From positions 3,162,001-3,226,000 of the forward strand of contig NZ_JBDOQT010000001.1 in assembly GCF_039839785.1 (NCBI RefSeq): DNA of 64,000 nt, given 5' to 3'. The notes under the pieces are model-generated. The model did not search any database and was not told where the DNA came from. It saw only the letters and a program-made list of their open reading frames with translations. Positions 1 through 64,000 of this stretch are shown piece by piece (position 1 is the first letter of the stretch; each line of letters starts with the position of its first letter). Origin of the DNA: Pelagibius sp. CAU 1746 (GTDB lineage Bacteria > Pseudomonadota > Alphaproteobacteria > Kiloniellales > Kiloniellaceae). Position numbers and translations under genes: made by a program.

Positions 1-1
1 C

Positions 2-157
2 GAGGAAATCTACACCATCGGCCTGATCGCCGAGGTGCCGCAGCCCGTCGTCGTAGCCTCGGCCCTGCGCAACGTGCCGGAGAAAGGCATCTACAACTGG
101 GATCCCGGCGCGCAGTTCGGCATGTACCGCCCGGAGCGCTTCTGGTTCGACAGGTAG
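2..157 (+). CDS. ABC transporter substrate-binding protein, family 5 (C-terminal fragment)
   Basis: Only the last 51 codons are present, ending in TAG; the gene enters from the left edge. The visible peptide contains IGLIAEVPQPVVVASALRN followed by VPEKGIYNWD. This resembles the C-terminal lobe of peptide/nickel/oligopeptide (SBP_bac_5) binding proteins, where a hydrophobic strand, an LRNVPE-like turn and an aromatic Trp-Asp stretch precede the end. The protein would be periplasmic and deliver an oligopeptide-like ligand to an ABC permease. The rest of the transporter must lie outside the window. The family call is moderately secure; the substrate is unknown. Confidence 0.6.
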   Translation, partial: EEIYTIGLIAEVPQPVVVASALRNVPEKGIYNWDPGAQFGMYRPERFWFDR

Positions 158-208
158 TGCGAGGCAGTGCCGGCAGTTGTCGCACTGGCGCTGCCACCTG
201 CTTCCTTC

Positions 209-303
209 GTCACCCTCGCACTTGATGCGAGGGTCCATGGGAGCCGCTTGGCGCCCGGCCTCTCCAATGGATGCTCGGGTCACGCCCGAGCATGACGGTG
301 GGG
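209..303. repeat. Intergenic double inverted-repeat element
   Basis: Two short perfect palindromes lie in the gap between the convergent genes on either side. The first pairs CCCTCGCA (213-220) with TGCGAGGG (226-233). The second pairs ATGCTCGGG (271-279) with CCCGAGCAT (285-293). Such paired hairpins with a CCCGAGCATGACG-like edge look like a dispersed palindromic intergenic repeat. They may also act as a bidirectional terminator between the convergent genes. No second copy was found by eye in the window. Confidence 0.5.
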
Positions 304-340
304 GAATGGAAGTACCGTTGCCACGCCCGCAAGCTCGCCA

Positions 341-601
341 CTAGCCCTTGAACCGCGCCGCCGCCGTCGCGCTGTCGGTCACCGGCACGACCTCGAAGTC
401 GACCAGGTCGGCCCAGGCCTCGATCCAGGGATCGAGGTCGGCCCTGCGTTCGCACTCCATGAGCTGGAAGCAGCGTCCGCCGCCCTCTTCCACCGAGCTG
501 TCGACATAGCTTACGCCCGCCGGAATCATGCGGCCGCGCTCGGCAAGGCGGGCGTAGACCGCAGCGGTGTTGCGGAAGGTCTCGATCACCATGAAGCGCA
601 T
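341..601 (-). CDS. DUF3303 family small protein
   Basis: An 86-residue protein beginning MRFMVIETFRN, with a short alpha/beta ferredoxin-like pattern and conserved features of the DUF3303 family: an N-terminal MxFMVIxxF strand, a central GRMIPAGVSYVDSS segment and a CFQLME strand. It has no signal peptide or membrane segment. It lies 10 bp downstream of the MBL hydrolase gene on the same strand and is probably the last gene of that operon. Biochemical function is unknown; the fold suggests a dimeric alpha/beta-barrel-like protein. Confidence 0.7.
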   Translation of the reverse strand: MRFMVIETFRNTAAVYARLAERGRMIPAGVSYVDSSVEEGGGRCFQLMECERRADLDPWIEAWADLVDFEVVPVTDSATAAARFKG

Positions 602-611
602 GGGGAAGCCC

Positions 612-1388
612 TCAGACCTCGATCACAAGGCCGTCGTAGCCGGGCTCGACGCCGGGCGGACAGCGGCCCTTGAGCTCGTCGTAGTCGAGCTGCTCGTTCA
701 TGTGGGTGAGGATGGCGCGCTCGGGCTTCACCCGGGCGATCCACTCCAGGGTCTGCTCGGTGTGCGAATGGGTCGGGTGCGGGGCGTCGCGCAGGCAATC
801 GACGACCCAGAGCTTCACGCCGGCCAGCACCGCGAAGGCTTCCTCGTCCAGGGCCTTGGCGTCGGTCGAATAGGCGACGTCGCCCAGGCGGAACCCGAGA
901 GAGACGTCCGGTCCGTGGTTCTGCACGAAAGAACGTATCTCAATGCCGCCGATCCTGAAGGGTCCGTCGATGACGTTGTCGCGCATCAGCGGTGGATAGA
1001 GCGCGTCGGCATCCTGGCTCGAGAGAAAAGCGTAATCGAAGCGCCCGGTCAGCAGCGCGCGCGTGCGCGCGTCCATATAGGCGTCAAGAGGGGCTCCGCG
1101 GCCGTAGACCAGGCCGCGCAGCTCGTCCAGGCCGTGGCAGTGGTCGGCATGGGCATGGGTGAAGAGCACCGCATCCAGGGCGGTGATGTCGTTGTCGAGG
1201 ATCTGCGCACGCAGGTCCGGCGAGGTGTCGATAAGAATGCGGGTGCCCGCCTCTTCGACCAGCAACGACACGCGGCGGCGGCGGTTCTTGGGATTGGCGG
1301 GGTCGGCCTTGCCCCAGGTGCCGCCGGTCTCGCGCCCGGCCAGGGGCACGCCGCCGGAGCCGCCGCAGCCGAGGAGCGTGACCTTCAT
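612..1388 (-). CDS. MBL-fold metallo-hydrolase, PhnP-like
   Basis: 258 residues. It begins with MKVTLLGCGGSGGVP, the glycine-rich strand typical of PhnP/RNase Z-like beta-lactamase-fold hydrolases, and carries an intact zinc motif THAHADH at residues 77-83. Later conserved features are the QNHG histidine and the ILTHMNEQ histidine near the C terminus. Members of this group are probably phosphodiesterases acting on cyclic phosphate or nucleic-acid substrates; the substrate here is unknown. It sits 24 bp downstream of tatD in the metG-tatD-MBL arrangement common in alphaproteobacteria. PhnP itself is a ribosyl cyclic phosphodiesterase, but no phn genes are nearby. Confidence 0.85.
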   Translation of the reverse strand: MKVTLLGCGGSGGVPLAGRETGGTWGKADPANPKNRRRRVSLLVEEAGTRILIDTSPDLRAQILDNDITALDAVLFTHAHADHCHGLDELRGLVYGRGAPLDAYMDARTRALLTGRFDYAFLSSQDADALYPPLMRDNVIDGPFRIGGIEIRSFVQNHGPDVSLGFRLGDVAYSTDAKALDEEAFAVLAGVKLWVVDCLRDAPHPTHSHTEQTLEWIARVKPERAILTHMNEQLDYDELKGRCPPGVEPGYDGLVIEV

Positions 1389-1412
1389 CGCGTCGTTAGC
1401 CCAGTCATCGGC

Positions 1413-2225
1413 TCAGGGCCGCGCGGCGCGGCTGAAGAGACGGAAGAAGTTTTCCGTCGTCGTGTCGGCGAAGTCCGCCGCCGCGACGCCGCGCAGCTCG
1501 GCCAGGGCCTGGGCGGTGTAGACCACGTTGGCCGGCTCGTTGGTCTTGCCGCGCTTGGGGACCGGGGCCAGGTAAGGCGCGTCGGTCTCCACCAGCAGTC
1601 GGTCGAGCGGCACCTCGCGCACGGTGTCGCGCAGGCTCTCGGCCGACTTGAAGGTGACGATCCCCGCGAGCGAGATGTAGAAGCCGATCTCCAGGGCTGC
1701 CCTGGCCAGCTCCGGCCCGGCGGTGAAGCAGTGGATGACGCCCGGAAAGGCGCCCTTGGCGTATTCCTCCTGCAACACGGCAACGGTGTCGTCGTCGGCG
1801 TCGCGGGCGTGCACGATGAGCGGCAGCCCGGTCTCGCGCGCCGCGGCGATGTGGCTGCGGAAGCTTACCTGCTGTGCTTCACGCGGCGAATGCTCGTAGT
1901 AATAGTCCAGCCCGGTCTCGCCGATGCCGACCACCTTGTCGTGGGCCGCCAGCTCGATGAGGCGATCGGGCGTCTCCTGGCCTTCCTTGCCGGCCTCGTG
2001 GGGATGCACCCCGACCGAGCAGTAGACCCGCGGGAAGCGCCGGGCGATGGCCTCGATGCGGTCGAACTCGCTGAGCTTGGTGCAGATCGTCACCATCGTG
2101 CCGACGCCCGCCTCCAGGGCGCGCGCCACCACCGGCTCGATCTCGCCGTCCCGCTCCAGGTAGTCGAGATGGCAGTGGGAATCGACCAGGGGCCGTTCCG
2201 CCGTCGCGGGCGCCGCCTCCGCCAT
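1413..2225 (-). CDS. tatD: TatD family metal-dependent deoxyribonuclease
   Basis: 270 residues, the usual size for TatD/YcfH. The N-terminal metal motif DSHCHLD (H17, H19) is present, as are the GIGETGLDYYY strand with its metal-binding Glu, the LPLIVHARDAD strand, the GVIHCFTAG histidine strand and the terminal LLVETDAPYLAP aspartate motif. Together these complete a TIM-barrel dinuclear metal site. Family members act as 3'-5' exonucleases or D-aminoacyl-tRNA/DNA quality-control hydrolases in the cytoplasm. The start codon overlaps the metG stop by one base (TGATG), so the two are translationally coupled. Confidence 0.92.
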   Translation of the reverse strand: MAEAAPATAERPLVDSHCHLDYLERDGEIEPVVARALEAGVGTMVTICTKLSEFDRIEAIARRFPRVYCSVGVHPHEAGKEGQETPDRLIELAAHDKVVGIGETGLDYYYEHSPREAQQVSFRSHIAAARETGLPLIVHARDADDDTVAVLQEEYAKGAFPGVIHCFTAGPELARAALEIGFYISLAGIVTFKSAESLRDTVREVPLDRLLVETDAPYLAPVPKRGKTNEPANVVYTAQALAELRGVAAADFADTTTENFFRLFSRAARP

Positions 2226-3778
2226 CAGGCTGAAGCCTCCTCCTCCACGAAGCGCGGGAACACGCCTTCCGGCTTGGGCAGCGCCGTGCCGGGCCGCAGG
2301 CGGTCCTCCAGGCTGGCGAAGCTGCGCGCGCCCGGATCGACGGCAAGCTGGTCGAGCATCTTCGCCGTGGCGCCGGGCATCACCGGCTGGGTGAGCAGCG
2401 CCAAGCGGCGGATGGTCTCGGCCAGGACATAGAGCACCGTCGCCATGCGCGCCGGGTCGGTCTTCTTCAGGGTCCAGGGCGCAGCGTGGTCGATGTAGCG
2501 GTTGGCCTCGCCGACCACTTCCCAGACCTTGGTGAGGGCGTTGTGGAACAGCTGGCGGTCCATATCGGCGCGCAAGGCCGGCAGCAGGTCGGCCGCCGCC
2601 TGCAGCAGGGCTTCGTCTTCCGCCGCCAGGTCGCCGGGCTGCGGCACCTGCGCCTCGCAGTTTTTCGCGATCATGGAGAGCACGCGCTGGGCCAGGTTGC
2701 CGAACTGATTGGCCAGATCGTAGTTCATGCGCCCCACCATGGCCTTGTGCGAGAAATCGCCGTCATTGCCGAAGGGCACCTCGCGCAGCAGGAAGTAGCG
2801 CACCTGATCCAAGCCATAGGTAGCGACCAGCTCCGAAGGCACGATGACGTTACCAACCGTCTTAGAGATCTTCTGACCCTCATTGGTCCACCAGCCGTGG
2901 GCGTAGACGCGCTTGGGCGGCGCAATGCCGGCGGACATCAGGAAGGCCGGCCAGTAGACCGCGTGGAAGCGCAGGATGTCCTTGCCGACCATGTGCACGT
3001 CGGCGGGCCAGTAGGTCTTGAAGAGATCGCAGTCCACGTCGGGATAGCCGACGGCAGTGATGTAGTTGGTCAGCGCGTCGAGCCAGACGTACATGATGTG
3101 GCCGGGCGCGTCGGGCACCGGAATGCCCCAGGAGAAGGTGGTTCGGCTGATCGAGAGATCCTTCAGGCCGCCCTTCACGAAGCTGATGACCTCGTTGCGG
3201 CGGCTGGCCGGCAGGATGAAGTCCGGGTTCTCGTCGTAGAACTTCAGCAGGCGGTCTCCCCAGGCCGAGAGCCTAAAAAAGTAGGACTCCTCCTCGACCC
3301 ACTCGCACTCGGCCCCGGAGGGCGCGATCTTGCTGCCGTTCGGGCCGTCTTCCAGTTCGCTCTCGGCGTAGTAGGCCTCGTCGCGCACGGCGTACCAGCC
3401 GGCATAGCTGCCCAGGTAGATGTCGCCGGCCTCGACCAGCTTTTTCCACAGCGCCTGGCAGGCGTCTTTGTGGCGCTGCTCGGTGGTGCGGATGAAGTCG
3501 TCGTTGGTGAAGCCCCACAACGCCGAGAGGTCACGGAAGTTCTGCGACACCCGGTCGGTGAAGCTCTGCGGGTCGATTCCGGCGGCGGCCGCCGACTTCT
3601 CGACCTTCTGGCCGTGCTCGTCGGTGCCGGTCAGGAAACGCACATCGAAACCGTCCAGCCGTTTGAAGCGCGCCAGCACGTCGCAGGCCAGCGTCGTGTA
3701 GGCATGGCCGATGTGCGGGTTGTCGTTCACATAGTAGATCGGCGTCGTGATGTAAAAGGCCGGCTTTCCTGCCGTCAT
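2225..3778 (-). CDS. metG: Methionine--tRNA ligase
   Basis: 517 residues. A class I aminoacyl-tRNA synthetase with the HIGH signature at residues 22-25 (PHIGHAY) and a KMSKS-loop variant KISKT at 303-307. The Rossmann fold and the DALTNYITAVGYP methionine-pocket strand are clear. It lacks the C-terminal tRNA-binding domain of the long E. coli enzyme, matching the short form common in alphaproteobacteria. It charges tRNA-Met in the cytoplasm. The gene is followed directly by tatD through a one-base overlap and lies 72 bp after holB. Confidence 0.96.
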   Translation of the reverse strand: MTAGKPAFYITTPIYYVNDNPHIGHAYTTLACDVLARFKRLDGFDVRFLTGTDEHGQKVEKSAAAAGIDPQSFTDRVSQNFRDLSALWGFTNDDFIRTTEQRHKDACQALWKKLVEAGDIYLGSYAGWYAVRDEAYYAESELEDGPNGSKIAPSGAECEWVEEESYFFRLSAWGDRLLKFYDENPDFILPASRRNEVISFVKGGLKDLSISRTTFSWGIPVPDAPGHIMYVWLDALTNYITAVGYPDVDCDLFKTYWPADVHMVGKDILRFHAVYWPAFLMSAGIAPPKRVYAHGWWTNEGQKISKTVGNVIVPSELVATYGLDQVRYFLLREVPFGNDGDFSHKAMVGRMNYDLANQFGNLAQRVLSMIAKNCEAQVPQPGDLAAEDEALLQAAADLLPALRADMDRQLFHNALTKVWEVVGEANRYIDHAAPWTLKKTDPARMATVLYVLAETIRRLALLTQPVMPGATAKMLDQLAVDPGARSFASLEDRLRPGTALPKPEGVFPRFVEEEASA

Positions 3779-3850
3779 CGCGGGTCTCCAACGAACTCGG
3801 CTGCCGCCCCCAGCTCTTCCAAAGGGGGCCCCGACAGCAAAGGCCCGGCG

Positions 3851-4948
3851 CTACGCCGCGTTCTCCAGATCCAGAAAGGCGGTCAGCACCACCTGCTTCC
3901 GGTCGAGATTGGCGGCTTCCGTCCGGGCGAAAAGGCGGCTGATCTTCTCCCATAGGCCAAGCCAATGCGCAAGGGGGCGGCCCTCCAGCAGGCGCCGGGC
4001 CAGGGCCGCCTCCCCGGGCACCACCTCCGGCGCCGGCCGCCCGGTGGAGCCGGCCCTTATGAAGCGCCCCAGCCACCAGATCAGCAGCTCCATGCCGGTC
4101 TGAAAGGCCTGGGGGTCGCGCCCCTGCCCCCATTTCTCGGCCAGCTTGTGCAGGCGCGGCACGTCCAGGCGCGGCAAGGTGCCCAACAGATCGATCAGTT
4201 CCCGGTAGAGGTCCAGGCCGCCGTGGGCTGCCAGGGCCAGGGCCTTGCCGATGGAGCCGTCGGCCAAGCGCGCCAGGGCCTGACGTTCCTCCGGCGCCAG
4301 CTCCGGACAATGCTCCCCCAGCAGTTCGGCCACGACCTCCTCGCTGAGCGGAGCCAGAGGCAGCTGACAGCAGCGCGAGCGGATGGTCGGCAGCAGGCTG
4401 CCCGGCGCATGGCTGACCAGCAGCAGTAAGGAGCGCGGCGGCGGCTCCTCCAGGACCTTCAAAAGGGCATTGGCCGCGTTGCGGTTCATCTCGTCGACGG
4501 CATCGACGATGGCCACCCGCCAACCGCCTTCGCCGGCGGTCATGCGGGCGAAGCTCAACAGGCGGCGCACGTCCTCCACCGGGATCACATTACGCGGCTT
4601 GCCTTTGTCATCGCGCCCCTTCTCCAGGGTCATGAGGTCGCTGTGGCCGGAAGCGGCAATCCGGCGGAACACGGGGTCGTCCTCCGCCACCGCCAAGCTT
4701 TCTGGAGCATCGCCGAACAGACCGCCACCCTGGGCCTCCGGCGACAGCAGGAAGCGAGCGAAGCGGTAGGCGAGCGTCGCCTTGCCGACGCCGCGCGGCC
4801 CGGAAAGCAGCCAGGCATGCGGCAGCCGGCCAGAGGCGTGGGCGCGCAGCAGCACGCTCTCCGCCGCCTCCTGCCCGCGCAAGACAGCGGTCTCGCGCGG
4901 ATGCGGCCAGGAGGCATCGTCCTTGTCGCTGTCCTTGGCTTTGCTCAC
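3851..4948 (-). CDS. holB: DNA polymerase III subunit delta'
   Basis: 365 residues starting at GTG, with the start overlapping the tmk stop by 4 bp (GTGA). The AAA+ Walker A is GPRGVGKAT near residue 50. A sensor-like RNAANALLKVLEEPP helix with the LLVSHAPGSLLPTIRSRC sensor-1/arginine-finger (SRC) segment follows, as in clamp-loader subunits. Delta' is the stator of the clamp loader that opens the beta sliding clamp during replication. The holB-tmk pairing is a widely conserved gene order, which supports the assignment. Confidence 0.93.
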   Translation of the reverse strand: MSKAKDSDKDDASWPHPRETAVLRGQEAAESVLLRAHASGRLPHAWLLSGPRGVGKATLAYRFARFLLSPEAQGGGLFGDAPESLAVAEDDPVFRRIAASGHSDLMTLEKGRDDKGKPRNVIPVEDVRRLLSFARMTAGEGGWRVAIVDAVDEMNRNAANALLKVLEEPPPRSLLLLVSHAPGSLLPTIRSRCCQLPLAPLSEEVVAELLGEHCPELAPEERQALARLADGSIGKALALAAHGGLDLYRELIDLLGTLPRLDVPRLHKLAEKWGQGRDPQAFQTGMELLIWWLGRFIRAGSTGRPAPEVVPGEAALARRLLEGRPLAHWLGLWEKISRLFARTEAANLDRKQVVLTAFLDLENAA

Positions 4949-5610
4949 CCCGCCACTCCCAAACGCTCTCGTACCGCGGCTTGGACCTTTGCGGCCACGG
5001 CCTCTTCGTCGCCGGCGGCGTCGATCAGCAGACAGCGCCCCGGCTCGCGGGCCACGATATCATGGAAGCCCTGGCGCAGACGCTCGTGAAAGCCCAGATC
5101 CATCTTCTCGTAGCGGTCTTCGCCGCCGGCCTTGGCCCCATTGCGCGCATTGGCCCGCGCCAGGCCTTCGGCCACCGGCAGGTCCAGCACCAAGGTCAGG
5201 TCGGGGCGGAAATCGCCGACCGCCAGATCGTAGAGGGCGGCCACCGTCTCGCGGCCCAGCTCCTGACCGTACCCCTGGTAGGCCATGGTGGAATCGGCGA
5301 AGCGGTCGCAGACGATCCAGGCACCGCGCTGCAAGGCCGGCCAGATGATCTTGGCCAAGTGGTCGCGGCGCGCAGCGAAGTGCAGCAGGGTCTCCGTCAC
5401 CGCATCCCAGCGCCCGGTGGCGCCGGTCACCAGCAGGGCGCGGATCTCCTCGGCGCCCGGGCTGCCGCCCGGTTCCCGCGTTTCGATCACCTCCAGGCCG
5501 GTCTCACGCAACCAGGCGGCCAAGCGGCGCTGCTGGGTCGATTTGCCGGCACCCTCGCCGCCTTCCAGAGTGATGAAGCGGCCGAGCGCTTGCGGACTTT
5601 CGGCGCTCAC
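4945..5610 (-). CDS. tmk: Thymidylate kinase
   Basis: 221 residues, GTG start overlapping the stop of the upstream carboxypeptidase gene by 4 bp. The P-loop is GGEGAGKSTQ near residues 17-26, followed by the ETREPGG dTMP-binding DRX-type arginine motif and the VCDRFADSTMAYQG segment. The lid-like region contains DRYEKMD. It phosphorylates dTMP to dTDP in the cytoplasm. It sits between dacC and holB in a tightly overlapping operon. Confidence 0.95.
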   Translation of the reverse strand: MSAESPQALGRFITLEGGEGAGKSTQQRRLAAWLRETGLEVIETREPGGSPGAEEIRALLVTGATGRWDAVTETLLHFAARRDHLAKIIWPALQRGAWIVCDRFADSTMAYQGYGQELGRETVAALYDLAVGDFRPDLTLVLDLPVAEGLARANARNGAKAGGEDRYEKMDLGFHERLRQGFHDIVAREPGRCLLIDAAGDEEAVAAKVQAAVRERLGVAG

Positions 5611-6755
5611 GGAGAGCCGAGGAGCAGGAACTTGATGCTGGCGGCAATGCGGCCGAAAGCGCCGAGCTGCTCAACTTCTTCGCCCGCCCGCAGCGGCACC
5701 TCCACCGGAACCCCGCCCGGCCAGGACACGCGCAGTTTGGCGATCTCCTGACCCGCCGGGATCGGCGCCGGGATCGGCGAATCGTAGACCACCGAGACCT
5801 GCATGCCGTTGCGGTCGTTGCGCGGCAGCGTGACCTTCAATTCATCGGCGATGACCAGCGGCACCGTGTCCTCGGCGCCGAGCCAGACCGGAGCGTCGTC
5901 GACCGTCTCACCCGCCTTGAAGAGCGCATAGTTGTTGAACTCGCGGAAGCCCCAGGAGATCAGGCGATCCGACTCGTCGGCGCGCGCCTGAACATTCGGC
6001 AGGCCATTGACCACCAGGATCAGGCGCCGTCCGTTCTGCACCGCCGAGGCGGTGAGACCGTAGCCGGCCGCCTCCGTGTGGCCGGTCTTCAGGCCATCGG
6101 CACCGACGTTCCTGTAGAGCAGCGGATTACGGTTACCCTGACGGATGTCGGCCCAGGTGAATTCCTTCTCGGAGTAATAGTGATAGTACTCCGCGTGATC
6201 CATGATGATCCGCTTGGCCAGGGTCGCAAGGTCGCGCGCGGTGACGTAGTGGTTGTCGTCGGGCCATCCCGTCGCATTGACGAAATTGCTCCCGGACAGG
6301 CCGATTTCGCGCGCCCGCGCGGTCATCTGTTCGGCAAAGGCCTCCTCGCTGCCGGAAAGGCCTTCGGCCAGCACGATGCAGGCATCGTTGCCCGACTGGA
6401 TGATGACGCCGCGCAGCAGGTCTTCCACGCGGACCTGGTTGCCGACCTCGACGAACATCTTGGAACCGCCCTTGCGCCAGGCCTTCTCGCTCACCGTCAG
6501 CTTGTCGTCCAACGACAGGCGTCCGTCCTGCAAGCGATCGAAGACCATATAGGCGGTCATCATCTTGCTCATCGACGACGGCGGCATTCGGACGTCGCCG
6601 TTCTTGTTCAGCAGCACGGCGCCGGTATCGAAGTCGACCAGGAATGCCTCTTCCGCCTGCGTCTCGATGGTCGCACCGGCGGCCGGGCCCAGGACCGAGA
6701 GGCCGGCGGCAACGGTGAAACCGAGGGTCAGGAAAAACTTCGTAAGGCGTAGCAT
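5607..6755 (-). CDS. dacC: D-alanyl-D-alanine carboxypeptidase (PBP5/6 family)
   Basis: 382 residues with an N-terminal signal peptide ending near GPAAGA. The three penicillin-binding motifs are intact: SMSK (S61 to K64), SGN (121-123) and KTG (223-225). A C-terminal PBP5_C-type beta domain and a terminal amphipathic/hydrophobic anchor (IAASIKFLLLG) follow, as expected for inner-membrane-tethered carboxypeptidases. It trims the terminal D-Ala of peptidoglycan pentapeptides in the periplasm. It is first in the dac-tmk-holB overlap chain. The dacC symbol follows usage in alphaproteobacterial annotations and is not proof of orthology with E. coli dacC. Confidence 0.92.
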   Translation of the reverse strand: MLRLTKFFLTLGFTVAAGLSVLGPAAGATIETQAEEAFLVDFDTGAVLLNKNGDVRMPPSSMSKMMTAYMVFDRLQDGRLSLDDKLTVSEKAWRKGGSKMFVEVGNQVRVEDLLRGVIIQSGNDACIVLAEGLSGSEEAFAEQMTARAREIGLSGSNFVNATGWPDDNHYVTARDLATLAKRIIMDHAEYYHYYSEKEFTWADIRQGNRNPLLYRNVGADGLKTGHTEAAGYGLTASAVQNGRRLILVVNGLPNVQARADESDRLISWGFREFNNYALFKAGETVDDAPVWLGAEDTVPLVIADELKVTLPRNDRNGMQVSVVYDSPIPAPIPAGQEIAKLRVSWPGGVPVEVPLRAGEEVEQLGAFGRIAASIKFLLLGSP

Positions 6756-6863
6756 CGGTTGACTTACTCCGGTGAACCTAAGGAACGGACGCGGTGGAGC
6801 CGCAGTCTAGGTCGAGAATCCGCCGAAAAAATGTCAGCGGAACAACGAAAGACGGCCGCCCGA

Positions 6864-7856
6864 TCAATCGACCACCACCCGGGCATCGTTGTAGCCGTTT
6901 CTGAGCAGCAGCGCCAAAGTCCGGTCCGCCTGATCGACATTGGCCATCGGCCCCAGGCGGACCCGGTAGAAGCTGGCATCGCCGACCAGTGCCTTGGCGA
7001 TCTGCACGTTGCCCAAGGACGACAGCCGGGCGCGCAGCCGCACCGCGTTGGCGACCTGGCTGAAAGCGCCGGCCTGGACGAAAATCGAGGTGGGACGCAC
7101 CCGCTCCTGCGTCACCACCGGTTCCGGCATGGTCGTGGTGGCGGTACGCAGGTGCGCCGGCTCGCTCACCGCCGCCGTCTGTGACGCAGCGGGCGCCGCG
7201 GCGGTCTCCGTCGCACCGGAAGCGCCGGCGGCAGGCTCGGGCGCCGAAACGCCGATCGGGGGCAGCTCCTGAACCGAGACGCTCTCCACCGGCGCGGCCT
7301 TCGGGGCGGTCCCGGCCACGGCCTCGCCGGCCCCGGCTTCCAGCGCCGCCTGCCGGCTCTCGATCTCCAGTATCTGCACCCGCACCTTCGCCGTGCCCTG
7401 CTTGACGAAGCCCAGCAGTTCCGCCGCGCGCTTGGACATGTCGATGATACGTCCGTGGGCGAAGGGCCCGCGGTCGTTGATCCGCACCTTCACCGACCGT
7501 CCGTTCTCCAGATTGGTGACCTGAACCACGGAAGGCATCGGCAGGGTGCGATGCGCCGCCGTCATGGCGTTCTGGTCGTAGACCTCGCCGTTGGCCGTCG
7601 ATTTGCCGTGGAAGCCCGGCCCGTACCAGGACGCGATCCCCGTTTCGTCGTAGCCATAGTCTTCGCGCGGGTAGTACCAGACGTTGGCGATCTGATAAGG
7701 CCGGCCGACCTTGTAGTTGCCGGGCTGCGAGGGGGCCGGTTCCGGCGTCTGCAGGCGCTTGGCATTGTGCACCGCCAGCTCGGTTTCCGCGCAGCCGGCC
7801 AAAATGCCGAGCAGGCCGAGCAGCAGGACCCCAAATGTCAGCCCTCTGGCCATCAT
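6864..7856 (-). CDS. rlpA: Septal ring lytic transglycosylase RlpA family lipoprotein with SPOR domain
   Basis: 330 residues. A lipoprotein signal with lipobox LAGC (Cys22) is followed by a double-psi beta-barrel domain containing ASWYGPGFHGK, TAAHRTLP and KVRINDRGPF, the RlpA catalytic core. A long Ala/Pro/Glu-rich linker leads to a C-terminal SPOR domain (about residues 250-330, with FVQAGAF and YRVRLGPM strands) that binds denuded septal glycan. The protein would be an outer-membrane or periplasmic enzyme cleaving naked glycan strands at division. It is followed by dacC 108 bp away, grouping it with other cell-wall genes. Confidence 0.93.
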   Translation of the reverse strand: MMARGLTFGVLLLGLLGILAGCAETELAVHNAKRLQTPEPAPSQPGNYKVGRPYQIANVWYYPREDYGYDETGIASWYGPGFHGKSTANGEVYDQNAMTAAHRTLPMPSVVQVTNLENGRSVKVRINDRGPFAHGRIIDMSKRAAELLGFVKQGTAKVRVQILEIESRQAALEAGAGEAVAGTAPKAAPVESVSVQELPPIGVSAPEPAAGASGATETAAAPAASQTAAVSEPAHLRTATTTMPEPVVTQERVRPTSIFVQAGAFSQVANAVRLRARLSSLGNVQIAKALVGDASFYRVRLGPMANVDQADRTLALLLRNGYNDARVVVD

Positions 7857-7955
7857 CTTGTGCTCCGCATCAGTATCCCCACTCGATATGGTAGTTTAAG
7901 GCGCATCTCCTGGCGAAACAACCCGAGCCCGGACGGCCAGTCCCCGCCCGGACCG

Positions 7956-9236
7956 TCACTGCCCGCCGGTGCGCCGCAGTAAATCGATCACTTCCTTGGT
8001 CGGATAGCCGTCGGCCGGCAGCCCCTGGGCCGCCTGGAAGGCACGCAACGCCTCGCGCGTCTTCGGCCCCACCAGCCCGTCGGGTTTGCCGGCCTCATAG
8101 CCTCTGGCGTTCAACAGAGCCTGCATCTCTTCGATCGATTTCAGGCTTATCGGCTCCTCATCCGGCAGCGAGGCCGCGCTGAGCGCCGGCGCCCCGGCGA
8201 TACGGTCGGCCAGATGCCCCACCGAAAGGGCATAGAGGATCGATCGGTTCCACACCAGGATGGTGCGGAAATTCTCATACACGAGAAAAGCCGGGCCGCG
8301 CTGACCCGCGGGCAGGACCAGGGAGGCCTCGACCCCCTCGACCCGGGGCAACGGCCCGCCGTCCTCGCGGCGCAGCCCCAGCGCCGCCCATTCACCAAGC
8401 GCCTTGCGCTCGCCGAGGCTGGCCAGGCCGTAGTCGAAACCCTCCGGCAGCGCGACCTGCCGTCCCCAGGTGCGATCGCCCTTCCAGCCTTCCTGCGACA
8501 GGTAGTTCGCCGCCGAGGCGAAGATGTCGGGCAAGCTGTGCCAGATGTCGCGGTGGCCGTCGCCGTCGTAGTCGACCGCGAAGTTCACGAAGGTCGAGGG
8601 AATGAACTGCAACTGCCCCATGGCGCCGGCCCAGGAGCCGGTCATCTCGGACACGCTGATGTGCCCCTCGTCGAGGATCTGCAGGGCGTCGAGCAACTGG
8701 GCGCGGAAGAAGTCGTGCCGCCGCCCCTCATGCGCCAGGGTCGCCAGGGCCGCGACCACGGAATAGCCGCCGGTGTGCTGGCCGAAATTGCTCTCCAGGC
8801 CCCAGAAGGAGACCAGGAATCGCGGCTGGACACCGTATTTGGCCGCTACCTCTTCCAGCAGCGCCCGGTTCTGCTCCAGCAGCTCGCGCGCCTTCGCGAC
8901 CCTCCCCTCGGTCACCGCGCCGCGCATATAGCGCGTAAAGGTCAGAGTGAACTCACGCTGGCTGCGGTCGCGCTGGATCGCCTCCGGCAGCGGCTCCACC
9001 CCGGCCAGGGCCGCCTCCACCGTCTCCGCGCGGATCCCGCGACGGACCGCCTCCTGCTTCAGGCCGGCAAGCCAGGTATCGAAGTCCTCTGCCTCGCTCT
9101 GCGCGAGTTGGGTCCCGCCCGCAGCCGGCGGCGGGTTTTCGGCGGCATCGCCCTGGGCGCAAGCGGCAAGCGGTGCCATCGAAGCGATTGCCAATGCAAA
9201 GGTTCCCGCGCGCAGGATCCGGTTCCAAAAACTCAC
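7956..9236 (-). CDS. mltB: Lytic murein transglycosylase, MltB family, with peptidoglycan-binding domain
   Basis: I place the start at GTG 9236, preceded by a GGGAGA ribosome site; a longer in-frame extension to 9428 lacks such support. The 426-residue product opens with a lipoprotein-type signal (FALAIASMAPLAAC). The MltB/SLT_2 domain holds the catalytic Glu in FWGLESNFGQHTGGY, the GAMGQLQFIPSTF motif and the DYDGDGHRDIW loop. A C-terminal PGBD-like repeat (LLNARGYEAGKPDG, TREALRAFQAAQG) binds peptidoglycan. It cleaves the MurNAc-GlcNAc bond to give anhydro-muropeptides in the periplasm. Confidence 0.92.
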   Translation of the reverse strand: MSFWNRILRAGTFALAIASMAPLAACAQGDAAENPPPAAGGTQLAQSEAEDFDTWLAGLKQEAVRRGIRAETVEAALAGVEPLPEAIQRDRSQREFTLTFTRYMRGAVTEGRVAKARELLEQNRALLEEVAAKYGVQPRFLVSFWGLESNFGQHTGGYSVVAALATLAHEGRRHDFFRAQLLDALQILDEGHISVSEMTGSWAGAMGQLQFIPSTFVNFAVDYDGDGHRDIWHSLPDIFASAANYLSQEGWKGDRTWGRQVALPEGFDYGLASLGERKALGEWAALGLRREDGGPLPRVEGVEASLVLPAGQRGPAFLVYENFRTILVWNRSILYALSVGHLADRIAGAPALSAASLPDEEPISLKSIEEMQALLNARGYEAGKPDGLVGPKTREALRAFQAAQGLPADGYPTKEVIDLLRRTGGQ

Positions 9237-9486
9237 TTGGTGATCTCCCACGCTGCGAAAAGACTCCCGGCGCCGGGTGCCGCCGGGCAGGCAGGCACCG
9301 CCGAGCACTTGTGCCATAAGCCCATTAACCTTGGCAATCCGCAGTAAAGCTTCCGTAAAGGCAGAATCTCCCGAGGCCCGCTTCACCGCGCCGGCCATGC
9401 CGCATTGCCCGTTCCGCAGTCGCAGCAACGGTTCGGAGCCGGAGCGGCCCGCAGGAGCTCGTGTGAACGAAGCCGCGTCGCCGGCC

Positions 9487-9741
9487 TCAGTTCTCGGTGA
9501 CCTCGATGGTCACGGTATCACCGGCGAGGACGAAGACCACCGTGCCGTCGGAGGCCTTGTAGGACCACTTCTCGATCGGCCCGAGCTTGGAAACGTCGCT
9601 GGGCTCGCCGAGCGCCTCTTCCAGTTCGGCGCGGGTGCTCACCCCTTTTGCCTTCTTCAGGAGATCCGCCTTGCTGGGCGCAAAGCAGGCCGCCAGCAGC
9701 AACAGGGCACATAAGGCGAAGGTGGTGCGGAGAAGTCGCAT
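9487..9741 (-). CDS. Small SmpA/BamE-like lipoprotein
   Basis: 84 residues: a short signal with lipobox LAAC (Cys19), then a compact domain with TRAELEEALGEPSDV, a central KWSYKASDG strand and a hydrophobic FVLAGDTVTIEV strand. The alpha-alpha-beta-beta-beta pattern with an ALGEP turn resembles the SmpA/OmlA/BamE fold. It may be an envelope lipoprotein, but BamE identity is not claimed: it is shorter and lacks an obvious conserved BamE core. It lies upstream of mltB on the same strand, 250 bp away. Confidence 0.6.
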   Translation of the reverse strand: MRLLRTTFALCALLLLAACFAPSKADLLKKAKGVSTRAELEEALGEPSDVSKLGPIEKWSYKASDGTVVFVLAGDTVTIEVTEN

Positions 9742-9837
9742 GAATCACAGTCCTGTTGGCCAAAGGAAATTCTATCTAGCCGCCACTCCCCGAAACGGCA
9801 AGCCGGGGATCGGTCGCCGCCGCACGCAAGCGGAAAG

Positions 9838-9868
9838 AAAAAGCCCCGCCGGGGAAGGCGGGGCTTTC
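9838..9868 (-). terminator. Rho-independent terminator
   Basis: An 11-bp stem (AAAGCCCCGCC at 9840-9850 with GGCGGGGCTTT at 9857-9867) and a 6-base loop. On the minus strand the hairpin runs into a T-rich tail (TTTTTCTTT). It lies about 110 bp downstream of the secreted hypothetical gene ending at 9978 and probably terminates it. Confidence 0.8.
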
Positions 9869-9977
9869 GAGAGGTCGATGCAATCAATTTCAGGAGACGG
9901 TCGATGAACCGTGATTTGAGTATCGCGCCCGCATGGTAAACAAAAGGTTAACGAAAGTTCGAATTTCGGTAAAACCT

Positions 9978-10418
9978 TCACTTCGTCCGATGATAGACCC
10001 GGCAGTCCGTCGTTCCCTGCCCCCGGAACAGGTAAACCACTTGATTTTCTGCCATTTTTACGCGGTCCAACAGGCTGCCGTGACCGCCGACGGCGGCGCC
10101 GTAAGTGCGCCCGTCGACGATTCCGACCAAAAACTGGTCGCGTTTCTGGCGAAAAAGACGACGGTTGCACGCGCGGCTGAGATCCGTGTTAAGGACCCAG
10201 CGTTCCAGCAGCGCGCCCTCGTCGCGCACGATCACGCGGGATCCGGCGCGCACCTGCTTGGTGCGGCCCAGAATCGACGTGGACCCGCCGTTCACGGCTT
10301 CGCCGGAGCTGCGATAATGGCTGGGATGGGTCGACATCAGCTCGGCCGCCCCGGCGGCGGGGGCGGCTGCGAAGCCCGAAAGGGCCAGCAAAGCGAAGAA
10401 AAAGAACCACTTACCCAT
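9978..10418 (-). CDS. Secreted protein of unknown function
   Basis: 146 residues with a clear Sec signal peptide (FFFFALLALSGFAAAPAAGA). The mature part is about 120 residues, mixed beta, with two cysteines (in SRACNRR and TTDCRVY) that could form a disulfide. The motifs GRTKQVRAGSRVIVRD and DQFLVGIVDGRTYG are visible, but I do not recognise the family. It is monocistronic, divergent from the polyketide synthase gene, and followed by a strong terminator. A periplasmic or exported location is likely; no function can be assigned. Confidence 0.65.
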   Translation of the reverse strand: MGKWFFFFALLALSGFAAAPAAGAAELMSTHPSHYRSSGEAVNGGSTSILGRTKQVRAGSRVIVRDEGALLERWVLNTDLSRACNRRLFRQKRDQFLVGIVDGRTYGAAVGGHGSLLDRVKMAENQVVYLFRGQGTTDCRVYHRTK

Positions 10419-10629
10419 GGCTACCTACCAGGCCGCGGCAACAGAAGGCTCATCCTGAGCCGACATGAGACTAACGCCATTCCACTAGCCTCACGTTAAG
10501 AGCCATGCTTAAGGGGCGTTAACCCGCAGCTTCCCCCTAAGTGAAACCCGGGGCCTGAAAACCACGTAGAAGATTGATGAGGCGAGAACCGCGGGATCGC
10601 CGTAATCAGCACAGGGAGACGCAGGCAAG

Positions 10630-11745
10630 ATGCTGGACCTCGAAGCCCCGCCGCAGAACCGCCCGGATCAAAGGAAATCCCTCCCTCCCCAGGTGGCGGT
10701 CACCGCCGTCGCCAGCGCCGTACCGCCCTTTGTGCTGCGCCAGGAGGACGTGGTGCGCCGGGTGCGCGGCCTCTTCGGCGGCCGGCGGCTCGACATCGAA
10801 CGACTGCTGCCGGCTTTCGGAAACGCCGGCATCGAGACCCGCCATTCCTGCGTGCCGATCGAGTGGTACCTGACGCCGAGCGACTGGAAGACGCGCAACG
10901 ACCTCTTCATCGACAACGCCGTCACGCTGCTGGCCGAGGCCGCCGAGAGCTGCCTGGCCCAGGCAGACGTGCCGCTGGAGGCGGTCGACGGCCTCGTCGT
11001 CGTCTCCACCACCGGCGTCGCCACTCCCAGCCTGGACGCCCGGCTGATGGAAAAACTGGCCTTCCGGCGCGACGTCATGCGCCTGCCGATCTTCGGCCTC
11101 GGCTGCGCCGGCGGCGTGCTCGGCCTGGCCCGCGCCAAGGCGCTGGCCCAGACGCGCCCGGGCGGCAAGGTGCTGTGCCTGGTGGTGGAACTCTGCGGCC
11201 TCACCTTCCGCGCCAACGATCCCTCCAAGAGCAACGTCATCGCCACCGCCCTCTTCGGAGACGGCGCCGCGGCGGTGCTGCTGGAAGCCGCCAAGCCCGG
11301 CAGCGACGGAGCGGCCACGGGATTGCGCCTGGGGGCCGGCGGCGAGCACACCTGGCCGAATTCCCTGGATGTCATGGGCTGGGAGATGGAGAACGACGGC
11401 CTGGGCGTGTTGTTCTCCCGCGACATCCCCGCCCTGATCCGCGAGCAGATGGGCCCTGCCGCCGAGACCTTCCTGGCGCGCCAAGGCCTCAGCCACGCCG
11501 ACATCGACGGCTACATCTGCCACCCCGGCGGTGCCAAGGTCATCGCCGCCCTGGAGGAGGTCTTCGACCTGCCCGAGGGCGGTCTCGCCGAGGCGCGCTC
11601 GGTGCTGCGCGACTACGGCAACATGTCGGCGGTGACCGTGCTCTTCGTGCTGGAGCGCATGCGCAGGGCCGGCCTCGAGGGCCGCTATCTGATGACCGCG
11701 CTGGGCCCCGGCTTCACCGCCGGCTTCCAGATCCTTGAGGCCTGA
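10630..11745 (+). CDS. Type III polyketide synthase
   Basis: 371 residues, standard chalcone/stilbene-synthase length. The Cys-His-Asn triad is intact: C159 in GLGCAGG, H298 in CHPGGAKV and N331 in YGNMSAVT. A LFGDGAAAVLL strand and the final GPGFTAGFQ loop (the GFGPG-loop equivalent) are present. These homodimeric cytoplasmic enzymes condense acyl-CoA starters with malonyl-CoA to form alkylpyrones or alkylresorcinols. The next gene, an isoprenylcysteine-methyltransferase-like protein starting 5 bp later, matches the known bpsA-bpsB/srs arrangement in which the pyrone or resorcinol is O-methylated. Product identity is inferred. Confidence 0.93.
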   Translation: MLDLEAPPQNRPDQRKSLPPQVAVTAVASAVPPFVLRQEDVVRRVRGLFGGRRLDIERLLPAFGNAGIETRHSCVPIEWYLTPSDWKTRNDLFIDNAVTLLAEAAESCLAQADVPLEAVDGLVVVSTTGVATPSLDARLMEKLAFRRDVMRLPIFGLGCAGGVLGLARAKALAQTRPGGKVLCLVVELCGLTFRANDPSKSNVIATALFGDGAAAVLLEAAKPGSDGAATGLRLGAGGEHTWPNSLDVMGWEMENDGLGVLFSRDIPALIREQMGPAAETFLARQGLSHADIDGYICHPGGAKVIAALEEVFDLPEGGLAEARSVLRDYGNMSAVTVLFVLERMRRAGLEGRYLMTALGPGFTAGFQILEA

Positions 11746-11750
11746 GATCG

Positions 11751-12254
11751 GTGAGCGTGTTGTGGGCCGTGCTGATCCTGGTGGCCGCACAGCGTTTGGC
11801 GGAGCTGGTCTACGCAAGCCGCAACACCCGCCGCCTGAAAGCCGAGGGAGCCATCGAAAGCGGCGCCGGACATTATCCGCTTCTGGTGGCGGTGCACGTC
11901 CTGTGGTTCGCCGCCCTCGCCGCCTTCATACCGGCCGACCGGCTGCCGGACTGGGCGCTGCTGGGCGCCTTCCTGGGGTTGCAGGGACTCAGGCTCTGGG
12001 TGCTGGCGAGCCTCGGGCGTTACTGGACCACGCGGGTCATCACCCTGCCCGGCGCCCCCCTGGTGCGGCGCGGACCCTATCGGTTCCTGCGACATCCCAA
12101 CTATCTGGTGGTGGCCGGCGAGATCGCCGTGCTGCCGCTGGCCTTCGGCGCCTGGGAGATCGCGGTGATCTTCTCCCTCGCCAACGCCGCCGTCCTCGCC
12201 TGGCGCATCCGCTGCGAGGAGCGGGCTCTCAGCGGCCGCCCTTTGCCCCAATGA
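11751..12254 (+). CDS. Isoprenylcysteine carboxyl methyltransferase family protein (YpbQ/BpsB-like)
   Basis: 167 residues, GTG start, about four to five membrane helices. The conserved ICMT-family SAM/substrate region is visible: LGRYWTTRVI, RRGPYRFLRHPNYL (the RHPxY signature) and the terminal RIRCEERAL helix. Bacteria rarely have prenylated CaaX proteins. Next to a type III polyketide synthase this family methylates alkylpyrone or alkylresorcinol hydroxyls at the membrane, as reported for BpsB. The coding region overlaps the end of the convergent ABC permease gene by 26 bp. Confidence 0.87.
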   Translation: MSVLWAVLILVAAQRLAELVYASRNTRRLKAEGAIESGAGHYPLLVAVHVLWFAALAAFIPADRLPDWALLGAFLGLQGLRLWVLASLGRYWTTRVITLPGAPLVRRGPYRFLRHPNYLVVAGEIAVLPLAFGAWEIAVIFSLANAAVLAWRIRCEERALSGRPLPQ

Positions 12255-13239
12255 CGCAGGCCCCAATGACGCGGGCATAGGCCTCGCCCAGCAGGCCGCG
12301 CGGCAGGAAGATCATGCAGAGCACGAAGAGCAGGCCGAGGCCGAGCAGCCAGGCCGGGCCCAGCAGGTCACCGAGCGCATTCTCCGCCAGGCGCACGACG
12401 ATGGCGCCAAGGAAGGCGGTGATGAGCGCGCGGCGCCCGCCGAGCGCCACCCAGATCAGCACCTCGGTCGACAGGCCGAAGCCGATGAGCGGCGGCGAAA
12501 CGAAGCCGAACTGACCGGCAAAGAGTGCGCCTGCGAAGCCGGCGACCGCCGCCGAGAGCGTGAAGACGGCGAGCTTCACCGAGCGGGTGTCGTGGCCCAG
12601 GAAGCCGGTGCGCGCCTCGTCGGCGCCCACCGCGCGCAGCACCACCCCGCGCCGCGAGCGCACCAAGGCCTCCAGCAGGACATAGACGGCGAGCGCCGCG
12701 ATCAGCGTGCCGTAGAACAGCGGCAGGGGATCGTAAAGTTCGTAGGTGAGGCCAAAGGCGCCGAGGTTCACCGGCGGCACGCTCATCAGGCCGTTCATGC
12801 CGCCGGCGTAGGACCAGCGGGTCATGATGCGCTCGGCCACTACCGCCACCGCCAGCATGACGATGGCAAGCTGCGCGCCCTGCAGCCCGCGCCCATAGAA
12901 CAGGAAGCGCCCGAGGATGTTGGCGACAATGGCCGGCACGAGGAGCGCCAGAGCGACGCCGAGGTAGCTGGAGGTCCAACCTTCCAGCCAGCCCGGCAGC
13001 ATGCCCAGGGTCGTCAGGCTCATGGCGTAGGCGCCGAGGCCGAAGAAGACGGCGTGGCCGAAGGACAGCAGGCCGCACTGCCCCCAGATGAGCGCCAGGC
13101 TCATGGCGAAGATGCCGTAGGTCAGGTACTGGGCGATCTGACCCACCTGCCAGGCGCCCATGAAAAGCGGCAGCGCCGCCAGGCCACCCCAGACGGCGAG
13201 GTCGACGGCGCTGCGCCGGTCTTTCAGCAGGGCCTTCAC
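12229..13239 (-). CDS. Branched-chain amino acid-type ABC transporter permease (LivM/UrtC-like)
   Basis: 336 residues with about 10 hydrophobic helices. It contains the LivM-type segments ALIWGQCGLLSFGHAVFFGLGAY and GAVGADEARTGFLG-like EAA-loop (RAVGADEARTGFLGHD). GTG start overlaps the LivH-type permease stop by 4 bp. It is the last gene of the six-gene minus-strand operon (binding protein, nicotinamidase-like hydrolase, LivG-, LivF-, LivH-, LivM-type). It forms half of the inner-membrane channel. The substrate is probably an amide or pyridine compound judging from the operon's hydrolase, not necessarily an amino acid. Confidence 0.9.
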   Translation of the reverse strand: MKALLKDRRSAVDLAVWGGLAALPLFMGAWQVGQIAQYLTYGIFAMSLALIWGQCGLLSFGHAVFFGLGAYAMSLTTLGMLPGWLEGWTSSYLGVALALLVPAIVANILGRFLFYGRGLQGAQLAIVMLAVAVVAERIMTRWSYAGGMNGLMSVPPVNLGAFGLTYELYDPLPLFYGTLIAALAVYVLLEALVRSRRGVVLRAVGADEARTGFLGHDTRSVKLAVFTLSAAVAGFAGALFAGQFGFVSPPLIGFGLSTEVLIWVALGGRRALITAFLGAIVVRLAENALGDLLGPAWLLGLGLLFVLCMIFLPRGLLGEAYARVIGACVIGAKGGR

Positions 13240-14093
13240 TTGCGAGCGCCCCCCAGGATACCGCTCGGGAAGATCCGGATGGCAATGACCGCCATGGTGA
13301 AGACCACCACCTGGGCCAGGACCGGCGACCAGAGGCTAGCGGTGACGCTGTCGGTCGCGCCGATCAGGCCCGCGCCCAGCACCGGGCCGCCCAGGTGCCC
13401 GGCCCCGCCGACCAGGATCGAGAGGAAGGCGGGAATGAGGAAGCCGAGGCCCATCTGCGGGTCGACGCTCATGATCGGCGCCATGACGGCGCCGGCGAGG
13501 CCGGCGAGCGCCGCGCCGTAGGCGAAGGTCGCTCGGTCGAAGGCGCGGGTCGAAAGGCCGAGGCAGGCTGCGGTGTCGCGGTTGGCGATCACCGCCCGCG
13601 CGGCCAGGCCGAAGCGGGTGCGGAAGAAGAGGTAGAAGGTCCCGCCGACGACAAGCAGCGCCACGCCCATGATGAAGAGGCGGTAGGCCGGATAGGCTGT
13701 GCCCAACAGGTCGAGCTGCGCCGCGAAAGGCGCCGCCGTCGACTGCGCGCCGGGACCGAACAGCAGTATGACTCCCTGCTTGATCATAATGGAGAGGCCC
13801 CAGGTGGCGAGGATGGTGTCGAGGAAGCGGTGATAGATGTGGCGGATCACCAGTTCTTCCATCAGCAGCCCGACGCACCCGACCAACAGCGGCGCGGCGA
13901 TGAGGCCGACCCAGTAGGAGACGCCGGCCTGCTGCAGCATTACCAGGGTGTAGGCGCCGAGAAGAAAGAGCTCGCCGTGCGCCATGTTGATGACGCGCAT
14001 GAGGCCGAAAACGATGACGAGGCCCATGGCCACCAGCACGATGACCAGCACGTAGTTGGCGGCATCGAGCAGCAGGAGAAGCGCCTGGTCCAT
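13236..14093 (-). CDS. Branched-chain amino acid-type ABC transporter permease (LivH/UrtB-like)
   Basis: 285 residues from ATG 14093, chosen because AGGGGA lies just upstream; upstream in-frame sequence overlaps the ATPase gene. The N-terminal LVIVFGLMRVINMAHGELFLLGAY is the LivH hallmark. The EAA-like loop is RAVIANRDTAACLGLSTR. Inner-membrane permease pairing with the LivM-type protein. It follows the LivF-type ATPase by 13 bp. Confidence 0.9.
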   Translation of the reverse strand: MDQALLLLLDAANYVLVIVLVAMGLVIVFGLMRVINMAHGELFLLGAYTLVMLQQAGVSYWVGLIAAPLLVGCVGLLMEELVIRHIYHRFLDTILATWGLSIMIKQGVILLFGPGAQSTAAPFAAQLDLLGTAYPAYRLFIMGVALLVVGGTFYLFFRTRFGLAARAVIANRDTAACLGLSTRAFDRATFAYGAALAGLAGAVMAPIMSVDPQMGLGFLIPAFLSILVGGAGHLGGPVLGAGLIGATDSVTASLWSPVLAQVVVFTMAVIAIRIFPSGILGGARK

Positions 14094-14106
14094 CTTCCCC
14101 TGCCCT

Positions 14107-14808
14107 TCAGATCGCCAGGTGCTTGTGGAGGACGGCCGGGTCGCGGCGCAGGTCCTCGCTGGCGGCCTCGGCGACAATGGCGCCGTTCTCGATGAAGAGG
14201 CAGCGGCCGGCGACGCGCAGCGCCAAGTCGACGTTCTGCTCCACGGTGATGAGAGTCAGCCCCTGCTCCGCCGCCTCGCGCTTCAGCGCCGCGGCGACCT
14301 CCAAAACGATGGAGGGCTGCAGGCCCTCGGAGGGCTCGTCGAGCAGCAGCAGCTTCGGGTTCCCGGCCAGGGCGCGGCCGATGGCGAGCTGCTGCTGCTG
14401 GCCGCCGGAGAGCGTGCCGCCGCGCTGGTGGCGGCGTTCCATCAGGATGGGAAAGCGCGCGTAAATCGCTTCCGGTACCGCCGCGCCCAAACCGCCGCGC
14501 CCCATGGCGCCGAGCAGCAGGTTCTCTTCGACGCTCAGCTCGGCGAAGATCTCACGCCCCTGGGGCACGAAAGCCATGCCGGCGCGGGCCACCTGCTCCG
14601 GCCGCCGGCCATCCAGGCGCTGCCCGGCGAAGCGGATCTCCCCCTTGGACGCCGGCAAGAGGCCCATGAGGGTCTTCAGCAGGGTCGTCTTGCCCATGCC
14701 GTTGCGCCCCAGCAGGGCGACGCTCTCGCCCTCGGCCACGTCCAGGTCGACCCCCCGCAGCACCCGGCTGCCGCCATAGCCGCTCTCCAGCCCCCGCACT
14801 TTCAACAT
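14107..14808 (-). CDS. ABC transporter ATP-binding protein, LivF/UrtE type
   Basis: 233 residues. Walker A is LGRNGMGKTTLLKTL, the Q-loop is FVPQGREIFAELSVEENLL, the signature is GGTLSGGQQQQLAIGRAL, and Walker B is KLLLLDEPSEGLQP with a following H-loop-like LITVEQN. The GREIF and SEGLQP motifs are characteristic of LivF/UrtE ATPases. Peripheral inner-membrane ATPase that powers the transporter with the LivG-type partner, whose stop codon lies 3 bp upstream. Confidence 0.93.
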   Translation of the reverse strand: MLKVRGLESGYGGSRVLRGVDLDVAEGESVALLGRNGMGKTTLLKTLMGLLPASKGEIRFAGQRLDGRRPEQVARAGMAFVPQGREIFAELSVEENLLLGAMGRGGLGAAVPEAIYARFPILMERRHQRGGTLSGGQQQQLAIGRALAGNPKLLLLDEPSEGLQPSIVLEVAAALKREAAEQGLTLITVEQNVDLALRVAGRCLFIENGAIVAEAASEDLRRDPAVLHKHLAI

Positions 14809-14810
14809 GG

Positions 14811-15536
14811 TCAGGCGCTCTCCAGGTCCGGCGCGCCGAGATAGACCTCGCGCACCAGGGGATCGGCCTGCAGTTCCTCGTAGCTGCCGCGGCGCTCGAT
14901 GCGCCCGCGCACCATCAGCGCCACCGGACAGCCGAGATCGCGCACGAAGCCCATGTCATGCTCGATGACCAGGACGGCACAGCCGAAGCGGGCGTGCAGG
15001 TCGCGGATCAGGGCCACGGTGGCGGCGGTCTCCGCCGGGGTCATGCCGTTGGTCGGCTCGTCGAGCAGCAGCAGGCGCGGACGCCGCGCCAGCACCATTG
15101 CGATCTCCAGCCACTGCTTCTCGCCGTGCGCCAGGCTGCCGGCGGGCAGGCCGCGTTTGTCGGCAAGCCGTGCCAGGTCGAGCAGCTCGGCCAGGCGCGC
15201 TTCGCCCTCATCAGCGCTGCCAACGAGGGCGACCGTCAGGTTCTCCGCCACCGGCAAGTCCGGATAGATTCCCGGCACCTGGAACTTACGCAGGATGCCC
15301 AGGCGGGCGATCTCGTAAGGCTCTTTGCCGCGCAGATCTTCCCCGGCGAAACGCAGGCTGCCGCTGTCGGCCTTCAGCGCCCCGGTCACCAGATTGAACA
15401 ACGTGGTCTTGCCGCAGCCGTTGGGGCCGATGAGGCAGAGCATCTCCCCTTCCCCAAGGCTGAGCGACAGTCCTGCCGCGGCACGGACGCCGCCGAAATC
15501 CTTCTCGACCTCGGCGACTTCCAAGAGAGCGGTCAT
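14811..15536 (-). CDS. ABC transporter ATP-binding protein, LivG/UrtD type
   Basis: 241 residues from ATG 15536 (MTALLEVAEVEKDFGGV). Upstream in-frame sequence overlaps the hydrolase gene and is not homologous. Walker A is IGPNGCGKTTLFNLVTG, the Q-loop region contains LRKFQVPGIYPDLPVAENL, the signature is LAHGEKQWLEIAM, and Walker B is RLLLLDEPTNGMTPAET. The AHGEKQWLE variant signature is typical of UrtD (urea/amide-type) LivG proteins. This leans the operon toward an amide-like substrate and away from leucine. Confidence 0.93.
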   Translation of the reverse strand: MTALLEVAEVEKDFGGVRAAAGLSLSLGEGEMLCLIGPNGCGKTTLFNLVTGALKADSGSLRFAGEDLRGKEPYEIARLGILRKFQVPGIYPDLPVAENLTVALVGSADEGEARLAELLDLARLADKRGLPAGSLAHGEKQWLEIAMVLARRPRLLLLDEPTNGMTPAETAATVALIRDLHARFGCAVLVIEHDMGFVRDLGCPVALMVRGRIERRGSYEELQADPLVREVYLGAPDLESA

Positions 15537-15546
15537 CGAAAAATGA

Positions 15547-16290
15547 TCAGCCGGCCAGCACGACGTCGCCGACAATCTCCGCGCCGCGCGAGGCCATGAA
15601 ATAGAGCCCCATGTGGTGGGTGAGGTCCTGCGGATGCGCCGCCGTCTCCGGCAGGCCCAGGTTCGCCGCCACGTCCTTGGGCAGGTCGTAGGTGGCGCAG
15701 GCCCCGGCATAGACCGAGATGTCCTTCAGGCTGGGCATGAGGTCGTGGTTGCGCGCCGACAGCAGCGTGAGGACGAAGTCCATGACGCAGATGTCGGTAC
15801 AGATGCCGACCACCAGGAGACGTTGCAGCTTGTTGGTGTTGACCCAGTCGACCACGGCGTTGCTGCCGTCCTCCCGGATCGCGCCGACGAAGCCATTGAT
15901 GCAGTCCTTACGCACCAGGGTGGCCTTGGCGTCCTCTTCCAGCCACTTCAACTCGGGCACCAGTTCCTCTTCGCCGGTCCCAGCCTCGCAGTGCGGCGGA
16001 TAGGGCGGCTCCGGCTTGCCCGGCACGTGGGTGTCGAGAAAGGCCAGCACCGGCCAGCCCTGCCCCGTGAAGGCGCGGGCCAGACGATCGGTCTCGGAGA
16101 CCATCGCCGTGACCTGCGGGTTCTCCACCGGCGGCGCCAGATTGCCGGCGCCCACGGTGGCGAAGCCGTTGACTTCGTCGACGATCACTAGGCCTACAGC
16201 CTCTTCGCCCAGGCGCAAGCTCACCGGGGCCACCGGCAAGGCGGCGGCCACCTGGCGCGCCAGGAGAGGAATATCGGCGCTATCCGGCAT
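15547..16290 (-). CDS. Nicotinamidase-like cysteine hydrolase (plant NIC1 type)
   Basis: 247 residues, ATG with AAGGAGG upstream. Isochorismatase/nicotinamidase fold with the catalytic triad D38 (VIVDEVNGF), K128 (RKDCINGF) and C168 (GICTDICV), and metal ligands D86, H88 and H100. From memory, the segments VGAGNLAP, FLDTHVPGKPEPPYPPHC, KDCINGFVG, ATYDLPKDVA and HPQDLTHHMGLY closely match Arabidopsis nicotinamidase NIC1 rather than E. coli PncA. It would hydrolyse nicotinamide (or a related amide) to the acid plus ammonia. It sits between the binding protein and the ATPases of an ABC transporter, suggesting uptake and deamidation of one substrate. Confidence 0.85.
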   Translation of the reverse strand: MPDSADIPLLARQVAAALPVAPVSLRLGEEAVGLVIVDEVNGFATVGAGNLAPPVENPQVTAMVSETDRLARAFTGQGWPVLAFLDTHVPGKPEPPYPPHCEAGTGEEELVPELKWLEEDAKATLVRKDCINGFVGAIREDGSNAVVDWVNTNKLQRLLVVGICTDICVMDFVLTLLSARNHDLMPSLKDISVYAGACATYDLPKDVAANLGLPETAAHPQDLTHHMGLYFMASRGAEIVGDVVLAG

Positions 16291-16341
16291 CTCAGCCTCC
16301 TTCAGATGGCAGATCCAGAGGGCAGTTTAGCTGCAACCCGC

Positions 16342-17526
16342 CTAGCTACAACCCGCTTCGGGCGCGATGCGGCCCAAGTCCTCGACGGTCACCAGCCCAC
16401 TGCCCTCGGTCTTGGCGAGGAACATCGGCAGGGTCACGTGATGGTCGGCGCTGCCGATGCTGACCGGCCCGGCCGGCGTCGAGACGGTCAGGCCTTCCAG
16501 ACCGTCAACCACCGCCTCGGGGCCCACTTCGCCCTTGCGCACCAAGGCGTCGCGCAATGCGTTCACGGCGTTGTAGTGGGTCATGACATAGTGGGAGATC
16601 GGCACCTCGCCGCCGGCCTGGGCGCGGATGCGCGCAACGAAGTCCGTCACCCCAGGCTGCGTGCCGGAGGCGACGAAGGGCACGGTCACCCACATGTTCT
16701 GGCCGCCGCCGGGCCCGAAAGCGCCGAGGTAGGTTTCCGCAAAGCCCAGGAAGGCCACCGTCACCTTTTCGAAGAGACCGAAAGCTTCGGCCTGCTTGAT
16801 GAAGGTGATGCCGTCGCCGCCCGGCAGCGCGAAGAGCAGCACTTTGGCGCCGCTGTCGGCGATGCGGCGGATGACCGGTGCGAACTCCTTCACGCCCCAG
16901 GGCGTGAACTCCTCGCCGGCGATGGTGCCGCCGAGCCCGCCGATGATGGTCTTCGCGGTCTCGAACTGCCGCTGCGGCCAAACGTAGTCGGCCCCGAAGC
17001 AGTAGGTGCTGCCCCCGAAGTTCTCGTGCATGTAGGGCAGCAACTGGCCCAGTTCCTGGTTCGGCACGGTGTTGAAAGAGAAGATATAGCGGCTGCAGGC
17101 GCCGCCCTCGTAGTTGGTGGCGTAGAGCAGCGGCACCTTCGAGCGTTCCACCGTCGCCGCCATGGCGTCGCGCGAAGACGAAAGGATCGGGCCGGTCAGC
17201 GCCACCGCGCCGTCGCGCCCGATCAAGGTGCGCGCTTTCTCCACAGACGTCTTGGGATCGGTCTTGTTGTCCTCGTAGAGAATTTCCAGGGGGCGGCCCA
17301 GGATGCCGCCGGCGTCGTTGATTTCCTTCATCGCCAGATCGAGGCCCAGCTTGGCCTGGTTGCCGAAGAGCTCCAGGCCGCCGGAGAAAGGCAGCACCGC
17401 GCCGACCCGGATGGGATCGGCCGCCAGAACCCGCGTGGCCAATCCGGGCAGCGCGCCCGCCCCGGCGGCGGCACCGGCCGCCGCCGCGCCGGAGGCCAGA
17501 AGTCGACGTCGAGAAATCTTGATCAT
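16342..17526 (-). CDS. ABC transporter substrate-binding protein, Leu/Ile/Val/urea-amide type
   Basis: 394 residues. A twin-arginine-like leader (SRRRLLASGAAAAG) is followed by a type I periplasmic binding fold: IRVGAVLPFSGGLELFG, KEINDAGGILGRPLEILYEDNKTDP, and later GADYVWPQRQ. The last, a YxWPQ-type element, recalls the UrtA/FmdD (urea and short-chain amide) branch. It is the first gene of the transporter operon, with AGGGGAT upstream of ATG. It captures the ligand in the periplasm. The adjacent amidase-type hydrolase makes nicotinamide or another carboxamide a reasonable but unproven ligand. Confidence 0.88.
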   Translation of the reverse strand: MIKISRRRLLASGAAAAGAAAGAGALPGLATRVLAADPIRVGAVLPFSGGLELFGNQAKLGLDLAMKEINDAGGILGRPLEILYEDNKTDPKTSVEKARTLIGRDGAVALTGPILSSSRDAMAATVERSKVPLLYATNYEGGACSRYIFSFNTVPNQELGQLLPYMHENFGGSTYCFGADYVWPQRQFETAKTIIGGLGGTIAGEEFTPWGVKEFAPVIRRIADSGAKVLLFALPGGDGITFIKQAEAFGLFEKVTVAFLGFAETYLGAFGPGGGQNMWVTVPFVASGTQPGVTDFVARIRAQAGGEVPISHYVMTHYNAVNALRDALVRKGEVGPEAVVDGLEGLTVSTPAGPVSIGSADHHVTLPMFLAKTEGSGLVTVEDLGRIAPEAGCS

Positions 17527-17691
17527 GACCGCATCCCCTGAATTGCCTGTATTGCGTTGTAGCGCATTGTTCCGGCGGAGAGTTTGGCCCGGTTCCTGTT
17601 GCGCTGCAACACCTTGACGGTTCGACGAAGCCGCTTTGCCCCATTTGGGGGTTTGCAGGCGGCAGTGGCTTTGCTAACTCTCCGCCGTCTT

Positions 17692-17848
17692 CCGGGCCCT
17701 TCGGGCGCCTGGAAGTTTCCGGGCCCTTCGGGCGTCTGGAAGTTTCCGGGCCCTTCGGGCGTCTGGAAGTTTCCGGGCCCTTCGGGCGTCTGGAAGTTTC
17801 CGGGCCCTTCGGGCGTCTGGAAGTTTCCGGGCCCTTCGGGCCCCGGGG
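17692..17848. repeat. 27-bp tandem repeat array with nested microhairpins
   Basis: Five full head-to-tail copies start at 17692, 17719, 17746, 17773 and 17800, and a partial sixth at 17827. The unit begins CCGGGCCCTTCGGGCG and ends TCTGGAAGTTT. Copy 1 differs by one base (GCCTGG for GTCTGG); copies 2-5 look identical. Each unit contains the mini-hairpin GCCC-TTC-GGGC. The array abuts the 5' end of tRNA-Ser. There are no unique spacers, so it is not CRISPR. Function unknown. Confidence 0.95.
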
Positions 17849-17938
17849 GGAGGGGTGGCCGAGTGGTTTAAGGCACCAGTCTTGAAAACTGGCATGGGTG
17901 GAAGCCCATCGTGGGTTCGAATCCCACCCCCTCCGCCA
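17849..17938 (+). tRNA. tRNA-Ser (UGA)
   Basis: A 90-nt cloverleaf. Acceptor GGAGGGG (17849-17855) pairs with CCCCTCC (17928-17934), with discriminator G and an encoded CCA end (17936-17938). The anticodon stem CCAGT/ACTGG encloses loop CTTGAAA with anticodon TGA (17883-17885). A long variable arm, typical of tRNA-Ser, separates it from the T arm GTGGG-TTCGAAT-CCCAC. It reads UCA and other UCN codons. The 5' end follows directly on the 27-bp repeat array, so promoter and processing signals must lie in or before the repeats. Confidence 0.97.
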
Positions 17939-18192
17939 CCAAGGCACTGGCGATGCGCCCCACCGGGTCGCCGCCGGCCGCTCCATGAGTTTCTTGCGCG
18001 CCGTCGCCCATGAGCCAATCCATGCCGCGAACGGAAAGGCCGCGCCGGCTATCAGAGGCTCAATGGAAGGATAGTCCGAATCCAAGCGGCGCCCGACTTG
18101 GAGGCTTCCAAGACCTGGCCGCGCTCCCCTAGACTTCCGCCCTTCCGGCGGCCCGCCCAATTCCGGCGACAGCCGCCCTCGCAGGAGCAAGT

Positions 18193-19371
18193 ATGGTACC
18201 GACGTTGCATTTCAGCCGCTCGGAGTTCGCGGCCCGTGTCGAGAAGACCCAACAGGCGATGGAGCGCCAGGGCATCGACGCCCTGATCGTCAGCGATCCT
18301 TCCAACATGGCTTGGTTGACCGGTTACGACGGCTGGTCGTTCTACGTACATCAGGCGGTGGTGCTGCCGGTCGACGACGCCCCCGTCTGGTTCGGACGTT
18401 CCCAGGACGCAAACGGCGCCCGCCGCACGACCTGGCTGGCGCCGGACCGCATCGAGAGCTACGCCGATCACTACGTGCAATCCACCGAGCGGCACCCCAT
18501 GCAGGCGCTTGCGGAAATCATCGCGCGCCGCGGCTGGGACAAGCGGCGCATCGGCGTGGAGATGGACAACTACTATTTCAGCGCCGCGGCCTTCGCCGCG
18601 CTGCAAAAGGGCCTGCCCAACGCGAGCTTTCTGGATGCCACCTCCCTGGTGAACTGGCAGCGCGCGATCAAGTCCCCGCAAGAACTGAGCTATATGGAAA
18701 ATGCCGCGCGCATCGTCGAGCGCATGCACGCGCGCATCTTCGAAGTGATCGAACCGGGCATGCGCAAGAACGACCTGGTGGCCGAGATCCTGCATGCCGG
18801 CGCCCGGGGCACAGAAGAGACCGGCGGCGACTATCCGGCCATCGTGCCGCTGCTGCCCTCGGGGTCTGACGCGGCGGCGCCGCACCTCACCTGGGATGAT
18901 CGTCCCCTGCAGTCCGGCGAGGGAACTTTTTTCGAGATCGCCGGCTGCTACCGGCGCTACCACTGTCCCTTGTCGCGCACGGTCTTCCTCGGCAAGCCGA
19001 CGCCGAACTTCATCGAAGCCGAAAAGGCCGTATTGGAAGGCATGGAAGCGGGCCTTGCCGAGGCCCGGCCCGGGCGTAGCTGCGAGGATATCGCCAAGTC
19101 CTTCTTCGCCGTGCTGGCGCGCTACGGCATCGAGAAGGACAACCGCACCGGCTATTCCATCGGCCTCAGCTATCCGCCGGACTGGGGCGAGCGCACCATG
19201 AGCCTGCGTGCCGGCGACACCACCGAACTGCAGCCGGGGATGACCTTCCATTTCATGACCGGACTATGGCTCGACGACTGGGGCTTCGAGACCACGGAGA
19301 GCATTGTCATCACCGAAAGCGGCGCGCGCTGCCTGGCCAAGGTGCCGCGCAAGCTTTTCGTCAAGGACTAG
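18193..19371 (+). CDS. doeA: Ectoine hydrolase (M24 peptidase family)
   Basis: 392 residues, ATG with AGGAG upstream. A creatinase/aminopeptidase-P (pita-bread) protein with an N-terminal domain (MAWLTGYDGWSFYVHQ) and a catalytic-like C-terminal domain (GTFFEIAGCYRRYHCPLSRTV, GLSYPPDWGE, TFHFMTGLW). The canonical metal-binding Asp/His/Glu set is incomplete, as in DoeA/EutD. The immediate downstream gene is DoeB-like, which strengthens the assignment. DoeA opens the ectoine ring to N-alpha-acetyl-2,4-diaminobutyrate in the cytoplasm. Without doeB alone it could be read as a generic Xaa-Pro peptidase. Confidence 0.88.
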   Translation: MVPTLHFSRSEFAARVEKTQQAMERQGIDALIVSDPSNMAWLTGYDGWSFYVHQAVVLPVDDAPVWFGRSQDANGARRTTWLAPDRIESYADHYVQSTERHPMQALAEIIARRGWDKRRIGVEMDNYYFSAAAFAALQKGLPNASFLDATSLVNWQRAIKSPQELSYMENAARIVERMHARIFEVIEPGMRKNDLVAEILHAGARGTEETGGDYPAIVPLLPSGSDAAAPHLTWDDRPLQSGEGTFFEIAGCYRRYHCPLSRTVFLGKPTPNFIEAEKAVLEGMEAGLAEARPGRSCEDIAKSFFAVLARYGIEKDNRTGYSIGLSYPPDWGERTMSLRAGDTTELQPGMTFHFMTGLWLDDWGFETTESIVITESGARCLAKVPRKLFVKD

Positions 19372-19391
19372 TCATCAACACCAGGTACGTC

Positions 19392-20387
19392 ATGGCCATC
19401 AATCCGATCTCCTGTTCCCTAGATTTCGACCAAGACGGCGTCCAACATGGGCATCTGAAGCTGCCCTATTCACGCGACGATTCCGCCTGGGGCGCCATCC
19501 TCATCCCGATCACCGTCATCAAGAACGGCGACGGTCCGACGGCGCTCTTCACCGGCGGCAACCACGGCGACGAGTACGAAGGCCCGATCGCCCTGCTGGA
19601 TATGGCCTTGAACCTGGAGCCCGCGGCGATCTCCGGCCGGGTGATCCTGCTGCCGATGATGAACCACCCGGCGGTGCGCAGCGGGCGGCGCACCTCACCC
19701 ATAGACGGCGGCAACCTCAATCGCCTGTTTCCCGGCAAAGCTGACGGAACCATCACGCAAAAGATCGCCGACTACGTCACCACGGCCCTCTTACCCCTGG
19801 CCGACGTCATCGTCGATCTGCACTCCGGCGGAAAGACGCTGGAGTTCGTCCCCTACGCGGCCAGCCACCGCCTGCCCCAGGACCCGGCGCTGGAGGCGCG
19901 CTGTACGGCGGCCATGCAGGCCTTCAACGCCCCCTACTCCATGATCATGCTGGAGCTGGATGCCGTCGGCATGCTGGATACGGAGGCCGAGGCTCGCGGC
20001 AAGATCTTCGTCACCACCGAGCTCGGCGGCGGCGGCAGCACCACCCCCCACAGCGTTGCGGTGGCCAAGCGCGGCTTGCGAAATGTCCTGCGGCACGTCG
20101 GCATTCTGCCGGGGCAGGCAGAGATGCAGCCGAGCGCACAGCTCGACATGCCCGACGAACGCTGCTTCGTCACCTCCGAACATGCGGGCATGCTGGAGTT
20201 CATGGTCGACCTCGGAGCGGCCGTCAGCGAGGGCGACGTGATCGCCAGGGTCTACGACCTGGACCGCAGCGGCTGGCGCCCGGTCGAATACACCGCCTAC
20301 CGCGACGGCGTGGTCGCCGGGCGGCACTACCCCGGCCTGGTCCAGAGCGGCGACACCCTAGCGGTCATCGCCGTCCCGGCCGACTGA
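19392..20387 (+). CDS. doeB: N-alpha-acetyl-L-2,4-diaminobutyrate deacetylase
   Basis: 331 residues from ATG 19392, with AGGTA upstream, 20 bp after doeA. Succinylglutamate desuccinylase/aspartoacylase fold with zinc ligands H58 and E61 (GGNHGDEYEG) and H144 (DLHSGG), and the NLNRLFPG substrate loop. Conserved TTELGGGGSTTP and a C-terminal beta domain complete the family length. It removes the acetyl group from the ectoine-hydrolysis product to give 2,4-diaminobutyrate. The later pathway genes doeC/doeD and the usual enuR/asnC-type regulators are not adjacent. Confidence 0.9.
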   Translation: MAINPISCSLDFDQDGVQHGHLKLPYSRDDSAWGAILIPITVIKNGDGPTALFTGGNHGDEYEGPIALLDMALNLEPAAISGRVILLPMMNHPAVRSGRRTSPIDGGNLNRLFPGKADGTITQKIADYVTTALLPLADVIVDLHSGGKTLEFVPYAASHRLPQDPALEARCTAAMQAFNAPYSMIMLELDAVGMLDTEAEARGKIFVTTELGGGGSTTPHSVAVAKRGLRNVLRHVGILPGQAEMQPSAQLDMPDERCFVTSEHAGMLEFMVDLGAAVSEGDVIARVYDLDRSGWRPVEYTAYRDGVVAGRHYPGLVQSGDTLAVIAVPAD

Positions 20388-20403
20388 GGCCCTGCCGGCG
20401 AAA

Positions 20404-20432
20404 CCGCGCGCAGGGGGCCGCGCGCGGCTCTT
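20404..20432 (+). terminator. Probable terminator between doeB and the convergent Hint operon
   Basis: Stem CCGCGCGC (20404-20411) with GCGCGCGG (20420-20427), then CTCTTT. It sits 17 bp past the doeB stop and 22 bp before the end of the convergent Hint gene. The T-tract is weak, so intrinsic termination is only probable. Confidence 0.5.
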
Positions 20433-20448
20433 TCCGCGACTTCTGTGG

Positions 20449-21495
20449 TTATCGCTGCCATCCGTTCTCGACGGCTGTGGCTTCCTGATCCGGCGGCAGA
20501 GGCTCGCCCTCGATCTCCTGTTCGGTGAAGCTGTCGTCGGCTCCACGGCCGCGGCCGCGGCCGCGGTGATCGTCGCCGTCCTCGGTTTCGACCAACTCCC
20601 CGTCTTCGCCCGCTTCGCCGTGCTCCCCATGTTCACCGTGCTCGCCGTGTTCGCCGTGTTCGCCGGCGATGTCATCGCCTCCGCGGCCCTGACCACGGCC
20701 GCGGCCACGGCCCCGGCCACGGTGATCGCCGTCGTCTTCTCCGGAGGCCGATTCACCGCCCTCGCCGTGATCGTCGTCGCCGCGCTCACCGCCCCCGCGA
20801 TCGTCGCCACCGCGCTCGCCCCCGCCGCGGTCGTCGCCACCGCGATCGCCTCCGCCGCCTGACTCGCCGCCCTTGTTGTGAACAACGAACCCGTTGGCGA
20901 TGTAGGTGTGATCGCCGTCAAGGAGGAGGTTGTAGACACGAAGCTGCGGGTCCGCTTCGATGCTGTGTATGCGCTCCAACGGCAGCAGGACCGTATCGAG
21001 TTCGCAGGCCAGGGCGAGGTTGCCGGAAACGGCATTGCAAGCCGGCACCGCCACGGCGACCAGGTCGCCACAGCCGAGCCGTCCCACCTTCAGCGCGGGG
21101 TTCTCTTCCGCCGTTGCCGCGGGCGCGATTGATTTCCAGCCGGCCGGCGTAAGGAACGGGTGTTCCTCGGTCACGAAAGCTTCTCCGCCGTTGAAGCCGT
21201 AGAGCTTGCGCCCGGCCAGATGCGGGCGCTCCACGGCTACGACGCGGTTCGCCCTCCCCGAGCTGCTGATCACGTGATCTCCGGGCTTGATATCGCAGAT
21301 GCGCTTTTCACTGCCGCCGGCCATGAGCACGAGGGTTGTCGCCGTAAAACAGCTCTTGGCTTCGGCGGTCTGCAGGGCAACCTCGGCTCCCTGCCAGTCG
21401 ATTGTGAGGGACAGTGGCGTCGCGGCCAGGGCGAGGCCCAGAATACTGGTGCTGGCCAGAAGCCGAATATGCGTGGTGCTTTTTCCGGCAGACAT
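20449..21495 (-). CDS. Secreted Hint (intein/hedgehog-like) domain protein with Asp/Gly/Arg-rich tail (Hint-1)
   Basis: 348 residues from ATG 21495, chosen for its GGGAGA ribosome site. A signal peptide (LLASTSILGLALAA) precedes a complete Hint domain: Cys49 (SCFTATTLVLM), the block-B TEEH motif (109-112, followed by PFLT), block-F NLLLDGDHTYIANG and terminal VVHN (H206-N207). The residue after Asn is Lys, not Cys/Ser/Thr, so protein splicing is unlikely, but self-cleavage is possible. The remaining 140 residues are low-complexity (GGDDRGGGE-, GEHGEHGEH- and RGRGRG-type runs), ending in PDQEATAVENGWQR. It is the last gene of the operon with the oxygenase. Paralogue of the gene at 22663. Confidence 0.85.
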   Translation of the reverse strand: MSAGKSTTHIRLLASTSILGLALAATPLSLTIDWQGAEVALQTAEAKSCFTATTLVLMAGGSEKRICDIKPGDHVISSSGRANRVVAVERPHLAGRKLYGFNGGEAFVTEEHPFLTPAGWKSIAPAATAEENPALKVGRLGCGDLVAVAVPACNAVSGNLALACELDTVLLPLERIHSIEADPQLRVYNLLLDGDHTYIANGFVVHNKGGESGGGGDRGGDDRGGGERGGDDRGGGERGDDDHGEGGESASGEDDGDHRGRGRGRGRGQGRGGDDIAGEHGEHGEHGEHGEHGEAGEDGELVETEDGDDHRGRGRGRGADDSFTEQEIEGEPLPPDQEATAVENGWQR

Positions 21496-21595
21496 TTGCG
21501 ATCTCCCATTCGTGAAAAGGCTGATGTCTCGACAACACTTCACGGCGGGCAAACGATCCCGCAACGGGAACTCGATCGCTGAAATTTTTCCGGGC

Positions 21596-22267
21596 TTAAG
21601 GATCCGACCACATGCGGAGCAGGTTGGCGTAGACCTTGAAGGCGATATCCGTTTCCTCGGAATCCGGGTCGGCCTTCATGAGGCGGCGGCGGACCCTATC
21701 GACATCGTAGAGCATCTCGCGCCGCGAAGGGTCGGCGACGTAGCTCTGCACCCAGGTGACCGCTGCGAGACGCTCGCCCGCAGTCACAGGTTTCACCCGA
21801 TGCAAAGTGCTTGAGGGATAGACCACGGCCGAGCCCGCCGGCAGCTTCACCTCCTGCGGTCCGTAGGGGCTGGCCATCTCCAGTTCTCCGCCGTCGTAGT
21901 CCTCCGGACTGCTGAGAAAAACGGTGACGGAGAGATCGCTCCGCAGCCGGTCGCGGTTACCCATCAAGGCGTCGTCGACGTGCAGGCCATAATCCATGCC
22001 CGGGCGGTACCGGCTGAACAGCGGACGATGGACGGTTTTCGGCAGGGCGGCCCGCTGAAACTCCGCACTGCCCATCAAGGCATCGAGCACCATTCTGTCG
22101 ATGACCTTGCGGCTGCTGTCCTTGGGGCTCAGTTGCTCGTTATGCTTGACCCGCTTGGCGCGAAAGCCGGCGGTTTTCTGGCCATCGACGAACTCGCCTT
22201 CTTTCATGGCCTGCCTGATTTTCTTCAGGGCAGGCCAGTCCAGCACCCCATCGATCGTCGCAAGCAT
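21596..22267 (-). CDS. Fe(II)/2-oxoglutarate-dependent dioxygenase, PiuC/PKHD type
   Basis: 223 residues, full PiuC/YbiX length. Double-stranded beta-helix with iron ligands H96 and D98 (YGLHVDDALM) and H156 (STLHRVKP), plus the 2OG-binding Arg166 (GERLAAVTW). The C-terminal LYDVDRVRR helix is typical of the family. PKHD hydroxylases are annotated as prolyl-4-hydroxylase-like or iron-uptake-associated; physiological substrates are mostly unknown. It has no signal peptide, so it is cytoplasmic. It begins 9 bp after the small lipoprotein gene. Its position between two Hint genes raises the possibility that it hydroxylates the low-complexity tails; this is speculation. Confidence 0.92.
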   Translation of the reverse strand: MLATIDGVLDWPALKKIRQAMKEGEFVDGQKTAGFRAKRVKHNEQLSPKDSSRKVIDRMVLDALMGSAEFQRAALPKTVHRPLFSRYRPGMDYGLHVDDALMGNRDRLRSDLSVTVFLSSPEDYDGGELEMASPYGPQEVKLPAGSAVVYPSSTLHRVKPVTAGERLAAVTWVQSYVADPSRREMLYDVDRVRRRLMKADPDSEETDIAFKVYANLLRMWSDP

Positions 22268-22276
22268 GGGCCCAAC

Positions 22277-22663
22277 CTATGATCTTATCGGCTTCCACAA
22301 GCCATCACCGTCCCTGCAGGCCGTGCGCTGCCGGTGAGCCCGCCCGTTCGCGCCCGCATTGACCACTTCGACGTACTCCCGGCAATAGAAGCCGGCCGAG
22401 CTGCGATAGGTGCGCAAGGGCGTTATTTCGCCATAGCTGCCGTCTTCGATATAGTTCCAAGATAGTGTCGTCTTGCTGCGCGCGGACTCCAGAGCTTCCT
22501 GGACCGTATTGCGTGCCAGCACTTCCGCGCGTGGCGCGAGAGCGTCGTAGACCGGGTCTCCCCGGTCCGACGACGGCGACTGCGCGCAGGCACCCAGCAG
22601 CAGGAAGGTGACGGCGCCGGCCGTGGACTGCAGTGCCAGGCTGGCTTTGCCGCGCACCGCCAT
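22277..22663 (-). CDS. Small lipoprotein with a C-terminal two-Cys domain shared with the nearby anti-sigma factor
   Basis: I favour ATG 22663, which overlaps the Hint-2 stop as TGATG; an in-frame ATG at 22672 also exists. The protein has a lipobox (LLGAC) and a C-terminal domain with PLRTYRSSAGFYCREY and TACRDGDGLWKP. This resembles the RT0821/Lpp0805-type surface-antigen tail found in 17-kDa-like lipoproteins. The same pattern ends the anti-sigma factor at 24395. The two conserved Cys could form a disulfide. Location is an envelope membrane. Function is unknown; the context suggests sensing or signalling for the sigma factor. Confidence 0.75.
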   Translation of the reverse strand: MAVRGKASLALQSTAGAVTFLLLGACAQSPSSDRGDPVYDALAPRAEVLARNTVQEALESARSKTTLSWNYIEDGSYGEITPLRTYRSSAGFYCREYVEVVNAGANGRAHRQRTACRDGDGLWKPIRS

Positions 22664-23610
22664 CACTGCCATCCCCGCTCGATCAGGTCCGCCTCTTCAT
22701 CCGGCGAGAGGTCATCGCTCGCCTCCCCAGGATCTCCCGGGAAAAAGTCGTCGCCGCCACGCTCTCCACTTTCACCGCTTTCGTCTTCGTCTTCGTCATC
22801 ATCATCATCGTCGTCGTCGCCGGATTCACCGCCTTCGCCGCTCTCGCCCGACTCGCCGCCGTCGTCGCCGCTCTCGCCGCCTTCTCCGCCATCGTCATCG
22901 CCGCCGTCGTCGCCGCCGTCGTCGCCGCCTTCCCCGCCATCGTCGCCACCGTCGTCGCCGCCGTCGTCACCACCGTCGTCATCCCCTTTGTTGTGAACGA
23001 CAAAGCCATCGGCGATGTAACTATGGTCGCCGTCGAGCAGCAAGTTATAGACCGTGGTCTCGGGGGCGGCGGCACAGGCGGTCACGCTGTTGAGCGGCTG
23101 CAGCCAGAACTCGATCTCGCTATCCCGCGCCAAGTTGTCGGCGGCGCCCTGCGGAACCGCCTGCCGCGCCATGGTCAGCAGGTCGCCGGCCAGCAGCGCC
23201 GTCACTTTTAGCGCGGCGTTCTCGCGGGCCGTCGCGGTCGGATCGATAGCCTTCCAGCCCGCCATGGTCAGGAAGGGGTGTTCCGCCGTGACGAAAGCCC
23301 GCCCGCCATTGAAGGCGTACAGCCTCCGGGCGCCCAAACGCGGCGTCTCGACGGCCACCACGCGGTTGATGCCCCCGCGCCCGCCGCGCACTAGGTCGCC
23401 GGGACGCAGCGATTCGATGGGCCGCTGGCTGCCGTCGGCCATCAGCACCTTGGTGCCGGCCAGAAAACAGGAACTCCCGGATTCCGCGTAACTCAGGCCG
23501 GCGCCGCCAATATCGGGGTCCAAGACGACCGGCGCGGCCGTCAGCGTCAGGGCGACGATACTGGTGGTCGCCATCAGACGGGTCAAAATGACCTTATTCC
23601 GGCGTTTCAT
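22663..23610 (-). CDS. Secreted Hint domain protein with Asp/Gly/Glu-rich acidic tail (Hint-2)
   Basis: 315 residues from ATG 23610, with AGAGGGA upstream. A signal peptide (MATTSIVALTLTAAP) leads to Hint Cys48 (SCFLAGTKVLM), TAEH (108-111) and VVHN (H206-N207), the same residue numbers as Hint-1, again followed by Lys-Gly. The last 108 residues are extremely acidic (DDGGDDGG repeats and a run of eight Asp), ending PDEEADLIERGWQ. Glu/Asp-Gly runs suggest Ca2+ binding or a disordered extracellular chain. It is the promoter-proximal gene of a four-gene minus-strand operon and lies 237 bp from the divergent sigma gene. Autoprocessing is inferred from motifs only. Confidence 0.85.
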   Translation of the reverse strand: MKRRNKVILTRLMATTSIVALTLTAAPVVLDPDIGGAGLSYAESGSSCFLAGTKVLMADGSQRPIESLRPGDLVRGGRGGINRVVAVETPRLGARRLYAFNGGRAFVTAEHPFLTMAGWKAIDPTATARENAALKVTALLAGDLLTMARQAVPQGAADNLARDSEIEFWLQPLNSVTACAAAPETTVYNLLLDGDHSYIADGFVVHNKGDDDGGDDGGDDGGDDGGEGGDDGGDDGGDDDGGEGGESGDDGGESGESGEGGESGDDDDDDDDEDEDESGESGERGGDDFFPGDPGEASDDLSPDEEADLIERGWQ

Positions 23611-23846
23611 GGCAACGAATCCCTCTGCCAGGGGTGAAGCGGGGCGCCCGCGGAGAGCCCCGGAATACATCAATAACCCGCAAGTCTGCCATTTCATCCC
23701 GATTCCGTCGATAATCTGGAAAAAAGTTGCTTCACATCGGAAAATTGTCCACTCCGGAGGGATGAAACTGCGCCCCCGGGTGTTGTTGGAACGTTGGAGA
23801 GCGGCATCGCGGGCCGGGCGCGCATTGCTGGCGGAGGGAACAACGC
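23611..23846. promoter_or_regulatory. Divergent promoter region between the Hint operon and the ECF sigma gene
   Basis: A 236-bp interval with a lower-GC core (about 23705-23755: ATAATCTGGAAAAAAG and GGAAAATTGTCC). It must hold the promoters of both the minus-strand Hint-2 operon and the plus-strand sigma/anti-sigma pair. I could not identify a convincing ECF -35/-10 pair by eye. The position is firm; the elements are not. Confidence 0.5.
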
Positions 23847-24398
23847 TTGGACGAGGGCATCAGGAAGGAAATGATCGCCGTCTTGCCACAACTGCGACGT
23901 TTCGCCTACGGACTGACCGGATCGATTCCCGACGGGGACGACCTGGTTCAGGCCACCTGCGAGCGGGCGATCGCCAACCTCGATAAGTGGGAAATCGGCA
24001 CCCGGCTGGACAGTTGGATGTACCGGATCGCGCAGAACCTTCACCGCAACGCTCTGCGCGACACCGCCGCGCGGGCCCGCAAGTTGCAAACCCTGGGCGA
24101 CGAGCTGGCGCTCAGCAGCGACGGCCGCCGCGATCAGGAGAATCGCGCCGCCCTGGAGGCCGTGCGCCGCTTCGTCGAGCGTCTGCCCGACGATCAGCGG
24201 ACGATCATGTTGCTGGTCTGTGTCGAAGGGCGTTCCTACAAGGATGTCGCCGCCATTACCGGCCTGCCGATCGGCACGGTAACCAGCCGTCTGGGGCGTG
24301 CGAGAGCGGCATTGCGCGAGCATCTGTCCGACGAACCCCCCGCCGCCGCAGCGCGGCAGGATCACACGGAATCTCAATTGGAAGAGGGCGCGAAATGA
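23847..24398 (+). CDS. ECF-type RNA polymerase sigma factor
   Basis: 183 residues from TTG 23847, preferred because GGAGGGA lies 8 bp upstream; ATG 23871 is an alternative. Sigma region 2 is visible as LRRFAYGLTG, DDLVQATCERAI and RLDSWMYRIAQNLHRNALRD. Region 4 is LPDDQRTIMLLVCVEGRSYKDVAAI followed by IGTVTSRLGRARAALREHL. There is no sigma-3 domain, so it is a group 4 (ECF) sigma. It directs polymerase to a stress or envelope regulon. It is divergent from the Hint operon and its stop overlaps the anti-sigma ATG (ATGA), so the pair is co-translated. Confidence 0.93.
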   Translation: MDEGIRKEMIAVLPQLRRFAYGLTGSIPDGDDLVQATCERAIANLDKWEIGTRLDSWMYRIAQNLHRNALRDTAARARKLQTLGDELALSSDGRRDQENRAALEAVRRFVERLPDDQRTIMLLVCVEGRSYKDVAAITGLPIGTVTSRLGRARAALREHLSDEPPAAAARQDHTESQLEEGAK

Positions 24399-25039
24399 GC
24401 AAGCGTCTCGATCCCGAAACCATCGACGCTTATGTCGACGGCCAACTGGCGCCCGAGGCCATGGCCGACGTCGCGGGCCGCCTGAAGCAGGACCCCGATG
24501 CTCTGGCCCGGGTCCGCGCCCTGCATGACGATCGCGCCCTGCTCCGCGCCGCCTATCAGGAGGCCGCCGAGGCCCCGCCGCCCGTGGCGCTGCTCGGGGC
24601 CATCGACCGCGGCTTTTCCGAGCGGGCGCGGCGGCAACGCAGGACTGTCCCTTCCATACGCTTCGCCCTCGCCGCCGCCATAGCCTTGGCCGTGGTCGGC
24701 TCCTTGACCGGCTACCTGGCCGGAGAATACCGGCTGCGCAGCGAGCTGGAAGCGGTCGCCGCCCGCCAGGCGGAGGACCAGCGCGTTCTGGCCGCCGCCA
24801 TTTCGCAGGCCCTGGAGCACTCGGCCTCCGGTCAGCCGGTGGCCTGGGAAAACCCCGACAGCGGCGCCCATGGCCAGGTCGTGCCGGTGCGCACCTACCG
24901 CAGCAAATCGAACCACTGGTGCCGGGAGTACCTGGCGTCCAAGGTGGCCAACGATGTCGAGCAGAAGTCCCGCGCCATCGCCTGCCGTTCCGGCGACGGT
25001 GCCTGGGTGAAGGTCGAAGACCTGTATTACGAGAGCTAG
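24395..25039 (+). CDS. Membrane anti-sigma factor with extracytoplasmic RT0821-like domain
   Basis: 214 residues. The N-terminal anti-sigma-like part (DPETIDAYVDGQLAPEAMAD, no clear HxxxCxxC zinc motif) is followed by one membrane helix (about residues 90-110). A coiled-coil-like stretch and a C-terminal domain with VVPVRTYRSKSNHWCREY (C176) and AIACRSGDGAW (C197) complete it. The last domain matches the pattern of the lipoprotein at 22277 (P.RTYRS, CREY, AC R.GDG.W). The ATG overlaps the sigma stop. It would hold the sigma factor at the membrane and release it on a periplasmic signal. Confidence 0.85.
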   Translation: MSKRLDPETIDAYVDGQLAPEAMADVAGRLKQDPDALARVRALHDDRALLRAAYQEAAEAPPPVALLGAIDRGFSERARRQRRTVPSIRFALAAAIALAVVGSLTGYLAGEYRLRSELEAVAARQAEDQRVLAAAISQALEHSASGQPVAWENPDSGAHGQVVPVRTYRSKSNHWCREYLASKVANDVEQKSRAIACRSGDGAWVKVEDLYYES

Positions 25040-25054
25040 GCGCCCTGGCCTGCT

Positions 25055-26314
25055 CTAGGCGTCCCCCTTCAAGGACCGTTTCACCACGGCCCTGAAGGTC
25101 AGTCCCTGGACGATGATCGAGAAGATCACCACGGCATAGGTGATGGCGAGGATCGGCGCCTTCTCCGGGCCTTCCGGCAAGGACAGCGCCAGGGCGACGG
25201 AGATGCCGCCGCGCAGGCCGCCCCAGACCAGCACCGGAATGGCGCCCTTGGTGAAGCTCTGGCGCAGCGACAGCAGGGTGAGCGGGATCGACACGCCGAA
25301 AAAGCGCCCCAGCAGGACGATGGGGATGGCCAGCAGCGCCGCCTCGGCGGAGATCAGGTCGACGCGCACCACCAGAACCTCCAGGCCGATCAACAGGAAC
25401 AGCAGGGAATTCAGGATCTCGTCCAGCAGCTCCCAGAAGTTCAGCAGGTGCTCCCGGGTCTTCTCGCTCATGGCGTAGGCGACGCCGTGGTTGCCGATGA
25501 AAATCCCCGCCACCACGACCGCCAGCGGCCCGCTGACGTGAATCAAGTGGGCCAGGGCATAGGTCACCGTCACCAGGGCCAGCGTGATCATGATCTCCAG
25601 ATTGTGCTCGTCCAGGCTGCCCAGGGCGCGGTAGGCGATGTAGCCGGCGACGGCGCCCAGCACGGCCCCGCCCCCGGCTTCCTGAGCGAAGAGCCGCGCC
25701 ACCTCCAGGGGGCCGACCTCGGCGTGCGGCCCACCGGCGGCGATGGCCACCACGATGAGAAAGACCACCACGCCGACGCCGTCGTTGAAGAGCGATTCGC
25801 CGGCGATCTTGGCCTCCACCGAAGCCGGGACCTTGATGGTCTTGAGGACGCCCAGCACCGCCACCGGATCGGTGGGGCTGATGAGCGCACCGAAAGCCAG
25901 GGCCCAGATGAAGGGGATTTCCAGACCCAACAGGCCGAAGACCAGCCACGCCAAGGTACCCACGACGAAGGTGGAGATCAGCACGCCCAGGGTCGCCATG
26001 GCCGTGATGGCCGCCAGACGGCTGCGCAGCGCCGTGAGATCGACGTGCAGGGCGCCGGCGAAGAGCAGGAAGCTCAACATCCCCTTCAGCAGGGTATCGT
26101 CGAAATCGACCTGGCGCAGCGCGGCGGTGACCGGACCGTCGACATCCGTCGCCGGGAAGACCAGCTCGAAAGCCACCAAGGTGAGAGCGGCGCCCAGGGC
26201 GATGACCATGAGGCCGATGGAGTGCGGCAGGCCCAGGACCTTGTGGTTGATGTAGCCGAAAAGCGCGACCAGCCCGAAAAGGACGGCGATGAGATCGAAG
26301 ATCGACAGCTCCAT
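25055..26314 (-). CDS. Na+/H+ antiporter, CPA1 family
   Basis: 419 residues with about 12 hydrophobic segments. Key CPA1 motifs are ALAFGALISPTDPVAVLGVLK (helix TM5 region) and GESLFNDGVGVVVF (ND pair of TM6), the ion-binding core of NhaP/NHE proteins. GGLRGGISVALALSLP is the conserved arginine motif of helix 10/11. It exchanges cytoplasmic Na+ or K+ for H+ at the inner membrane. It is convergent with the anti-sigma gene (15-bp gap) and 88 bp after the radical SAM gene. A role in salt or pH balance fits the ectoine and marine-type context. Confidence 0.92.
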   Translation of the reverse strand: MELSIFDLIAVLFGLVALFGYINHKVLGLPHSIGLMVIALGAALTLVAFELVFPATDVDGPVTAALRQVDFDDTLLKGMLSFLLFAGALHVDLTALRSRLAAITAMATLGVLISTFVVGTLAWLVFGLLGLEIPFIWALAFGALISPTDPVAVLGVLKTIKVPASVEAKIAGESLFNDGVGVVVFLIVVAIAAGGPHAEVGPLEVARLFAQEAGGGAVLGAVAGYIAYRALGSLDEHNLEIMITLALVTVTYALAHLIHVSGPLAVVVAGIFIGNHGVAYAMSEKTREHLLNFWELLDEILNSLLFLLIGLEVLVVRVDLISAEAALLAIPIVLLGRFFGVSIPLTLLSLRQSFTKGAIPVLVWGGLRGGISVALALSLPEGPEKAPILAITYAVVIFSIIVQGLTFRAVVKRSLKGDA

Positions 26315-26402
26315 GGCGCCCTCTTTCAGCTTCTGCCCAGAGGGTTCTTATCCGCTTTGCCGCGGCGCGGCAACGAATTGGGAAAGGGCCGGGGTTTGAG
26401 AG

Positions 26403-28199
26403 TCACTCCGCCGCGTCGGCGGCCTGCTTGGCGTGCTTCTCGCGCGCCTCGGTCTCCTTGTGCGCCTTGGCGACGGCGGCCTGGGCCGCTTCGGTATGGG
26501 CGAACATCTCCAGTTCCTCGTCCTCGCCATGGTCGGTCACCGGTGTCAGGGCAAGGTCGCTGTAGCTCTGGGTCGCCGGGTCGCGCTTGATCTGCTGGCA
26601 CTTGAGCCAGAGCCGCAGGGCGAACCAGGCGAAGGGGCCGTAGGTCGTGACCATCTCCCACAGGCGGCGCGGATAGAAGACCAAGGGCGATTCCAGCGGC
26701 AGCCCGGAGCGGCGCTGGGTGCGGACCTTGCGGCGGAAGTAACCGCCCTGCAGCGGGTGGACCTTCTCGTAGCGGATGCAGCCGGCGAACTGCAGGGCGT
26801 GGGCCCAGATGCGCTCCGGCTTGTTGCCGCTGACGACCATGCGCCGCATCAGCGTTTCCAGGTGCTCCTCGGAGTAATAAAGCTCCCAGGCCTTGTTGTA
26901 GATGCCCTGCCACTCCTCCTTCGACATCAGCGAATGCCCGGTGCAGACGTGCTCCAGGTCGTAGATGTTCATGTCGGGGTCCATGGGGACGCCCTTGATG
27001 TAGAGGTTCTTGTGATCCTCCGAGCCCGGCAGCGGCGTCAGGCAGAAGAACTCCAGGATATCGATGGGCAGCTCGCGTTTGATGACCTCGATGTCGTGGA
27101 CGATCTTCTCCGGCGTATCCGCCGGAAAGCCCAGGATGTAGCCCGCGTAGGTCAGGATCTGCTGCTCGCGCCAAGCCTGCAGCATGGCCCGGTACTCGGT
27201 GATGCGGTTCTGCCGCTTCTTGGCCGCCATCAGGTTGTCGGGGTTGATGTTCTCCAGCCCGATGAAGACCCGTGCCACCCCGGCCCGCTTGGCCTTGGGA
27301 ATGAAGTTCTCGATCTTGTGGCACAGGGTGTCGACCTGGATGATGATGGAGAACGGCAGGCCGGTCTCCTCGCGCAGGTCGCCCAGCCGGTCGAAGATCG
27401 CTTCCCAGTTCTTGTTGCGGGCGAAGTTGTCGTCGGTGATGAAGAAGCGGCAGATGCCCTGCTCGATGTTGGCACGCACCAGGCGCTCCACGTCGTCGGC
27501 CTCGCGGAAGCGCGACTTGCGGCCCTGGACGTTGATGATGGTGCAGAAGGAGCACTGGAAGGGGCAGCCGCGCCCGGCGTCGAAGCAGGCCACCGAGCCG
27601 CCGTAGCGCCGCACCATGGCCTCCGGCAGATAGGGCGTCGGCTGGCCGTCCATGCCCGGCAGGTCGCTCATGTAGTTGTAGATCGGTTTCAGCTCGCCCT
27701 TCAGGGCATCGAGATAGAACTCGTGCAGCCGCCCCTCGCCCTCGCCGGCATAAAGCGTGATGCCCAGGTCGAGCGCTTCCTGCAGGTCCGGCGGCAGCTC
27801 CGGCAGCATGGCGATGCAGCCGCTGGCATGAAAGCCGCCGATGGCGACCTGAAGCCCCTCGGCGCGGAACCGGCGGGCGATGTCGAGGGCGCGGGGGAAC
27901 TGGTTCGACTGCACCCCGACCAGGCAGACCACGCCGGTGGTGTCCGGCGCCTTGAGGCGCTCGGTGATTTCCGGAATCGGGATGATGGTATTGGTTTCGT
28001 CGTAGCCGTTGAGGACCACTTCGACATCGTCGCCCAGCAGCTTGCGGTCGATCACGTCCAGGGTGATGCCATAGAGGCTGGACAGCGTATTGGACGGCAC
28101 CCAGGCCTTGGCCCACTGAATGACATAGCCGTCGTCGTCATAGTGCGACGGCTTAATTAGTTCGATAACAAATCGTTTTTTGCGGCCATCGGTAGTCAT
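26403..28199 (-). CDS. B12-binding domain radical SAM protein
   Basis: 598 residues from ATG 28199, with GGGGAC 7 nt upstream (TTG 28211 is a weaker alternative). The N-terminal half resembles a cobalamin-binding Rossmann domain (VCLVGVQSNQFPRALDIARRF). The radical SAM core has CPFQCSFCTI (CxxxCxxC) for the 4Fe-4S cluster and later SAM-domain strands such as FFITDDNFARNK, VARVFIGLENI and GYILGFPADTPEKI. A C-terminal accessory domain follows. Members of this group methylate or rearrange lipids, antibiotics or hopanoids. The substrate is not evident and no pathway genes are adjacent. Confidence 0.85.
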   Translation of the reverse strand: MTTDGRKKRFVIELIKPSHYDDDGYVIQWAKAWVPSNTLSSLYGITLDVIDRKLLGDDVEVVLNGYDETNTIIPIPEITERLKAPDTTGVVCLVGVQSNQFPRALDIARRFRAEGLQVAIGGFHASGCIAMLPELPPDLQEALDLGITLYAGEGEGRLHEFYLDALKGELKPIYNYMSDLPGMDGQPTPYLPEAMVRRYGGSVACFDAGRGCPFQCSFCTIINVQGRKSRFREADDVERLVRANIEQGICRFFITDDNFARNKNWEAIFDRLGDLREETGLPFSIIIQVDTLCHKIENFIPKAKRAGVARVFIGLENINPDNLMAAKKRQNRITEYRAMLQAWREQQILTYAGYILGFPADTPEKIVHDIEVIKRELPIDILEFFCLTPLPGSEDHKNLYIKGVPMDPDMNIYDLEHVCTGHSLMSKEEWQGIYNKAWELYYSEEHLETLMRRMVVSGNKPERIWAHALQFAGCIRYEKVHPLQGGYFRRKVRTQRRSGLPLESPLVFYPRRLWEMVTTYGPFAWFALRLWLKCQQIKRDPATQSYSDLALTPVTDHGEDEELEMFAHTEAAQAAVAKAHKETEAREKHAKQAADAAE

Positions 28200-28320
28200 A
28201 ATCGTCCCCAACTGCGGCCATAATTATTGAAACTACCGCATTTTGCATGGCAAACCTAGGGTGAAGCGGCGGATCACTTCGCACAGCCTGCCGCCGGACG
28301 ATCAATTCACGTAAATGACT

Positions 28321-28339
28321 GTTTTACGGGGAGTAAAAC
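28321..28339. promoter_or_regulatory. Inverted repeat upstream of the radical SAM gene
   Basis: A perfect 7-bp inverted repeat, GTTTTAC (28321-28327) and GTAAAAC (28333-28339), spaced by 5 bp. It lies about 120 bp upstream of the radical SAM start and 79 bp beyond the end of the DUF4399 gene. It could be an operator or a weak terminator hairpin; no T-tract follows on the minus strand. Confidence 0.45.
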
Positions 28340-28417
28340 CGGAAACGGCGGTCCGGAGGCTCCACGCAAAGAGGCCGCCTCCGGCACCGCCTTCCGGCTT
28401 GGCCGGACCTGGCGCGG

Positions 28418-28840
28418 CTATTTCACCGTGATGGTGATTCGCTCCGACATGACCGGCGGGTTGTGCGGGATGTGGCTCCAGTCCCCCAACACGAGCTGCA
28501 GGCTATGCTCCCCCGGCGCCAGCTCGATGCCGGTCTCCGTCTGGCCACCGCCGAAATGCTTGTGATGGTCGTCGGCGGGGATCGGCTCGTTCAGCGCCGC
28601 ACCGCCGGGCGCCGGGGCATCGATCAGCAGATGATGATGGCCGGTCTTCTCTTTTTCGGTGCCGGCCGGAGCGACGCCCATACCTTTCAGCCCAAAGCGC
28701 ACGGTGACCGGCGAGGAGACCGTGGCGCCGTCCTGCGGTGAGATGAAATAGAGCTCGGCACCTTCGGGGGCGGATGTTTCACCGGCCAGGGCCGGGCCGG
28801 CTACCAGAGTCAGCGCGGCGGCCAGGATGATACTGCGCAT
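28418..28840 (-). CDS. DUF4399 family periplasmic protein
   Basis: 140 residues from ATG 28840, with GAGGAGAG upstream. A signal peptide (MRSIILAAALTLVAGPALAG) precedes a single DUF4399 beta-sandwich-like domain. It shows YFISPQDGATVSSPVTVRFGLKGM, the histidine-rich GHHHLLID, DDHHKHFGGGQTE, and GEHSLQLVLGDWSHIPHNPPV. The many conserved histidines suggest metal binding, possibly copper. Function is undetermined; it stands alone between the radical SAM and pyrimidine clusters. Confidence 0.85.
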   Translation of the reverse strand: MRSIILAAALTLVAGPALAGETSAPEGAELYFISPQDGATVSSPVTVRFGLKGMGVAPAGTEKEKTGHHHLLIDAPAPGGAALNEPIPADDHHKHFGGGQTETGIELAPGEHSLQLVLGDWSHIPHNPPVMSERITITVK

Positions 28841-28966
28841 TTCTTGCTTCTCTCCTCGTGAACGATTTCCCATTACTTCGGACTTAACGCCGAAGCGGGC
28901 GAGCACAAGAAATGCACGCCCCCAAGTCCAGAAGAAAGCACGAAAAAGAGCTTATCCCGACCCGCC

Positions 28967-29830
28967 TCAGATCTGCGTCAGCGGGCCGTAGGCCTCCGGC
29001 CGGCGGTCGCGGAAGAACTGCCAGAGGTTCCTGACCTCGCGCACCTTGTCCATGTCCATGTCGGCGGTGACCAGCTCGTCCTGATCCTCGCTGGCCTCCA
29101 CCAGGAACTCGCCGCGCGGGTCGACCACGTAGCTGGAGCCGTAGAACTTGCCGATGTTCCAGGGCGCCTCGGTGCCGACACGGTTCACCGCGCCGATGTA
29201 GCAGCCGTTGGCGACGGCGGAGGCCGGCTGCTCCAGTTTCCAGAGGTACTGGCTGAGGCCGGCCACGGTGGCCGAGGGATTGACGATGTACTCGGCCCCC
29301 GCCAAGGCCAGGGCGCGCCAGCCTTCCGGGAAGTGGCGGTCGTAGCAGATGTAGACGCCCAGCTTGCAGTAGGCCGTCTGGAACATCGGCCAGCCGGAGT
29401 TGCCGGGCTTGAAGAAGAACTTCTCGTAGAAGCCGGCGACCTGGGGGATGTGGGTCTTGCGGTACTTGCCCAGGTAGCTGCCGTCGGCGTCGATCACCGC
29501 GCAGGTGTTGTAGTAGACGCCGGTGATATCCTCCTCGTAGATCGGCACCACGATGACCATGGAGTGCTTCCTGGCGTACTCCTGCATCAGCTTCACCGTG
29601 GGCCCATCGGGGATCTTCTCCGCCGCGCCGTACCACTTGGCGTCCTGGCTGGGGCAGAAATAGGGCTGGTTGAAGACCTCCTGCAGGCAGAGAACCTGCA
29701 CGCCCTTCTTGCCGGCCTCGTCGATCAACGGCAGATGCGCCTCGTTCATCTTGTCGCGGATCGCCTCGGGGCTTTCGCCGGTTTCCGCCTTCAAGGCCAT
29801 CTGAATGAGGCCCGCCCTCACCGTCGCCAT
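28967..29830 (-). CDS. pydC: Beta-ureidopropionase, nitrilase type
   Basis: 287 residues. Nitrilase-superfamily triad: E51 (LQEVF), K125 (YRKTHIP) and C162 (YICYDRHFPEG). The KTHIPQVAGFYEKFFFKPG stretch is typical of N-carbamoyl-beta-alanine amidohydrolases and N-carbamoylputrescine amidase relatives. It is divergent from dihydropyrimidinase, with two RutR-like operators in the shared promoter, so the substrate is most likely N-carbamoyl-beta-alanine, giving beta-alanine, CO2 and ammonia. A second, M20-type carbamoylase lies at 46570. Cytoplasmic. Confidence 0.87.
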   Translation of the reverse strand: MATVRAGLIQMALKAETGESPEAIRDKMNEAHLPLIDEAGKKGVQVLCLQEVFNQPYFCPSQDAKWYGAAEKIPDGPTVKLMQEYARKHSMVIVVPIYEEDITGVYYNTCAVIDADGSYLGKYRKTHIPQVAGFYEKFFFKPGNSGWPMFQTAYCKLGVYICYDRHFPEGWRALALAGAEYIVNPSATVAGLSQYLWKLEQPASAVANGCYIGAVNRVGTEAPWNIGKFYGSSYVVDPRGEFLVEASEDQDELVTADMDMDKVREVRNLWQFFRDRRPEAYGPLTQI

Positions 29831-29910
29831 CTGTCAGTCTCCCAGTTTGTCTTCGGCGTCTTTCGTAACGCGTCTTCGCGGCGGCGGACACGGGCCCGCC
29901 GCGAAGGATT

Positions 29911-31623
<1,713 letters not shown>

Positions 31624-31674
31624 GCTGGCTGTATACTGAGATAAGCAACTTCAAAAAAACGGGAGACAGGGGGC

Positions 31675-32730
31675 ATGACGTTTTCGACGAGAAAAAGCGG
31701 GTTCTTCGCAGGTGACGGCAAGACGGGCCGGCGCGGGGTCCTGAAGGCCGTCGGACTGGCCGCCGCGGCCGCAGTGGTACTGGGCCTGGCCGGACAGCCG
31801 GCTGAGGCCCAGGAAAAGATCAAGGTGGCGGGCATCTACACCGTGCCGATCCAGCAGAAGTGGGTCGGCACCCTGCACCGTGCGCTGGCCGCTGCCGAGA
31901 AGCGCGGCGAGATCGAGTACAGTTTCTCCGAGAAGGTGCCGAACACCGACTACGTCCGCGTGATGCGCGAGTATGCGGAAGGCGGCGTCGACCTGATCGT
32001 CGGCGAGGCTTTCGGGATCAGCCGCGAAGCGCGCAAGGTGGCCGACGACTATCCCAAGATCGCCTTCCTGATGGGCGATCCGGGCGTCGAGCACGGCAGC
32101 AACTTCTCGGTCTTCGACAACTGGATCCACGAGCCCTGCTACCTGATGGGCGTGGTGGCCGGCACCATGACGAAAACCAACAAGATCGGCATGGTCGGCG
32201 GCTTCCCCATCGGCGAGGTCAACCGCCTGTTCCACGCCTTCATGGCGGGCGCCAAGTCGGTCAATCCCGACGTGGAGTTCAAGGTCTCCTTCATCGGCTC
32301 CTGGTACGACCCGCCGAAGGCCAAGGAGTTCGCCTTCGCCCAGGTGGAGTCCGGCGTCGACGTGCTCTATGCCGAGCGTGCGGGCGTGGTCGACGCGGCC
32401 CGTGAGAAGGGCATCGTCGCCTTCGGCAACGTCAACGACATGAACAAGCTGGAGAACGGCACCGACGTGGTGGTGGCTTCCGCCCTGTGGCACATGGAGC
32501 CGGCCATCGACTACGCCATCGCTCAGGTCAAGGCCGGCACTTTCAAGGCCGAGAACTACAAGGAATGGACGATGATGAAGGCGGGCGGCGCCTCCCTCTC
32601 GCCCTTCTACGAGTTCGAGGACAAGATTCCGGCGGAAACCAAGGCCAAGATCGACGCCCTGGCGGCCCAGATCAAGGGCGGCGACCTGGTGGTCGAGATC
32701 AACGACGACGAGCCGAAATCGACCTTCTAG
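31675..32730 (+). CDS. BMP family nucleoside/base ABC transporter substrate-binding protein
   Basis: 351 residues. A twin-arginine-like leader (GRRGVLKAVG, then AAAAVVLGLA) precedes a BMP/PnrA-type fold: VAGIYTVPIQQKWVGT, VDLIVGEAFG, ARKVADDYPKIAFL, and GVDVLYAERAGVVDAAREKG. BMP proteins bind nucleosides in bacteria. Its operon includes cytosine deaminase and is beside dihydropyrimidinase, so a pyrimidine nucleoside or base is the likely ligand. First gene of a transporter operon, GGGAGA upstream of ATG. Confidence 0.9.
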   Translation: MTFSTRKSGFFAGDGKTGRRGVLKAVGLAAAAAVVLGLAGQPAEAQEKIKVAGIYTVPIQQKWVGTLHRALAAAEKRGEIEYSFSEKVPNTDYVRVMREYAEGGVDLIVGEAFGISREARKVADDYPKIAFLMGDPGVEHGSNFSVFDNWIHEPCYLMGVVAGTMTKTNKIGMVGGFPIGEVNRLFHAFMAGAKSVNPDVEFKVSFIGSWYDPPKAKEFAFAQVESGVDVLYAERAGVVDAAREKGIVAFGNVNDMNKLENGTDVVVASALWHMEPAIDYAIAQVKAGTFKAENYKEWTMMKAGGASLSPFYEFEDKIPAETKAKIDALAAQIKGGDLVVEINDDEPKSTF

Positions 32731-32857
32731 GGCCAGCATTCCGGCCGAAGGCGGATCAAATTCGGGGCGGCGCCGATAGAACGGTGCCGCTCCGTCACGC
32801 TTGCGCTATGATTGGGCGGCAGATGCCCCGGAACCTCGGGGCCAGGGGGAACTGGCA

Positions 32858-34438
32858 ATGCCAGCAGTCGATGACACCGCGCCGCTGGGCGCCGGCGCCC
32901 AGCCGGTTCTGCGCCTGAACGGCATCTCCAAGCGCTTTGGCGGACTGACCGCCAACGACGCCATCTCGCTGGACCTGATGCCCGGCGAGATCCTGGCCCT
33001 GCTGGGCGAGAACGGCGCCGGCAAAACCACCCTGATGTCCATCCTCTTCGGCCACTACGTCGCCGACGAGGGGCACATCGAAGCCTTCGGGAAGCGCCTG
33101 CCCGCGGGTTCGCCCAAGGCCGCCATCGCCGCCGGCATCGGCATGGTCCACCAGCACTTCACCCTGGGCGAGAACCTGACGGTGCTGGACAACATCGTGC
33201 TCGGCACGGAACCTTTGCTCGCGCCGCGCCAGAACACCGGAAAGGCGCGCCGGCGCATCGCCGAGCTGGCGGAGCACTTCGGCCTCAGCGTCGACCCCAA
33301 GCGCCTGGTGCGCGACCTTTCGGTCGGTGAGCGTCAGAGGGTAGAAATCTTGAAGGCGCTCTACCGCGGCGCCCGCGTACTGATCCTGGACGAGCCGACC
33401 GCGGTACTGACGCCGCAGGAGGTCGAGACCCTCTTTGCCACCCTGAAAACCATGGTGGCCGAGGGGCTCTCCATCATTTTCATCTCCCACAAGCTGAACG
33501 AGGTCATGGCCGTGGCCGACCGGGTGGCGGTGCTGCGCCTGGGCAAGCTGGTGGCCGACTTCCCCATCGCGGAAACCAGCAAGGAGGCCCTGGCCGAGGC
33601 CATGGTGGGACACGCCATCGAGATGCCGGAGCGCAAACCGCAGCCGCTCGGCCCGGTGGTGGTGCAAATGGCGGGCGTAACGCTGCGCAACGACCGGGGC
33701 AAGGCCCTGCTGGACGAGTTGCACCTCCTGCTCTGCGGGCGCGAGATCCTGGGCATCGCCGGCGTCTCGGGCAACGGCCAGGGGGCGCTGGCCGCGCTCA
33801 TCTCCGGCACCGCCCTGCCCGACGAGGGCGCCTTCGAGATCCTCGGCCAGCCGGTCAAAGAGACCTCGCCGCTGGCCATGCAGCGCCTGGGCGTCGGGCG
33901 CATTCCCGAAGACCGGCACGCCACCGGCGTGATCGGCGATTTGAGCGTCGAGGAAAACCTGATTCTGGAAGCCGCCGGCGATCAGCGTTTCTGCAATCTG
34001 GGAGTCCTGAGAGGCGGCGTCATCCGCCGCAACGCCCAGGCGATGATCGAACGCTTCGACATCCGCGGCGCCGACGCGACCACCACCACGAGGGCGCTGT
34101 CCGGCGGCAACATGCAGAAGGTCATTCTGGCCCGCGTCCTCAGCGAGCAGCCCAAAGTGATCCTGGCCAACCAGCCCACCCGTGGATTGGACGTCGGCGC
34201 CGCCGCCAAGGTGCAGGAGCTGCTGTTCGAGGCGCGCGCCCAAGGCGCCGGGATCATCCTGATCTCCGAGGATCTGGAGGAACTGCTGCGGGTGTCCGAC
34301 CGCATCGCCGTGCTCTACCAGGGCCGCCTCTCCACGCCGGTGGCGGTGGAGGAAGCCGACCTGAAAACCCTGGGCCTGCTGATGTCCGGCCACGGCGCGT
34401 TCGAGCGCGGGAAAGGAGCACGCGGCCATGCGGCTTGA
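32858..34438 (+). CDS. BMP-type nucleoside ABC transporter ATP-binding protein (two fused ABC domains)
   Basis: 526 residues from ATG 32858, with AGGGGGA upstream. Two tandem ABC domains, as in sugar/nucleoside (RbsA/NupO-like) ATPases. The first has Walker A LLGENGAGKTTLMSIL, signature LSVGERQRVEILKALY and Walker B VLILDEPTAVLTPQE. The second has a degenerate P-loop (GVSGNGQGALA), signature LSGGNMQKVILARVL and Walker B VILANQPTRGLDVGA. The imperfect second P-loop is normal for this family. Overlaps the next permease gene by 11 bp. Confidence 0.93.
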   Translation: MPAVDDTAPLGAGAQPVLRLNGISKRFGGLTANDAISLDLMPGEILALLGENGAGKTTLMSILFGHYVADEGHIEAFGKRLPAGSPKAAIAAGIGMVHQHFTLGENLTVLDNIVLGTEPLLAPRQNTGKARRRIAELAEHFGLSVDPKRLVRDLSVGERQRVEILKALYRGARVLILDEPTAVLTPQEVETLFATLKTMVAEGLSIIFISHKLNEVMAVADRVAVLRLGKLVADFPIAETSKEALAEAMVGHAIEMPERKPQPLGPVVVQMAGVTLRNDRGKALLDELHLLLCGREILGIAGVSGNGQGALAALISGTALPDEGAFEILGQPVKETSPLAMQRLGVGRIPEDRHATGVIGDLSVEENLILEAAGDQRFCNLGVLRGGVIRRNAQAMIERFDIRGADATTTTRALSGGNMQKVILARVLSEQPKVILANQPTRGLDVGAAAKVQELLFEARAQGAGIILISEDLEELLRVSDRIAVLYQGRLSTPVAVEEADLKTLGLLMSGHGAFERGKGARGHAA

Positions 34439-35477
34439 ACCCCGGGCGCATGTGCCCTTCTGGCTGAACATCACCGCGCCGCTGGCCGCCGTCGTCCTGG
34501 CCTTCGCCTTCTGCGCCCTGCTGATCCTCTGGGCCGGCGCGCCGATCGTCCCGGCCTACACGGCGCTGGTGAAGGGCGCTTTCGGCTCCACCTTCGCCCT
34601 CACCGAAACCCTGACCCGCGCGGCGCCGCTGATCTTCACCGGCCTGGCCGCCGCCGTGGCCTTCCGGGCCAAGCTGTGGAACATCGGCGGCGAGGGCCAG
34701 CTCTATGCCGGCGCTCTGGCCGCCACCTATTTCGGCACCGGCCTCGTCACCCTGCCGCCCTACCTGATGATCCCCTTCCTCTTCCTGGTGGGGGCCGTCG
34801 CCGGCGGCCTGCTGCTGCTGGTCCCGGTGATCCTGAAACTGAAACTGCGCGTCGACGAGGTGGTGACCACGCTGCTGCTGAACTTCGTGGTCCTGCTCTT
34901 CGCCAACTACCTGCTGTTCGGTCCCTGGAAGGACCCGCTCGCCATGGGCTGGCCCCAGGCCGCGCCGATCATCGACGAAGGCGTGCTCGGCCCCCTGGTG
35001 CCGCGCATGCGCCTGCACCAGGGCTTCATCTGGGCTATCGCCTTCGCGGTCTTCGCCTGGGCCTTCATCCGCTTCACCAAGTGGGGCTTCCAGATCCGCG
35101 CCGTCGGCTACAATCCCGATGCGGCGGCCTTCGCCGGCATGCCGATCGGCGCCACGGTGCTGCGCACCGCCCTGCTCTCCGGCGGCCTTGCAGGCATGGC
35201 CGGAGTCTGCGAGCTGGCGGGGCTGAAAGGATACCTCACCCTCGATATCTCGCCGGGCTTCGGCTACACCGGCATCGCCGTGGCCATGCTGGCGGGCCTG
35301 CACCCCCTGGGCGTCATCCTCTCGGCCATCTTCATCGCCGCCATCTACAACGGCGCCGACGCCATGAGCCGGGCCATGTCGATCTCCAACTACCTGGCCG
35401 ACGTGCTGACCGCCACGGCCTTGCTGCTGGTGCTGGCGAGCGTGCTCTTCGTGCGCTTCCGGCCGCGGCTGCGGTAG
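34428..35477 (+). CDS. BMP-type nucleoside ABC transporter permease (NupP/YufP-like)
   Basis: 349 residues, about 9 membrane helices. Conserved KLWNIGGEGQLYAGALAATY near residue 83 is a hallmark of BMP/ribose-type permeases, with KLRVDEVVTTLLLNF and RAVGYNPDAAAFAGM loops. Its start lies inside the end of the ATPase gene, showing tight coupling. It forms half of the membrane channel with the next permease. Confidence 0.92.
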   Translation: MRLEPRAHVPFWLNITAPLAAVVLAFAFCALLILWAGAPIVPAYTALVKGAFGSTFALTETLTRAAPLIFTGLAAAVAFRAKLWNIGGEGQLYAGALAATYFGTGLVTLPPYLMIPFLFLVGAVAGGLLLLVPVILKLKLRVDEVVTTLLLNFVVLLFANYLLFGPWKDPLAMGWPQAAPIIDEGVLGPLVPRMRLHQGFIWAIAFAVFAWAFIRFTKWGFQIRAVGYNPDAAAFAGMPIGATVLRTALLSGGLAGMAGVCELAGLKGYLTLDISPGFGYTGIAVAMLAGLHPLGVILSAIFIAAIYNGADAMSRAMSISNYLADVLTATALLLVLASVLFVRFRPRLR

Positions 35478-35489
35478 GGAGCCAGCGCG

Positions 35490-36431
35490 ATGGAACTGCT
35501 CGACATCTTCGTCACGCTGGGCTTCTGGGGCGCGCTGGTGCGCATGGCCACGCCGCTGATCTTCGGCACCCTGGGCGAGCTGATCTGCGAGCGCGCGGGC
35601 GTTCTCAACCTGGGCATCGAGGGCATCATGACCATGGGCGCCATGGTCGCCTGGATGTGGGTCTATCAGGGCGGCGATCTCTGGACGGCGGTGCTGGTGG
35701 CTGCGGCGGCCGGCGCCCTCTTCGGGCTGCTGCACGCGGTCTTCAGCGTCTACCTGGGTCTGTCGCAGCATGTCACCGGCATCGGCATCACCCTGCTGGC
35801 CGCCTCGCTCAGCTACTTCGCCTTCCGCATGCTGCTGCCCGACGTCACCACGCCGCCGAAGATCGATCCTTTCAAGCCCTTCCCTATTCCCGGCCTCTCG
35901 GAAATCCCCTACATCGGCGAAGTGCTCTTCACCCAGAGCCCGCTCACCTACCTGGCCTTCGTCCTGGTGCCCATCGTCGGCTATGGCCTCTACCGCACGC
36001 CGCTCGGCCTGGCTCTGCGCATGGTGGGCGAGAACCCCATGGCGGTGGAGGCCCAGGGCATCGACGTGCACCGCCTGCGCACCTGTGCCGTCATGCTGGG
36101 CAGCGCCTTCATGGCCGTGGGCGGCGCCTTCCTCACCATCTCGGTCTTCGACGCCTTCTACATCGGGATGATCAACGGGCGCGGCTGGATCTGCATCGCC
36201 CTGGTGATCTTCGCCTCCTGGCGGCCCGGCAAGGCGCTGGCCGGCGCCCTGCTCTTCGCGGCCTTCGAGGCCCTGCAGATTCGCGTGCAGCAGGCCTCCT
36301 CCGCCGTGATCCCCTACCAGTTCTTCCTGATGATGCCCTACATCCTCTCGATCCTCGCCATGATCGTGATGTCGCGGCGCGCCGCCTACCCGAAGGCCCT
36401 ACTAGTGCCCTTCCGCAAGGGCGAACGCTAG
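35490..36431 (+). CDS. BMP-type nucleoside ABC transporter permease (NupQ/YufQ-like)
   Basis: 313 residues. TPLIFGTLGELICERAGVLNLGIEGIM is the typical N-terminal signature of the second BMP/ribose-type permease, and LRMVGENPMAVEAQGIDV is its coupling loop. About 8 membrane helices. It lies 12 bp after the first permease and 12 bp before the codA-like gene, so it is in one operon with deaminase. Confidence 0.92.
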   Translation: MELLDIFVTLGFWGALVRMATPLIFGTLGELICERAGVLNLGIEGIMTMGAMVAWMWVYQGGDLWTAVLVAAAAGALFGLLHAVFSVYLGLSQHVTGIGITLLAASLSYFAFRMLLPDVTTPPKIDPFKPFPIPGLSEIPYIGEVLFTQSPLTYLAFVLVPIVGYGLYRTPLGLALRMVGENPMAVEAQGIDVHRLRTCAVMLGSAFMAVGGAFLTISVFDAFYIGMINGRGWICIALVIFASWRPGKALAGALLFAAFEALQIRVQQASSAVIPYQFFLMMPYILSILAMIVMSRRAAYPKALLVPFRKGER

Positions 36432-36443
36432 GAGGAGGAGACC

Positions 36444-37712
36444 ATGCTCGATCTCATCGTCCGCAACGCCACCCTGCCCTCCGGCGAGACCGGCCAGGAC
36501 ATCGCGGTCCAGGACGGCCGCATCGCCGAGGTGCGGCCCAACATCGAGGCCGAGGCGGCCGAAACCATCGACGCCGCCGGCCATCTGGTCAGCCCGCCCT
36601 TCGTCGACAGTCACTTCCACATGGATGCGACCCTCAGCCTCGGCCTGCCGCGCCTGAACCAGAGCGGCACCCTGCTGGAAGGCATCGCCCTCTGGGGTGA
36701 GCTGAAGCCCGACCTGACCCTCGCGGCCATCAAGGAACGCGCGCTGGCCCTCTGCCGCTGGTCCATCGCCCGCGGCACGCTGGCGATCCGCAGCCACGTG
36801 GATATTTGCGACGACCGCTTGCTGGCTGTCGACGCGCTGCTGGAAGTCCGCGAGGAGGTCAAGGACTGGATCGACTTGCAGCTCGTCGCCTTTCCCCAGG
36901 ACGGCTACCTGCGCTACGGCAAGTCGCCGGCGAACCTGAAGCGCGCCCTCGACAAGGGCGTCGACGTGGTGGGCGGCATCCCGCATTTCGAGCGCACCAT
37001 GTCCGACGGGGCCTTTTCGGTGCGCCTGCTCTGCGAGGTCGCCGCCGAGCGCGGCCTCATGATCGACATGCACTGCGACGAGTCCGACGATCCCCTGTCG
37101 CGCCACATCGAGACCCTGGCCTTTGAGACGCAGCGCCTGGGACTGCAGGGCCGCGTCACCGGCTCCCACCTCACCTCCATGCACTCCATGGACAACTACT
37201 ACGTCACCAAACTGATGGCGCTGATGAAGGAGGCGGAGGTTCATGCCGTCGCCAACCCGCTCATCAACATCACCCTGCAAGGCCGCCACGACAGCTACCC
37301 CAAGCGCCGCGGCATGACCCGGGTGAAGGAACTGCTGCGGGAGGGCATCAACGTCGCCTTCGGCCACGACTGCGTCATGGACCCCTGGTACTCCCTGGGC
37401 AGCCACGACATGCTCGAGGTCGCGCACATGGGCCTCCACGTCGGCCAGATGACCGGCGTCGCCGAGCAGCAGGCCTGCTTCGCCGCCGTCACCGAGAACG
37501 GCGCCAGGGTGATGCAGTTGGAGGGCTACGGCCTCGCCCCCGGCTGCCACGCCGACATGGTGATCCTGCAGGCCCGGGACGTGCTCGAGGCCCTGCGCCT
37601 GAAACCCGCCCGCCTCGCCGTCATCCGCCGCGGCAAGGTGATTGCCGAAACCCCGCCGGTGAAGGCACAGTTGAAGGTGTTGGGGAATCCGGCTATCGAT
37701 TTCCTGAAATAG
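36444..37712 (+). CDS. codA: Cytosine deaminase
   Basis: 422 residues, ATG with AGGAGGAG upstream. Amidohydrolase with metal ligands H57 and H59 (VDSHFHMD), the LQLVAFPQDGYL strand, IPHFERTMSDG, DMHCDESDD with its His, GSHLTSMHSMDNY, NPLINITLQGR, YPKRRGMTRVKELL and the FGHDCVMDPWY aspartate strand. This follows E. coli CodA nearly block by block. It converts cytosine to uracil, which PreTA then reduces. Product of the BMP transporter operon. Confidence 0.9.
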   Translation: MLDLIVRNATLPSGETGQDIAVQDGRIAEVRPNIEAEAAETIDAAGHLVSPPFVDSHFHMDATLSLGLPRLNQSGTLLEGIALWGELKPDLTLAAIKERALALCRWSIARGTLAIRSHVDICDDRLLAVDALLEVREEVKDWIDLQLVAFPQDGYLRYGKSPANLKRALDKGVDVVGGIPHFERTMSDGAFSVRLLCEVAAERGLMIDMHCDESDDPLSRHIETLAFETQRLGLQGRVTGSHLTSMHSMDNYYVTKLMALMKEAEVHAVANPLINITLQGRHDSYPKRRGMTRVKELLREGINVAFGHDCVMDPWYSLGSHDMLEVAHMGLHVGQMTGVAEQQACFAAVTENGARVMQLEGYGLAPGCHADMVILQARDVLEALRLKPARLAVIRRGKVIAETPPVKAQLKVLGNPAIDFLK

Positions 37713-37734
37713 CCCCCATTCAAGGAACTCCCCC

Positions 37735-38976
37735 TTGCCCATCCTCGATCTTTCCTTCGTCCGTTCCCAGTTCCCCGCATTTTCCGAGCCCTCTCTGAAG
37801 GACTGGGCCTTCTTCGAGAATGCCGGGGGGTCCTATGCCTGCGGGCCGGTGATCGAGCGGCTCACCCGCTTTTACCGGGAGACCAAGGTGCAGCCCTATG
37901 GCCCCTTCCCGGCCTCCAGGCGCGCGGGCGAGGAGATGGACGAAGCACGGGCGCGGCTGGCCGGCTACCTGAACGTCGCCACCGACGAGGTCCACTTCGG
38001 GCCCTCGACCAGCCAGAACTCCTACGTGCTGGCCCAGGCCTTCAGGGAGATGCTGGACGAGGGCGACGAGATCGTGGTCACCAACCAGGACCATGAGGCC
38101 AACTCCGGCGTCTGGCGGCGTCTGGCGGACAGCGGCATCGTGGTCAGCGAGTGGCAGGTGGACCCGGAAAGCGGCCGCCTCGATCTGGCCGACCTCGACG
38201 AAGTGCTGACCAAGAAGACCAAGCTGGTCGCCTTCCCGCACTGCTCCAACATCGTCGGCCACATCAATCCGGTGGCGGAGATCTGCGCCAAGGTGCAGAC
38301 CGCCGGGGCCGTCGCCGTGGTCGACGGCGTCTCCTACGCCCCGCACGGCTTTCCCGACGTGAAGGCCCTGGGCGCCGATATCTACCTCTTCTCGCTCTAC
38401 AAGACCTATGGGCCGCACCAGGGCCTCATGGTGGTGAGGAAGGAGCTCGCCGAACGCCTGCCCAACCAGGCGCACTTCTTCAACGCCGGCAGCGTCCTGA
38501 AGCGCCTGACGCCCGCCGGCCCGGACCACGCGCAGATCGCCGCTTCCGCCGGCATCGCCGACTACTTCGACGCCCTGCACGATCACCACTTCGATGGCCC
38601 GGACAACAGGGTGATCGAGGCTGCCGAGCGCGGCCGCCGGGTGCACAGCCTGATGGAAGCGCAGGAGAAGGCGCTGCTGGCCCCGCTGCTCGACTGGCTG
38701 CGGCAGCGCAACGACCTCCGCGTGCTCGGCCCCACGGACCCGGCCGAGCGCGCGCCGACCGTCGCCATTCATCCCAAGAACAAGCCGGCCGAGGCCGTGC
38801 TGCAAGATCTGACCGCGCGCGGCATCGCCGCCGGGGTCAGCAACTTCTACGCCTACCGCCTGGTTCAGGCACTGGGGATCGATCCGGAGACGGGCGTCCT
38901 GCGCCTCTCCTTCGTGCACTACACCTCGCCGGAAGAGATCGACAAGCTGATCAAGGCCCTGGAAGCCTCGCTCTAG
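37735..38976 (+). CDS. Aminotransferase class V-fold PLP enzyme (cysteine desulfurase-like)
   Basis: 413 residues from TTG 37735, with AAGGA upstream. Fold-type I PLP enzyme with lysine K223 in FSLYKTYGPHQG for the Schiff base, an aromatic FENAGGSYACGP start, the VTNQDHEANSGVW substrate loop and AVVDGVSYAPHGFPD with the PLP-aspartate. The family covers cysteine desulfurases, isopenicillin-N epimerase-like and kynureninase-like enzymes. SufS/IscS catalytic-Cys motifs are not obvious. It follows codA by 22 bp; a role in beta-alanine or an amine by-product is possible but unsupported. Confidence 0.82.
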   Translation: MPILDLSFVRSQFPAFSEPSLKDWAFFENAGGSYACGPVIERLTRFYRETKVQPYGPFPASRRAGEEMDEARARLAGYLNVATDEVHFGPSTSQNSYVLAQAFREMLDEGDEIVVTNQDHEANSGVWRRLADSGIVVSEWQVDPESGRLDLADLDEVLTKKTKLVAFPHCSNIVGHINPVAEICAKVQTAGAVAVVDGVSYAPHGFPDVKALGADIYLFSLYKTYGPHQGLMVVRKELAERLPNQAHFFNAGSVLKRLTPAGPDHAQIAASAGIADYFDALHDHHFDGPDNRVIEAAERGRRVHSLMEAQEKALLAPLLDWLRQRNDLRVLGPTDPAERAPTVAIHPKNKPAEAVLQDLTARGIAAGVSNFYAYRLVQALGIDPETGVLRLSFVHYTSPEEIDKLIKALEASL

Positions 38977-39009
38977 GCGAGGAGACCGCCGGCAACGGCG
39001 GCTACCGAA

Positions 39010-39927
39010 CTAGGTCCCGATCTTCGCCAGGTCGAAGGGCGTGGTCTGGTAGAGATAGTTGATCCAGTTGGAATAGAGCAGATGGGCATTGCCGCGCCAG
39101 GTGTTGACCGGCTGCTCCGACGGGTTGTCGTGGGGGTAATAATGCCGCGGCAGGCAGATGGACTCGCCTTTCTCCAGATCGCGGCGATACTCCGCGTCCA
39201 GCGTCGTCGAATCGTATTCCAAGTGATTGAACATGTAGACTTGGCGCAGGCGCTTGTCGTGCACCAGGCAAAGCCCGGCCTCGTCTGAATCGATCAGCAC
39301 CTCCAGGTCGTCGTGCCCCTCCAGGTCCTCGCGGCGGTTCTCCGTGTGCCGGGAGACCGGAATGTGGATCTCGTCGTCGAGCCCGCGCATCAGCAGCGAG
39401 GTGTGATCCAGGACCCGGTGGGTGAAAACGCCGAAGCGCTTTTCCGGTAGCTGGTGCTTGGGAATGCCGTGGAAATGATAGAGCGCCGCCTGCCCGCCCC
39501 AGCACAGGGCGAAGAGCCCGTGCACATGGGTCAGCGACCAGTCGAAGATGCGGCACAGCTCGTCCCAGTAGGTCACTTCCTCGAAGGGGAGCTGTTCGAT
39601 GGGCGCGCCGGTGACGATCAGGCCGTCGAACTTCTCGCCGCGGATGTCCTGCCAGGGCCGGTAGAAGTCCAGCATATGCTCGCGCGGGGTGTTCTTCGGC
39701 ACATAACCTTCCGGCGCGAAGAGCGTCATCTCCACCTGCAGCGGCGTACCGGCGAGGACCCGGGCAATCTGGGTTTCCGTCTCGATCTTCTTCGGCATGA
39801 GGTTCAGCAGCGCGATCCGCATCGGGCGGATGTCCTGCCGGATGGCATCGGTGTCGCGGATGATGAGCACGCCCTCGCGTTCAAGCGACTCGCGGGCCGG
39901 CAGGTCATGGGGAATCTTGATAGGCAT
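39010..39927 (-). CDS. metA: Homoserine O-acetyltransferase (MetA/HTS fold)
   Basis: 305 residues. MetA-type with catalytic C142 (FALCWGG), H235 and E237 (NHLEYD). The acyl-CoA selectivity residue, normally Gly111 in succinyl-CoA enzymes, is Glu111 (TGAPIEQ). Glu at this site is associated with acetyl-CoA use, so I call it acetyltransferase although the fold is that of the E. coli succinyltransferase. It acylates homoserine in methionine synthesis. Convergent with the PLP gene. I see no SAM riboswitch in its leader. Confidence 0.9.
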   Translation of the reverse strand: MPIKIPHDLPARESLEREGVLIIRDTDAIRQDIRPMRIALLNLMPKKIETETQIARVLAGTPLQVEMTLFAPEGYVPKNTPREHMLDFYRPWQDIRGEKFDGLIVTGAPIEQLPFEEVTYWDELCRIFDWSLTHVHGLFALCWGGQAALYHFHGIPKHQLPEKRFGVFTHRVLDHTSLLMRGLDDEIHIPVSRHTENRREDLEGHDDLEVLIDSDEAGLCLVHDKRLRQVYMFNHLEYDSTTLDAEYRRDLEKGESICLPRHYYPHDNPSEQPVNTWRGNAHLLYSNWINYLYQTTPFDLAKIGT

Positions 39928-40019
39928 ATCTGAATTCGGTACTGGGGCTCCTGGCCGCCAGCCCGGAGCTGTGGGCGGCGGCGACCGGGACTATACATGA
40001 ACCGGCGGGAACATAAACT

Positions 40020-40040
40020 ACCCCTGCAAAAGGGGTTTTT
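40020..40040 (+). terminator. Short hairpin with T-tract
   Basis: ACCCCT (40020-40025) pairs with AGGGGT (40031-40036), followed by TTTT on the plus strand. No plus-strand gene ends nearby; it lies 29 bp past the stop of the minus-strand FAD oxidoreductase, where the minus-strand tail is poor. It may still stop that transcript upstream of metA. Confidence 0.45.
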
Positions 40041-40068
40041 GCGATACCACGCCAAGGCCCCCGTGCCG

Positions 40069-41481
40069 CTATCCGGCGCCGGGCGGGATGTTCTGGTTCA
40101 TCCTGAAGAGGTTCGCCGGGTCGTATTTGCGCTTCAGCGCCACCAGCCTGTCGTACTTTCCCGGCCCGTAGGCCGCCGCCAGGCGGTCTGCACCCTCGTC
40201 GCTCTCGGTCCCCAGATAATTCACATAGACCCCCTCCGTCTCGAAGGGCCGCATGGCCTGCCAAGTCTGGCGCACCCAGGCGCGGCAGATGTCGTCCCGC
40301 GCCGGATCGTCCCAGCCGCCGATGATCAGCAGATTGTAGGGCGAGTCCCGATGGTCGAAGACCGCATCCTCCCGGGGGATCCGCGAAACGGCGCCGCCAA
40401 GAAACTCCACGAAGATTTTGCAGTTTGGCGAGGGAAACTCGCGGGCCCGGCCGACCGCGACGGCAACCGCCTCCTCCGGCAGGCTGTCCAGAAAGCTGGA
40501 CTTCCAATAGTAGCGCAATCCCGGCGGCGAACTCGCATCGAAGAGAGTCTGAATCTTACGATAGGGTGACGGCGCAAAGGTGTCGAGCAGGGGCCGCCGA
40601 GCTTCCCGCAGAGGCTTCAGCACCGCCTCGCCCTGCGACGGCTCGCCGCAATAGACGCCGATCAGGGCAAACGCCGGCGTGCCGTCGGGGGCGGTAACGA
40701 ATCCCGCCAGACCGCCCAAGGCATCGGGCGCCTGCTGCATGAAATCGCGGAACCAGATCAGCATATCCCGCGCCGCATCAAGGGGGTAGAGGGTCATGCC
40801 GGCGAAGACCAAGGGGCCGACGGGGTGCAGCCGGAACTCGAAGGAGGTGGCGATCCCGAAATTGCCGCTGCCGCCCTTGAGCCCCCAGAAGAGATCGGCG
40901 TTCTCTTCCGCGCTCGCCCTCACCCTTCCGCCCGCGGCCGTCACCACGTCAACGGAAACGAGGTTGTCGCAAGCCAACCCATAGGAGCGGCTGAGCCAGC
41001 CGATACCGCCGCCCAGGGTCAGCCCGGCGACCCCCGTCGCGCTGATGAGGCCGCCGGTGGTGGCGAGGCCGAAGACCTGCGTCTCTGCATCGAAGTCGCC
41101 CCAGGTCGCACCGCCGCCGGCCCGGGCGCGACGCTGCTCCGGGTCAGCGCGCACCTCGCGCATGGCGGAAAGATCGATCATCAGGCCGCCGTCGCAGACG
41201 GCATTGCCGGCGACATTGTGGCCGCCGCCCTTCACGGCGATGAGCAGATCGCGTTCCCGGCCGAAGTTCACCGCGGTCGCGACGTCGGCCGCTCCCGCGC
41301 AGCGAACGATCATCGCCGGGCGGCGGTCGACCATCCCGTTCCAGATATGCCGCGCTTCATCGTAGCCCGCCGAGGCGGGGAGCAGGACGGTTCCCCGAAG
41401 GTCTTGCTCCAGGGCCTCGATTGCGGCTGAATCGACTGCCGCGGTCGCGGCATCCCGCGCCGCGAATTCAAATGCACTCAT
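40069..41481 (-). CDS. FAD-binding oxidoreductase (berberine-bridge/6-hydroxynicotine oxidase-like)
   Basis: 470 residues. FAD-binding type 4 (PCMH) domain with the histidine that carries covalent FAD in this family, H88 in KGGGHNVAGN. The GGLISATGVAGLTLGGGIGWLSR segment and GLACDNLVSVDVVTA strand are typical. A C-terminal BBE segment (VYVNYLGTESDEG, LKRKYDPANLFRMNQNI) is complete. The second covalent link (Cys in the C-G-V-A-like motif) is not obvious, since TGVAG replaces CGVAG, so single-site FAD attachment is expected. Substrate unknown. Confidence 0.88.
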   Translation of the reverse strand: MSAFEFAARDAATAAVDSAAIEALEQDLRGTVLLPASAGYDEARHIWNGMVDRRPAMIVRCAGAADVATAVNFGRERDLLIAVKGGGHNVAGNAVCDGGLMIDLSAMREVRADPEQRRARAGGGATWGDFDAETQVFGLATTGGLISATGVAGLTLGGGIGWLSRSYGLACDNLVSVDVVTAAGGRVRASAEENADLFWGLKGGSGNFGIATSFEFRLHPVGPLVFAGMTLYPLDAARDMLIWFRDFMQQAPDALGGLAGFVTAPDGTPAFALIGVYCGEPSQGEAVLKPLREARRPLLDTFAPSPYRKIQTLFDASSPPGLRYYWKSSFLDSLPEEAVAVAVGRAREFPSPNCKIFVEFLGGAVSRIPREDAVFDHRDSPYNLLIIGGWDDPARDDICRAWVRQTWQAMRPFETEGVYVNYLGTESDEGADRLAAAYGPGKYDRLVALKRKYDPANLFRMNQNIPPGAG

Positions 41482-41546
41482 TATTTCCTCCGATCAATAG
41501 GCCGACGGTGGCCAAGGTTGCCGCGAACGGCAGATCTCCGGTCCAC

Positions 41547-42059
41547 CTATCGCACGCCCGCCCAACGCATATGCTCGGCCAGGGTCGCGAAGCCGCCCGC
41601 CGGGCTCCAGCGGCCACCCTCGACCTCCCAGGCTTCGAGCCGCAGGGCACCGCCATCCAAACGGATGAGATCGTCACGCAGGCTGTCCATCACCCAAAGA
41701 TCGCGGACCACCAGCACCGCGTGGCCGCGCCCCTTGACGCGGACGATGGCGAGCCGCAGGGCGCCGCGCGGCACGCCGGCCTGCAGCAGCAGGATGAGTT
41801 TTCGAAGAGCGTAGTCTTCACAGTCCGCGCCCTCTCCCCAAACGTCTTCGCGCTCGGGCCGATAGGTCATCGCTGCGTTGACAGCGCGGTTGACCCGCCG
41901 CAGCAAGCCCATGTCCAGGGGCCAAGTGGCCCAGTCGTTGAACGCCAGATCCGGCTGCCTGGCCAGCAGTTCGGTATAGGCGGGAGGCGATGGATAAAAG
42001 GAATCCGCTGCGGCCGGAGTGGCCAGCAGCAAGCACAGAACGGCGGCAAGGCTCCTCAT
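41547..42059 (-). CDS. Periplasmic transglutaminase-like cysteine peptidase (BTLCP/DUF920)
   Basis: 170 residues from ATG 42059; this start gives a clean signal peptide (MRSLAAVLCLLLATPAAA). The bacterial transglutaminase-like triad is present: C80 (GADCEDYALRK), H113 (GHAVLVV) and D125 (LWVMDS). BTLCPs such as LapG cleave adhesins or unknown envelope substrates. No LapD partner or GGDEF/EAL protein is nearby and no large adhesin is visible. Substrate unknown. Confidence 0.88.
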   Translation of the reverse strand: MRSLAAVLCLLLATPAAADSFYPSPPAYTELLARQPDLAFNDWATWPLDMGLLRRVNRAVNAAMTYRPEREDVWGEGADCEDYALRKLILLLQAGVPRGALRLAIVRVKGRGHAVLVVRDLWVMDSLRDDLIRLDGGALRLEAWEVEGGRWSPAGGFATLAEHMRWAGVR

Positions 42060-42457
42060 ACGACGCCCCCCGATCACACCGTGATCCGGCGAAGGTGAAG
42101 ACCCCTGCCCCGAGGGCGCGGCATTGCCTGCCGCACCGCGGGCTCTGCGTAGTATCAACCCAGATCGAGAAGGAGGTGAAGCAGCCGGGAGTTGTTTGCA
42201 GAAGAAATCTCGACCGATGCAACGCACGGTCTTCCGCTACCGTTGTTTGCATCTTTCGGCGCACTCCAACCCTGCGGCGGCAGCTTCCTCCAACTGCGCT
42301 AACAGCGCCGCCGCCGATCCCGCATCGATTGGGTGAAGGGCCCGGCTGCGCCTATCCAGCCACCCGCGGCGGCACCGCAAAAAAGGGGGAGCGCCCCGGC
42401 GCTCCCCCCTCCCCCCGAACCTCGGTCCGGGTTTGCCAATCGGTTCTCCGGGATCAG
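42060..42457. other. 398-bp gene-free interval
   Basis: Between the BTLCP gene and the end of the pyrimidine transporter operon I see no credible protein gene. Apart from a strong minus-strand terminator at 42379-42408 the interval holds no recognised element. A GAAGGAGGTGAAG stretch near 42170 resembles a ribosome site but is followed by no supported reading frame. Confidence 0.5.
42379..42408 (-). terminator. Rho-independent terminator of the preT-preA-transporter operon
   Basis: A 10-bp GC stem, GGGGGAGCGC (42385-42394) with GCGCTCCCCC (42399-42408), loop of 4. The minus-strand tail is TTTTTT (complement of 42379-42384). It lies about 50 bp past the binding-protein stop. Confidence 0.9.
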
Positions 42458-43465
42458 CTACATCCCCATGGCCTTTTCCCAAACTTCGTGGGTCCAGGCG
42501 CCTTCCGGCTTCTTGGTGATCACCGGGGTCGACTCGTTGGAGAGCAAGGTATCCACCGTGCGGTCGTAGTCGGCCGGGTCGAGGAATCCCAGCTTCTCGC
42601 TGCCCAGCAGCTTGGCGATCTCACCCATCATGCGCTTCTGGTGCTTCTCGGTCTGGGCGCCGGTGGCGTCATTCTCGAGCACAATCTCCGCGGCCTCGTC
42701 GGGATGCTGGCGCGCGTAGTCCCAGCCTTTCAACGACGCTTTCACGAAGCGGGCCATCTTATCGACGAAAGCGGCGTCCTTGAGGCTGTCTTCCAGCACG
42801 TAGAGGCCGTCCTCCAGTGTCGCGACACCCTGGTCCTCGTACTTGTAGACGATAAGATCTTCCTCGGTCAGGCCGGCGTCGATGATCTGCCAATACTCGT
42901 TGTAGGTCATGGTCGAGACGCAAGCCGCCTGCTTCTGCAGGATCGGGTCGACGTTGAAGCCCTGCTTCAATACCGTCACGCCATCATTGCCGCCTTCGGT
43001 CGGGATGCCGAGCTTGGCCATCCACGACAGAAAGGGATACTCGTTGCCGAAGAACCAGACGCCCAGGGTGTGGCCGGGAAAGTCCTTCGGCGACGTGATG
43101 CCGCTGTCCTTGCGGCAGGTCAGCATCATGCCCGACTTCTCGAAGACCTGGGAGATGTTCACCAGAGGCACGCCCTTCTCGCGCGAGGCCAGGGCGGAGG
43201 GCATCCAGTCGATGATGACGTCGGCGCCGCCGCCGGCGATGACCTGCGGCGGAGCGATGTCCGGGCCGCCCGGCTTGATGGTGACGTCGAGATCGGCTTC
43301 CTTGTAGAAGCCCTTATCCTGAGCCACGTAGTAGCCGGCGAACTGGGCCTGGGTGACCCACTTGAGCTGAATGGTCACGGCGTCCGCCGCCGCGGCGCTG
43401 CCCGCGGCCAGCAGCAGTCCCGCCCCCGCCGCCGCGCCCAGAGCTTTCCTGTAGAATTTACTCAT
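42458..43465 (-). CDS. NMT1/THI5-like ABC transporter substrate-binding protein (pyrimidine-type)
   Basis: 335 residues from the ATG at about 43465 (MSKFYRKALG), with GAGAGG upstream. A signal peptide ends AAGSAAAADA. NMT1-like fold: IQLKWVTQAQFAGYYVAQDKGFY, DLDVTIKPGGPDIAPPQVI, ADVIIDWMPSAL, VWFFGNEYPFLSWMAKL and YNEYWQIIDAGL. The family binds pyrimidines such as HMP or formylaminopyrimidine. As last gene of the preT-preA operon its ligand is more likely a uracil-type base or degradation intermediate than a thiamine precursor. Periplasmic. Confidence 0.9.
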   Translation of the reverse strand: MSKFYRKALGAAAGAGLLLAAGSAAAADAVTIQLKWVTQAQFAGYYVAQDKGFYKEADLDVTIKPGGPDIAPPQVIAGGGADVIIDWMPSALASREKGVPLVNISQVFEKSGMMLTCRKDSGITSPKDFPGHTLGVWFFGNEYPFLSWMAKLGIPTEGGNDGVTVLKQGFNVDPILQKQAACVSTMTYNEYWQIIDAGLTEEDLIVYKYEDQGVATLEDGLYVLEDSLKDAAFVDKMARFVKASLKGWDYARQHPDEAAEIVLENDATGAQTEKHQKRMMGEIAKLLGSEKLGFLDPADYDRTVDTLLSNESTPVITKKPEGAWTHEVWEKAMGM

Positions 43466-43556
43466 TACGCCTCTCCTCTTCTTATGAAGGTTCGTTCTTA
43501 TGTTAAGCAGGCTTCTTCGCCTCATCGCCGGCCACGCCCCCTTTGTTATTCCCCTG

Positions 43557-44762
43557 TTATCTGTAGGACGGATGCCAGAAGGTGGTGGCCCGCTCGGCAA
43601 GCGCCAGCAGGCCGTAAAACAGGGACCCGGCGACCGCGGCCACCGCGATGGTCGCCCAGACCATCTCCACGTTCATGCGGCCGATCTCCGTGGAAATGCG
43701 GAACCCCATGCCGACGATGGGCGTGCCGAAGAATTCGGCCACGATCGCGCCGATCAGCGCAAGGGTGGAGTTGATCTTGAGGGCGTTGAAAATAAAGGGC
43801 AGCGCATTGGGCAGCCGTACTCGGATTAAGGTCTGCAGGTAGCTGGCCCCGTAGGAGCGCATGAGGTCGCGCTCCATGGCCTGGGTGGCGTGCAGCCCTG
43901 CGATGGTATTCACCAACATGGGGAAGAAGGTCATGATGACCACCACCGCCGCCTTGGACTGCCAATCGAAACCGAACCACATGACCATGATCGGCGCCAC
44001 GCCGACGATGGGCAGCGCCGAGACGAAGTTACCGAGCGGCAGCAGGCCGCGCTGCAGGAAGGGCACCCGGTCCACCAGCAGCGCCACCAGGAAGCCGCTG
44101 CCGCAACCGAGCGCGAAGCCCGAAAGCACCGACTTCAGGAAGGTCTGGTAGAAGTCGGCCCAGAGGGTGTGGGTGGAGGCAGCGAAAACCTGGGCGATGA
44201 GCGAGGGCGCCGGCAGCAGCACCGAGGGCACGCCGAAGCCGGTCACCAGCACCTGCCAGAGGTAGATCAGCCAGGCCCCGAAGAGCGCCGGCACCAAAAG
44301 GCCAAGGGCGCGCGGCGCCTCCCGCTGCGAGGCCGCCTGCGACAGCAGCGTCAACGCCTTCCACACCAGGAAGCCGAGACCAAAGACATAAAGCCAGATG
44401 CCGAGTGCGCCAGGACCGATGGGGGCGGCAAGAACCGAAGAGTCATCAAAAAACGGGAAGAACGCGCGCCCGATGACCAGGAGTGGTGGAATGGTTCCGA
44501 GAACGGCGGCTAAGGTCAGCAGAACAGAGGCTTTGGAAGGGCTCGGACGCATCCAAAGATAGGATGCAATCAACAAGAAAGCCGCAATAACAGGCACTAC
44601 TAGAAAACCGCCGCCGCTCCATTCATCGAACCAACCTAGGGAGAGTGGCCCCTGCTCACTGCTGAGCTGAAAGATATCCACGGGTAGCAAAAAGGCCACC
44701 AAGGTGCAGCCAACATAAAGCAGACAGCAGAGGTCAGTCCGCAGCCGGGCGGCGATCTTCAT
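43557..44762 (-). CDS. ABC transporter permease, NitT/TauT type, with long N-terminal membrane extension
   Basis: 401 residues, about 130 longer than a typical 260-residue SsuC-like permease. The C-terminal half is the BPD_transp_1 domain (LLPLGNFVSALPIVGVAPIMVMWFG, and the EAA loop SYGASYLQTLIRVRLPNALPFIF). The N-terminal part adds about four extra hydrophobic segments with no recognised domain. It overlaps the previous permease by 4 bp (ATGA). It forms a permease heterodimer with the 44759 gene. Confidence 0.88.
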   Translation of the reverse strand: MKIAARLRTDLCCLLYVGCTLVAFLLPVDIFQLSSEQGPLSLGWFDEWSGGGFLVVPVIAAFLLIASYLWMRPSPSKASVLLTLAAVLGTIPPLLVIGRAFFPFFDDSSVLAAPIGPGALGIWLYVFGLGFLVWKALTLLSQAASQREAPRALGLLVPALFGAWLIYLWQVLVTGFGVPSVLLPAPSLIAQVFAASTHTLWADFYQTFLKSVLSGFALGCGSGFLVALLVDRVPFLQRGLLPLGNFVSALPIVGVAPIMVMWFGFDWQSKAAVVVIMTFFPMLVNTIAGLHATQAMERDLMRSYGASYLQTLIRVRLPNALPFIFNALKINSTLALIGAIVAEFFGTPIVGMGFRISTEIGRMNVEMVWATIAVAAVAGSLFYGLLALAERATTFWHPSYR

Positions 44763-45685
44763 CCCTGCACCCCCATGCGCTTCAGCACGAGCTTCTCTAG
44801 CCCGCCCATGGCGGCGACCAGCAGGCCGGCCATAGCGGCGGCGGTCAGCAGCGCCGCCCAGATCTGCACGGTCTGGCCGTAGTAGGAGCCGACCAGCAAA
44901 CGAGCCCCAATCCCGGCCTGGGCGCCGGTCGGCAGCTCGCCGACGATGGCGCCGACCAGGGAGATGGCGATGGCCACCTTCAGGCTGGCGAAGAGGAAGG
45001 GCACCGAGGAGGGCCAGCGCAGCTTCCAGAACACCTGGTTGGTGTTGGCCGAGTAGGTGCGCATGAGGTCCTGCTGCAGCGGGTCGGGCGAGCGCAGGCC
45101 CTTCACCATGCCGATGGTCACCGGGAAGAAGCAGAGGTACATGGAGATCAGCGCCTTGGGCACCAGGCCGGTGAAGCCGATATTGCCCAGCACCACGATG
45201 ATCATCGGCGCGATGGCGAGGATCGGGATGGTCTGCGAGGCGATGACCCAGGGCAAGAGGCTGCGGTCCAGGGTCTTCACGTGGACGATGCCGACGGCCA
45301 GCACGATGCCGAGCACCGTGCCCATGACGAAGCCGAGCAGTGTCGAGGAGAGCGTCACCCAGGCGTGGTAGACGAGGCTGCGCTTGGAGGTGACCTTGCG
45401 CCCCAGGATCGACTTGTCGAGTTCCACGGCGACCTGGTGCGGCGCCGGCAGGATCGGCCGCTCCATGGCCATGGAGTCCTCGACCAGCTGCGAGAAGGAC
45501 CAGTCGACGTCACGGCGCTCGTAGCCGTCGATCAGCAGCGGGGCATTCAGCCAGACGGTGCCGAGGTACCAGAGCACGAAGAGGAAGAAGACGACGACGG
45601 CGAGCGGGCCGCCGCGGCCGGCGAAGACGCGGGACAACCATCCCGGCGCGGCAGCATGAGGCGGGTTGAGCGCCTCAGTCGTCAT
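44759..45685 (-). CDS. ABC transporter permease, NitT/TauT (pyrimidine) type
   Basis: 308 residues from ATG 45685, which overlaps the ATPase stop by 11 bp (a farther in-frame ATG lies within the ATPase). BPD_transp_1 domain with [21 protein letters not shown] and the EAA-like loop [26 protein letters not shown] first helix near residues 28-45 is followed by a periplasmic loop. Inner-membrane partner of the 43557 permease. Confidence 0.9.
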
Positions 45686-46514
45686 AGCTGTGCCCCGCGC
45701 GCAGCCCCTCACGCACTCGGTGGGCGATCTCGGCGAACTCCTGGCTTTCGCGGGCGTCCAGGGTGCGGTCCGGCGGCAGGTTGCAGTCGATGATGTCGGT
45801 GACGCGGCCCGGGCGCGGCGACATGACGACGATCTTGGAGGAGAGGAAGACCGCCTCGGGGATCGAGTGGGTAACGAAGACCACCGTCTTGCCCGTGCGC
45901 TCCCAGAGGCGCAGAAGCTGCTCGTTCAGGTGATCGCGGGTAATCTCGTCCAGCGCGCCGAAGGGTTCGTCCATCAGCAGCAGCTCCGGCTCGAAGGAGA
46001 GCGCGCGGGCGATGGAGACCCGCTGCTGCATGCCGCCGGAAAGCTGCCAGGGGAACTTCTTCTCGAAGCCCTTCAGGTTCACCAGGTCCAGGTAGCGCGC
46101 CGCCCGGTCTTTGCGCTCCGCCGCGCTCATCCCCATGATCTCCAGGGGCAGCATGACGTTGCGCTCCACCGTGCGCCAGGGATAGAGCGCCGGGGCCTGG
46201 AAGACGTAGCCGTAGGCGCGGCCCAGGCGGGCCTCTTCCGGCGTCACGCCGTTGACGGAAATCCGGCCCGCGGTCTGGCGCTCCAGGTCGGCGATGACCC
46301 GCAGCAGGGTGGTCTTGCCGCAGCCCGAGGGGCCGATGAAGGAGACGAAATCCCCGGCCTCGACCGTCAGATTGACCTCGGAGAGCGCATAGACAGGACC
46401 GTCGGCGGTCTGGAAGGTTAGCGAGAGATCTTCAACCTCTATGACAGGTTTCGCCGCCTGCCCGGCCGGGTTCTCGATCACCGCTTCCCGCTGCATCACC
46501 GCCTCGACTGCCAT
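45675..46514 (-). CDS. ABC transporter ATP-binding protein, NitT/TauT type
   Basis: 279 residues. Walker A is [19 protein letters not shown]-loop [25 protein letters not shown], signature [15 protein letters not shown] and Walker [22 protein letters not shown], with the H-loop [12 protein letters not shown]. Typical of SsuB/TauB/ThiZ-like ATPases. Starts 56 bp after the M20 carbamoylase on the same strand and energises the two downstream permeases. Confidence 0.94.
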
Positions 46515-46569
46515 TATCTACCACCCTCTTCCGGGGCTGCGGCCATTCCGACCTTTTCGGGCCGAAAGG

Positions 46570-47817
46570 TCAAGCACTGGCCCGCTCCAGCATGGCGTAT
46601 AACAGCACGTTGCAGCCCGCGGCCAGATCCTCTGGCGTCGCGCTTTCGCTCTCGTTGTGGCTGACGCCGTCCTCGCAGGGCACGAAGATCATGGCCGTGG
46701 GCGCCACGCGGCTCACATAACAAGCGTCGTGCCCGGCCCCGGAGATGATTTCCATGTTCTCGTAGCCGGCTTCTCCGGCCGCCTTCCTGACGGCGCCGAC
46801 GCAGTCCTTGTCGAAGGCGATGGGCGGCGAATACCAGATCATGTCGACATCGGCGGCAATCCCCGCCGGCCCGCAGATCTCGTCGCAGGCCAAGCGCAAC
46901 TCGGCTTCCATGGCGCTCAGCGTCTCGTCCTCGGGGTGGCGCAGGTCCACCGTCAGGAAGACGCTCCCCGGAATGGTGTTCCGCGAGTTCGGGCTGACCT
47001 GCATCATGCCCACGGTGCTGACCGCGTGGGGCGGATGGGCCAGCGCGATCTCGTTTATTCGCGTCACCAGCCTGGAGGCCGCGACCAGGGCGTCCTTCCT
47101 GCGGTTCATCGGCGTGGTCCCAGCGTGAGATTCGGCGCCGGTCAGGGTGACCTCGAACCAACGCTGACCCTGGGCGCCGGTGACCACACCGATGGTCTTC
47201 TTCTCGGCCTCCAGGATCGGCCCCTGCTCGATATGGGCTTCGAAGAAGGCGCGGATCGGATGCTCGCCCGGCGTCTGGTCGCCCATATAGCCGATGCGCT
47301 GCAGCTCCTCGCCGATGGTCTTGCCGTCCACGTCGGCGCGGGAATGGCCGTAGTCCAGGTCGAAGACCCCGGCGAAGACGCCCGAGGCCACCATGGCCGG
47401 AGCGAAGCGCGAGCCTTCCTCGTTGGTCCAGACCGCCACCTCGACCGGGGCCTCGGTCTCGATGTTGTTGTCGTTGAGGGTGCGGATGACCTCCAGGCCC
47501 GCCAGCACGCCAAAGACGCCGTCGAACTTGCCGCCGGTGGGCTGGGTGTCCAGATGACTGCCGGTGGTGACCGGCGGCAGATCGGGGTTCTTGCCGGGCC
47601 GCCGGGCGAAGATGTTGCCCATCTTGTCAACGGCGATGGAGCAGCCGGCCTCCTGGCACCAGCGCACGAAGAGGTCGCGCCCCTCCTTGTCGAAGTCGCT
47701 GAGTGCCAGGCGGCAGTTGCCGCCGGCCACGCCCGGGCCGATCTGCGCCATCTCCATGAGGCTGTCCCACAGGCGGTCGCCGTTTACCTTCAGGTTCTTC
47801 GGATTCATTCCGTCCAT
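46570..47817 (-). CDS. Zn-dependent M20 family N-carbamoyl-beta-alanine amidohydrolase (allantoate/carbamoylase type)
   Basis: 415 residues. M20D-type hydrolase with TTGSHLDTQPTGGKFDGVFG (metal His-Asp), EVAVWTNEEGSRFAPAMVASG (EE pair), and C-terminal ISGAGHDACYVSRVAPTAMIFVPC (His/Asp). HAGTTPMNRRKDA is the dimerisation/substrate motif of N-carbamoyl amidohydrolases. Families include PydC-like beta-ureidopropionase, allantoate amidohydrolase and L-carbamoylase. Directly after preA, it most likely opens N-carbamoyl-beta-alanine. It parallels the nitrilase-type enzyme at 28967. ATG 47808 is an alternative start. Confidence 0.88.
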   Translation of the reverse strand: MDGMNPKNLKVNGDRLWDSLMEMAQIGPGVAGGNCRLALSDFDKEGRDLFVRWCQEAGCSIAVDKMGNIFARRPGKNPDLPPVTTGSHLDTQPTGGKFDGVFGVLAGLEVIRTLNDNNIETEAPVEVAVWTNEEGSRFAPAMVASGVFAGVFDLDYGHSRADVDGKTIGEELQRIGYMGDQTPGEHPIRAFFEAHIEQGPILEAEKKTIGVVTGAQGQRWFEVTLTGAESHAGTTPMNRRKDALVAASRLVTRINEIALAHPPHAVSTVGMMQVSPNSRNTIPGSVFLTVDLRHPEDETLSAMEAELRLACDEICGPAGIAADVDMIWYSPPIAFDKDCVGAVRKAAGEAGYENMEIISGAGHDACYVSRVAPTAMIFVPCEDGVSHNESESATPEDLAAGCNVLLYAMLERASA

Positions 47818-47823
47818 TGCCGC

Positions 47824-49101
47824 CTACTCCGCCGCTTTCTGGTTCATCGGGTTGCGCGGATCTTCCTTCCAGTTCAGATAACCCTTGCCGTTGTCCACCT
47901 CGACCATGGAGATACAGCCCTCCACCGGGCAGACGTGCATGCAAAGGTTACAGCCGACGCATTCCTCGTCGATCACCTCGTAGCGGCGCTGGCCGTCCTG
48001 TCTCTGCGCGGCGATCGCCTGATGGGAGGTGTCCTCGCAAGCGATGTGGCAGAGGCCGCACTTGATGCAGAGCTCCTGATCGATCTTGGCGACGATCTCG
48101 TAATTGATGTTGAGATACTGCCAGTCGGTGACGTTGGGCACGGCGGCGCCCCGGAAATCGTCCAGGGTCTTGTAGCCCTTTTCATCCATCCAGTAGCCGA
48201 GGCCGTCGATCATGTCCTCGACGATCTTGAAGCCGTGGTGCATGGCCGCGGTGCAGACCTGCGCCGAACCGGCGCCCAGGCTGATGAACTCCGCCGCATC
48301 GCGCCAGTTGGATATCCCGCCGATGGCGGAAATCGGCAGGCCGGCGGTCTCCGCATCGCGGGCGATCTCCGCCACCATATGCATGGCGATCGGCTTCACC
48401 GCCGGGCCGCAGTAACCGCCGTGGGTGCCCTTGCCGTCGACCGTCGGCGTCGGCGCCATGGCATCCAGGTCGACGGAAGCGATGGAGTTGATGGTATTGA
48501 TCAGCGACACCGCGTCGGCGCCGCCGGCCTTGGCGGCGCGGGCCGGCCCCAGAATATTGGTCACGTTCGGCGTCAGCTTCACGAAGACCGGCATGCGGGT
48601 GTGCGCCTTGCACCAGCGCGTCACCATCTCGATGTATTCCGGCACCTGGCCGACCGCCGAGCCCATGCCGCGCTCCGACATGCCGTGCGGGCAGCCGAAG
48701 TTCAGCTCCACGCCATCGGCGCCGGTGTCCTCCACCCGGGCCAGGATGGCGCGCCAGTTCTCTTCCTCGCAAGGCACCATGAGGGAGACCACCATGGCAC
48801 GGTCCGGCCAGTCGCGCTTCACCTGCTTGATCTCGCGCAGGTTCACCTCCAGCGGCCGGTCGGTGATCAGCTCGATGTTGTTGAAGCCGGCCATGCGGGT
48901 GCCGTTGTAGCTCATCGCGCCGTAGCGTGAGGAGACGTTCACCACCGGCGGGTCCTCGCCCAGCGTCTTCCACACCACGCCGCCCCAGCCCGCCTTGAAG
49001 GCACGCACGACGTTGTACTCCTTATCGGTCGGCGGAGCGGAGGCCAGCCAGAAAGGATTGGGCGACTTCACGCCGGCGATATCGCAACGAAGGTCAGCCA
49101 T
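47824..49101 (-). CDS. preA: NAD-dependent dihydropyrimidine dehydrogenase subunit PreA
   Basis: 425 residues. A dihydroorotate-dehydrogenase-like FMN barrel (MADLRCDIAGVKSPNPFWLASAPPT, ELNFGCPHGMSERGMGSAVGQ with the active-site Cys, and VKLTPNVTNI). A C-terminal 2x[4Fe-4S] ferredoxin segment follows, with CIKCGLCHIAC and CVGCNLCMHVC. PreA binds the pyrimidine and FMN and reduces uracil or thymine with electrons from PreT. Cytoplasmic complex. Its start lies 21 bp after preT. Confidence 0.96.
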   Translation of the reverse strand: MADLRCDIAGVKSPNPFWLASAPPTDKEYNVVRAFKAGWGGVVWKTLGEDPPVVNVSSRYGAMSYNGTRMAGFNNIELITDRPLEVNLREIKQVKRDWPDRAMVVSLMVPCEEENWRAILARVEDTGADGVELNFGCPHGMSERGMGSAVGQVPEYIEMVTRWCKAHTRMPVFVKLTPNVTNILGPARAAKAGGADAVSLINTINSIASVDLDAMAPTPTVDGKGTHGGYCGPAVKPIAMHMVAEIARDAETAGLPISAIGGISNWRDAAEFISLGAGSAQVCTAAMHHGFKIVEDMIDGLGYWMDEKGYKTLDDFRGAAVPNVTDWQYLNINYEIVAKIDQELCIKCGLCHIACEDTSHQAIAAQRQDGQRRYEVIDEECVGCNLCMHVCPVEGCISMVEVDNGKGYLNWKEDPRNPMNQKAAE

Positions 49102-49122
49102 GTCTCGTCTCCCTCTCCTGCC

Positions 49123-50466
49123 TCACGAACGCAGGAAGCTGTTGATGGCCTCGGCGGCCAGCTTGCCGTCCTGCACGGCGGCGACGGTCAGGTCTTCGCT
49201 GATCGCCACGCAGTCGCCGCCGGCCCAGACGCCGGACAGCGACGTTTGGCGCGCCTCGTTCACGGCGATCTTGGCGCCGTCCATCTCCAGCAGCTCGCTG
49301 CCGCCGTTGGCCTGCGGCAACAGGGTCTGACCGATGGCCTTGAACAGCATGTCCACCGGCAGGCTGAAGACGTCGCCAGTGCCGGCCAGGCGCCCACCGC
49401 CGTCGAGTTGAGTATACTCGAAAACCACGTCGGTGATGTGGCCGTTCATGCCGCGGATCTCGCGCGGCTGGGCCCAGTGCTTGATCTTCACGCCGTTGAC
49501 CTGGGCGAATTCCTGTTCGTGGTCGGTCGCCGACATCGCGTCCGGCCCGCGGCGGTATACCAGCGTCACGTCCTCGGCGCCGAGGCGCTTGCTCTGCACG
49601 GCGATGTCGATGGCGGTGTTGCCGCCGCCGATGACCACCACCTTGCGGCCCACCGGCAGGGACTTCAGATCCTGGCTCTGGCGCAGCTCGGCGATGTAGT
49701 CGACGGCGTTGTGGACGCCTTCCAGGTCCTCGCCCTCCAGGTCGAGCTGGCGCACGCCGCCCAGGCCCATGCCCAGGAAGACGGCGTCATAGTCGCGGCG
49801 CAGGTCGGCCAACGTGAAGTCGCGGCCCAGAGCCTGATCGTTGCGGATCTCGATGCCGCCGATCTGCAGCACGAAGTCCACCTCCTGCTGGGCGAAGGCA
49901 TCCGGCACCTTATAGGCGGCGATACCGTATTCGTTGAGCCCTCCGGGCTTCGGCTTGGCCTCCAGGATCACGACGTCGTGGCCCAGCACCGCCAGGCGGT
50001 GGGCGCAGGCCAGACCCGCCGGACCGGCGCCAACCACGGCAACGGTCTTGCCGCTCCTCCCGGCGCGGGAGAACGGATGGTCCCCGGTGTCCATCACCGC
50101 ATCGGTGGCATAGCGCTGCAGCAGGCCGATCTGCACCGGCTTAGCCTCCTGCGTGTTACGCACGCAGGCCTGCTGGCACAGAATCTCCGTCGGACAGACC
50201 CGCGCGCAGGCACCGCCCAGGATGTTCTCGTCGAAAATGTCCTGCGCAGCGCCACGGACATTGTCGGTCGAGATCTTACGGATGAAGCTCGGGATATCGA
50301 TGCCCGTCGGGCAGGCCTCGACGCAAGGCGCGTCGTAGCAGAAGTAGCAGCGGCTGGATTCGATCAGCGCCGCCTTGCGGTCGAGCGGCGGATGAACGTC
50401 GCCGAAATTCTCCGCATAGGCGGACTCCGGCAAACGCCCGGCCCGGATGTCCGGCTGGTTCCCCAT
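49123..50466 (-). CDS. preT: NAD-dependent dihydropyrimidine dehydrogenase subunit PreT
   Basis: 447 residues from ATG 50466, chosen because AGGGAG lies 7 nt upstream; ATG 50484 has no such site. The N-terminal [4Fe-4S] cysteines (CYFCYDAPCVEACPTG) match a DPYD-type Fe-S domain. FAD is bound by VVGAGPAGLACAHRLA and NAD(P)H by VVIGGGNTAIDIAVQSKRLGA. It passes NADH electrons to PreA. It is the first gene of a seven-gene operon, divergent from the TetR regulator, with two operator sites in between. Confidence 0.95.
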   Translation of the reverse strand: MGNQPDIRAGRLPESAYAENFGDVHPPLDRKAALIESSRCYFCYDAPCVEACPTGIDIPSFIRKISTDNVRGAAQDIFDENILGGACARVCPTEILCQQACVRNTQEAKPVQIGLLQRYATDAVMDTGDHPFSRAGRSGKTVAVVGAGPAGLACAHRLAVLGHDVVILEAKPKPGGLNEYGIAAYKVPDAFAQQEVDFVLQIGGIEIRNDQALGRDFTLADLRRDYDAVFLGMGLGGVRQLDLEGEDLEGVHNAVDYIAELRQSQDLKSLPVGRKVVVIGGGNTAIDIAVQSKRLGAEDVTLVYRRGPDAMSATDHEQEFAQVNGVKIKHWAQPREIRGMNGHITDVVFEYTQLDGGGRLAGTGDVFSLPVDMLFKAIGQTLLPQANGGSELLEMDGAKIAVNEARQTSLSGVWAGGDCVAISEDLTVAAVQDGKLAAEAINSFLRS

Positions 50467-50483
50467 CGTGAACTCCCTGATCA

Positions 50484-50495
50484 TTTGACGTCAAA
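50484..50495. promoter_or_regulatory. Perfect 12-bp palindrome near the preT start
   Basis: TTTGACGTCAAA, just upstream of the preT ribosome site. It is a shortened form of the TTTGACCA...TGGTCAAA operator pattern lacking the central part, and may be a degenerate extra regulator site or chance. Confidence 0.4.
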
Positions 50496-50544
50496 CGCTC
50501 TTGCGGCGCCTTGCGTCCTTGTTGGTCTTGACTGTAGCGTTGTC

Positions 50545-50558
50545 CTGACCAAGCGGTC
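50545..50558. promoter_or_regulatory. RutR-like operator 1 at preT/rutR
   Basis: TGACCA-AG-CGGTCA, flanked by C and A. Same half-sites as at 29911. It lies 22 bp centre-to-centre from the next site, on the same DNA face. Confidence 0.8.
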
Positions 50559-50566
50559 AATTAAAT

Positions 50567-50580
50567 TTGACCACTTGGTC
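50567..50580. promoter_or_regulatory. RutR-like operator 2 at preT/rutR (perfect palindrome)
   Basis: TGACCA-CT-TGGTCA, preceded by TT and followed by GG, a near-exact copy of the RutR consensus TTGACCANNTGGTCAA. It lies between the divergent preT and TetR genes. Confidence 0.85.
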
Positions 50581-50697
50581 AGGTTTTGATTCGCCTTCCG
50601 CCAAGGGCGATAATCGGCATGATTCGTCATATCGAACGTGGCCGCGCGACCGGCTACCGAAGCGGGCCGGGAAAGGGGCGAGGAATTGGGAGCGGAG

Positions 50698-51429
50698 ATG
50701 TCCGACACGGTGGCCAAGGGCTCAGACGGGAAGGAAAGCCCGGCCAAGGAAAGCGGCGCCAGAGAAGGCGGAAAGGAAGAGTCCTCCAGGGACGAGTCGG
50801 GGCCCGGCCATATCCGCCTGCGCAACCGCGCCCTGATCCTCTCCGCCGCCGAAGAAGTCTTTGCGACCCAAGGCTACCGCGGCGCCACCACCGCGGCCAT
50901 CGCCGCGAAGGCGGGGCTGCCCAAGGCCAACGTGCATTACTATTTCGGCACCAAGGAGGCGCTCTATCATGCGGTGCTGGAAGACATCCTCGGCCTTTGG
51001 CTGGGCGAGCTGGACCGGATCACCGTAGACAGCGACCCGGCGGCGGCGCTGGCCGCCTACATCCGCGCCAAGATCCGCCACTCGCACGAACGCCCCCTCG
51101 CCTCCAAGGTCTACGCCAACGAGATGATCCGCGGCGCGCGCCACACCCGCGACTTCTTGAAGAATGAGCTGCGCAATCTGGTGAAGGACAAAGCCAAGGT
51201 GCTGGAGGCCTGGGCGGAGGCGGGCCGGATCGAGCCTGTCGACCCGGTACACCTCTTCTCTATCATCTGGGCCGCGACCCAGCACTACGCCGACTTCGAA
51301 GTGCAGGTTGGCGCCCTGGTCGGACGGCGCCAGCTTGCCGCCAAGGACTACGACGAAGCGGCGGAGACCGTGGTGCGCCTGGTGCTGCGCGGCTGCGGCC
51401 TGTCTTACCGGCCCGGCATCGGGTCATAG
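50698..51429 (+). CDS. rutR: TetR family regulator, RutR-like
   Basis: 243 residues from ATG 50698, with GGGAGCGGAG upstream. The charged linker (about 40 residues) precedes the TetR helix-turn-helix: RLRNRALILSAAEEVF, then GATTAAIAAKAGLPKANVHYYFGTKEALY. The core ILGLWLGELD and ALAAYIRAKIRHSHERPLASKVYANEM follows. RutR senses uracil/thymine and represses or activates pyrimidine degradation genes. Divergent from preT with two matching operators in between, and sites recur at pydC/hydA. Symbol by analogy to E. coli RutR. Confidence 0.9.
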   Translation: MSDTVAKGSDGKESPAKESGAREGGKEESSRDESGPGHIRLRNRALILSAAEEVFATQGYRGATTAAIAAKAGLPKANVHYYFGTKEALYHAVLEDILGLWLGELDRITVDSDPAAALAAYIRAKIRHSHERPLASKVYANEMIRGARHTRDFLKNELRNLVKDKAKVLEAWAEAGRIEPVDPVHLFSIIWAATQHYADFEVQVGALVGRRQLAAKDYDEAAETVVRLVLRGCGLSYRPGIGS

Positions 51430-51450
51430 ATACAGAGAGAGCGAAACGAG

Positions 51451-51762
51451 ATGATCAAGGCGGTAATCCTGCTGACGCGCAGGGACGACATGACCCTTCA
51501 GGATTTCTCCGACTGGATGCTGAAGGAGCACGTTCCCCTGGCGCTGAAGCTCGACGGACTGAAGCGTTACCAGGTGAACATCGCCCGCGAGAACGGCAGC
51601 GACTACGACGGCATCAGCGAGCTGTGGTTCGACAGCGAGGAAGCCATGCTGGCGGCCTACGGCACCGACCACGGCAAGGCCGTGGCCGCCGACTCCCTGG
51701 CGCATGTGAAAGACCGCAAGCGCATCGTCGTCGATGAGCACCCCTTCACGCCCACCGCTTGA
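51451..51762 (+). CDS. EthD domain protein
   Basis: 103 residues. Ferredoxin-like alpha/beta-barrel dimer type: MIKAVILLTRRDDMTLQDFSDWM, an EHVPLALKLDGLKRYQV strand and a SELWFDSEEAMLAAY helix, matching EthD. It may bind or rearrange a small ring-opened molecule; no catalytic set is obvious. It begins 21 bp after the RutR-like gene and probably shares its transcript. Confidence 0.85.
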   Translation: MIKAVILLTRRDDMTLQDFSDWMLKEHVPLALKLDGLKRYQVNIARENGSDYDGISELWFDSEEAMLAAYGTDHGKAVAADSLAHVKDRKRIVVDEHPFTPTA

Positions 51763-51775
51763 GGAGCATCCCGCG

Positions 51776-52705
51776 ATGACCGTGGTGGTGCGCCTGGGCA
51801 ACGCCCGCGCCGAGTGGTGGCGCGATGCCCTGCAGGAGCTGTTGCCCGACGTCGAGGTGCGGCTGTGGGAGGATCCGGGCGACAAGGCGGAGGTCGAATA
51901 CGCCGTCGTCTGGAAACCGCCGGCCGGCGGCCTCAAGGCCTTCCCCAACCTGAAGTGCATCGTCTCCATGGGCGCCGGCATCGACCACCTGCTGGCCGAT
52001 CCGGAACTGCCCCTGCACCTGCCGGTGATCCGCACCGTGGGCTCCGACCTGCGCCAGCGCATGCGCGAATACCTGGCCCTGCACGTCCTGCGCTTCCACC
52101 GCCGCCTGCCGGACATCGAGGCGGCACAGCGCCGCAAGGCCTGGGATCAGATCATCACCCCGCCGGCCCCCCAACGCAGCGTCGGCATCATGGGCCTGGG
52201 CAACATGGGGGCCGACGCGGCCCGCACCCTGGTCGATCTGGGCTTTGCCGTGCGCGGCTGGTCGCGGCGCCCGAAGCGCCTGCACGGCATCAAGTGCCTG
52301 CATGGCGAAGACCAGCTCGACGATTTCCTGGCGCGCAGCGAGATCCTCGTCTGCCTGCTGCCGCTGACCCCGGCCACCGAGGGCATCCTGAACCGCCGCC
52401 TTTTCGCCAAGCTGCCCAAGGGCGCCTGCCTTATCAACGTCGGGCGCGGCCGCCACCTGGTGGAGAAAGACCTGATCCCGGCGCTGGACTCCGGCCAGCT
52501 CGGCGGCGCCACTCTGGACGTTCTGCACGTGGAGCCGCCGGCGGAGGACCACCCTTTCTGGACCCATCCGAAGATCCTGCTGACGCCGCACATCGCCAGC
52601 CTCATCGACCCTGAAAGCGGCGCGAAGGTCATCGCCGAGAACCTGAAACTCTTCATGGCCGGCAAGGCGGTGCCCGACATGGTCGACCTGAAGCAGGGAT
52701 ACTAG
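51776..52705 (+). CDS. Glyoxylate/hydroxypyruvate reductase A-type D-2-hydroxyacid dehydrogenase
   Basis: 309 residues from ATG 51776, with GAGGAG upstream. NAD(P)-binding GIMGLGNMGADAARTLVDLG and the GRG strand (INVGRGRHLVEKDLI) with the catalytic Arg are clear, as is TPHIASLIDP with the catalytic His. The full D-2-hydroxyacid dehydrogenase fold is intact. It reduces glyoxylate, hydroxypyruvate or a similar 2-oxoacid. In a pyrimidine region it might act on malonate semialdehyde, but that is not a 2-oxoacid, so I do not claim it. Confidence 0.88.
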   Translation: MTVVVRLGNARAEWWRDALQELLPDVEVRLWEDPGDKAEVEYAVVWKPPAGGLKAFPNLKCIVSMGAGIDHLLADPELPLHLPVIRTVGSDLRQRMREYLALHVLRFHRRLPDIEAAQRRKAWDQIITPPAPQRSVGIMGLGNMGADAARTLVDLGFAVRGWSRRPKRLHGIKCLHGEDQLDDFLARSEILVCLLPLTPATEGILNRRLFAKLPKGACLINVGRGRHLVEKDLIPALDSGQLGGATLDVLHVEPPAEDHPFWTHPKILLTPHIASLIDPESGAKVIAENLKLFMAGKAVPDMVDLKQGY

Positions 52706-52709
52706 CCGC

Positions 52710-53306
52710 ATGACAAGCGATCTGTCGCTGCAGGACGCCCTCGCCGCGCGCCGCAGCGTCCGCGCCTTTGCCGCGCGGGCCGTCCCGCTTGAAACACTGC
52801 AACGGCTGGTCCGGGCGGCGCAGGGCGCGACCGGCGCGGAAGGCCAGCGCGCGGCGCCTTCGGCTCACGCCCTCTACCCGCTGAGCTTGAGACTGGTGGC
52901 GGGGAACGTCGAAGGGTTGGAAGCGGGGCTCTACGAGGTGACGCCGGAAGACGCGCCGCGACTCCTGAAGGCCGGCGACCACCGGCTGGCCCTGCAGGCC
53001 GCGGCCCTGGAGGAGCAGCCCTGGGTCGGAAGCGCGGCGGCGGTCCTGGCATTCCATGCCGACATGGAAGCCGTCACCCGCCACTTCGCCGCGCAGCCGC
53101 CGCCCGGCGCACGCGGCGCGCGCTACGTCTACATCGAAGCCGGTGCTGCGGCGCAAAACGCCCTGCTGCAGGCCGCGGCGGAAGGCCTGGGCGGCGTGCT
53201 GATCGCCGGTTTTGAGGATGGGGCCACGTCGCAAGCGCTCGGCCTGGCGCCACCCCTCGCCCCCCTGCTCTACCTCTGCCTCGGCTGGCCGGCGCCCCAA
53301 TCCTGA
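52710..53306 (+). CDS. Nitroreductase-family (SagB/ThcOx-like) protein
   Basis: 198 residues. ALAARRSVRAFAARAVPLETLQRLVRAAQGATG is the SagB/nitroreductase FMN-binding start, with PSAHALYPLSLRLVAGNVEGLEAGLYEV and the C-terminal AGAAAQNALLQAAAEGLGGVLIAGF strands. FMN-dependent oxidoreductase of unknown substrate. ATG is 4 bp after the dehydrogenase stop. RutE in the Rut pathway is also nitroreductase-like, but this SagB-type protein is a different branch. Confidence 0.85.
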   Translation: MTSDLSLQDALAARRSVRAFAARAVPLETLQRLVRAAQGATGAEGQRAAPSAHALYPLSLRLVAGNVEGLEAGLYEVTPEDAPRLLKAGDHRLALQAAALEEQPWVGSAAAVLAFHADMEAVTRHFAAQPPPGARGARYVYIEAGAAAQNALLQAAAEGLGGVLIAGFEDGATSQALGLAPPLAPLLYLCLGWPAPQS

Positions 53307-53420
53307 AGCAAGAGTATTAGCTTTCAAGGCATTGGGGCTAGCGCCGGCCACGGGGCTTCTCATCCGCGCCGCTGCACTCTATCGTGCCCGCTTTGCTGTT
53401 GGGCCGGGGGAAGGAACAGC

Positions 53421-54629
53421 ATGCGCAATGGTTGGGGCCGGGCCGTCCTGACCGCCGTGGCGCTGTGGTGCAGCGTGGCGGCGGCGGGGAGCGTGCGCGC
53501 GGAGTCCGCCTGGCTGCTGGTCGAGGCCGAGACCGGCGCGGTGCTGGCCCAGCAGCAGGCCACCCGGCCCTGGTATCCCGCTTCCGTCACCAAGGCGATG
53601 ACCGCCTACATGGTCTTCGAGGCCCTGGCCGAGGGCCGCCTGACGCTGGACCGGAAAATCACCGTCTCCGGGCACGCCGCCGCGCAGCCGCCCACCCGGC
53701 TGGGCCTGCACAGCGGACAGAAGGTGGCCGTCCGTCAACTGCTGCAGGCCATGATCGTGCGCTCGGCCAACGACGCCGCGGTGGCCCTGGCCGAGGCGAT
53801 CAGCGGCAGCGAGGCCGCCTTCGCCGCCACGATGACCCGCAGGGCCCAGGCCCTGGGCATGAGCCAGACCGTCTTCGCAAACCCCACCGGCCTGCCCGAC
53901 CCGGCGCAGGTGACCACGGCGCGCGACCTGGTGATCCTGGCCCGTGCGCTGATCCGCGACCATCCCCAGCATTTCGGCCTGTTCAGCAAGTCCTTCGTCT
54001 CGGTCGGCGGCCTGGGCGGCGGCTCGACCAACGGCTGGAAAAGCGGCTACCCCGGTGCCGAGGGCATCAAGACCGGCTTTACCTGCGGCTCCGGCTACAA
54101 TCTGCTGGCCGCGGCGACGCGCGACGGACGTCGCCTCATCGGCGTGGTGCTGGGCGGCGTCACCGGCGGGCAGCGCAACGCGCGCATGACCCGGCTGATG
54201 AACGACGGCTTCGCGCGGCCGGCCGCCGGCCCCGCCCTGACCCTCGACGACCTGCCGCGCCGCGCCGCCGGCAGCGCGCCCTATGTGCTGCCGGGCCCGC
54301 GTTGTCCCGTCTCCCAGAACGCCAAGACCGCCGACCTCATGGACGGCGAACTGCCGGGCTGGGGCTTGGTCTTCGGCTCCTTCGTCAGCAAGGACCAGGC
54401 CAACAGCCGCATCGCCGAGAACCGGGCCGCGATCAAGGACGTGGTCAGCGGCGGCCAGAGCGCGGTCATCGCGCGCACCAGCCTCGCCACCCACCGCTAC
54501 AGCGCTCTGCTGGTCGACCTGGACCGGCAGGAGGCGGGCTCCGCCTGCCGGCGCCTGCAGGAGCTCAGCGTCTACTGCCTCGCCGTGCCGCCCAAGCTGC
54601 TGAACAACCCCCAGGCCTTGTGGCGCTGA
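53421..54629 (+). CDS. D-alanyl-D-alanine carboxypeptidase with SPOR domain
   Basis: 402 residues with a signal peptide (VLTAVALWCSVAAAGSVRA). S11 peptidase motifs: SVTK (S55, K58), SAN (115-117) and KTG (217-219). In place of a PBP5_C domain it ends in a SPOR domain (about residues 310-395: LVFGSFVSKDQANSRI, RYSALLVDL), which anchors it at septal peptidoglycan. This type of fused septal carboxypeptidase is seen in alphaproteobacteria. It is the second carboxypeptidase in the window, distinct from dacC at 5607. Confidence 0.92.
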   Translation: MRNGWGRAVLTAVALWCSVAAAGSVRAESAWLLVEAETGAVLAQQQATRPWYPASVTKAMTAYMVFEALAEGRLTLDRKITVSGHAAAQPPTRLGLHSGQKVAVRQLLQAMIVRSANDAAVALAEAISGSEAAFAATMTRRAQALGMSQTVFANPTGLPDPAQVTTARDLVILARALIRDHPQHFGLFSKSFVSVGGLGGGSTNGWKSGYPGAEGIKTGFTCGSGYNLLAAATRDGRRLIGVVLGGVTGGQRNARMTRLMNDGFARPAAGPALTLDDLPRRAAGSAPYVLPGPRCPVSQNAKTADLMDGELPGWGLVFGSFVSKDQANSRIAENRAAIKDVVSGGQSAVIARTSLATHRYSALLVDLDRQEAGSACRRLQELSVYCLAVPPKLLNNPQALWR

Positions 54630-54646
54630 GATGAGCAGGCGCTAGC

Positions 54647-55234
54647 ATGAACCGTCCGGACGCCCCGGCCACCGCGCGCGAGAAGATGCTCGCCGGCCTA
54701 CCCTACAACATCATGGACCCGGAACTCATCGAGCTGCGCGAAAGCGCGCGGCGCGCGGTCTACGCCTACAACCGCTCGGAGCCCATGGAGGCCGACCCGC
54801 CGAGCGAAATCCTGAAGGGCCTGCTCGGCGGCTTCGGCACCGGGGCCTTCGTTGAAGCGCCCTTCCGCTGTGCCTATGGCGTGAACACCTACCTGGGCGA
54901 GGAGACCTTCCTCAACGCGGGCTGTGTGATCCTCGACTGCGCAAGGGTGGAGATCGGCGCCAAGACGCTGATCGGCCCGGCGGTGCAGATCTACACCGCC
55001 GAGCATCCGCTCGATCCCGCCGCGCGGGCGGCGGGCATGGAAACCGCCAGGCCGGTGATCCTGGGGCGCAACGTCTGGATCGGCGGCGGCGCCATCCTGC
55101 TGCCCGGGGTAACCCTCGGCGAGAACGCGGTGGTCGGCGCCGGCAGCGTGGTGACAAGGGACGTTCCCGCCGATTGCGTCGCGGCGGGCAATCCTGCCAA
55201 GGTGATCAGGCAGATCACGGAGGAACGGCCATGA
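54647..55234 (+). CDS. Sugar O-acetyltransferase (maltose/galactoside acetyltransferase family)
   Basis: 195 residues. N-terminal helix-turn ([20 protein letters not shown]) then a left-handed beta-helix with hexapeptide repeats ([37 protein letters not shown]) and the terminal [24 protein letters not shown]. Matches the maltose/nodulation acetyltransferase family that moves acetyl groups onto sugar hydroxyls. It overlaps queF by 4 bp (ATGA). Confidence 0.9.
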
Positions 55235-55689
55235 CCGACACCAGCGGCCTGACCCAGCTCGGCCAAGCCACCGCCCTGCCCGAGAGCCCCGACAAGGCGG
55301 TGCTGGAGCGGGTGCCGAATTCGCAGCAGGATATCGACTACCTGGTGCGCTTCACGGCACCGGAGTTCACCTCGCTCTGCCCCATGACCGGCCAGCCCGA
55401 CTTCGCCCATCTGGTGATCGACTACGTGCCCGAGGCCTGGCTGGTGGAGTCCAAGTCGCTGAAGCTCTATCTCGGCGCCTTCCGCAACCACGGCGCCTTC
55501 CACGAGGACTGCACCGTCGCCATAGGACGGCGCCTGGTGACGGAACTAGCCCCGCGCTGGCTGCGCATCGGCGGCTACTGGTATCCGCGCGGCGGCATGC
55601 CGATCGACGTCTTCTGGCAGACCGGCGCGCCGCCGAAGGACCTCTGGCTGCCCGACCAGGGCGTGGCTCCCTATCGCGGCAGAGGGTGA
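55231..55689 (+). CDS. queF: preQ1 synthase (NADPH-dependent 7-cyano-7-deazaguanine reductase)
   Basis: 152 residues, unimodular (type I) QueF from ATG 55231. Catalytic C50 and D57 ([12 protein letters not shown]) and the substrate-binding E73 (ESKSLKLY) are in place, with a C-terminal GAFHEDCTV and [15 protein letters not shown] tail. It reduces preQ0 to preQ1 on the way to queuosine in tRNA. Four-base overlap with the acetyltransferase gene. No preQ1 riboswitch is visible ahead of it, as expected for an internal operon gene. Confidence 0.95.
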
Positions 55690-55701
55690 AGCCCCCGGCG
55701 T

Positions 55702-56130
55702 TCAGAACGACACACAGGAAGAACCGTCCAGGCGCATGACGCTCTCCTGGTCGAAGCCTTCCTTGTAGGCGGCGCGGATCGCTTCGATGGCCGCTTCGCT
55801 CTCGGCGGAGGGCTGATAGAGGATCACCAGCATCTTCGAGGTCTCGCGCGCGATGCGGCCGGTGTCGTGGCGCCACTGGCCGCGGGCGGTGAAGACCGAC
55901 AGGCCGTCGGGAAAGCGCGGCGTCACTTCCTGGTCCAGAAAGGCGGCCCACTCGGCCTCGCCGACCAGCGTACCGTCCTGGCGCTGCAGCCCGAAGAAGA
56001 GCTCGACCCGCGCCATGGGCGAGGCTTCGGCACGGCAACTCAGTCCCCCTTGCGCCTGGGCGCCGCCCGGCAGGCCGGCGGCCAACACCAGCAGCCACAA
56101 CCCGGTAATCAGAACCCTGCCGGCATGCAT
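55702..56130 (-). CDS. DUF3574 family secreted protein
   Basis: 142 residues from ATG 56130, giving a signal peptide (MHAGRVLITGLWLLVLAAGLPGGAQAQ). The DUF3574 domain shows RVELFFGLQRQDGTLVGEAEWAAFLDQEVTPRFPDGLSVF and the terminal YKEGFDQESVMRLDG. It is periplasmic or secreted and of unknown function. Convergent with queF (12-bp gap). The last codons carry Cys in SSCVSF, which may pair with the N-terminal LSCRAE Cys. Confidence 0.85.
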   Translation of the reverse strand: MHAGRVLITGLWLLVLAAGLPGGAQAQGGLSCRAEASPMARVELFFGLQRQDGTLVGEAEWAAFLDQEVTPRFPDGLSVFTARGQWRHDTGRIARETSKMLVILYQPSAESEAAIEAIRAAYKEGFDQESVMRLDGSSCVSF

Positions 56131-56346
56131 CTTCCATCCTCTCTCACGGCCCCGAGGCACCCGACGGCCGAACCGTCGCCGCGCGTCTTCCCGGCAAATT
56201 AGACCCGTCGCCACTACCGGTAAGCCTTGCCGTGTCGCTGAATACTACCAGAAGAAGCTTGGGTGCCGCATTTTCCCATAACATCCGCGGATTCCTGTTG
56301 AAGTCCTCCCGAGCCCGGTGCAATCTCCATAAAGTTTATATGGTCT

Positions 56347-56802
56347 TTGAGCAATTCTACTGAGGACGGCTGGCGGCGACCCCCTGTGAAACGATTCGAT
56401 TGGCTTGAAAGCTTTGAACTGAGAGTACCGGAGATCGACGGCGACCATCGTGCGATGCTGGAACTGATGAAGGCGACGCGGGCGGCCGCGGCGGCGGGCA
56501 ACCGGACGAAGGTCGAGCATTTCCTGGACCGTCTCTTCGCGCTGACCCAGAACCACTTCATGCGCGAGGAAACCCTGCTGCTGCGCTGGGGCTATCCCGA
56601 TGCGAAAACGCACGCGATGTACCATCAGCGCCTGCTCGATCGCGCCAAGGCGGTGCGCCGCGCCTGCGGCAAGATCGAATCCCAGGAAGCCTTCGAGGAA
56701 TGCTGCGAGGAAATGATGACCTTCCTCGTCGATGACGTGGTGCGCGGCGACTTGAAGATGAAATCTTTCCTGCAATCCAACGACCTGACCCTGCCCGACT
56801 AG
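56347..56802 (+). CDS. Bacteriohemerythrin-like protein with a substituted iron ligand
   Basis: 151 residues if started at TTG 56347; GTG 56386 is equally possible since neither has a strong ribosome site. Hemerythrin ligands are seen as H34 (DGDHRAML), H70 and E74 (QNHFMREE), and H89 and H93 (THAMYHQ). The fifth His, usually in a WLxxHIxxxD helix, is replaced by D130 (FLVDDVVRGD; D135 kept). The diiron site may therefore be altered. Likely role: O2 binding or sensing, or iron storage. Isolated gene with no chemotaxis partner nearby. Confidence 0.85.
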   Translation: MSNSTEDGWRRPPVKRFDWLESFELRVPEIDGDHRAMLELMKATRAAAAAGNRTKVEHFLDRLFALTQNHFMREETLLLRWGYPDAKTHAMYHQRLLDRAKAVRRACGKIESQEAFEECCEEMMTFLVDDVVRGDLKMKSFLQSNDLTLPD

Positions 56803-57094
56803 GGCGGCCTGAACATTTCGCGCGGCCACCTTGCCGGGAAGTCACCGCGGGACTTCGCCTATCGCAGCCTGGCCATCCGGCCATTCACTCACGCAGGACG
56901 GGCTTGCCCCGCCTCGGCGCGCGCGCGGGAGTGGAAGGCACCACCATTTCGCGGAGCTGACCGCATTCGGCAGTGGCTCGCCGCAAGCGACTTTGATTAA
57001 ATGACGGAGCCGCGCAAATGCCCTGAGGCGAGCCCGGTCCGCTTGTCCGCCAAGCGCTCCCTTTCGCCCGAGGGCGTCAGATGGAGGCTCCGCC

Positions 57095-58468
57095 ATGACA
57101 GCGCACTTTCGTATTTCCCTAAGTGAAACTCCGCCGCGCCATGACCGGGCGGCAGGACGCCGTATCATGCCCGCAATGATATTTCTTTCGGCGAGCCTGC
57201 TGATTGTTCCGGGTCTGCTCCCTGCCTCCGCACGGGCCGACGAGACCTGTCAGTCGCCCTACATGGCGAAAATCACCGGCGAGGAAGAGTACGTCTATGT
57301 CTGGACCCTGGGCATGGAGGGTGTCGGCGACGGTTCCGACAAGATCGTCACCGTCGACGTGCGCTCCGGCTCGCCGACCTTCGGCAAAGTGGTGGACGTC
57401 GACTCCGTCGGCGGGCGCCACGAGGCGCATCACGGCGGCCTCACCGACGACCGCCGCCACTACTGGGTCTCCGGCCTGGACAGCAACAAGATCTTCATCT
57501 TCGACATCGTCACCGACCCTTCCAATCCCAAGCTGGTGAAAACCATCGACGACTTCGTGACCAAGAGCGGCGGCGTGGTCGGGCCGCACGGCGCCTATGC
57601 CCTGCCCGGCCGCATGTTGATCTCCGGCCTGTCGAACTCCAAGAAGACCGGGCAGACCGCCTTGGTCGAGTACACCAACGACGGCGACTACATCGCCACC
57701 CACTGGATGCCCACCGCCGCCAATCCGATGGGCGCGATCAACGGCGAGAAGGCGGACGGCTACGGCTATGACGCGCGCGTGCTGCCGCGGCGCAACGTCA
57801 TGCTGTCCTCCTCCTTCACCGGCTGGGAGAACTACATGCGCCCGCTGGGCGAAGTGGTGAACGACCCGGAAGCGATGAAGAAGTTCGGGGGCTCCATGGT
57901 GCTCTGGGACTTCCACGCCCGCAAGCCGCGCCAGGTCTTCGAGGTGCCGGGGGTGCCGCTTGAGGTACGCTGGGCCTGGGGCGTGGACCACAACTATGCC
58001 TTCACCTCCACGGCGCTGACCTCGGAAATCTGGCTGGTCTACGAGGACCAGAACCAGAAGTGGCACGCCAAGTCGGTGGGCAAGATCGGCGATCCGGCGA
58101 AGCTGCCGCTGCCGGTCGACATCAGCCTCTCGGCCGACGACTCGACCCTCTTCGTCGACAGCTTCATGGACGGCATGACGCGCATCTACGACGTCACCGA
58201 TCCGCACGCACCCAAGCTGATCCACGAGAAGAAGATCGGCAGCCAGGTGAACATGGTCTCACAGAGCTGGGACGGCAAGCGGCTCTACTACACGTCCTCG
58301 CTGCTGGCCAATTGGGACAAGACCGGCGAGGACAACGAGCAGTTCCTCAAGGCCTATTTCTGGGACGGCAAGGAACTGACGCCGCGCTTCGAGATCGACT
58401 TCCTGGAAGCGGGCCTCGGCCGGCCGCACCTGATGCGCTTCGGCTCATCGGCGCTCTACACCTACTGA
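57095..58468 (+). CDS. mtoX: Methanethiol oxidase (selenium-binding protein SBP56 family), periplasmic
   Basis: 457 residues, ATG with GGAGG upstream. A signal peptide (MIFLSASLLIVPGLLPASARA) marks a periplasmic form. SBP56 beta-propeller motifs include ETCQSPYMAKITGEEEYVYVWT, GGRHEAHHGGLTDDRRHYW, SGGVVGPHGAYALPGRM and NMVSQSWDGKRLYYTSS, with the conserved His residues of the copper site. MtoX oxidises methanethiol to formaldehyde, H2S and H2O2. The next gene is a SCO copper chaperone, as in characterised mtoX operons. A 292-bp gap precedes it with no gene seen. Confidence 0.9.
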   Translation: MTAHFRISLSETPPRHDRAAGRRIMPAMIFLSASLLIVPGLLPASARADETCQSPYMAKITGEEEYVYVWTLGMEGVGDGSDKIVTVDVRSGSPTFGKVVDVDSVGGRHEAHHGGLTDDRRHYWVSGLDSNKIFIFDIVTDPSNPKLVKTIDDFVTKSGGVVGPHGAYALPGRMLISGLSNSKKTGQTALVEYTNDGDYIATHWMPTAANPMGAINGEKADGYGYDARVLPRRNVMLSSSFTGWENYMRPLGEVVNDPEAMKKFGGSMVLWDFHARKPRQVFEVPGVPLEVRWAWGVDHNYAFTSTALTSEIWLVYEDQNQKWHAKSVGKIGDPAKLPLPVDISLSADDSTLFVDSFMDGMTRIYDVTDPHAPKLIHEKKIGSQVNMVSQSWDGKRLYYTSSLLANWDKTGEDNEQFLKAYFWDGKELTPRFEIDFLEAGLGRPHLMRFGSSALYTY

Positions 58469-58517
58469 TGTCTCCGGGAGGAAAGGCATTGGGTCTTTCC
58501 TCCCGCGCCATCGCGAG

Positions 58518-59198
58518 ATGCGGATGAGACCCCTGTGGTTCCTGGGCGCGGCGCTGCTGGCGGCGGCGATTGCGCCTGCCGCGGCCCACGAGTCCACCCT
58601 TAAGATCGAAGGCCCGGCCGATGCCTACGTCTACGAGCTGGCGCCGCCCGGCAGCTACGACCTGCCGCGCATCGGCAAGGCCGCCGATGCCGAGCTGCTG
58701 GACGAAGCCAACAGGCCGGTGGATCTGGCCGCGCTCTTCAAGGGGCGCCTGACCATCCTGGCCTTCATGTACCTGCGCTGCGGCGACGTCTGCCCCATCG
58801 CCCTGACCCGCATGGCCGACTTGCAGATGCTCGCCGCCGATGACTCCAGACTGGCGAAGCGGCTGCAGCTCATCTCCCTCAGCTTCGATCCCGCCTACGA
58901 CACGCCCGCGCGCATGGCCGAGCACGGCCGGGCCCTGCGGCTGCCCGGCGCCGGGGCACCGGACTGGCTGTTTCTCACCTCGCAGAGCGAAGCCGCCATC
59001 GCGCCGGTGTTGAAAGCCTATCACCAGCCGGTGAGCCGTAAGGCCGATCCCGACGACCCCAGCGGCCCGCTGGCCCACCTGCTGCGCGTCTTCCTGGTCG
59101 ACGGAGAGGGCTACGTCCGCAACATCTACAGCGCCGACTTCCTCGACCCCCGCCTGCTGATGAACGACCTGAAGACCCTGCAGATGGAAGGGAGCTGA
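58518..59198 (+). CDS. SCO1/SenC family copper chaperone
   Basis: 226 residues. Signal peptide (FLGAALLAAAIAPAAA), then a thioredoxin-like domain with copper-binding Cys C88 and C92 (LRCGDVCP) and the partner His in GPLAHLLRVFLVD. It is 49 bp after mtoX and probably delivers copper to that periplasmic enzyme, as proposed for mtoX operons; cytochrome oxidase maturation is the alternative role for the family. Confidence 0.9.
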   Translation: MRMRPLWFLGAALLAAAIAPAAAHESTLKIEGPADAYVYELAPPGSYDLPRIGKAADAELLDEANRPVDLAALFKGRLTILAFMYLRCGDVCPIALTRMADLQMLAADDSRLAKRLQLISLSFDPAYDTPARMAEHGRALRLPGAGAPDWLFLTSQSEAAIAPVLKAYHQPVSRKADPDDPSGPLAHLLRVFLVDGEGYVRNIYSADFLDPRLLMNDLKTLQMEGS

Positions 59199-59247
59199 GG
59201 CCTACCTTCGAAGCGGCGCCACGGCGATCAGCGAAGGGCGCCCGCGG

Positions 59248-60597
59248 CTAGTCCGCCGCCACCGGCGGCGCCTTTTCCGCGCCTCGGCCGTCGACCTTGC
59301 GGCGCAGGTAGTCGATATGCATGCGCAGCGTATAGGCGCGGTCGGCGAAGCCGGGGGGGACGTGCACTTTTTCGACCGAACGCTCGATGTCATCGAGCTG
59401 CGCCGCCGCCTCGGCGCGGCCGATCGACCCGTCGTTCAGGCGGTCGTCCAGCGCCTCGAGCTCCTTGTACCAGCGGTTCACCCGCGCGCGCATGCGCCAG
59501 CTATAGACCGGCGGCAGGATCTTCATCAGCGGGTAGAGCAACGTCAGCAGCGGCAAGATCATGACCCAGAGCCGGTCGATCAGGTTGGCCGCCGAGAACG
59601 GCAGGTAGCGCTGCAGGAACGGCGGGCCGCGCTCGTAAAAGCGCCGGGCCGCCGGCGCCAGCGGATAGGTGACGTGATTCCCCGTCGGAAAGGCGCCGGG
59701 CGCTTCCAGATAGCCGCCTTGCCGGTGGGTATCCCGCATCGTCAGGAGCATCAGGTCGACAAGCGCCGGGTGCATCTCGGGCGTGACGACGATCGTCGCC
59801 GTCGGCGCGAGGAGAACCAGATCCTGCCCCGGCAGGTTCTTCGTCAGATCCAGCGTACCCATCGGCAGTACGACCTTTGAAAGGTATCCGTAGCGCCGGA
59901 CATAGGCATCTGCGCGCTCGAAGCTCATCGGCGAGACGCCCGGCATGGCAAGCAGCGTTCCGATCGTTCGCGAGGCCGCGCCGCCGACGAAAATGGCGGC
60001 ATCGACCGCGCCGGCCCGGAGTGCGTCGATAGCCTCACTGCCGTCGATTTCGACCAGCTCGGACGTCTCGCCCGTCACGCCGTTATCCTTGAGGAGCGGC
60101 AGGGCCACCGCGCGGGTGCCGCTGCCGGCGGAACCGACCGCGATGCGTTTGCCAACGAGCCCGGTCAGCCGGCCGGGTGCGGCGGAGCCGCGCACGAAAA
60201 CCCAGATCGGCTCGAAATAGAGGCTGCCGAGCGACTCCAGCGCCGGATAATCCGCGGGCGTCCCGATGCCGCCTTGCATGAAAGCCACCGGCACCTCGGC
60301 CGCCTCGTCCGTGAGCAGGCGGAGATTGTCGACCGACCCGGCCGTCTGGCTCAGGTCGAGCTCGAAACCCTCCTTGCGGAAGCGCTCCGCATAGGCCTGG
60401 CCGAAGGCAAAGTAGGCGCCCTCCTTGTTCCCGGTCGCCATGACGATCCGGTCCGGCGGCGCCGGTCGCACGAACTGATAGGCGAAGACGAAGCCCGCGA
60501 CGAGGATCAAGATCGCCGGAACCACATAGGCGATCTGGGTCCAAAGTGTTCGAAACAACCGGCGCATCTTGGCTTGCATCTGGCTGCTGGCAGCCAT
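59248..60597 (-). CDS. TAXI family TRAP transporter solute-binding protein
   Basis: 449 residues. An N-terminal membrane helix (IAYVVPAILILVAGFVFAYQF) tethers a TAXI-type binding domain: PPDRIVMATGNKEGAYFAFGQAYAERF, LTGLVGKRIAVGSAGSGTRAVALPLLKDNG, and MSFERADAYVRRYGYLSKVVLP. A second hydrophobic segment lies near residues 330-365 (LWVMILPLLTLLYPLMKILP), followed by a coiled, charged tail. No TRAP permease gene is adjacent. The membrane-anchored form without a permease suggests a sensor or a partner encoded elsewhere. Confidence 0.88.
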   Translation of the reverse strand: MAASSQMQAKMRRLFRTLWTQIAYVVPAILILVAGFVFAYQFVRPAPPDRIVMATGNKEGAYFAFGQAYAERFRKEGFELDLSQTAGSVDNLRLLTDEAAEVPVAFMQGGIGTPADYPALESLGSLYFEPIWVFVRGSAAPGRLTGLVGKRIAVGSAGSGTRAVALPLLKDNGVTGETSELVEIDGSEAIDALRAGAVDAAIFVGGAASRTIGTLLAMPGVSPMSFERADAYVRRYGYLSKVVLPMGTLDLTKNLPGQDLVLLAPTATIVVTPEMHPALVDLMLLTMRDTHRQGGYLEAPGAFPTGNHVTYPLAPAARRFYERGPPFLQRYLPFSAANLIDRLWVMILPLLTLLYPLMKILPPVYSWRMRARVNRWYKELEALDDRLNDGSIGRAEAAAQLDDIERSVEKVHVPPGFADRAYTLRMHIDYLRRKVDGRGAEKAPPVAAD

Positions 60598-60715
60598 ACG
60601 GGTCGTTCTCCTCGGTATCCGGCAAGAAAGATCGGGAAAGGATAGTCGATTTTCGCGAGGGCGGGGAAGCGTTAGGCGTCCGTCGACAACGTTTTCAGCT
60701 GCGCTGCGAAAGATC

Positions 60716-62308
60716 CTAAGCCCGCGGCGTCTGCGCCTTCACGCCCTCTTCCTCCAGATTGAAAGGCGCCGGCGTCGCGGCGCCGGCGACCGGCTGGGAC
60801 TTGTCGGCCATGCCCCAGCATTGCCCGGTCGCCGGGTCGCGAGCGACGCCGGAGGGACAGGAATAGAGCTTGGGGAAGACCATCTGCTGGGCGACCTCGA
60901 CCTGGAAGACCTTCTTCAGCTCGGCCAGCGCCGCCTCGCCCATGGCCGGGTCGGCGCGGACCGAGCCGCGCGCCGAGGCGTCGATGCGCGGCGTGTGGAA
61001 GGCCTCTTCCAGGCTCATGCCGTAATCCAGCAGCAGGGCCGTGAGCTGCGCCGTACAGGGCACGATGTGGTTGGCCCCGGAAGCACCCACGGCGAAGATC
61101 GCCTCGCCGTCCCTGGTCGCAATGGTCGGGCACATGTTGGAGGAATTGATGCGCTTGCCGCCGGCCAGCGACACCGGGTTGCCGGGGCGCGGGTCGAAGT
61201 AGGCGACGGCGTTGTTCATCAGCATGCCGGTCGAAGGCAGCACCACACCGCTGCCGAAGCGGTTCAGCAGGGTGTAGGTCAGCGCCACCATGTTGCCCTC
61301 GGCGTCCACCGCGCTCATGTGCGAGGTGCAACCTCCCTGCTGGTCCAGACCGACCTTCATCTTGTGGGTCTCGAAGGCCGCGTCGAGACCGCGTGCGTAG
61401 GCGATCCAGGTCTCCGGCCCCACCACCGCGCCGGGGCTCAGATTGGTCTCGACGGAACCCAGCATGTCGAGCAGGCGCGGGCCGCCCGAGACCGCCCCCG
61501 CGGTGTGGACCTCGGCGCCGCGATGGCTGCCGCTCAGGGGCTCCAGTTCCTCGGCTTCGTAGGCCGCCAGGTCGCCGGCGGTGATCTTCGAGCCGCCGGC
61601 CTGCAGGTCGGCGGCGATGGCCGCGGCCAGGGGGCCTTCGTAGAAGGCGCGCGGCCCTTCCGCCGCCAGGGTCCGAAGCGTCGCCGTCAGGGCCGGCAGC
61701 GGGCGCAGGCTCTCCGGCTGGGCCGGCGCGCCGCCGGGCAGGTAGAGCTCGGCGGCCGCCGGATCGCGGCGCAGCAGGTCCATGGCGAGACCGATCTGCA
61801 GGGTGCCGTGCCAGTCGATGGGCAGCCCGCGTTCGGCCAAGCTGAGGGCCGGGGCCAGCGCCCGCGCCCAGGGCAGCTTTCCGTAGTGCGCGACCGCATG
61901 GCCCAGGCCGGCGACGGCCCCGGGCACGGTGATGGAGCCGTAGCCGCGCTCGTTGGCGCGGTCCTTCACCCCGGGATAGAGCATCAGCGAGAGGGGTTCG
62001 GCGGGATCCAGCGGATAGTCGGCGCTGTCGATGCCCTGGGCCAGCACGCCCTGGAAGTTGACCACCCGCGCCCGCTTCTCCCTGGCCTGCCAGATGACCA
62101 TGAAGCCGCTGCCGCCCAGGCCGCACATCCAGGGCTCCACCACGTTGAGCGCCATGGCGCAGGCCACGGCGGCGTCCACCGCGTTGCCGCCCTCGGCCAG
62201 CAGGGCCGCCCCCGCCCGTGCCGCCAGCCAGTGCTGGGACGCCACGGCGCCCTCTCCCGAGGTGACGGCGGCCTTGCGGACCTGCCACTGCTCGACGTTC
62301 TCGTTCAC
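60716..62308 (-). CDS. Gamma-glutamyltransferase family protein
   Basis: 530 residues, no signal peptide. Ntn-hydrolase with the autoprocessing Thr in CTSHMSAVDAEGNMVALTYT, the EPWMCGLGGSGFMVIW substrate strand and the LPSTGMLMNNAVAYFDPRPG small-subunit segment. The large/small subunit split would occur before Thr. Without a leader it may be a cytoplasmic GGT-like or cephalosporin acylase-like enzyme; the substrate is not shown. The gene is convergent with nothing close and is preceded by a 236-bp gap. Confidence 0.9.
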   Translation of the reverse strand: MNENVEQWQVRKAAVTSGEGAVASQHWLAARAGAALLAEGGNAVDAAVACAMALNVVEPWMCGLGGSGFMVIWQAREKRARVVNFQGVLAQGIDSADYPLDPAEPLSLMLYPGVKDRANERGYGSITVPGAVAGLGHAVAHYGKLPWARALAPALSLAERGLPIDWHGTLQIGLAMDLLRRDPAAAELYLPGGAPAQPESLRPLPALTATLRTLAAEGPRAFYEGPLAAAIAADLQAGGSKITAGDLAAYEAEELEPLSGSHRGAEVHTAGAVSGGPRLLDMLGSVETNLSPGAVVGPETWIAYARGLDAAFETHKMKVGLDQQGGCTSHMSAVDAEGNMVALTYTLLNRFGSGVVLPSTGMLMNNAVAYFDPRPGNPVSLAGGKRINSSNMCPTIATRDGEAIFAVGASGANHIVPCTAQLTALLLDYGMSLEEAFHTPRIDASARGSVRADPAMGEAALAELKKVFQVEVAQQMVFPKLYSCPSGVARDPATGQCWGMADKSQPVAGAATPAPFNLEEEGVKAQTPRA

Positions 62309-62544
62309 TTCAGAGTTCCCCCATCCTTGACGGCCGACGCGCCCCGATTCTACTCATGCAAAGGTAAATCGCGGGCCGCTCGGAGGCCAGCCGGCAAGGT
62401 AAAATGGGCCCCGGACACCGCGGGGCGTCTTGACGGTTACATCCATGGGGACCCTTTATGGCGTAAAGAGCAACGAAACCCTGCGCGGCGCCGCCTCCGG
62501 CCTGGAGGCCCGAGCGCCGCAGGCGGCGAAGGAAAGGAAGAGAC

Positions 62545-63501
62545 ATGAGCGGCAAGGCTTTCGCATCCCAGGCGGACCTCGAGGAAAAGCGGGTCACCTT
62601 CGACGAACTGGGCGACGGCCTCTACGCCTATACCGCCGAGGGCGACCCCAACAGCGGCATCATCGTCGGCGACGACAGCGTCATGGTGATCGACACCCAG
62701 GCGACCCCGGTCATGGCCAAGGGCGTCATCGAACGCATTCGCGAGGTGACCGACAAGCCGATCAAGTACGTGGTACTGAGCCACTACCATGCCGTGCGCG
62801 TGCTGGGCGCCTCGGCCTATGGCGCCGAGCACATCATCGCCAGCCGCGACACCTACGACCTGATCGTCGAGCGCGGCCAACAGGACTACGATTCCGAGGT
62901 CGGAAGGTTCCCGCGCCTCTTCCAGTCGGTGGAGACCGTCCCCGGCCTGACCTGGCCGACCCTGGTTTTCGAGAAGTCCCTCACCCTCTACCTGGGTAAG
63001 CGCGAGGTGCAGATCCTGCAACTCGGCCGCGGTCACACCAAGGGCGACACGGTGGTCTGGCTGCCCGAAGAGAAGGTGCTCTTCGCCGGCGACCTGGTGG
63101 AATACGGCGCCACGCCCTACACCGGCGACGCCTACCTGCAGGACTGGCCGCAGACCCTGGCGAACTTGCGCGCGCTCGGCCCGGAGAAGCTGGTGCCGGG
63201 CCGCGGCGCGGCGCTGAAGTCGGCGAAGGAATGCGAAGAGGGCATCGCCGGCACCCAGGCCTTCCTGACCCAGATGTATCAGTCCGTCGCCAAGGGTGTC
63301 GCCGAAGGACAGGAACTGAAGGACATCTACCGCGAAACCTTCGCCAAGCTGGAGCCGGACTTCGGCAAGTGGGTGATCTTCGAGCATTGCATGCCCTTCG
63401 ACGTCACCCGCGCCTACGACGAGGCCTCGGGCATCAAGGACCCGCGCATCTGGACAGCCGAGCGCGATCAGGAGATGTGGCAGGCGCTCGAGCAGGGCTG
63501 A
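62545..63501 (+). CDS. MBL-fold protein with degenerate metal motif
   Basis: 318 residues. Beta-lactamase-like fold: GLYAYTAEGDPNSGIIVGDDSVMVIDTQ and LSHYHAVRVLGAS where HxHxDH is expected. H80 and H82 are kept but D84 and H85 are replaced by Val and Arg. LGRGHTKGDTVVWLPEEKVLFAGDLVEYG keeps a later His and Asp. Loss of the second zinc site suggests a mononuclear enzyme or a specialised family. It precedes an FAD monooxygenase, so an aromatic or phenolic substrate pathway is possible but unproven. Confidence 0.85.
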   Translation: MSGKAFASQADLEEKRVTFDELGDGLYAYTAEGDPNSGIIVGDDSVMVIDTQATPVMAKGVIERIREVTDKPIKYVVLSHYHAVRVLGASAYGAEHIIASRDTYDLIVERGQQDYDSEVGRFPRLFQSVETVPGLTWPTLVFEKSLTLYLGKREVQILQLGRGHTKGDTVVWLPEEKVLFAGDLVEYGATPYTGDAYLQDWPQTLANLRALGPEKLVPGRGAALKSAKECEEGIAGTQAFLTQMYQSVAKGVAEGQELKDIYRETFAKLEPDFGKWVIFEHCMPFDVTRAYDEASGIKDPRIWTAERDQEMWQALEQG

Positions 63502-63526
63502 TGCCGCTGAGGTATTGAGCTATGAA

Positions 63527-63662
63527 GACCCTCGCACTTCGAGACACTCGCTGGCGCTCGCTCCTCAGCTTGAGGTTCTTCACTTTCACATCTTGCTTCA
63601 CCCTGAAGAGGCGTTTCAGCGCCGTCTCGAAGGGCGAGGCAAGATGCACAGACTGTTGAGCT
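63527..63662. repeat. Palindrome-containing intergenic repeat-like element
   Basis: Between the MBL and FAD genes lies a stretch rich in imperfect inverted repeats, including CTCGCACTTCGAGACACTCGCTGG and the later CGTCTCGAAGGGCGAG. It resembles dispersed palindromic elements found between genes in alphaproteobacteria. No coding potential is supported. Only one copy is evident in the window. Confidence 0.4.
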
Positions 63663-63678
63663 TCCGTCACTGACCGCC

Positions 63679-64000
63679 ATGCCGAAGACCTACCAGAACC
63701 CGCGCTATCCCTATCGGCGATCCGCCGATCAGGATGCGGGCTTTGCCCACCATCCGGTGATCATCGTCGGCGCCGGTCTGGTGGGCCTCACCGCCGCCGT
63801 CGACCTGGCGACGCGCGGCGTGCCCACGGTGGTGCTGGACGACGACGACACGGTCAGTTTCGGCTCCCGCGCCATCTGCTTTTCCCAGCGCACGCTGGAG
63901 ATCTACGACCGCCTAGGCTTGGGCGACAAGCTGCAAACCAAGGGCGTGACCTGGAACCGCGGCAAGGTCTTCTTCAAGGACAGCCTGATCTACGGCTTCG
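63679..64000 (+). CDS. FAD-dependent aromatic monooxygenase (N-terminal fragment)
   Basis: From ATG 63679 through the right edge (107 codons). The dinucleotide-binding motif VIIVGAGLVGLTAAVDLATRG is followed by VVLDDDDTVSFGSRAICFSQRTLEIYDRLGLG, the FAD-ribose strand and SFSQRT-like loop of class A flavoprotein monooxygenases (MhpA, PheA, TfdB-like). The gene is cut by the window. The substrate is likely an aromatic or phenolic ring. The upstream MBL-fold gene is on the same strand. Confidence 0.85.
   Translation, partial: MPKTYQNPRYPYRRSADQDAGFAHHPVIIVGAGLVGLTAAVDLATRGVPTVVLDDDDTVSFGSRAICFSQRTLEIYDRLGLGDKLQTKGVTWNRGKVFFKDSLIYGF

Follow-up and report, generated by a model that had tools for sequence, protein, structure and literature searches.

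The window, a 64,000-nucleotide stretch of Pelagibius sp. CAU 1746 DNA, contains at positions 20449..25039 a set of six genes whose conservation, on the sequence evidence, is beyond chance. Judged on the same grounds, the unifying element of this module is not the Hint domain present in two of its products but an exported, low-complexity tail rich in Gly, Asp and Glu. The genes found repeatedly beside it encode an ECF sigma factor, an anti-sigma factor with PF16998 in its periplasmic part, frequently another 17-kDa protein and, only in a subset of modules, a PiuC-type PKHD oxygenase. We lean towards regarding the module as a self-contained ECF sigma/anti-sigma system for producing and monitoring exported chains that are acidic and glycine-rich. 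The system looks new; versions with and without Hint recur in other bacteria, and the open-access literature, to which the search was confined (subscription papers fell outside its scope), yielded no description of this gene combination. The initial annotation, which had proposed an envelope-stress or surface-protein system with sigma-induced, secreted, self-processing proteins modified by an oxygenase, is partly supported.

Gene organization and domain content

The ORF list and domain searches reveal all six genes in the order originally described, with every junction (TGATG, 9 bp, 100 bp and ATGA) borne out. On the minus strand the first gene of the operon (22663..23610) specifies the proximal Hint-tail protein, 315 amino acids long and equipped with an export leader. 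Its stop codon overlaps (TGATG) the start of the gene for a lipoprotein (22277..22664) with a LLLGAC lipobox-like sequence and the PF16998 17-kDa antigen domain; an alternative ATG for the latter lies at 22672. A 9-bp gap separates this gene from that of a PKHD-type 2OG-Fe(II) oxygenase of the PiuC/YbiX family (21596..22267), and after a further 100 bp comes the distal Hint-tail protein (20449..21495), which also has an export leader, carries GEHGEHGEH repeats in its tail and ends in PLPPDQEATAVENGWQR. The plus strand encodes the ECF sigma factor (23847..24398; the listed start codon, TTG, is uncertain) and, ATGA-coupled to it, a membrane anti-sigma factor with a periplasmic 17-kDa domain (24395..25039). 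This six-gene picture was right as to the genes; it made no mention of the 17-kDa domain common to two of the products, of the C-terminal GW motif, or of modules that lack Hint or have a fused subtilase.

PF16998 scores 31.0 bits in the lipoprotein and 53.1 bits in the anti-sigma factor, where it forms a sensor-like domain (residues 124-204; 24764..25006, plus strand), against a Pfam cut-off of 26.6; the domain is common to the anti-sigma factor and the lipoprotein of the divergent operon. Since the anti-sigma query matches 169 of 385 genomes of the class, with most listed rows covering the 17-kDa domain only, this domain is evidently common outside the module. The sigma factor contains Sigma70 regions 2 and 4, is coupled to a membrane anti-sigma factor and has a matching promoter motif before its own gene. 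Pfam supports both the ECF sigma and the PiuC-type oxygenase assignments made at the outset.

Predicted ECF promoters precede the sigma operon (GGGATG..TGTT; 23759..23784, plus strand) and the Hint operon (GGGATG..GGTT; 23675..23700, minus strand), which lends weight to the proposed link between the sigma factor and the Hint operon. The motif, GGGA[A/T]-N17-[T/G]GTT, faces both ways in the window and in several relatives. Strict matches were counted in 15/40 cases, relaxed ones (L014, L034, L238, L239, L240, L242, L246, L269 and L274) standing outside this count; one of 16 sites (L027) is not upstream of a sigma gene and is probably due to chance. Read backwards, the pattern gave 3 matches in the genome to which the window belongs.

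The oxygenase matches PF13640 (2OG-FeII_Oxy_3) and PKHD_C, has the HxD..H residues, and reaches 274.6 bits against a cut-off of 143 for the NCBIfam PiuC/YbiX equivalog. It aligns to PDB 9ghl over query residues 12-222, with HVD/LHRV opposite HID/LHKV. Most module members, the window enzyme among them, form a separate group in the oxygenase tree. The presence of PKHD tracks Gly-Glu repeats in the tail (uncorrected for kinship or for the 23 features tried), consistent with the suggested tie between the oxygenase and the repeat proteins. From this comparison L040 was left out, its tail frame being broken; L234, L235 and L238 offered no scorable segment, and a different ORF was scored for L038.

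The intein-like Hint domain of the proximal protein (residues 48-207; 22990..23469, minus strand) comprises Cys1, a TxEHPF block and a terminal HN followed by Lys; that of the distal protein lies at 20875..21351 (minus strand). Pfam support for the Hint calls is weak, with Vint barely above the cut-off and the remaining Hint models below it, and TIGR01443 (NCBIfam) is above cut-off in both. The fold is that of HINT proteins, the nearest structure being Tetrahymena BIL2. Residues C48, T108, H111, H206 and N207 occur in 36/36 aligned Hint sequences, an invariance arising partly by selection, since GWK and the TxEHPF block served as search patterns and the aligned pieces were cut at Cys and at HN. 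At +1, where splicing inteins have Cys, Ser or Thr, there is Lys in all 36 aligned sequences and in 62/62 ORFs carrying xxHN (eight Hint ORFs lack xxHN). By its residues, then, Hint is an intein-like domain with an intact-looking active site, and it may cleave, splice or do neither. With their exported-looking leaders and repeats, the proteins fit the earlier description of secreted, self-processing, repeat-rich products. In the congener locus L249 the orthologous gene is without Hint and is joined exactly at the Hint site (junction between AQA and KGG, compared with L026), as would be seen in an allele that lacks the intein; gene conversion from a paralogue without Hint could also have produced it.

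Distribution, tail and GW motif

G007 (P. marinus, L014) and G002 (P. litoralis, L015) share the two-Hint set of six genes in unchanged order; other families and the Gammaproteobacteria contain reduced forms. The distribution is patchy, a tail-type Hint gene being present in 3/8 genus genomes searched. With an adjacent-partner check, at least one module partner adjoins the gene in 18/18 tail-type Hint loci outside Aeromonas, which upholds the predicted co-localisation, but PKHD is present in only 10 of the 18. Nine loci with a long region after HN and no partner (L043, L051, L059, L060, L061, L063, L064, L068 and L076) were placed in neither class; L070, L075 and L077 are unparsed. Since the window, L014, L015 and L016 supplied the sequences for the family profiles, matches in these four are by construction.

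A search anchored on the anti-sigma factor revealed a candidate tail protein in 18/18 fetched full-length loci and in 0/20 control windows. Hint is absent from these 18 modules which, together with the Hint-less orthologous gene of L249, speaks against Hint as the core of the system. The 20 anti-sigma-anchored loci were chosen by hand among the matches listed, mainly for query cover, leaving out full-length rows already counted as Hint loci. No ECF match was found at L250 and L251, which are partial anti-sigma matches; the tail assigned to L250 is apparently spurious and the figure of 18/18 full-length loci is therefore preferred to 19/20. In L234 and L235 the choice of the ORF adjoining the sigma gene was based on a GW end; the composition rule picked out other ORFs there.

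Near the Aeromonas genes no ECF match was found. Seven of these loci are uncut by a contig end: four (L042, L045, L052 and L069) have both a GW-like end (GF/SF) and a 17-kDa gene, and three (L039, L041 and L048) have neither, a joint loss that one deletion could explain. The 17-kDa frame of L052 has a stop, and the Hint frame of L069 is split.

The Gly/Asp/Glu tail of the proximal protein (residues 208-315; 22663..22989, minus strand) is mostly predicted to be disordered, with low pLDDT. It terminates in the GW motif LSPDEEADLIERGWQ (22663..22710, minus strand), for which a helix is predicted at residues 303-311; block 301-310 has a mean pLDDT of 90, though few aligned rows extend there. Tails usually end in the short motif LSPDEEAxxIxxGW, and the conserved leader of the tail proteins ends in A-x-A.

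In 12 loci a repeat protein matching Pfam S8 (subtilase) adjoins the sigma/anti-sigma pair; seven were found with a motif-carrying anti-sigma query, and L240 is excluded from the 12 since the contig start cuts the locus and its partner is not identifiable as a subtilase. In loci whose repeat chain forms one protein with the subtilase, the GW-like motif is on the anti-sigma factor and not on the tail, which suggests that the 17-kDa domain senses it. The motif regex detected it on 3/5 and 5/7 anti-sigma factors; L237 and L271 carry it by eye, the L272 motif is without Trp, and none was seen in L246. In L237 a GW-like stretch lies inside the subtilase protein. Counted from the last conserved Cys motif, the anti-sigma C-terminus measures 63-70 residues in 11/12 subtilase-type loci against 16-32 in 26/26 tail-type loci, the extension being absent from L246.

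Proposed mechanism and alternatives

In the reading that we favour, the sigma factor would drive both divergent operons, its own and that of the tail proteins, as the motif before each suggests, and the tail proteins would exit the cytoplasm by means of the A-x-A leader. Hint sits exactly between leader and tail in this genus and, given Cys1, TxEH and HN, an autocatalytic cut between HN and Lys is likely; it would free a tail with an N-terminal Lys, and signal peptidase could free the same Lys-starting tail in the Hint-less version (L249). From its co-occurrence with them, PKHD would hydroxylate the tail at its Gly-Glu repeats, presumably prior to its export. Because the motif swaps between tail and anti-sigma factor, we infer that the GW helix at the tail end is the ligand of the 17-kDa domains. 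In this scheme the tail would be held or anchored by the lipoprotein, and the anti-sigma domain, by reading the same helix, would signal to the sigma factor how much tail is available. We think it improbable that a bolder version applies as a whole, in which tails hydroxylated at Gly-Glu by a dedicated PKHD oxygenase are exported, a Lys-dependent Hint joins chains by isopeptide bonds and the anti-sigma 17-kDa domain reads the GW helix, the cell metering its own polymer.

Hint might instead perform lysine splicing as in BIL2, transferring the segment before it to the Lys+1 side chain and giving a leader-tail isopeptide or a tail joined to another amine. The support for isopeptide formation on this Lys would be the similarity in fold to BIL2 and the chemistry reported for that protein. 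If signal peptidase cut at AxA, however, just 2 to ~5 residues would remain before Cys1, and a probe fragment did not reach as far as a Lys at +1 in the BIL2 crystal construct, so that the likeness at this position is only putative; we regard such splicing as somewhat unlikely. We place at a similar, rather low level the view that this is an ordinary envelope-stress regulon, whose sigma factor answers damage, whose tails are protective or metal-binding, whose 17-kDa proteins are structural and whose GW motif marks proteins in general for export or degradation. ECF/anti-sigma pairs commonly respond to envelope damage, acidic Gly repeats are reminiscent of chains that bind metals or Ca, and a Na+/H+ exchanger adjoins the module in Pelagibius sp. 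CAU 1746. Yet this view leaves unexplained both the shared 17-kDa domain and the motif on the anti-sigma factor in subtilase-type loci only, and the envelope-stress role initially advanced is unsupported.

The subtilase-fused form could be ancestral, a repeat-bearing protease cutting the anti-sigma factor near its C-terminal motif, with the tail-type form derived and the motif supplied in trans. The 12 S8 loci and the longer anti-sigma C-terminus in 11 of them agree with such a history, but L246, without the extension, does not; we judge it unlikely. Pretoxin Hint proteins have the order signal, Hint and released C-terminus, and this order is shared by the Hint-bearing tails, which might accordingly be polymorphic-toxin-like effectors freed by Hint cleavage. 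Apart from Hint, however, Pfam and NCBIfam detected no domain in either Hint protein of the window and none, including a C-terminal toxin domain, in the scanned Hint-less tails; there is no immunity-like gene among the six, and Hint-less versions exist. This already disfavoured idea we consider highly improbable.

If the favoured system of tail production and monitoring is correct, it would provide a sensed ligand and a role for the widespread periplasmic 17-kDa antigen domain, of whose role we found no account, a candidate protein substrate for one branch of the PKHD oxygenases, and a bacterial context in which Lys-type intein chemistry occurs naturally. The exported low-complexity chains would constitute a family unlabelled by Pfam and NCBIfam in the members scanned.

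Relationship to known systems

The piuC gene has a neighbouring TonB-dependent iron receptor, but none was found among the ten proteins scanned around the module (18193-28211). Bufferins are exported and under ECF control. Bufferin/MNIO operons (PMC12452194) work in a like manner, pairing an iron-dependent enzyme with a ribosomally made peptide; the module, in contrast, has a PKHD oxygenase, with no other enzyme family encoded in the operon by Pfam, and Gly-acid repeats, with no MNIO enzyme among its six proteins. The oxygenase belongs to the same family as PiuC/YbiX (PDB 9ghl) by NCBIfam equivalog, its partner in the module being a Gly-Glu repeat protein. Bacterial proteins with Hint or bacterial intein-like (BIL) domains, some of them with signal peptides, include a group with C-terminal Hint (PMC2362128); unlike that group as described there, the module Hint is followed by a tail with the GW motif and lies within an ECF module. 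BIL2 of the Tetrahymena BUBL1 locus (PDB 6y75, 6tmm) is nearest in structure, whereas the window Hint has an export leader, a position between leader and low-complexity tail, and Lys directly after HN, the isopeptide being putative. Finally, the module resembles other ECF/membrane anti-sigma systems in its Sigma-2/4 domains, overlapping anti-sigma gene and bipartite promoter motif, and differs from them in that the periplasmic part of its anti-sigma factor is a PF16998 domain shared with the divergent operon.

The six-gene locus and its conservation

All six genes of the initial annotation were recovered, at the positions it had assigned, in the window gene set. On the minus strand the gene for the proximal Hint protein (22663-23610) is joined by a TGATG junction to that of a lipoprotein (22277-22664), which is followed after 9 bp by the gene for a PiuC/YbiX-type 2OG-Fe(II) (PKHD) oxygenase (21596-22267) and, 100 bp further, by that for the distal Hint protein (20449-21495). 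On the plus strand the ECF sigma gene (23847-24398) overlaps the anti-sigma gene (24395-25039). The periplasmic end of the anti-sigma (53.1 bits) and the lipoprotein (31.0 bits; cut-off 26.6) have the 17-kDa antigen domain PF16998 in common. The left flank (18193-20387) encodes a peptidase of family M24 together with a protein of AstE/AspA type, possibly DoeA and DoeB of ectoine breakdown, and the right flank (25055-26314) a Na+/H+ exchanger; by eye, similar ORFs also border the module in P. marinus (L014), not in P. litoralis (L015). A tandem array (27-bp unit, 5.6 copies, 99% matches) occupies 17690-17841, between ORFs 16342-17526 and 18193-19371.

The same set of six genes is found in both P. 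marinus (G007) and P. litoralis (G002), and a tail-type Hint gene, in which the Hint domain lies between leader and tail, in three of the eight genomes searched within the genus, Pelagibius. Across the named genomes scanned there were 54 Hint loci. The 18 tail-type loci outside Aeromonas (the window, L014-L016, L026-L032, L034-L038, L040 and L071), several of whose contigs stop within the module, all include at least one module partner: 16 have an ECF gene, 16 a 17-kDa protein of its own gene, 14 an anti-sigma of full length and 10 PKHD. Where the Hint gene stops within 10 residues past HN, partners were absent in 19/19 loci, which are not all independent (L037 excluded as truncated; flanks of up to 8 kb, some shortened by contig ends). 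Hint proteins ending exactly in HNK occur in several bacterial groups (L021, L044, L050, L065, L067, L072, L073 and L074; the L021 and L065 domains are identical) and possibly represent a Lys-dependent conjugation family.

The Gly/Asp/Glu-rich tail

The core of the module is the tail, a low-complexity chain that would be exported. In five loci (L016, L026, L027, L028 and L031) a second protein besides the Hint protein has the same kind of leader fused directly to such a chain. In a Hint-independent search starting from the anti-sigma, 18 of 20 fetched loci had a full-length anti-sigma and an ECF gene, and in all 18 a candidate tail protein adjoins the sigma gene, recognised in 16 from its composition and in L234 and L235 from its C-terminal GW end; none gave a Hint match. 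The composition rule was positive in 0/20 control windows and on other ORFs in 8/40 phylum-wide PKHD windows; the GW end occurred in none of these 60. A strict GW end was present on an ORF in 12/20 anti-sigma-anchored loci, that ORF in L238 being the anti-sigma itself. Where the repeat chain is fused to a subtilase, the motif generally swaps place, a GW-like version being carried by the anti-sigma instead. A twin-arginine-like leader (RRxALARLGL) replaces the usual one in tail proteins of L233 (8470-9024), L234 (5183-5509) and L241 (7479-7919), with sigma-type motif sites at or near the L233 and L234 genes. Near subtilase-type modules, small separate exported-looking acidic repeat proteins (DDDIDDEIEDD; L268 6251-6808, L273 917-1387) adjoin a response-regulator-like ORF.

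By computation the Hint active site is intact, and the domain may process itself. Loci L026 (G325) and L249 (G332), of one genus (g11), have genes with common upstream DNA and a nearly identical C-terminus (GPDLS.DEEAAAISKGWE); the L249 gene lacks Hint, its leader reading AQA|KGGEGG as against AQA, Hint, HN|KGG in L026. Since the junctions match, Hint cleavage would yield the same Lys-first tail as signal peptidase in L249, and splicing would also give the same chain order. In other Hint-less tails the residue after AxA differs from Lys. The Hint domain may have been lost through gene conversion, since L249 also contains another Hint-less tail gene whose leader is nearly identical.

A promoter motif between the divergent operons

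The motif GGGA[A/T]-N17-[T/G]GTT lies on both strands between the divergent operons of the window (+ 23759, - 23700). Sixteen sites were found in 15 inter-operon regions, an optimistic count since the motif derives from these same loci, against a Markov-shuffle mean of 0.29 (maximum 3 in 1000). The remaining spacer lengths between 10 and 25 yielded seven sites in total, five of them at spacer 20 and attributed to a second GTT within the same sites; the L027 site is probably due to chance. Upstream of the sigma gene a strict site occurs on its own strand in 15/40 ECF loci and on the opposite strand in 8/40, while control windows predict 0.0035 per region. Outside the motif derivation, 7/18 loci have own-strand strict sites (L232, L233 and L234, of one genus, and L243, L244, L245 and L249). 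A stricter form has five matches in the genome of the window (three for the reversed pattern): two at this locus, two inside ORFs of some length and a fifth where an opposite-strand ORF ends. The motif is consistent with transcriptional control of the module, for which we also infer a sensing function.

The PKHD oxygenase and its putative substrate

With 274.6 bits against a cut-off of 143, the oxygenase of the window matches at PiuC/YbiX level, and its metal-binding residues align with those of solved PiuC. In a 72-row tree, which does not include the L244-L246 enzymes, a single group of 19 rows (support 83/93, unstarred) takes in the 14 module rows and five non-module rows. A module-group gene in L090 (G322) has no tail, 17-kDa or Hint match in its 1.5-kb flanks.

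Median tail Gly-Glu density is 0.116 in 15 PKHD-positive loci versus 0.009 in the 15 scored of 18 PKHD-negative loci (Mann-Whitney p printed as 0.0000, ignoring kinship and the 23 features tried). The few subtilase-type data give the same contrast: 0.13 in L246, with two PKHD genes, versus 0 to 0.03 in L236, L237 and L239 without PKHD. In family f8 the PKHD gene adjoins exported-looking proteins that begin and end with (GGE)n runs (L108 339-1565, L110 2270-3214) and lack a Pfam match; the 1.5-kb flanks gave no Hint, ECF or 17-kDa match. Such runs occurred in none of the 40 phylum-wide PKHD or 20 control windows. The f8 proteins and the density contrast together point to Gly-Glu repeats as the putative substrate of this PKHD branch, presumably for hydroxylation.

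Searches of an open-access library, subscription papers being outside its scope, gave no listing that described this gene combination. The polymer may serve in metal or calcium binding, as a surface coat or otherwise; we speculate that acidic Gly repeats, and Glu that may be hydroxylated, would lend themselves to binding cations.
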